From IMG/VR virus record IMGVR_UViG_3300034082_000651, positions 1-20,156 of that record: a DNA stretch of 20,156 bases. One strand, written 5' to 3'. The DNA is from a virus. This document shows, piece by piece, positions 1 through 20,156 of this stretch. Under the pieces are notes generated by a model. The model made no database searches. It had not been told where the DNA came from and was given only the letters and a program-made list of their open reading frames with translations. Position numbers and translations under genes: made by a program. Numbering within the stretch: the stretch's first letter is position 1; every line of letters starts with the position of its first letter.

Positions 1-1813
1 CTATTTTAGCAAACTGTTTTTCAAGTGGAGTAAAATCTTTTATCTTTAATTCAAAAGCCATATCAACTTTTTTATCATTGATACCTTGTAATATGCCAGC
101 CAATGTTTGTTGACGAGCAACTTGATCTTCAATGGCTTTGGTAATGTTTTCTATGTTTTGTAATCTGTCTTTTTCTAATAACTTAAGCGTTTGTTGTTGA
201 GTAATATATTTTTCAATTGCTGCACCATTTTTGTCGTGCATATTTTGATAAACACCAGACAATTTGTTAATTTCTGCTAATTCAGAATTTAATACAATAA
301 CTTTATTTTTAGATGCCTCAATATCTTTTTCTTTTGAAGTGGTTGTTGTTGTCTGTAACGCATTTAATCTTTTTTGTAAATCAAGTTCATTAAAAACTTC
401 AGCATTAATTTCTTGTGCTTTTTTTGACAATTGATCTTTAAGATTTATTAATGAGTCTGCTTCGGCACGCAGTGCGCGGGCCAATTCAACTTGTTCTTCT
501 GTTTTACCAATTAATGTGGTTTCAAATTGCAAATTACTAACAAGTGTGTCATTGTTGCGTTGTGATTCTTCACCTAGTTGCATATAAGAAACACGAATTT
601 TAGATAATGCTTGTTGTAAATCGGTTGATATTTTTATTTGCGCTAGCGCATCCCTTTCCATGCCTTCTTGTCCGCGCTTGATTGCTGCTGCTTTTTCGTC
701 TAGGTATTGTTGCTGGCGTTTGGCCTCTTCTTCTGCATTACTTCCACCTTTAGGACCTTCTTCGTCCTTACCAAAGCCTAACCATTCTCGCATAGCACCA
801 ATGGCACCACCAATTGCTGCGCTTAAACTTAACCAATGTTTTGCTAAAAATGCGGTATTAATACCCATGGCATTTAATACTACAATAACTTTAGAACCTA
901 ACCCACCGCTCAATTCTTGAAGGGTAAGAAGTAAATTGCTTCTAGTCAATGGATTAGATAATGCTCTAAATAATCCTATTATTCCACCTGTTATTTCAGT
1001 TATGGCTCCGTATGCGGCAACTGCTGCTGTACCTAATACATACAATCCTTTACCTATTAAAGTTAATCCTGCGACTAAAATAGCCCATTTTGCTGCTTCT
1101 GCCATTATATCAAAAAATCTACCAAGTGCATCAGTACTAACTTTTACACTATTAATAAAATCTGTAATAGGTTTAATTGCTTTAAGTAATTCTAATTGTA
1201 ATGTTCTAATGGCAGCAGCAATATTATCATTAGCATCAGCACCACTCTTAATAGCAGAACTATATCTTGCGGCTTTAGCACTGGCTTCATCAAAGTCAGC
1301 AGCAACCTTCTTAAAGTTAATTAATTTTGCTTCTTTACCCAACAACTCAGTAGCAACTCTGGCTCTTTTTGCCACATCTTCTATGCCAGACAGTCCTTTG
1401 ATTGCTTGCTCAAATATTTGGCTACTTGTTTTTGTTCTTAAGTCATCTAAACTAACACCAACTTGGTTAAATGCGTCACGCCCACTGCCTGCTGTATTTG
1501 CTGCCTCATCAATACTGGCAACTAGTTTTGCCATGGCCTTTTGAGCCCCTTCAGCAGTTCCACCATTGGCTTGAACTGCTGCACTAAAGCCTAATATTTT
1601 TTGTATTGATATTTCAGTAGCATCACTTAAGTCGGCAATTGAATCAGCAAATTTAATAGTACTAGAAATCATTGATCCAAATGCAATAGAACCAAGTGCT
1701 GTGCCTAATGCATTAAAACTACCTTTTAATTTAGATATCTGTGACTCTACTTTATTGAGGGTGGTGAGGGCAGGTGCACCATTTATGTCCATCGTATAAG
1801 TTAAATCTGCCAT
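1..1813 (-). CDS. Tail tape measure protein (3' end beyond window)
   Basis: The frame is open from an ATG at 1813 to the left edge, so at least 604 residues are present and the C-terminus is missing. The start follows an AAAGGAAAG Shine-Dalgarno and lies 1 nt after the stop of the preceding gene. The N-terminal third is Ala/Ser-rich and helical, reading like a phage minor tail or tape measure N-terminus (MADLTYTMDINGAPALTTLN). A hydrophobic stretch follows around residues 230-300 (for example WAILVAGLTLIGKGLYVLG), then a long charged coiled-coil region rich in Gln, Glu and Lys. Tape measure proteins set tail length, fill the tail lumen and often carry membrane-active segments. Position directly after the G/GT chaperones and the tail tube, which are the partners of this protein, supports the call. 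Length is a lower bound only. Confidence 0.85.
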   Translation of the reverse strand, partial: MADLTYTMDINGAPALTTLNKVESQISKLKGSFNALGTALGSIAFGSMISSTIKFADSIADLSDATEISIQKILGFSAAVQANGGTAEGAQKAMAKLVASIDEAANTAGSGRDAFNQVGVSLDDLRTKTSSQIFEQAIKGLSGIEDVAKRARVATELLGKEAKLINFKKVAADFDEASAKAARYSSAIKSGADANDNIAAAIRTLQLELLKAIKPITDFINSVKVSTDALGRFFDIMAEAAKWAILVAGLTLIGKGLYVLGTAAVAAYGAITEITGGIIGLFRALSNPLTRSNLLLTLQELSGGLGSKVIVVLNAMGINTAFLAKHWLSLSAAIGGAIGAMREWLGFGKDEEGPKGGSNAEEEAKRQQQYLDEKAAAIKRGQEGMERDALAQIKISTDLQQALSKIRVSYMQLGEESQRNNDTLVSNLQFETTLIGKTEEQVELARALRAEADSLINLKDQLSKKAQEINAEVFNELDLQKRLNALQTTTTTSKEKDIEASKNKVIVLNSELAEINKLSGVYQNMHDKNGAAIEKYITQQQTLKLLEKDRLQNIENITKAIEDQVARQQTLAGILQGINDKKVDMAFELKIKDFTPLEKQFAKI

Positions 1814-1814
1814 C

Positions 1815-2105
1815 TTACTTTCCTTTTAATATTTGTTTAACACGCTTTTTGACGAATGCTTCTGTAGGTGTTGTCATACCTGCAGGGCTTTGTTGACTGT
1901 AGCCTTCATCTAATCGTTTAGCATAAGGGTAATTAGCCTCAATAACATTACCTTTTAATTTGGTACTGCGTCTTGCACGACCACTTCGTTCTGGCGTTTC
2001 TTTTACAAATTCTTTGTAGGCTTCTTGCGGAAGCAATTTAAGTTTTGCTTTAATGCTTTTTATACTACTTGTTATCTTATCATTAACTGTATATGTTATA
2101 GACAT
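1815..2105 (-). CDS. HK97 gp10-like tail completion protein (putative)
   Basis: This encodes 96 residues and is very basic. The segment around residues 38-72 (TPERSGRARRSTKLKG, then NYPYAKRLDEGYSQQSPAGM) matches the pattern I know from HK97 gp10 / lambda gpZ-like tail completion proteins. In those, a 'tG.lr.s' region precedes 'Y(A)..lE.G.s...p.G', and they join the neck to the tail tube. The ATG overlaps the upstream stop as TAATG, so the gene is probably translationally coupled to the T ORF. Its place between the chaperones and the tape measure is unusual, because gp10/Z proteins normally lie before the tail terminator. It might therefore be a different minor tail protein with a similar short motif. 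The family call rests on motif memory, not a search. Confidence 0.5.
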   Translation of the reverse strand: MSITYTVNDKITSSIKSIKAKLKLLPQEAYKEFVKETPERSGRARRSTKLKGNVIEANYPYAKRLDEGYSQQSPAGMTTPTEAFVKKRVKQILKGK

Positions 2106-2326
2106 TATTCACCCTTTGCCTTATTCAATATGTTTTGTAATTCATCTGTTGTATAATCTGGCATGGGCTCTCGTCCATTGTTCATTGCTTTTTTGTGATG
2201 ATAACTTTCAAATGTCATTGCTGCGTCCATTATATACAAATCAAATGTATTACTTCTTTCTAATACTTCACTTGGTAGCATTCCATAACGCTTACCAAGT
2301 CCATCTACAGTCAGTATTAAAGCCAT
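2105..2326 (-). CDS. T-like domain of the tail assembly chaperone, expressed by -1 frameshift
   Basis: This 73-residue ORF begins MALILTVDGLGKRYG and ends NILNKAKGE. Its own ATG at 2326 has only a weak purine run upstream. The same frame is open without a stop back through 2360, where it meets the slippery site at the end of the preceding gene. It is therefore better read as the C-terminal T domain of a G-T fusion than as a free-standing gene. In lambda, gpGT binds tape measure protein through G and recruits tail tube protein through T during tail assembly. The TAA overlaps the next ATG as TAATG. Confidence 0.75.
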   Translation of the reverse strand: MALILTVDGLGKRYGMLPSEVLERSNTFDLYIMDAAMTFESYHHKKAMNNGREPMPDYTTDELQNILNKAKGE

Positions 2327-2655
2327 CTTTTCACTTTTAGGGTCAATACTGTCCTGCGTTACTTTCCCAATATTTCGGTCACCTTACCAATTGCCTTCAT
2401 CAATACATTAGTTGGAAGCATAGCATCGTCCTTAAGAATCTCTTTACCGTTTTCATCTAGTATCAATGTGCGAACAACGCTAATGATTTCTGATGTATCT
2501 TTGTTAGATGCACCGGCTAGTTTCATAAACACATCCATTGGTTGTCTGTCCCATGTGTGAAAGGTAATGGCTTCACCAAACTCTTTGATGATTTCTTCAT
2601 CAACTAGTTCAATAAGAATCAATTGGGGTTTTGCTGTAAGTTGCGAGAGTTTCAT
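2105..2655 (-). CDS. G-T tail assembly chaperone fusion (programmed -1 frameshift product)
   Basis: Zero-frame translation from 2655 gives 98 residues and stops at 2359-2361. Slipping back one base on GGGAAAG at 2368-2362 leaves Gly-Lys unchanged, then reads VTQDSIDPKSEK and continues into MALILTVDG to the stop at 2105. The total is 183 residues. The layout (tail tube, G, slippery site just before the G stop, T in the -1 frame, tape measure) is that of lambda and many siphoviruses. The frameshift efficiency cannot be seen from sequence. Confidence 0.8.
2359..2655 (-). CDS. G-like tail assembly chaperone
   Basis: This encodes 98 residues, starting MKLSQLTAKPQLILIELVDE and containing FHTWDRQPMDVFMKLAG and TLPTN/MKAIGKVTEILGK-like features. 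The start has AAAGGA 9 nt upstream. The acidic, helical composition and the position between tail tube and tape measure fit the lambda gpG role: binding tape measure protein and keeping it soluble during tail assembly. The 3' end carries the frameshift site described separately. A late-promoter-like element at 2678-2691 lies 22 nt upstream. Confidence 0.75.
   Translation of the reverse strand: MKLSQLTAKPQLILIELVDEEIIKEFGEAITFHTWDRQPMDVFMKLAGASNKDTSEIISVVRTLILDENGKEILKDDAMLPTNVLMKAIGKVTEILGK
2362..2368 (-). other. -1 ribosomal frameshift slippery heptamer GGGAAAG
   Basis: On the minus strand the zero frame reads TTG GGA AAG TAA, so the heptamer G GGA AAG has the X XXY YYZ form and is directly followed by the stop codon. 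It is the same heptamer used by the lambda G/T genes. A possible stimulatory stem lies downstream: CAGTATT at 2351-2345 is complementary to AATACTG at 2318-2312, starting 10 nt after the heptamer with a 26-nt loop. That stem is a weaker inference. Confidence 0.85.
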
Positions 2656-2677
2656 TTGTTTATTTCCTTTAAGTTGT

Positions 2678-2691
2678 TTAATCTATTTATT
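2678..2691 (-). promoter_or_regulatory. Late-promoter-like element AATAAATAGATTAA
   Basis: It lies 22 nt upstream of the G chaperone start and resembles the T4 late promoter core TATAAATA. It is one of six similar elements found upstream of minus-strand genes in this window. The match is the weakest in the downstream half of the motif. Confidence 0.35.
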
Positions 2692-2866
2692 CTTTTTCGC
2701 TTAGGTTGTCAATCAATTGATTTAGTAACGCTATACGAAATGCCTGTTTGGCTTTCATTTGCCTAATCGTTGCTTGCATGTTATCAAGCATAGGCATCAT
2801 CTTTGCTTCATCACTCAATAATGAACGCAGTTTTTCTTCATCCGTCTTAAGGTATGATTGATCCAT
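2687..2866 (-). CDS. Small coiled-coil protein of unknown function, 59 residues
   Basis: An ATG at 2866 opens a frame of 59 codons ending in TAA at 2687-2689. The protein (MDQSYLKTDEEKLRSLLSDE, then a helix rich in Met, Lys and Gln, ending LLNQLIDNLSEKE) is charged and predicted by eye to be nearly all helix, with heptad-like spacing of Leu, Met and Ile. Upstream is only a weak purine tract (AGAAAGAAA). It fills the otherwise empty 285-bp gap between the tail tube and the G chaperone, and lies just after the tube terminator. I do not recognise a family. A tail-assembly accessory role is suggested by position only. Confidence 0.6.
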   Translation of the reverse strand: MDQSYLKTDEEKLRSLLSDEAKMMPMLDNMQATIRQMKAKQAFRIALLNQLIDNLSEKE

Positions 2867-2891
2867 GATTTGTTTCTTTCTGTAAATTGTT

Positions 2892-2918
2892 AAAAAAGGG
2901 ATACCTTTTGAGTATCCC
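2892..2918 (-). terminator. Rho-independent terminator after the tail tube gene
   Basis: On the minus strand GGGATAC (2918-2912) pairs with GTATCCC (2904-2898) around a 7-nt loop and is followed by six T (2897-2892). It lies 22 nt after the stop of the tail tube gene. It probably lets the tube be made in excess over the downstream chaperones and tape measure. Confidence 0.8.
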
Positions 2919-2940
2919 TCTTGTTGCGTACACTCTGTGA

Positions 2941-3420
2941 TTACACTTGGCTTACGGTGAAAGCACCATCAACTGCAATAGTTAATGGGGTCACCCAGAC
3001 CGGTGCATCAGGACTTGTAGTTGGAGCAAGACTTGTTATAAAGCCTGATCCACTATAGAAGTATGCGTTAGCAGCAGTACCATTCCAATAGATTTCAAAA
3101 TCTAAATTGTTTTTGTTTGTTGATAAACTTGCGATACCTAAGAATGGTGCAGTGTTTGCTGTTGCAGCACTGTTACCAAAGTATGCCAAATTATCAACTA
3201 CAACATTTGTACTTGCTTCATTATCAGCAGGTGTACTTAGTTTACGCATATCAACATCTGAAAATGTTGTGTATGAATAAACACCAGTACTGTTGGTGAT
3301 AGTCAAGTCTTGTACGAATGGTACGGTAATTGCTACTGATGAATTAGCAAGGTTAGCCCCTGTTAATCCAATGATGATAACTGGTTGTGTTCCAGTTGTA
3401 TTTGTCGTGATTCTTGCCAT
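2941..3420 (-). CDS. Major tail protein (tail tube), putative
   Basis: This encodes 159 residues rich in Thr, Ser, Asn and Ala with low charge, as is usual for beta-rich virion proteins. It has the strongest Shine-Dalgarno of the tail block (AAGGAG, 7 nt before the ATG) and its own terminator, both expected for an abundant structural protein. It sits after the tail-terminator-like gene and before the chaperone pair, which is where siphoviruses place the tube gene. It is short for a tube protein and I do not recognise a specific family, so the assignment rests on context and composition. A head decoration protein is the main alternative, but the head genes are further upstream. Confidence 0.6.
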   Translation of the reverse strand: MARITTNTTGTQPVIIIGLTGANLANSSVAITVPFVQDLTITNSTGVYSYTTFSDVDMRKLSTPADNEASTNVVVDNLAYFGNSAATANTAPFLGIASLSTNKNNLDFEIYWNGTAANAYFYSGSGFITSLAPTTSPDAPVWVTPLTIAVDGAFTVSQV

Positions 3421-3442
3421 GATTGTCTCCTTGTATTGTTGG

Positions 3443-3898
3443 CTATGTATTAAATTCTAGTCTTAAAACTCTGAATGTCCAGTCGTGCCGTTCTGCCTGC
3501 GTTGGTCCATATGTTCTTACTTGAGTGAAATCTCTTTCAAAATATCCATCAAATAATTGTTCACCATCGTCTTTTAGTGCGGTTACTAGGTTAGCAATAA
3601 TCGCATTTACTGGTTGATTATATGGGTCCTCTTGGAATGAAATATAAGTCACGCTAAATGTATCATAAGCATGATATATACTTCCACCATATTGAACACC
3701 AAGTTGGTGAGGATTTCTATCGTCCTGGTGAACATCACTTACATATACTCCATACCTTACCTTTTCAGATGCACTTGGAAAATCTTCAAATACAGGAATG
3801 TTCCATGTATTAAGAATATCTCTCCTAAGCACCGCAATGATTTGATCTTGCGTTGTATAAGGTTGATTGAGTACTGTATATGATATTGCTTGTGCCAT
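3443..3898 (-). CDS. Tail terminator / minor tail protein (putative)
   Basis: This encodes 151 residues. Its ATG overlaps the stop of the preceding connector gene as TAATG. It starts with a helical region (TTQDQIIAVLRRDILNTW), then beta-rich segments (VRYGVYVSDV, FSVTYISFQ), and ends HDWTFRVLRLEFNT. This order resembles gpU/tail-terminator folds that cap the tail tube and join it to the head. Placement after a head-tail connector and before the tube fits. No diagnostic motif is visible, so the call is from context and general shape. Confidence 0.5.
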   Translation of the reverse strand: MAQAISYTVLNQPYTTQDQIIAVLRRDILNTWNIPVFEDFPSASEKVRYGVYVSDVHQDDRNPHQLGVQYGGSIYHAYDTFSVTYISFQEDPYNQPVNAIIANLVTALKDDGEQLFDGYFERDFTQVRTYGPTQAERHDWTFRVLRLEFNT

Positions 3899-4425
3899 TA
3901 GAAATATCTCCGGTCACCATTGAAAAAATCAACATCTGCTGTCCAATTTTCTTCAAGTTTAGTTGTCGGCCCATTTGGTGAATCCTGATATAAATCATAG
4001 AAGTTCATCAATTGTAACGCCTTAGTCCACTCATTCTCACAACGCTTAACAGCAAAATCATAGTTTTGCATATCCACTTCGTTCATGTTAGACACATCCG
4101 TAACTAATGATTCATAGAAAACTTGAATCGCTCCGAATGTATCTAACCGAATTAATGTTTGGTCGTTTTTAATAAGTAGGCTAGGATTAAAACTTGAAAT
4201 CAATTGTCCATTAGGCAAATTGGCATAATAGTAAGCACCAAGCACTGTATCACAATACTTTTGCCACCAACCGAATTCTAATTTGTAAAGCCATTCTTGC
4301 GAACCGACTTTGAAATAAGGCTCCCAATCAACATTAAGAGCCGATGCTCTACGCTCCGCTGCCGGATCGTAAAACTGTATGTCTCTTACTGTTGCGTTTG
4401 AGATTCTTTGATAGGGTACTGACAT
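3898..4425 (-). CDS. Head-tail connector protein (putative)
   Basis: I chose the ATG at 4425 (MSVPYQRISNATVRDIQFY, 175 residues). It has TCTAGGA about 9 nt upstream. The frame can be extended six codons to a TTG at 4443, but that would overlap the hairpin after the capsid gene. The protein is acidic and aromatic, with helices around WLYKLEFGWWQKYCDTVLG and NYDFAVKRCENEWTKALQL, and ends DVDFFNGDRRYF. It lies between the major capsid and the tail terminator candidate, where adaptor and stopper proteins are encoded. I know no named family for it. Confidence 0.5.
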   Translation of the reverse strand: MSVPYQRISNATVRDIQFYDPAAERRASALNVDWEPYFKVGSQEWLYKLEFGWWQKYCDTVLGAYYYANLPNGQLISSFNPSLLIKNDQTLIRLDTFGAIQVFYESLVTDVSNMNEVDMQNYDFAVKRCENEWTKALQLMNFYDLYQDSPNGPTTKLEENWTADVDFFNGDRRYF

Positions 4426-4444
4426 ATTATTTTTCCTAGACAAC

Positions 4445-4466
4445 GAGAGAGTGTTGCCACTCTCTC
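4445..4466 (-). other. Perfect 9-bp hairpin with GCAA loop after the capsid gene
   Basis: GAGAGAGTG and CACTCTCTC flank a GCAA loop on the minus strand, which is a GNRA tetraloop in the transcript. It lies 11 nt after the capsid stop and 20 nt before the next start codon. No T run follows, so it is not a standard terminator. An mRNA 3'-end stabiliser or processing point for the abundant capsid message is plausible. Confidence 0.55.
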
Positions 4467-4476
4467 TTATTCAATT

Positions 4477-5526
4477 TTAAGATTCTTGAAGAATGTTAAT
4501 AGCACCACCTCTACGAAGGTCACCAACGCCAGAACCGAAGTATCCAACACCAGTCAACCAGATTTGTAGACCACCAGGTACTTCACCAGTCTTGATCTGT
4601 AGTCCTTCTTTCATAACAGTAAACAAAGCACTGTCACCAAAGTAAGCACCAACCAATACTGGAAGACTTGCTTGACCTACAACTGTACGACTTGCTGATT
4701 GCAAGAATGTAGTGAACATAACCATACAGCCATAAACACTTTCAATCTTACCAGTAGATAACAATTCGTTACCCAATGCTGATAGGTTACTACCACCAGA
4801 TTGAGAAACAGCACCACCGGTCAATTCAGCCAATAGACGATTCAATGAAGAACCAACTTGTCCACCAGTGTAAGCACCTTCAACTTGAGCATCACCATTA
4901 CTGTCAAGAACAATAACAGGAGTTCCAGGCATACGAGCAACTTTGAAATTCTGCTTGACTAAACGAATCAAGTCAAGAATACTGTTACATGTGAAACCAG
5001 GTGTCCATGTACCACTAGTGTTTGTAGCACCGATAACTTCCATTGCACCTAATTGTAACACACGGTCAAAACCGTCTGCACTTGTTGCGTAGTAAGTATT
5101 AGCAGGAGATACTTTGAATCCTTCAAATGCTTCTGTAACACGCTGATCAACTTTTTCAGCAAAAGACTCACCAAGTTCAGCACCTAGCGTTGCTGCTAGT
5201 GTGAAAGAAGTAGTCCAGCCGTAGAAGATATCAAACGCTGTTTGTGCAACTGCTGGAGTTGCTGTGATTGTGCCTTGACCCAATGATGGGTTTTGTACAA
5301 CCGCATTACCTGTACCATATGTACCACCAGTGCCGTTAGCATTGTAGTCTTGATATGTGATAGGAGCGAAGTTAGGTACTAAGAATGTTTGACCTTGTGT
5401 AGGTGTAACAACATTAGTAAAGTTAACTAAACCATTTGATTCGTGCATAGCACGGAGTGCGAAGTTGGAGATAGCAGTGGTAAAACCATCACCTTCATTA
5501 TTTGGACCGCCGAGAACATAAGCCAT
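4477..5526 (-). CDS. Major capsid protein
   Basis: This encodes 349 residues from an ATG with AAAGGA about 10 nt upstream. It starts MAYVLGGPNNEGDGFTTAIS and is rich in Gly, Ala, Thr and Ser with few charged residues. It contains segments typical of HK97-fold coat proteins: an N-terminal arm, a helical region around ESFAEKVDQRVTEAFEG, VIVLDSNGDAQVEGAY in the middle, and a C-terminal strand region around SALFTVMKEGLQIKTGE. It follows a portal and a scaffold-like gene and is followed by connectors. That position and the length fit the coat protein. The exact family cannot be named without a search. Confidence 0.8.
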   Translation of the reverse strand: MAYVLGGPNNEGDGFTTAISNFALRAMHESNGLVNFTNVVTPTQGQTFLVPNFAPITYQDYNANGTGGTYGTGNAVVQNPSLGQGTITATPAVAQTAFDIFYGWTTSFTLAATLGAELGESFAEKVDQRVTEAFEGFKVSPANTYYATSADGFDRVLQLGAMEVIGATNTSGTWTPGFTCNSILDLIRLVKQNFKVARMPGTPVIVLDSNGDAQVEGAYTGGQVGSSLNRLLAELTGGAVSQSGGSNLSALGNELLSTGKIESVYGCMVMFTTFLQSASRTVVGQASLPVLVGAYFGDSALFTVMKEGLQIKTGEVPGGLQIWLTGVGYFGSGVGDLRRGGAINILQES

Positions 5527-5556
5527 AATATTTTTCCTTTATATATAAGTTGGCAA

Positions 5557-6339
5557 TCAGAGTACTTTACGACTCGCACTTGATACTGTCGCTGTAACGC
5601 CTAGTCCTTTGAGTCCCATACCTTTACCTAGTCCGTTTTTGTTGGCCCATGCGTTAAACGCTGCTGGGTCACGGCTATAGTCGGGTACTGCCTCATCACT
5701 TGCGCCAGTGAAACTACCTTGTCCGGGTCTTAAACCAGATCCAGAATTTAGATTACTCTGTTTGAGTAGTTTAGGATTACCCTGCGCTACTTCATTTACT
5801 AAACCCTGAATTGAAAGCGGATTACCATCTTGACCATATCGTTCACGACCTTTACTATCTGTGATTTGATAAGTTCCATCATTATTCCATTGAATATTTG
5901 ACTTTACTTTGTTCAAAGCATAATCTAGCAAGTCGCTATCAAACTTCTCACCCATGGCTCGCTGGATATCGCCATCTAGTTCTTTTTCTCTAAGAGCCTG
6001 GTCTTTACGAGCCAAGTCTTGTTGAAGTTTACTAAATTGCTCCTGTAAGTCATTTGCTGTGACACGATTAGAACGATTCTGATTCTGTTGGTTATCTACT
6101 GGCTGTGCGTTGCCATCGGATTTTGTTTGAACACTAGTTCTTGCCATGAAGGCTAACGCCTCTTCAACACTACCAAATTGACTGCCCGAAGCATTGCTTA
6201 GTGCATTCAATATAGATTGTGTAGTGCTTTTGCGAATAGCACCTGGGTCAATCTTTTGCTCATTGCCACCTTCTGCTTGTGAGAGCGACTGGTTTGCGTT
6301 TGTCTGGCTATCGTTGCCAACGAATGTATTTTGATCCAT
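5557..6339 (-). CDS. Capsid scaffolding protein (putative)
   Basis: I start at the ATG at 6339 (MDQNTFVGNDSQTNANQSLS, 260 residues). The frame extends ten codons to a TTG at 6369, which lacks support. The first half is very rich in Gln, Asn and Ser. A coiled coil follows around residues 95-125 (NDLQEQFSKLQQDLARKDQA), and the C-terminus is Gly-rich and basic (GLGKGMGLKGLGV). A disordered N-terminus, coiled-coil middle and basic C-terminus between portal and capsid genes are the hallmarks of scaffolds, which bind coat protein through the basic tail. No protease motif is visible. A late-promoter-like element lies 38 nt upstream. Confidence 0.65.
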   Translation of the reverse strand: MDQNTFVGNDSQTNANQSLSQAEGGNEQKIDPGAIRKSTTQSILNALSNASGSQFGSVEEALAFMARTSVQTKSDGNAQPVDNQQNQNRSNRVTANDLQEQFSKLQQDLARKDQALREKELDGDIQRAMGEKFDSDLLDYALNKVKSNIQWNNDGTYQITDSKGRERYGQDGNPLSIQGLVNEVAQGNPKLLKQSNLNSGSGLRPGQGSFTGASDEAVPDYSRDPAAFNAWANKNGLGKGMGLKGLGVTATVSSASRKVL

Positions 6340-6377
6340 GTTAAATTTTTTCTTGCTGTAACGGAGCAACCGAGTTT

Positions 6378-6391
6378 GTAATGTATTTATT
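6378..6391 (-). promoter_or_regulatory. Late-promoter-like element AATAAATACATTAC
   Basis: It lies in the short gap between the portal stop and the scaffold start, 38 nt before the scaffold ATG. Thirteen of 14 bases match the copy upstream of the portal gene. It resembles the TATAAATA core of T4-type late promoters. Confidence 0.45.
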
Positions 6392-6412
6392 CATGTCAAT
6401 CAAATTTGTGTT

Positions 6413-8041
6413 TTATCTTCCAATACTCATTGTGTTCAATATGACTGGTGCAACTTGTGCAGCATAATAAGTCATACCTACATTAGTTACTGGGGTGCCG
6501 GCACCACCTAGTAAACTGGTGTTGTCTGGTTGTCCCACGCTGTTATCATATTCTGCTTGCTCTTTGGCATCTTCATCACCTTCTTCACCATACATCTCAT
6601 GTGCTGGTATCATTGATGGTTCCAAATCACGGCTCAATACTGTTTCATCAGTATTCATCATTAATGTTCTTAAATCTGGATCTTGTACTGTTTTGATGTA
6701 TGCTTGTCTATATTCTGGAATCTCTGTTGCTGGAGCAAGCATGCCAATAATCTCATTAGTAATTAATGACTGAATCATTGGATTGTCCCCGACTAATTCT
6801 TTTGCTGATCTCATAACAGCCATTCTATAGTTGGTATCATGTGCTTCATAGTCTGTGTTGTAATTTACTTCACCGGCCCAACGCATGTCCATAAATCGTG
6901 CGGCAAAAGTAAAAATCATTTCTTCTGTGACTTCCATCAATCGTGCTTTAGATTTTGCTGTTCTATGTAATTGCTTGCGTTCTTCAATGATAGCAACACC
7001 TGATGCAATTTGGTTCTTGCTTGTACGCAATCCACCTAAGCCAGTCAATGCTTCAATTTGTTCTAGGATATCTTGTTGTGATTTTATAATTGCATCAACA
7101 TCACCAGTGTCAACTACTATCGCTTCAATTTGTCCTTCATTAGCACGAACAATCGCACCAGCATGTACAGGAACACTTACGCCTTTATCAGCACGAATGA
7201 TAGTGTGAGCAAATTGCAATGCAGTGTACTTTTCGCATTCCATTTTGTAATGTTCTCTTTGTGCATCTACTGCTGAATCAATATCACTGATGCCCAAATC
7301 AATTGTGCGAGGGTCTCTGCGACCATATGCAATGAACAATGGGATGCTCATGCCAGGAGGATAATTGCCTTCGCCAATCAATTCTGCTGGCTCATTCATT
7401 TGACCAGGACCTTTGTTAACTTCATAACTCTGCCAGTAACTTGGTGTTGTTGCGTCACCTAAATAATAGCACTTGATGTAGTAGCAATCTTCATCTTCCA
7501 TTTCTTTGACTTTAACGCACTTGAGCATGGGTCTGCCACCGTAATAGTCAAACTCCCAATCCCATACATCTAATGGATTGATCGCACAAACATAAGGTCG
7601 ACCTAGGTTGCCTTCGCTTTGTTGTGGCATATCTACTGCTACCCAGCAATGACCATATATGCTTGTTAAGTCTCCAACACTTTCCATAAAACTGGTCAAC
7701 GAACGATTGGTTAAGTCAGCATCTAACAAAAACAAATCACTCCATTCACTATTCTTTGGATCAATCATTTGTCCTGTTGTGGTACAAAATTGTACATTGC
7801 GCTTGATGCCAGGTTCAAACAATACATCATTAATAGTGTCAACTATGTAACGACAGATTGGCTGTGATATTGTGTTGGTTACTAAGTCATTGTATAGTGT
7901 AGAATCTTCTGAAGGGCGCTTCTTGCGTACCAACATCTTGAAGGGCATGCCTCCTAAATATGCGTATTGATAGGATAGCATTTGGTTGTAGATACCATCA
8001 TATATTGCATTACGCTTGAGTAAATCTGCTTTAATTGTCAT
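6413..8041 (-). CDS. Portal protein
   Basis: This encodes 542 residues from an ATG with AGAGAGA upstream. It contains N-terminal helices (RNAIYDGIYNQMLSYQYAYL), YNDLVTNTISQPICRYIVDT and LTSIYGHCWVAVDMP, typical of portal clip/wing regions. A segment follows with conserved portal-like character: YGRRDPRTIDLGISDIDSAV, then the long helix around SQQDILEQIEALTGLGGL. The acidic tail (GEEGDEDAKEQAEYDN) and length fit dodecameric portals. The gene lies directly after terL and the HNH gene and before the scaffold. The portal is the DNA entry ring at the capsid vertex and docks the terminase. Confidence 0.85.
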   Translation of the reverse strand: MTIKADLLKRNAIYDGIYNQMLSYQYAYLGGMPFKMLVRKKRPSEDSTLYNDLVTNTISQPICRYIVDTINDVLFEPGIKRNVQFCTTTGQMIDPKNSEWSDLFLLDADLTNRSLTSFMESVGDLTSIYGHCWVAVDMPQQSEGNLGRPYVCAINPLDVWDWEFDYYGGRPMLKCVKVKEMEDEDCYYIKCYYLGDATTPSYWQSYEVNKGPGQMNEPAELIGEGNYPPGMSIPLFIAYGRRDPRTIDLGISDIDSAVDAQREHYKMECEKYTALQFAHTIIRADKGVSVPVHAGAIVRANEGQIEAIVVDTGDVDAIIKSQQDILEQIEALTGLGGLRTSKNQIASGVAIIEERKQLHRTAKSKARLMEVTEEMIFTFAARFMDMRWAGEVNYNTDYEAHDTNYRMAVMRSAKELVGDNPMIQSLITNEIIGMLAPATEIPEYRQAYIKTVQDPDLRTLMMNTDETVLSRDLEPSMIPAHEMYGEEGDEDAKEQAEYDNSVGQPDNTSLLGGAGTPVTNVGMTYYAAQVAPVILNTMSIGR

Positions 8042-8055
8042 TGTTTTTAATCTCT

Positions 8056-8517
8056 CTATATAGGAGTATAGGCATTACAAGAATGTAATGTATTTATACT
8101 TGTTGGCTTGTGTTTACAGTTGTTGTTATGCCAACGACTTAACATATTCTTTCCCATGGTTTTGTTACAATGGATACAAGTTCTTAATGGATTGCCACCA
8201 TATGCATTATCATTGCCTTTATTATACATATGTGTAGTCACATCTTGTCTTAATCCAGTGACTAAATGCGCTGGATTACAGCAAATGTAGTTGCTGCAAG
8301 TGTGATAAACACAGATATCATCAGGTACAACTGTTTGATTGTGTAAATCATAACTAACACGATGTACTGTTCTCATACGCTTACCATCACGGATAAAACC
8401 ATAGCCAATGTTGTTACAGCATCCTTGCCATTCCCAGCAGTCGGTTACTGGGTCAATAGTTATTTGGTCAGATATTCTATCTTCTATACTCCAACCTTTG
8501 CGTCTTTTTATTGCCAT
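8056..8517 (-). CDS. HNH homing endonuclease with C-terminal zinc finger
   Basis: This encodes 153 residues. The core reads CWEWQGCCNNIGYGF, then VHRVSYDLHN and YHTCSNYICCNPAHL (His72, Cys74, Cys79/80, His84), which is the signature of phage free-standing HNH endonucleases. A second metal motif follows at Cys114-x2-Cys117-x12-His130-x3-Cys134 (LRTCIHCNKT... SRWHNNNC), a DNA-binding finger often attached to such enzymes. Its start overlaps the terL stop by 10 nt, and it separates terL from portal, as expected for a homing gene that inserted at the packaging module. The 3' part contains the late-promoter-like element that probably serves portal. Activity and target site cannot be read from sequence. 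Confidence 0.85.
   Translation of the reverse strand: MAIKRRKGWSIEDRISDQITIDPVTDCWEWQGCCNNIGYGFIRDGKRMRTVHRVSYDLHNQTVVPDDICVYHTCSNYICCNPAHLVTGLRQDVTTHMYNKGNDNAYGGNPLRTCIHCNKTMGKNMLSRWHNNNCKHKPTSINTLHSCNAYTPI
8085..8098 (-). promoter_or_regulatory. Late-promoter-like element TATAAATACATTAC
   Basis: It has the full TATAAATA core of T4-type late promoters and lies 43 nt before the portal ATG, inside the 3' end of the HNH gene. A small inverted repeat (CATTAC at 8073-8078 with GTAATG at 8085-8090) overlaps it downstream. Confidence 0.5.
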
Positions 8518-9938
8518 ACTTGATGATCCTGTTCTAAATTTTCATTCATTATTTCTTCCCAACTTGGTCCACCTGGATACAATGGACTCTCTGGCATATG
8601 CTCAATGCCTGGTTGCATCATGCTTGACATTCTTGAGTCCATACCAATGTATTCTTTGATTGGTATACTATCGTGGGTGATTGGGAACAAGTGATGTATT
8701 CCATAACGAATACAATCACCTAATCCGTCTATGTGTGCGTACTTTTGCTCTGTATACTTTACTAATCGTTTGCGTGTACCATCTTCAAAGTGATATGTTG
8801 TTAGTGCTTCTAATAGAAACTTATCTTCTGGCTTGACTACTAGACCACCTCTGTTGATAAACGCATTTGCTGTGTTGTCTGTGTCTGATACAAGTGGATT
8901 TACCTTGCGTGAGTTAACGATTGTGAAACCATACTTTTCTAAAATAATTCTATCTGTTACGCCAAAAGGACTTGTAGTGTCACGGTTTACTTGCGTACCG
9001 CTCATGTCAATAACACTATTGATTCTACGCTTGGGATAATCTAACCGAATTGCTTGCGCTATACCCTCTGTGCTACAATCAGGTATCGCATAACTTTTTA
9101 GTATCTCAATGGTACCGTTCTTTTCGCCGGCTCTGTGAACTTGTGCTATAGTTGCACACATAACTCTTTTGTTAAAATCCGCAAAATGATACAAATCGCC
9201 ACCTCTATCTACTACATCTCTTGTGTACTTTGTTTTGTCCCATGTGTAATAGAAAGCATCACTAACGCTTTCCCATTGACACATATAGTCTTGGTTAAAC
9301 TTTAATGGGCTGATGATGCGTTTCTGTTCTTCAATAAACGCACGATTGCCTGAACGCATTTGTAGGTAGTTGTAATGTCTTACTGCATATTTGTCTGGGC
9401 TAATCAATGCTAAGTTAAACAAATCATGCAATGGTCCTGTACCATTTGGTGTACTGATAACAACCAATCTACCCTGTGTGTCTGGTGTGCCTACTCTTGG
9501 GCGCAAACGATTGGTAATCTCTTGTAATGTATCTTGTGTATATAGTGCTGCTTCATCCGCTATCCATATGCCAACATTAAGACCTCTTAAGTTTTCACGC
9601 TGTTCTGCACTTTTACAGCGAATAAAAACACCATTAGGAAACTTAATGGTTAGTTCTGAATTGTTAATGTCTGATCCATCTTTAAGCCCAAAGTATGTTT
9701 GACATGATTTCTTTAATGGTTCCCATATAAGTGACTTAATCATTGCGCCAGTTGGGGCCGAGTAAATGATATCTTTACCTTTGTGATATCGTTCATCAGT
9801 AGCAAATATAGGTAGTGCGATAGCGGCTAGAAATGTCTTGCCGCTACCAACTGGAACTATATCTATACAATGCTTATTAGTAGTAAGCCAATCTTGAAGT
9901 ATTGTTGACTGCTCACCATATAAGGGAACATTTATCAT
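8508..9938 (-). CDS. terL: Terminase large subunit (packaging ATPase and nuclease)
   Basis: This encodes 476 residues. The ATPase domain has a Walker A PVGSGKT at 29-35, a Walker B GIWIADEA with Asp128-Glu129, and a coupling motif VISTPNG at 160-166. The RNase H-like nuclease domain has the expected three acidic positions: Asp254 in HFADFN, Asp311 in VIDMSG, and Asp404/Asp408 in AHIDGLGDC. The enzyme drives DNA into the prohead through the portal and cuts the concatemer. Its ATG overlaps the terS-like stop as ATGA, so the two are coupled, as is usual for TerS-TerL. The C-terminal 50 residues are Pro- and Met-rich and probably contact the portal (inference). Confidence 0.95.
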   Translation of the reverse strand: MINVPLYGEQSTILQDWLTTNKHCIDIVPVGSGKTFLAAIALPIFATDERYHKGKDIIYSAPTGAMIKSLIWEPLKKSCQTYFGLKDGSDINNSELTIKFPNGVFIRCKSAEQRENLRGLNVGIWIADEAALYTQDTLQEITNRLRPRVGTPDTQGRLVVISTPNGTGPLHDLFNLALISPDKYAVRHYNYLQMRSGNRAFIEEQKRIISPLKFNQDYMCQWESVSDAFYYTWDKTKYTRDVVDRGGDLYHFADFNKRVMCATIAQVHRAGEKNGTIEILKSYAIPDCSTEGIAQAIRLDYPKRRINSVIDMSGTQVNRDTTSPFGVTDRIILEKYGFTIVNSRKVNPLVSDTDNTANAFINRGGLVVKPEDKFLLEALTTYHFEDGTRKRLVKYTEQKYAHIDGLGDCIRYGIHHLFPITHDSIPIKEYIGMDSRMSSMMQPGIEHMPESPLYPGGPSWEEIMNENLEQDHQVWQ

Positions 9939-10348
9939 TGCTTCCAGTCAGACAATTCTGTACTTGGGAAACTGAATACTGCTTTAAGTTGTTCACCTTT
10001 GCTTGTAAGGTCAACTTCTGATTTGTCTGCTATTACTTTTGCAAGTAACATTTGTTGATATCGTTGAATTATATTCATGTCACCTGAATGTCTTGCTCTG
10101 ATATAATCTTGTGCTAATCCCACAGCAAATGGAACATCTTGTTTTGCAATTTCTGCTAATACATCTGCTGCACTTAATTTTACTGTTGAGCCAACTTTTC
10201 TACCTGAGTTTGGTCTTGCACCACCTCTACCTTTTTTTGCTGTTGGAGTAGTTTGAAGATTTTGATTATCATCCATAGGCGCCATGCCAAAGGTATTTAC
10301 TAAACTGTCATTGACTAGTTCTTGATCATAATGAGTTATTTGGGACAT
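9935..10348 (-). CDS. terS: Terminase small subunit (putative)
   Basis: This encodes 137 residues, overlapping terL by 4 nt. The N-terminal half carries KKGRGGARPNSGRKVGSTVK, a basic AT-hook-like motif often seen at the start of phage TerS-type proteins. A helical region follows (LSAADVLAEIAKQDVPFAVG) and then a helix with IIQRYQQMLLAKVIADKSE. Small terminases bind pac or cos DNA and regulate TerL. Position directly before terL strongly supports the role. The helix-turn-helix is not clear by eye. The upstream Shine-Dalgarno is weak (AAAGAAA). Confidence 0.65.
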   Translation of the reverse strand: MSQITHYDQELVNDSLVNTFGMAPMDDNQNLQTTPTAKKGRGGARPNSGRKVGSTVKLSAADVLAEIAKQDVPFAVGLAQDYIRARHSGDMNIIQRYQQMLLAKVIADKSEVDLTSKGEQLKAVFSFPSTELSDWKQ

Positions 10349-10379
10349 TATATAATTTCTTTAGCAATTGCTATTGTAG

Positions 10380-10565
10380 TCATTCGCCAAGTCTTTCAAT
10401 AAAGGCTTGTTCAAGGTCCTTAGTGCGTGGATGATTAGGAGCAGATTCTTGTAGAACTTTACGCAAATCTTTCACTACTTCTAAGGGCTGTACACGAATC
10501 ATCTCTCTGTAAGTTTTCATTACAAAGGGATCACGCAATCTATCACTTATTGTTAATTGGCTCAT
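10380..10565 (-). CDS. Small protein of unknown function, 61 residues
   Basis: This encodes 61 residues, starting MSQLTISDRLRDPFVMKTYR, charged and helical, with no recognisable family. AAAAAGG lies about 10 nt before the ATG. The start lies inside the 3' end of the preceding 55-residue ORF (23-nt overlap), and the gene ends 31 nt before the terS-like gene, so it belongs to the same transcription unit. A role next to packaging is suggested by position only. Confidence 0.6.
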   Translation of the reverse strand: MSQLTISDRLRDPFVMKTYREMIRVQPLEVVKDLRKVLQESAPNHPRTKDLEQAFIERLGE

Positions 10566-10710
10566 CTGTTGTTACCTTTTTCTTTCTTGTGCGTTTTTCT
10601 TTAACGACTACTTGTACCACTTGATCATTCATGGGAATGAGTATAGTAGATTGTGGTATTCTACCATTTGGTAGTTTTACTTTTAACCACAGTGATTTTA
10701 ACCAGTTCAT
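10543..10710 (-). CDS. Small basic protein of unknown function, 55 residues
   Basis: An ATG at 10710 overlaps the stop of the upstream gene as ATGA, and the frame runs 55 codons to TGA at 10543-10545. The protein starts MNWLKSLWLKVKLPNGRIPQ, has a Val-rich strand (DQVVQVVVKEK) and a very basic stretch KRTRKKKV. The 4-nt overlap and the lack of any other gene in 10566-10706 make it a likely real gene that length filters would miss. The basic tail suggests nucleic acid contact, but that is inference. Confidence 0.6.
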   Translation of the reverse strand: MNWLKSLWLKVKLPNGRIPQSTILIPMNDQVVQVVVKEKRTRKKKVTTDEPINNK

Positions 10711-11075
10711 ATGTAAACCTTTAGATAATCTTCAGGTGAATCTTCTGGATCTAGTCCATCAAAGTATTCACCTGTTGCTTTTTCTTTGAACTTTAGTGTA
10801 CCAAACACGCTTAAGAATTTTTGATTCTCTGCTTGCCATTGTTTAGTTAGTTCCAAGAATCTATCACGCCCAAACATAATTTGTAATTGTGTTTTACAAT
10901 CTTCTGGTGTTGGATTGATATCCCATTTGGTATCGTTTAGTGTGTGCATAAAACTGATACATTGATCAATTTCATACTCATTCATGTACTTTGACAACTC
11001 AGTTGTCATTTTATCAAAATTCTTGATATGCCCCACATAAAAGGGTTTATCAATTAAGCCTTGAAATTCTGCCAT
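10707..11075 (-). CDS. Unknown protein, 122 residues
   Basis: This encodes 122 residues, starting MAEFQGLIDKPFYVGHIKNF, with AAGGAA about 8 nt upstream of the ATG. It is acidic and helical. The C-terminus is strongly acidic (FDGLDPEDSPEDYLKVYI). I do not recognise a family. It lies 11 nt after the 102-residue gene and overlaps the next ORF by ATGA, so it is co-transcribed and probably coupled with both. Confidence 0.7.
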   Translation of the reverse strand: MAEFQGLIDKPFYVGHIKNFDKMTTELSKYMNEYEIDQCISFMHTLNDTKWDINPTPEDCKTQLQIMFGRDRFLELTKQWQAENQKFLSVFGTLKFKEKATGEYFDGLDPEDSPEDYLKVYI

Positions 11076-11086
11076 ATAATTGTTCC

Positions 11087-11395
11087 TTAATGTAATACTT
11101 GTACTTGTGTTAATTCATCAATCATCTGATTGGTCTGAATGTTAACTGTACCATTTAATTCTTTTGCTGCATCTTTAAGAGTTTGTTCTTGTACTAATGC
11201 ACCTAAGAATTCAAATATTGTTTTAAGACCAAGTATCTTTAGGTTAAAGATTTCTTTGTCTTCTTGTGTTAAGGTGTCAATAGGTATATCCATCATTTGA
11301 TGTATTGATGTTTCAATATCATTCATCAAGGGCTTGACTGTAACAAGTAGTTCCCCGTCTTGGTCTTTTGCTAATCTATATGTATATTCAATCAT
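11087..11395 (-). CDS. Unknown protein, 102 residues
   Basis: This encodes 102 residues, starting MIEYTYRLAKDQDGELLVTV. A strand-rich N-terminus is followed by acidic helices (LTQEDKEIFNLKILGLKTIF). The ATG overlaps the end of the GNGPS-motif gene by 8 nt. No family recognised. No cysteines and no membrane segment are visible. Confidence 0.65.
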   Translation of the reverse strand: MIEYTYRLAKDQDGELLVTVKPLMNDIETSIHQMMDIPIDTLTQEDKEIFNLKILGLKTIFEFLGALVQEQTLKDAAKELNGTVNIQTNQMIDELTQVQVLH

Positions 11396-11978
11396 TTATT
11401 ATTTCCTTAAATTGTTCTATTGTTATTTCACTGTAGTTGTCTAGGGGTATATCAAATCTTTTGTTATTACCATTAACTCTTACAACCTTTTTATTTGGAT
11501 AGTCTCTTAATATTTTATTTAATCTTTGACGCCATTTGTCTGTTTGCATACTTGCTGCAGGGAAGATATGACTTCTCGGGTACTGCTTTGTGCCACTGTA
11601 TACATTTGGTAAATTGCTTCCACCTTCATTGTAATCAAATCCTATAATATATGTAATATCATTATCCTGTGTTAATGCTAATCTTAACGCACTATTACCG
11701 CTGTCGTTTGTTTCCTTGAATCCAGAAAAAAAGTTAATTGGTTCACCTTTTGCAGCAAGACTATCAATATAATTTTCATGCTGTGTATAGAATATTGAAC
11801 GCTTGTGTGCTTCATGTTCAATTATCTCATCTACCATTTGTCTGTCCATGCTAACCAAATAATTTGGTGTAAAATCTCTATACAATGCATTACATCCATA
11901 TGTTGTCATTTTGCTACCTATCGTTGCTAAATCAAAATTTAATCTACTTGGTCCATTTCCTATCACACATGCATTCAT
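11388..11978 (-). CDS. GNGPS-motif Rossmann-like protein (GT42/DUF115-like, putative)
   Basis: This encodes 196 residues. The N-terminus is a strand followed by a glycine loop (NACVIGNGPSRLNFDL), then YGCNALYRDF and VSMDRQMVDEI, later SGNSALRLALTQ and ITYIIGFDYNEGG. This order (GNGPS loop, an early Asn in 'CN..y', an 'S/TG..A...A' helix, and 'GfDf' strand) is what I know from bacterial sialyltransferases of the CstII/GT42 type and related DUF115 proteins, which bind a nucleotide sugar. The usual C-terminal catalytic His is not obvious. The gene overlaps its upstream neighbour as ATGA. It could modify a glycan or be a degenerate relative. The similarity is by eye only. Confidence 0.45.
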   Translation of the reverse strand: MNACVIGNGPSRLNFDLATIGSKMTTYGCNALYRDFTPNYLVSMDRQMVDEIIEHEAHKRSIFYTQHENYIDSLAAKGEPINFFSGFKETNDSGNSALRLALTQDNDITYIIGFDYNEGGSNLPNVYSGTKQYPRSHIFPAASMQTDKWRQRLNKILRDYPNKKVVRVNGNNKRFDIPLDNYSEITIEQFKEIIND

Positions 11979-12205
11979 TCTTTTTTCTTCTTTGATATAG
12001 TATTTATTACCTTACAAAAATCTCTATGGTTTATCAGTACTATTTTGCTTCTAAAGGCAACATCACACTTTTTACATCTATACCCAATACATCTCCACAT
12101 CTTAGTAAGTTGTACATATTGATGTTGTACTGAGGCATAGTCCATTACTTCTGGTATTTCATGTGCTTCATGTAGTTGTTTGGGCGTGAGTTTTGTTATC
12201 GGCAT
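11975..12205 (-). CDS. Small C2HC zinc-finger protein
   Basis: This encodes 76 residues. A metal-binding motif Cys44-x2-Cys47-x12-His60-x3-Cys64 (YRCKKCDVAFRSK... LINHRDFC) has the spacing of a classical zinc finger with Cys as the fourth ligand. A lysine-rich tail (KKKKE) follows. It probably binds nucleic acid. The ATG overlaps the NUMOD3 gene by 38 nt and has no good Shine-Dalgarno, so it may be coupled to that gene. The stop overlaps the next ATG as ATGA. Confidence 0.65.
   Translation of the reverse strand: MPITKLTPKQLHEAHEIPEVMDYASVQHQYVQLTKMWRCIGYRCKKCDVAFRSKIVLINHRDFCKVINTISKKKKE
11995..12008 (-). promoter_or_regulatory. Late-promoter-like element AATAAATACTATAT
   Basis: It lies inside the 3' end of the zinc-finger gene, 16 nt upstream of the GNGPS-motif gene. 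It carries the ATAAATA core and shares AATAAATAC with the scaffold copy. It overlaps coding sequence, so selection for the protein could explain it. Confidence 0.35.
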
Positions 12206-12524
12206 AATGGGTGTGGCTTATAAGTTTACGACGCCTTGCCCATGCTGAACGCATTGCTTGCTTGTGTTGCTCACTCTTGGGTTTTCCAAGACTTGCCAGA
12301 CTCATTTTCTGTTTTTGTTCAGGAGATTTCGGTACTCCTTTACATGCTTTTTGCACAGCAGTTCGTAATGTATTTAGTTGAACCTGTGAAAATGGACCTG
12401 TTCCACGCTTCCATTCTGTAAAGCCTGTGTCATTTGTTGAGGGCTTTTCTCCCATTGGATAATTTTTAATGTATTTGACACCGTGATCATCAAATCGGTG
12501 CCATCTTTGGTATAGTATTGTCAT
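12168..12524 (-). CDS. NUMOD3-like DNA-binding protein without a visible nuclease domain
   Basis: This encodes 118 residues. Two adjacent copies of the nuclease-associated modular motif are visible at about 62-78 (KGVPKSPEQKQKMSLAS) and 80-96 (GKPKSEQHKQAMRSAWA), followed by RRRK. NUMOD3 motifs normally sit at the C-terminus of GIY-YIG or HNH homing endonucleases and bind DNA. Here the N-terminal 60 residues (YQRWHRFDDHGVKYIKNYP) show no GIY-YIG or HNH signature. It is therefore a free-standing DNA-binding module or a remnant of a homing endonuclease. It lies between unknown accessory genes and overlaps both neighbours. Confidence 0.65.
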   Translation of the reverse strand: MTILYQRWHRFDDHGVKYIKNYPMGEKPSTNDTGFTEWKRGTGPFSQVQLNTLRTAVQKACKGVPKSPEQKQKMSLASLGKPKSEQHKQAMRSAWARRRKLISHTHYADNKTHAQTTT

Positions 12525-12954
12525 TTTTTGTAGGTATTATAAAAGGACTCAATCCAATTACAAATTTGATCTGCTCATTGGATCTAGTATTAATACTTAT
12601 TTCTTCTAGCGCCTGCTCAAATAAAATCATTTGTGCTGATATATTCTCTATTGAGTCCATTGTGGCTGTAGAAAGATCATGTTGAGTACCAAACATAAGA
12701 TTGTGTAGTAATCCGCTGACTAATGAAAGAGGTGAGTTTTGTCCTGTCGTGCCTTTAGGTAATGTGCCTGAGCGTTTATACCACCAGTATTTCATTACTT
12801 GTCTTATGTCCTCATTACGATTAACATCTAGCATACCCATGAAACTTATCCAGTAAATGAATAAACTTTGTAACCATACCATGTCATCGGTATCTATAGT
12901 TACATACTGTGTTTTAGCATTAGTTACTTTTGGTATATATTTGATATAGCGCAT
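12490..12954 (-). CDS. Unknown protein, 154 residues
   Basis: I chose the second ATG at 12954 (MRYIKYIPKVTNAKTQYVTI) because AAAGGA at 12963-12968 then lies 8 nt upstream. From the first ATG at 12960 the spacing is only 2 nt. The protein has an aromatic stretch (WLQSLFIYWISFMGML) that could be a short membrane or buried helix, and a Trp/Tyr-rich MKYWWYKRSG segment. I recognise no family. A late-promoter-like element lies immediately upstream, and it is the first gene after a terminator, so it probably begins a new transcript. Confidence 0.65.
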   Translation of the reverse strand: MRYIKYIPKVTNAKTQYVTIDTDDMVWLQSLFIYWISFMGMLDVNRNEDIRQVMKYWWYKRSGTLPKGTTGQNSPLSLVSGLLHNLMFGTQHDLSTATMDSIENISAQMILFEQALEEISINTRSNEQIKFVIGLSPFIIPTKNDNTIPKMAPI

Positions 12955-12969
12955 ATACATTATCCTTTG

Positions 12970-12983
12970 ATAATGTATTTATC
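12970..12983 (-). promoter_or_regulatory. Late-promoter-like element GATAAATACATTAT
   Basis: It lies in a true intergenic gap, 15 nt before the chosen start of the 154-residue gene and just upstream of its AAAGGA. It shares ATAAATACATTA exactly with the portal and scaffold copies. Because this spot is not coding, it is the best evidence that the motif is regulatory. Confidence 0.5.
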
Positions 12984-13034
12984 TTATTATGGATAAAATA
13001 CCCGTTTAGTGTTGTTATTTGATTAAAAATGGAT

Positions 13035-13064
13035 AAAAAATAGGGATCCCTATGACCCCTATTT
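13035..13064 (-). terminator. Rho-independent terminator
   Basis: On the minus strand AAATAGGG (13064-13057) can pair with CCCTATTT (13045-13038), ending in a run of T (13040-13035). The 14-bp perfect palindrome ATAGGGATCCCTAT (13040-13053) offers an alternative stem. It separates the 80-residue gene from the 154-residue gene. Confidence 0.6.
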
Positions 13065-13088
13065 GCTACACAAACACCCAAATTAAAT

Positions 13089-13105
13089 GCCACTCTCACT
13101 GTGGC
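13089..13105 (-). terminator. Weak hairpin at the end of the 80-residue gene
   Basis: GCCAC and GTGGC flank a 7-nt loop on the minus strand, overlapping the last codons, followed by ATTTAATTT. It is short with a poor T tract. It may assist the stronger terminator 25 nt further on. Confidence 0.3.
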
Positions 13106-13338
13106 GCTTGTTGTAGCGTGAGATTCTTCTTTTTTATATATCGTTGTCTGTGATACTCTTTACATTTACCTTTCTTATAGGATTGAAAGGTCATTCGGTG
13201 ATCATTGCCACTTGCTATCCATTCTTCTCGCCATTTGCCTATTCGTCTTATTGAGGGTTGATTAATTCTAAGATTCTTGTTTATATCTAAAGTTAATTGA
13301 TTTGGTGTATTGACAACTTTATTAAAGCGATTTTTCAT
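13096..13338 (-). CDS. Small basic protein of unknown function, 80 residues
   Basis: This encodes 80 residues with AAGGAAATAAA before the ATG, a good Shine-Dalgarno. It is strongly basic with many Arg and Lys (MTFQSYKKGKCKEYHRQRYI, KKKNLTLQQAPQ). Trp-Arg-rich KWREEWIASGN lies in the middle. The charge suggests nucleic acid binding, but no motif is recognised. It lies 15 nt after the 255-residue gene and is followed by terminators, so the two form one unit. Confidence 0.65.
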   Translation of the reverse strand: MKNRFNKVVNTPNQLTLDINKNLRINQPSIRRIGKWREEWIASGNDHRMTFQSYKKGKCKEYHRQRYIKKKNLTLQQAPQ

Positions 13339-13353
13339 TTTATTTCCTTATAA

Positions 13354-14121
13354 TCAGTCAGAGAAGGCATCTGATTCATCCATTATATTAAGTGTTTTTC
13401 TGTATACACCAATAACATCATAAAACTGTTTTTGTTTACCATCAATATTATTAGTCATTTCAAAATCATATTGTTCATTGAGCATATACAATGTTGACCC
13501 CCATCCATCATGTGTAGCATAAACTGCTATTAGTACATAGGGTATAATATTCTTATGGAAGTCTGTTTTATATCCATTTCTGGGTTTGTATTTTAAGCGA
13601 CCTAACAGCAATCCAGAACCATGTTGTTCTTTTAATTTGTTAATAAGGTCTACAATAGATTGTTCTTTCTTTTCTCTAGCCATTGCTAATGTTTCATGTA
13701 TTGCTGTTGTTACTGATCCACTTAATGTAACCGAAAATGTAACATCTAAATCTGTTTTTAATGAAAGATAAATCTTTGCTCTGGTATATCTGTCACCATC
13801 TTTGACTTTGTTCATTTGAAAATGAATTTCTTCATAAATCGCATTACGACTTAACTTTTTCTCCGGCAATAAAGGTTTCTCGGTCTGTCCGGTCTCTCCG
13901 GACTGTCCGGTCTCTCCGGACTTCTTCCGGTTCTCTTTCACCCCCGGGTGCGAAGCACCTTGCGAAGCAAGACTGGGCGGCGCAGCCCGCCCTACATTTG
14001 CATAAAGAACCTCTGGTTCAATGCTCTGCTGAAATGTATTCATATTCTTATTCAAATACCGCTTCGCATTCCTATTCATATTGTCTGAAGGGAAATGGAT
14101 TTCTGCTGTCATGTTTTGCAT
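13354..14121 (-). CDS. Unknown protein with a GC-rich repetitive insert, 255 residues
   Basis: The ATG at 14121 follows AGGAG by 7 nt, an excellent Shine-Dalgarno. Residues 1-40 and 90-255 have ordinary composition. Residues about 44-82 (GRAAPPSLASQGASHPGVK, then GETGQSGETGQT) come from a GC-rich, repetitive DNA segment unlike its surroundings. The C-terminal domain is soluble alpha/beta by eye (DRYTRAKIYLSLKTDLDVTF, GWGSTLYMLNEQYDF) with no motif I recognise. It is the first gene of a leftward unit, divergent from the plus-strand operon, so a regulatory or early role is possible but unproven. The insert would act as a linker between two domains. Confidence 0.7.
   Translation of the reverse strand: MQNMTAEIHFPSDNMNRNAKRYLNKNMNTFQQSIEPEVLYANVGRAAPPSLASQGASHPGVKENRKKSGETGQSGETGQTEKPLLPEKKLSRNAIYEEIHFQMNKVKDGDRYTRAKIYLSLKTDLDVTFSVTLSGSVTTAIHETLAMAREKKEQSIVDLINKLKEQHGSGLLLGRLKYKPRNGYKTDFHKNIIPYVLIAVYATHDGWGSTLYMLNEQYDFEMTNNIDGKQKQFYDVIGVYRKTLNIMDESDAFSD
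13885..13920. repeat. Perfect 2 x 18-nt tandem repeat
   Basis: The unit ctgtccggtctctccgga occurs twice with no gap or mismatch, coding for GETGQS-type hexapeptides on the minus strand. The unit length is a multiple of three, so copy number can change without a frameshift. Confidence 0.9.
13947..13992. repeat. Three consecutive GC-rich hairpins, two with GCGAAGC
   Basis: GGTGC-GAA-GCACC at 13947-13959, CTTGC-GAA-GCAAG at 13959-13971 and GGGCGG-CGCAGC-CCGCCC at 13975-13992 follow each other with almost no spacer. The first two contain the GCGAAGC mini-hairpin on the plus strand. They lie in frame within the 255-residue gene. Confidence 0.85.
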
Positions 14122-14163
14122 ATTTGTCTCCTATAATAGTATGCTGCCTAACAATCTGTAATC

Positions 14164-14205
14164 TCTGACGGGAGACGAAAGCCCTGCCGTCAGACAGGGG
14201 CTTTC
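14164..14205. promoter_or_regulatory. Interleaved inverted repeats in the divergent intergenic region
   Basis: TCTGACGG (14164-14171) is perfectly complementary to CCGTCAGA (14187-14194). GAAAGCCCTG (14177-14186) is complementary to CAGGGGCTTTC (14195-14205) with one bulge. The order A-B-A'-B' with no spacer between B, A' and B' means the two stems compete. It could be a two-state RNA leader or attenuator for either direction. A further small hairpin, AGACT (14208-14212) with AGTCT (14221-14225), places AGGAG in its loop just before the ATG at 14231. Confidence 0.55.
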
Positions 14206-14230
14206 TAAGACTATTAGGAGAGTCTATACA

Positions 14231-14422
14231 ATGAAAATGTCAATAAACATCGTATACAGTATTTATGCAAGACAAACAGAAACATACTTTTTAACGGCGT
14301 TTTTTGGTGTTTTCTGGGTGCCTGTTGTAGAAATACAACAGACAACTAATGGTGTATGTGATATACTATATACTTCTAAACAACTGAACGCAGGAGTTTG
14401 TAATGGATTATATTATGCTTGA
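14231..14422 (+). CDS. Doubtful small ORF, 63 residues
   Basis: An ATG at 14231 has AGGAG about 10 nt upstream, inside a small hairpin loop. The 63-residue product (MKMSINIVYSIYARQTETYF) has one aromatic hydrophobic stretch (FLTAFFGVFWVPVVEI) that could be a membrane segment. The end overlaps the next ORF start. A promoter-like sequence lies inside it, which argues the other way. I record it as possible only. Confidence 0.3.
   Translation: MKMSINIVYSIYARQTETYFLTAFFGVFWVPVVEIQQTTNGVCDILYTSKQLNAGVCNGLYYA
14323..14340 (+). promoter_or_regulatory. Perfect 7-bp dyad with GAAA loop beside the promoter
   Basis: TGTTGTA and TACAACA flank GAAA. The right arm overlaps the proposed -35 element. It may be an operator for a repressor, or a GNRA hairpin if transcribed from upstream. 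Confidence 0.4.
14339..14367 (+). promoter_or_regulatory. Sigma70-type promoter (extended -10)
   Basis: CAGACA at 14339-14344 matches four bases of TTGACA. TATACT at 14362-14367 matches five of six bases of TATAAT and is preceded by TGA, giving an extended -10. The spacer is 17 nt. It lies 35 nt before the ATG at 14403, leaving room for the AGGAG Shine-Dalgarno, so it probably drives the lipoprotein operon early with host polymerase. Confidence 0.5.
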
Positions 14423-14510
14423 TTGGAAAACTTATTTGGCTGACCCAGAATTCTGGCAAGCAATTAGTCAAGAAAAAAACATTCCATTACATATTGGCTC
14501 AAGCAAATGA
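14403..14510 (+). CDS. 35-residue protein coupled to the lipoproteins
   Basis: GCAGGAG lies 7 nt before the ATG. The product is MDYIMLDWKTYLADPEFWQA followed by ISQEKNIPLHIGSSK. It is acidic with three Trp/Phe positions and no membrane segment. Its stop overlaps the ATG of the next gene as ATGA, and the next gene has no Shine-Dalgarno of its own, so this ORF is needed to bring ribosomes to it. No family recognised. Confidence 0.55.
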   Translation: MDYIMLDWKTYLADPEFWQAISQEKNIPLHIGSSK

Positions 14511-14710
14511 AGTACATTATCTTACTAAGTGTTATGCTTTCAGGTTGTGCGTCAGGCATTCAACGCCCAAACTATGGTTACATGGTACCCATGTGTCAAA
14601 GTTTTCACGACAAGGGTGACTTTGGTGCCTGGGCACAATGTTCGCAAAGTGTCCGCAATGTTGAATCACAAATTGGTCAAACAATCATTATGGGCTTGCT
14701 TAAAAAATGA
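14507..14710 (+). CDS. Small lipoprotein, 67 residues
   Basis: The N-terminus MKYIILLSVMLSGCASG has a charged start, a short hydrophobic core and a lipobox LSGC with Cys14, so it should be lipidated and exported by signal peptidase II. The mature part (about 54 residues) has two further Cys (MCQSFHDKG, WAQCSQSVRN). Start and stop both overlap neighbours as ATGA. Phage lipoproteins of this size act as outer-membrane spanins (Rz1) or superinfection-exclusion proteins. The mature sequence is not Pro-rich as in Rz1, and no inner-membrane spanin partner is visible, so exclusion is at least as likely. Confidence 0.7.
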   Translation: MKYIILLSVMLSGCASGIQRPNYGYMVPMCQSFHDKGDFGAWAQCSQSVRNVESQIGQTIIMGLLKK

Positions 14711-14967
14711 AATACATTCTTTTGTTAACTAGTGTTCTGCTATTCACAGGCTGTGCCAGTAGTTGTAAAAGTCATTGCATACTTGGCTTTGGTCCTGGTA
14801 ACAGTGCGTTTGAAGCAATGGGCGATCATTACGACACAATGGACCCATGTCAATATCATGGTAAGCCTGCAGGATATAAACTTGCTGATTTTTGCTTTGC
14901 CAATAAAGGCAAAACTGTTTATCGTGTTAGGGACATGAACGGTAAACTAATTTATAAGGTACAATAA
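14707..14967 (+). CDS. Small Cys-rich lipoprotein, 86 residues
   Basis: The N-terminus MKYILLLTSVLLFTGCASS has a lipobox FTGC with Cys16. The mature chain has Cys at CKSHC, DPCQY and DFCF, then ends in a strand-rich segment (KTVYRVRDMNGKLIYKVQ). Its first residues match the previous lipoprotein's signal (MKYI.LL), so the pair may have arisen by duplication of the signal or may be co-opted together. It is coupled to the preceding gene by ATGA. The DPCQ / DFCF pattern reminds me of a lipoprotein common in aquatic phages, without known function. Confidence 0.7.
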   Translation: MKYILLLTSVLLFTGCASSCKSHCILGFGPGNSAFEAMGDHYDTMDPCQYHGKPAGYKLADFCFANKGKTVYRVRDMNGKLIYKVQ

Positions 14968-14975
14968 AAAACACT

Positions 14976-15275
14976 ATGTTTATGAATAAACCAAAACAAT
15001 TTGATAAGTTATATCAATGTACTATAGAATCATCTAAAAAAATAGTACAAAAACCATTTGATCCAATGAGTTATCCTTATCCTGATCCAAATAGTCCAGC
15101 CCGATTTCAAGAGGAAGTAATTGAATTTGTCAATATAAAAATGCCAAGAGAAGTATACGAACGATTCAATCAGAATTGGGAACAGTATCTTACATTGATG
15201 GCAGTCGCAAGAGATAATCCACGCATCAACGAAGAATATCACAAATTACTAATGATGGTTAATTTGTTACAGTAA
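14976..15275 (+). CDS. Unknown soluble protein, 99 residues
   Basis: The frame starts at ATG 14976, with an alternative ATG at 14982 (MNKPKQFDKL). No Shine-Dalgarno is clear for either. The product has a Pro-rich stretch (DPMSYPYPDPNSPARF) and helices (EEVIEFVNIKMPREVYERFN). It is the last gene of the plus operon, 8 nt after the lipoprotein stop, and its TAA is the start of the terminator. No family recognised. Confidence 0.6.
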   Translation: MFMNKPKQFDKLYQCTIESSKKIVQKPFDPMSYPYPDPNSPARFQEEVIEFVNIKMPREVYERFNQNWEQYLTLMAVARDNPRINEEYHKLLMMVNLLQ

Positions 15276-15304
15276 AAAAGCCCCAATATTTCTATTAGGG
15301 CTTT
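15274..15304. terminator. Bidirectional terminator between convergent transcripts
   Basis: AAAGCCC (15277-15283) pairs with GGGCTTT (15298-15304), with an inner AATA/TATT stem. On the minus strand the stem is followed by six T, a strong terminator for the leftward adsorption block. On the plus strand the T tract is only three, so termination of the lipoprotein operon is weaker. Confidence 0.8.
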
Positions 15305-15463
15305 AAGGATAACGGAATAAAAATGCTACAAAATTATTATAATATTATGTAGAGAATGCAATAAGGATAAAGTTAAATGGCATTAAAACTTTAACGGATA
15401 TGCAATCAGTAGGATACGCATTCCCTACACACAACTATTTATCAATAGTAATAGTATATAAGA
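15305..15463. other. Non-coding 159-bp gap with no gene
   Basis: The gap is AT-rich. On the plus strand two AAGGATAA Shine-Dalgarno-like sequences precede ATGs (15323 and 15377) that open only 9 and 5 codons. A GATAAATAG sequence on the minus strand near 15440-15448 resembles the late-promoter core but no minus gene follows it. I see no tRNA or other RNA gene. Confidence 0.4.
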
Positions 15464-15898
15464 TTATTCTTGAGTGCTACGAAGTTTCCACATGATCTTA
15501 CCTAATTCATCCATCTGACCTTCAATGAAGTTGATTAGACCATAGCACTTTTCTTCAACTGCCATGTCATGGCATTCTTCATAATGATCCATTAGAATCT
15601 GACTATCTGCTAGTAAATCTTTGACCATTCGTAATGCTTCTGGTCTTTCCTTACCATCTTCAATAGAACCAAGTTCCATAATTCGTTTTAGACTGAATGG
15701 TGCAATTGCTTGCATTACACGAATATGTTCAGGAATACTATCACTTGCTTCATCAGCAAATTTATATACTTCACCAAACAATTGATGATACTGAACAAAG
15801 TCAGGACCTACAACATTAACATGAAAGCCATGAGCCTTTACATAGTATTGGTAGTTTGTTGCGAATAATCGCTTCATGCATTCTATTAATTGTTCCAT
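15464..15898 (-). CDS. dps: Dps-like ferritin-family protein
   Basis: This encodes 144 residues. The helix region HGFHVNVVGPDFVQYHQLFG is the Dps 'H-W-N-v-G-p-F-...-H-..F' motif, with Val in place of the usual Trp. Ferroxidase ligands fall at exact family spacing: His26, His38, Asp53 and Glu57 (H-x11-H-x14-D-x3-E). The remaining helices (SLKRIMELGSIEDG, LMDHYEECHDMAVEEKCYGL, INFIEGQMDELGKIMWKLRS) match the four-helix bundle of Dps. Dps dodecamers oxidise and store iron and protect DNA. The N-terminal lysine tail of E. coli Dps is absent, so DNA binding is doubtful. It is the last gene of the adsorption block, so a virion or host-protection role is open. Confidence 0.8.
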   Translation of the reverse strand: MEQLIECMKRLFATNYQYYVKAHGFHVNVVGPDFVQYHQLFGEVYKFADEASDSIPEHIRVMQAIAPFSLKRIMELGSIEDGKERPEALRMVKDLLADSQILMDHYEECHDMAVEEKCYGLINFIEGQMDELGKIMWKLRSTQE

Positions 15899-15900
15899 TT

Positions 15901-16098
15901 TTATTTTACCTTTGATGTAGTATTTAGTTTATCTTCTATTCTGTCAAGTTGTTTAGTTGACTGTTCCATTTGACTATGAACGACTGCGACCTTTGTTGTC
16001 AATTCATCTATTTTACCATTCATTGAGAGGTAGCCAGTACCACCAAATCCTAGTGCGGTAATAACTATCCATGACAGTTGTTTAAGGCTGAATTCCAT
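15901..16098 (-). CDS. Membrane-anchored coiled-coil protein, 65 residues
   Basis: The N-terminus has one membrane segment (LSWIVITALGFGGTGYL, residues about 8-24). It is followed by a heptad-type coiled coil (IDELTTKVAVVHSQMEQSTK, then QLDRIEDKLNTTSK). This N-in anchor with a periplasmic coiled coil resembles inner-membrane spanins or XhlA-type lysis proteins, though XhlA places the membrane segment at the C-terminus. No endolysin is in the window. It overlaps the upstream gene by 17 nt and lies 2 nt before the Dps-like start. The lysis link is inference. Confidence 0.6.
   Translation of the reverse strand: MEFSLKQLSWIVITALGFGGTGYLSMNGKIDELTTKVAVVHSQMEQSTKQLDRIEDKLNTTSKVK
15915..15928 (-). 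promoter_or_regulatory. Late-promoter-like element ACTAAATACTACAT
   Basis: It lies in the 3' end of the coiled-coil gene, 16 nt before the Dps-like start and just upstream of AAAGG. It is the poorest match of the six (C for A at the second position). Confidence 0.3.
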
Positions 16099-16309
16099 TT
16101 GTTTCTTCTGGTAATGGTAAGTTAAAAAAGATTCTGGCTAGTTCTTCACTATCAAAGTAATACCAATCATTGACTGGATATGTATAGGTATCTTTTAAGT
16201 ATATGTCTAGTTCTATGCCATCTGGAAAAATGACAAAGTTAGGAGCATAAAATAGTTCTTCATTTTCTTTTTTGTAAAAGCCTGGGCTTGGTGTTGTTTC
16301 TTCAATCAT
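16082..16309 (-). CDS. Small acidic protein of unknown function, 75 residues
   Basis: This encodes 75 residues, starting MIEETTPSPGFYKKENEELF, with AYAPNF-like YAPNFVIFPDGIELDIYLKD and YTYPVNDWYYFDSEELARIF. AGGAT lies 7 nt before the ATG. It is acidic and aromatic. I have the impression of a small conserved protein found near tail-fibre genes in aquatic phages, but know no function. It starts 4 nt after the LRR gene stop, so it is co-translated with it. Confidence 0.65.
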   Translation of the reverse strand: MIEETTPSPGFYKKENEELFYAPNFVIFPDGIELDIYLKDTYTYPVNDWYYFDSEELARIFFNLPLPEETNGIQP

Positions 16310-16312
16310 ATA

Positions 16313-18415
16313 TTATCCTGTTATGGTCCATCCCTTGTATGCTGCCAAGTTTGTATTTAATGTTCTAGTTGTTACATTTGTTGCTGTTCCATTACCTGCA
16401 GGATAAGCACTCAATATAACATTAGCATTAGTATTAACTGTGGTAACCAATATGTTAACACGCATGTTTGCTGTACCATTAGTAAATGTAATTGGTGTTC
16501 CACCTTGTGTTGTGCTAATATCATAAGTGTATGGACCTGCTCCAGCACGATTGCTTGTATAGTAAAGTGTATTTGCTACTGCATTACTTGTAGTAACTGT
16601 AGTAAATGATACGATTGTATTAGCATCTATTACTGATGCCACACTTACTTTATTACTTGTAAGTGTGCCGGCATAACCTAAGTTAACATTGGCTGTATTA
16701 CTAACTTGTGCCCCGACTATAACACCGACTGTATTAGCCATGGTCATTACATTACTTGTATTAGTCCATGTTGCTGTTTTAGTCAATGAAGTATCAGCAC
16801 CTGGGTTACCAGTAATTGTTAGTGTTTGCCCTGCTCCACTACCTAAATTACCCATCATTGTATTTAATGATGAAGTATTTAGACTGCATTGACTATAACT
16901 TATTGAAAATCTTACTCCATATACATCACTAGTAGTTATGGGAGATGATGTGCCTACAGTGTTACCAGCAGCACCTAATATAAGGGCTTGACCACTACCA
17001 ACTGTTGATAAATTATAAGCCGGTAAACTACGAAGATTTAAGCAAGAATTAAACATGGAAGCAACGGTAGTAGCACTTGCTGTATTCAAATTTGGCGCAT
17101 CTTGTATTAAAGGTAAACCTTGAAATGTACTAGAAAAATTAGTGCAATTTGCTGTATCTAAATTTGGTATTGTTTGTATTAACAAACAATTTTGATATGT
17201 TGAAGTTAAATTAGTAACTTTTGGAGTATGTGTTATTGGTATTGTAAGTAAACTAGAACAATTTAAGAATGTCTGTGATAGAGATGTAACATTTGCTGTA
17301 TTAGGAAAATTAAACTGACTTAAGTTATTACAACCATTAAATGTTGCTGACATAGTTACAGCAGCCGCCGTAAAATTTCCACTAATATTAACCGTTTTTA
17401 ACGAAACGGCTCCGGAAAATGAACTAGTAAAACTACTACAATTATTAAGATTAGAAATTGATATAGAAACAAGACCTGTAGCCGACTGAAAAGTTGAATT
17501 TAAGTTTACTGCGCTTGGTAAATTTAATGGTTGGATAGAAGTTAAAGATACACAACTTCTAAATGCTGACCCCAAATCAGTCACATTGGCAGTTGAGGTA
17601 AATCCACCAAAATATTTTAATTTATAACAATTAAAAAAAGTACTATTTAGACTGGTGTTTAATGGTGTTTTGTACGCAGGAACACTTATTAAATTATAAC
17701 AATTAGTAAAGGTTTGTTGCATAGTATTAACACTGGAAGTATCAAAATACGGCGCATAAAGCAATGATGAACAATTATAAAACATTGTATTCATTGTATT
17801 CCAAGTTGACATATCACAATCAAATATTACACTTCTTAATGCAACACACCAATAAAAGAACTCACTTTGACTAACATATGATGCTGATTTACTTACCCAT
17901 CTAAATCTTTGTAACAATGGTAAAGAAATTGTGTTATTATTAGCACCAATAATAACACTTGTTAAATTAGGACTACCAACTTCAATGTCTAACCATTTTG
18001 CCACCCATGTAGCAGTAGTACTTACTACTCCGCTATAATTTGGTCTATTACGAATAGTAACAGTTACTAAATTTGCTGTTTGTGGAGTTACTGTTATTGT
18101 TACTTGTTTATAACCATAACTAGTTAAATTACCCACAGAAGCATAGGTATATTGATGATTTGCCTGTGTGCCGCTTGCAATATTTTCACTTGTGCCATCA
18201 CCCCAATCAATTGTATAATTACCAGTACTTACCGTAGCAGTTAATGCTACATAATTATCTTCATTATTTGGATATACAGCATATACTCCGGTAAATTTCT
18301 GTTCAGTTGCTCCAACCGGCGTCAATGCTACCCATTCACTTGGTCTTACATAGGGAGGTGGGGTAACTAATAGTTTAGATGTTGTTTGTCTAGGAACGGC
18401 ATATCCAAAACTCAT
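16313..18415 (-). CDS. PKD and BspA-type leucine-rich-repeat protein (putative receptor-binding or tail-fibre protein)
   Basis: This encodes 700 residues. Residues about 45-125 form a PKD-like beta domain with the signature IDWGDGTS at 69-76. From about 205 to 475 there are roughly eleven 23-25-residue repeats of the type 'tF.nC.sL..iP..dt..vt.l.s' (for example MFYNCSSLLYAPYFDTSSVN), the BspA/DUF285 leucine-rich repeat. The rest, about 480-700, is a Thr/Asn/Val-rich beta region ending TRTLNTNLAAYKGWTITG. BspA-type repeats mediate adhesion on bacterial surfaces, and PKD domains are common in extracellular proteins. With the collagen-like fibre just upstream, this is the best candidate for host recognition. 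No signal peptide is present, as expected for a virion protein. The ATG overlaps the upstream stop as TAATG, with GGAG 8 nt upstream. Confidence 0.75.
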   Translation of the reverse strand: MSFGYAVPRQTTSKLLVTPPPYVRPSEWVALTPVGATEQKFTGVYAVYPNNEDNYVALTATVSTGNYTIDWGDGTSENIASGTQANHQYTYASVGNLTSYGYKQVTITVTPQTANLVTVTIRNRPNYSGVVSTTATWVAKWLDIEVGSPNLTSVIIGANNNTISLPLLQRFRWVSKSASYVSQSEFFYWCVALRSVIFDCDMSTWNTMNTMFYNCSSLLYAPYFDTSSVNTMQQTFTNCYNLISVPAYKTPLNTSLNSTFFNCYKLKYFGGFTSTANVTDLGSAFRSCVSLTSIQPLNLPSAVNLNSTFQSATGLVSISISNLNNCSSFTSSFSGAVSLKTVNISGNFTAAAVTMSATFNGCNNLSQFNFPNTANVTSLSQTFLNCSSLLTIPITHTPKVTNLTSTYQNCLLIQTIPNLDTANCTNFSSTFQGLPLIQDAPNLNTASATTVASMFNSCLNLRSLPAYNLSTVGSGQALILGAAGNTVGTSSPITTSDVYGVRFSISYSQCSLNTSSLNTMMGNLGSGAGQTLTITGNPGADTSLTKTATWTNTSNVMTMANTVGVIVGAQVSNTANVNLGYAGTLTSNKVSVASVIDANTIVSFTTVTTSNAVANTLYYTSNRAGAGPYTYDISTTQGGTPITFTNGTANMRVNILVTTVNTNANVILSAYPAGNGTATNVTTRTLNTNLAAYKGWTITG

Positions 18416-18741
18416 TATGTTATCTCCGAACCAAACAAATTAAATGATACATTTGCTGTACCTGCATATACTGTTATAACATCAGTGTTTGCTATTGCTG
18501 TACCAATTGTTAAAAACATAGTATCATTGGCATTAACAATGGTATCAAAAACAACATATTGTTTTGCTTCAATTGCTGCATTGGCAACTCTTACTGCTGC
18601 TCTTATATTGGTACTTGTTCCTTGATTACATATACTTAATGTACTACATACTGCCCCGTTTGCTGTAGCGCAAGTGTACAATGTTGTATTTGTGTTTGCT
18701 GATGGGATAGATTGTCCCAATACTTTATAAGTTGTTGCCAT
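18415..18741 (-). CDS. Small conserved virion-type protein, 108 residues
   Basis: This encodes 108 residues, starting MATTYKVLGQSIPSANTNTT and ending AGTANVSFNLFGSEIT. It is Thr/Ala/Asn-rich, beta by eye, with ANDTMFLTIGTAI near the end. I have seen this pattern near fibre genes in marine phages, described as structural or hypothetical. It lies 1 nt after the collagen-like gene and overlaps the LRR gene as TAATG, so all three are co-translated. It may cap or attach the fibre (inference). Confidence 0.7.
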   Translation of the reverse strand: MATTYKVLGQSIPSANTNTTLYTCATANGAVCSTLSICNQGTSTNIRAAVRVANAAIEAKQYVVFDTIVNANDTMFLTIGTAIANTDVITVYAGTANVSFNLFGSEIT

Positions 18742-18742
18742 G

Positions 18743-20156
18743 TTACATTCCGCCTAATAAAAATGATGGGGTGAAGTCTGGGTCTGATGATCCTCCTCCA
18801 CCGCTTGGGCCTGTTGCCCCTGTTATACCTGTAGCACCTTGTGGACCTGTTGCTCCACTTGCGCCTAATCCAGTTGCTCCTGTTGCTCCAGCGGTACCTA
18901 TTCCAGTAGCACCTGTTGCCCCCGATCCAGTTGCACCTGCTGTACCAGTAGCGCCCGTTAGACCTGTTGCACCAGTTAGACCAGTAGCACCAAAATTTCC
19001 TTGTACGCCTGTAGCACCTGTTGCGCCTTCCGGGCCACTAGCACCAGTCGCACCTATTCCGGTTGCACCGGTTGCACCTATTCCGGTTGCACCTGTTATA
19101 CCTGTTGCTCCCGTTGATCCAAATAATCCTTGTATACCTGTTGCACCAGTTAATCCAGTCGCACCTGTTAATCCAGTAGCACCTGTTAGACCAGTACTTC
19201 CTTGTATACCTGTTGCACCAGTTAGACCAGTAGCACCAAAATTTCCTTGTACGCCTGTGGCACCTGTAGCACCTTCTAATCCAGTACTTCCTTGTATACC
19301 TGTTGCTCCAGTTGCACCTGCTACACCTGTAGCACCTATTCCGGTTGCACCTGTTATACCTGTACTTCCTTGTAGACCAGTTGCGCCGGTTAATCCTGTT
19401 GCACCTGCTGCACCTGTAGCACCAGTAGGGCCGGTAGCACCGCTAGATTGTGTAATCCAACTTAGATTACCACTACCATTTGTACTTAATACATATCCAT
19501 TTGTACCGCCAGTGATAATAACATTGCTTTCAGGACCTAAATTACTGACATTGCTTACAGTTAAATTACCGGCAACATTTAGTGTAACTGCTGCATTAAT
19601 ACTTGTATTACCAACAACTAAAGCGTTTGGCATATATTCAGCATTAAGACGCACTTTGTTATTGGCTGTATCAAAAGTGATATCAATTACGCCATTACGA
19701 CCAACAGCATCAGTTTCTGCTCTACCCATGTACAATATACCAAGGTCTGGTCTATATGTTAATGGTGTTCCAAAGTTGTCAATTTGAGCAAATGCTGTTC
19801 CTGTTGCATTAGCAAATATTGGAAAGAATGTATTGCTTGATGCAGCATCAACATTTGATATGTTAACACTATTAGCAAGATTTGCAAATGCAGCATTAGC
19901 AACAAACCCGGTGACATTAGCACCTGCTATATTTGATAAGTTTGATCCATTGCCAATAAAATAGTTTGCAGTGATGTTACCTACATTGCTAATGCTAAAA
20001 CCATTGCCATCAACATTGCCTGTTAGGTTACCACTGAATGATCCAGTAGCACCTACTGCTCCTGTAGCGCCAGTGCTTCCATTTGTTCCATTAGTACCAG
20101 TTGCACCTGTTATGCCTGTAGCGCCGGTTACTCCAGTTGCACCAGTTGAGCCATTT
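18743..20156 (-). CDS. Collagen-like tail fibre protein (5' end beyond window)
   Basis: The frame is open from the right edge to TAA at 18743-18745, so about 470 residues are present and the N-terminus is missing. A short Gly-X-Thr repeat stretch lies at the right edge. It is followed by an Asn/Ala/Gly-rich beta-type region ([39 protein letters not shown]) and [19 protein letters not shown] long run of about 200 residues of Gly-X-Y triplets with Thr usual at Y follows ([23 protein letters not shown]). The C-terminus is [14 protein letters not shown]. Phage collagen-like triplets form trimeric triple helices that give fibres rigidity. A TTG at 19735 is not a likely start because the frame continues upstream with protein-like sequence. 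Confidence 0.85.
18962..19258. repeat. 51-nt exact direct repeat within the collagen-like gene
   Basis: The sequence at 18962-19012 recurs at 19208-19258 with no mismatch, 246 nt (82 codons) apart, coding twice for [15 protein letters not shown]. Shorter related repeats fill the region between them. Recombination between the copies would remove or add 82 codons in frame and so change fibre length. Confidence 0.85.

Follow-up and report, generated by a model that had tools for sequence, protein, structure and literature searches.

A phage-encoded Dps-family mini-ferritin that keeps the ferroxidase ligands and lacks the acidic residues of the ferritin-like 3-fold pore

What could a phage gain from an iron protein encoded behind its tail-fibre genes? 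The question is raised by dps, a small gene in a virus contig of 20,156 nucleotides (IMG/VR record IMGVR_UViG_3300034082_000651, positions 1 to 20,156; the window, below, is this whole stretch). The initial annotation, made from the sequence, had described the product as a phage-encoded Dps-like iron protein. The dps ORF is complete from ATG to stop (144 codons). Its product matched Pfam PF00210 (Ferritin) with an E-value of 8.3e-13 and 48.9 bits against a cut-off of 24.5 bits, phrog_3636 over its full length (2.6e-23), and solved Dps chains in the PDB in a single-sequence search (6e-12). The best PDB profile match was PA0962 of P. aeruginosa (PaDps; 4.6e-52), and the significant PDB relatives are Dps-type mini-ferritins. 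The Pfam, phrog_3636 and PDB matches place the homology to Dps far above chance. A match to DUF2102 lay under its cut-off and was taken as a chance hit; a longer start or an N-terminal fusion was looked for and found neither in the window Dps nor in its clade. Thus, the ORF is a genuine phage-encoded Dps-family protein, as had been annotated, and the predicted fold agrees.

Features of the dps locus in the window. Residue numbers are those of the window Dps.
Feature	Position	Strand	Basis or remark
dps, 144-aa Dps-family mini-ferritin	15464..15898	-	Pfam, PHROG and PDB matches, predicted fold
His26 codon, ferroxidase ligand (PaDps H37)	15821..15823	-	alignment to PaDps
Val27 codon, replaces conserved Trp (PaDps W38)	15818..15820	-	alignment to PaDps
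His38 codon, ferroxidase ligand (PaDps H49)	15785..15787	-	alignment to PaDps
Asp53 codon, ferroxidase ligand (PaDps D64)	15740..15742	-	alignment to PaDps
Glu57 codon, ferroxidase ligand (PaDps E68)	15728..15730	-	alignment to PaDps
Codons 114-123 with pore positions V114, C118, Y119, N123, all non-acidic	15530..15559	-	PaDps D125, D129, E130, D134; PMC10002758
Terminator-like hairpin in the gap from dps to the convergent + strand ORF	15277..15304	-	
Convergent 99-aa ORF, cluster C5	14976..15275	+	marks the strand switch after dps
65-aa membrane/coiled-coil protein	15901..16098	-	weak Rz-spanin-like match (E 1.4e-4); 2 nt lie between its end and the dps ATG
Small 75-aa ORF, function unassigned	16082..16309	-	lies upstream within this gene run
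700-aa protein with DUF285 repeats	16313..18415	-	fibre block
108-aa fibre-block protein	18415..18741	-	weak tail-fibre match for the L001 homologue
Collagen-like (GAT repeat) tail fibre	18743..20156	-	runs off the contig end

A single chain was modelled with AlphaFold2 on an alignment of 60 sequences (pLDDT 97.2, pTM 0.91). The model has five helices in Dps order (residues 2-28, 34-61, 70-76, 88-115 and 119-143), that is, a four-helix bundle with a short helix within the long connecting loop. Foldseek superposed it on subunits of Dps dodecamers with TM scores of about 0.9-0.95 over ~143 columns. The annotation had staked its claim on a four-helix ferritin bundle, and this is the fold that was predicted. 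The window Dps is very probably a 12-mer. A smaller oligomer is possible, because the 3-fold interface is altered at V114, C118, Y119 and N123.

The ferroxidase site was examined by alignment to PaDps, which is ungapped over 138 residues with a numbering offset of 11. H26, H38, D53 and E57 of the window Dps correspond to PaDps H37, H49, D64 and E68, which in the crystal structures of that protein coordinate Fe1 and Fe2 (PMC10002758). The Dps spacing that had been noticed for these four residues was thereby confirmed. Among the sequences covering the site, none of the four ligands is substituted in the 24 clade members, the 63 other viral relatives or the 80 bacterial relatives (the best 80 of 426) that were compared. 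The invariance of H26 (24/24, 63/63 and 80/80 of the best 80 of 426) is partly a selection effect, since the region of this His lies partly within the search patterns, and H38 is affected likewise in the bacterial scan; D53 and E57 are in no pattern of either profile scan. The acidic residue at H+4 of helix 2 is replaced by G42. It was considered as a lost ferroxidase ligand and dropped, as PaDps coordinates both irons without a residue at H+4. The position varies in the bacterial relatives as well, with E in 47, M in 20 and G in 5 of the best 80 of 426.

A conserved Trp beside the first ligand His is usual in Dps; it is not an iron ligand and does not strictly define the family. The annotation had read this residue as Val in the window Dps, and the alignment bears it out, V27 standing at the position of PaDps W38. 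Val is found in all 24 clade members, down to 49% identity, and Trp in all 63 other viral and all 80 bacterial relatives (the best 80 of 426). The Val form is a single clade (SH-aLRT 100) and a single change on the tree. W38 of PaDps lies ~3 A from Fe1, a Trp and a Tyr of the Listeria protein have been implicated in radical trapping, and Y27 and Y30 belong to the radical-trapping Tyr network of PaDps (PMC10002758). The window Dps has Y16, Y18 and Y19, of which Y16 and Y19 are the counterparts of Y27 and Y30. Position 16 is Tyr or Phe in the Val clade; positions 18 and 19 are Tyr in 22/22 distinct members, and Y18 is characteristic of the clade. The substitution of Val for Trp close to Fe1 could make the protein less active, and with the three tyrosines present the loss of Trp suggests changed radical handling.

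An acidic ferritin-like 3-fold pore, the presumed entry route of iron, is likewise usual in Dps and not strictly defining. The window Dps lacks it, with V114, C118, Y119 and N123 at the positions that line the pore in PaDps, namely D125, D129, residue 130 and D134 (PMC10002758); residue 130 is D in that paper and E in the PDB sequence. Acids at the four positions were counted over distinct sequences. The bacterial relatives have two, three or four acids in 8, 52 and 19 of 79 sequences (distinct ones from the best 80 of 426). The other IMG/VR proteins have zero, one, two or three in 6, 31, 36 and 3 of 76. The window's clade has none in 17/22 and one in 5/22. Residue 123 is N in 24/24 clade members and 54/61 other viral members; D occupies it in 78/80 bacterial relatives (the best 80 of 426). 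Residues 114 and 118 vary in the clade among non-acidic residues. Y119, G120, L121 and N123 show no or almost no variation, which argues that the pore change is not drift. Without the pore acids, iron may enter more slowly or be stored in smaller amounts. The changed pore would predict slower entry or altered assembly, and a protein serving detoxification more than storage.

Relatives are abundant. Full-length copies, 81-100% identical, were found on 16 contigs and a partial copy on one more. A profile scan of IMG/VR detected at least 558 relatives among 599 stretches. Phage-encoded Dps is frequent in environmental virus contigs. A scan of bacteria with the single window Dps sequence found no relatives, and the profile found 426; among the best 80 of these, identity does not exceed 40% over partial matches and ~35% over the full length. 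In the tree, the IMG/VR sequences group together, apart from bacterial Dps (SH-aLRT 98); those of Synechococcus phage S-SRM01 and Proteus phage P59 fall outside this group, with long branches and an unsure placement. Recent capture from a bacterium was considered and not seen, the bacterial identities being low and the IMG/VR sequences a supported group. On these same grounds of sequence relationship, Dps is an old resident of these phages. The gene is under purifying selection, with a median pairwise dN/dS of about 0.07 among close members.

Taken as a whole, these observations are best explained by a late-made, peroxide-using Dps ferroxidase that detoxifies the infected cell and does not coat DNA by a tail, a reading we regard as probable, if well short of certain. 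As the last gene of a fibre/lysis transcription unit, judging from gene order, dps would be expressed late. Fe(II) would be oxidised at the intersubunit site, to which one subunit would contribute H26/H38 and the adjoining one D53/E57. The identity of the ligands with those of PaDps, the closest solved relative, points to H2O2-dependent oxidation, and H2O2 would be the most likely oxidant. PaDps uses H2O2 and protects cells against peroxide (PMC10002758). The removal of Fenton reactants would protect phage DNA, both during replication and once packaged, as well as the cell late in infection; the window Dps would act as a detoxifying ferroxidase more than as an iron store. The same anti-oxidant function has already been proposed in published work on the Dps of gut phages (PMC8008677) and of Lactobacillus phages (PMC6669764). 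It is possible, if rather doubtful, that these proteins make up a phage-specific mini-ferritin lineage in which the intersubunit di-iron centre is kept and the acidic iron-entry pore dismantled, the window's clade being also without the adjacent Trp. Such a protein would be a pore-altered, peroxide-consuming ferroxidase, perhaps of different assembly, and no iron-storing cage.

A compacting or coating protein that binds phage DNA directly and so shields it, whether packaged or still replicating, is an unlikely alternative. DNA coating is known for Dps of the E. coli type, an in vitro action on DNA is described for PaDps, which has no tail (PMC10002758), and phrog_3636 carries the name 'DNA binding protein'; the window Dps matches this family without the usual basic tail for DNA binding. 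It has no terminal Lys/Arg tail of the E. coli type, nor any N- or C-terminal basic extension beyond the bundle, so that the missing Lys tail of the annotation is real. The protein is acidic (pI 5.0, 15 K/R vs 25 D/E), and its net charge of -10 equals the median of the Val clade. Basic tails are missing in nearly all viral relatives too, and in PaDps (PMC10002758). The suggestion that the protein could protect DNA therefore fares differently in its two forms. Protection by coating is unlikely, as there is no basic tail, and protection by removal of Fe(II) and H2O2 is plausible. Coating by a basic tail would have no part in the mechanism proposed above.

The gene order in the window runs from the collagen-like fibre through two fibre-block proteins, the 75-aa ORF and the 65-aa protein to dps, the hairpin and the convergent genes. 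That dps closes a fibre block, as annotated, holds throughout the Val clade. Nearly all V-type loci have a gene of 60-98 codons directly before dps, behind the fibre block (in L007 a 157-codon ORF lies between fibre block and dps instead), and most then reach a strand switch after dps. The small gene is homologous in most of these loci. In three of them (L022:7762-7989, L023:7770-7982 and L027:7680-7973) unrelated small membrane proteins occupy the spanin-like slot before dps, which suggests a lysis slot. Thus, dps is probably the end of a late transcription unit, possibly a lysis slot, the timing being read from gene order. The 700-aa DUF285-repeat protein is itself unusual for a phage fibre region. 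Elsewhere in the window, an ORF at 8056-8517 (-), between the terminase and portal genes, is homing-endonuclease-like (HNH-like by eye, with no Pfam match), and another small ORF at 12168-12524 (-) has a weak match to the homing endonuclease family phrog_314. In the run before terminase, the ORF at 11388-11978 (-) weakly matches an alpha-2,3-sialyltransferase family (phrog_4603, E 0.011), phrog_30607 (function unassigned) being its better match.

In other phages dps is found elsewhere. In T4-like contigs (L030, L034, L049 and similar ones) it adjoins the RegA and clamp-loader genes in conserved order, with DNA polymerase and, a few genes on, Hsp20 downstream. In Proteus phages it belongs to a module with dCTP deaminase, thioredoxin and an RNR-like gene, in S-SRM01 it lies near a porin-annotated gene, and in the L065 group (L065:194-4032, L077, L081) directly between the portal and the scaffold/major-head genes. 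As the contexts differ between phage groups, the post-fibre position is a lineage trait and no clue to tail function. A fused form was also seen. A 798-aa phage protein (L275:4575-6968, +) has a Dps domain (residues 145-284) and a zeta-toxin-like P-loop kinase domain (residues 586-760, which also match phrog_16619, 'minor head protein'), and its gene adjoins an XkdF-type head maturation protease. A viral structure library holds Dps-containing chains of 290-763 aa, some of them named prohead protease.

The annotation had also raised a virion iron carrier, which would bear on iron-bearing phage tails. A Dps packed in the tail or head as an iron carrier or structural component, delivering iron or ferroxidase with the particle, seems improbable. 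In its favour are the place of dps after the tail-fibre genes in V-type loci, its place between portal and head genes in other phages, and the Dps domain inside the head-region protein of L275. The window Dps, in contrast, stands alone at 144 aa, and Pfam and PHROG searches found no fibre, capsid or other virion domain in its ORF. In many relatives dps belongs to a replication or nucleotide module. Between the fibre genes and dps stands a gene for a small membrane protein, lysis-like in most loci, and the loss of acidic iron-entry pores speaks against an iron store. Gene position was rejected as evidence for an iron carrier, given the varying contexts, and nothing in the window supports packaging. 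No report of a virion-bound phage Dps was found in the openly accessible literature.

A role as a divalent-cation-dependent nuclease, aiding host DNA degradation for nucleotide recycling, is slightly less probable again. It has in its favour that PaDps, the best PDB profile match, cleaves plasmid DNA in vitro (PMC10002758). No mapped active site was found for this cleavage, however, so that the activity is not transferable by sequence, and a post-fibre position is unexpected for host-DNA degradation. Least probable of all is a decayed host gene whose product no longer carries out iron chemistry, since, despite the changes at the Trp, the H+4 acid and the four pore positions, the four ligands are invariant in 24/24 copies diverging to 49% identity, dN/dS is about 0.07 and the changed pore segment is itself mostly conserved.

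Compared with known systems, the detoxifying ferroxidase proposed here is closest to PaDps (PDB 8ff9-8ffd), with which it shares the ungapped alignment, the four ligands, the absence of a basic tail, the tyrosines at Y27/Y30 (Y16/Y19) and the predicted subunit fold (TM 0.94-0.95). It differs in being phage-encoded, in its 28% identity, in W38 to V27, in D125/D129/E130/D134 to V/C/Y/N, and in Y81/Y84 to L70/I73. The Dps of S-SRM01 is also phage-encoded, has 144 aa with 33% identity, and carries Asn at pore position 123; this protein and that of P59 keep the Trp, whereas the window Dps has Val. Phage-encoded Dps is known as well from Lactobacillus phages (Semele/LP65), Proteus phages (Privateer group) and 'Gratiaviridae' gut phages. 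Unlike the window, S-SRM01 and the Proteus and Lactobacillus phages have dps elsewhere than at the end of the fibre block. DPSL (thioferritin) is likewise a mini-ferritin with a four-helix bundle, with a site that is intra-bundle and bacterioferritin-like (PMC12532284). DPSL proteins have no Dps intersubunit site and a conserved Cys in the intra-bundle site; the window Dps, with the invariant intersubunit set H/H/D/E, falls outside them. A literature search found no biochemistry of a phage Dps, any member of the window's clade included, and the Val/pore-neutral lineage seems undescribed in the searchable literature.

The idea of iron-bearing phage tails finds no support in the window Dps. Pore acids are lost in steps, from bacterial through other phage proteins to the window's clade, with the ligands staying invariant, which amounts to a natural experiment. 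If such proteins still oxidise iron, ferroxidation would be separable from pore-guided iron storage, and this would show what phages need a Dps for.
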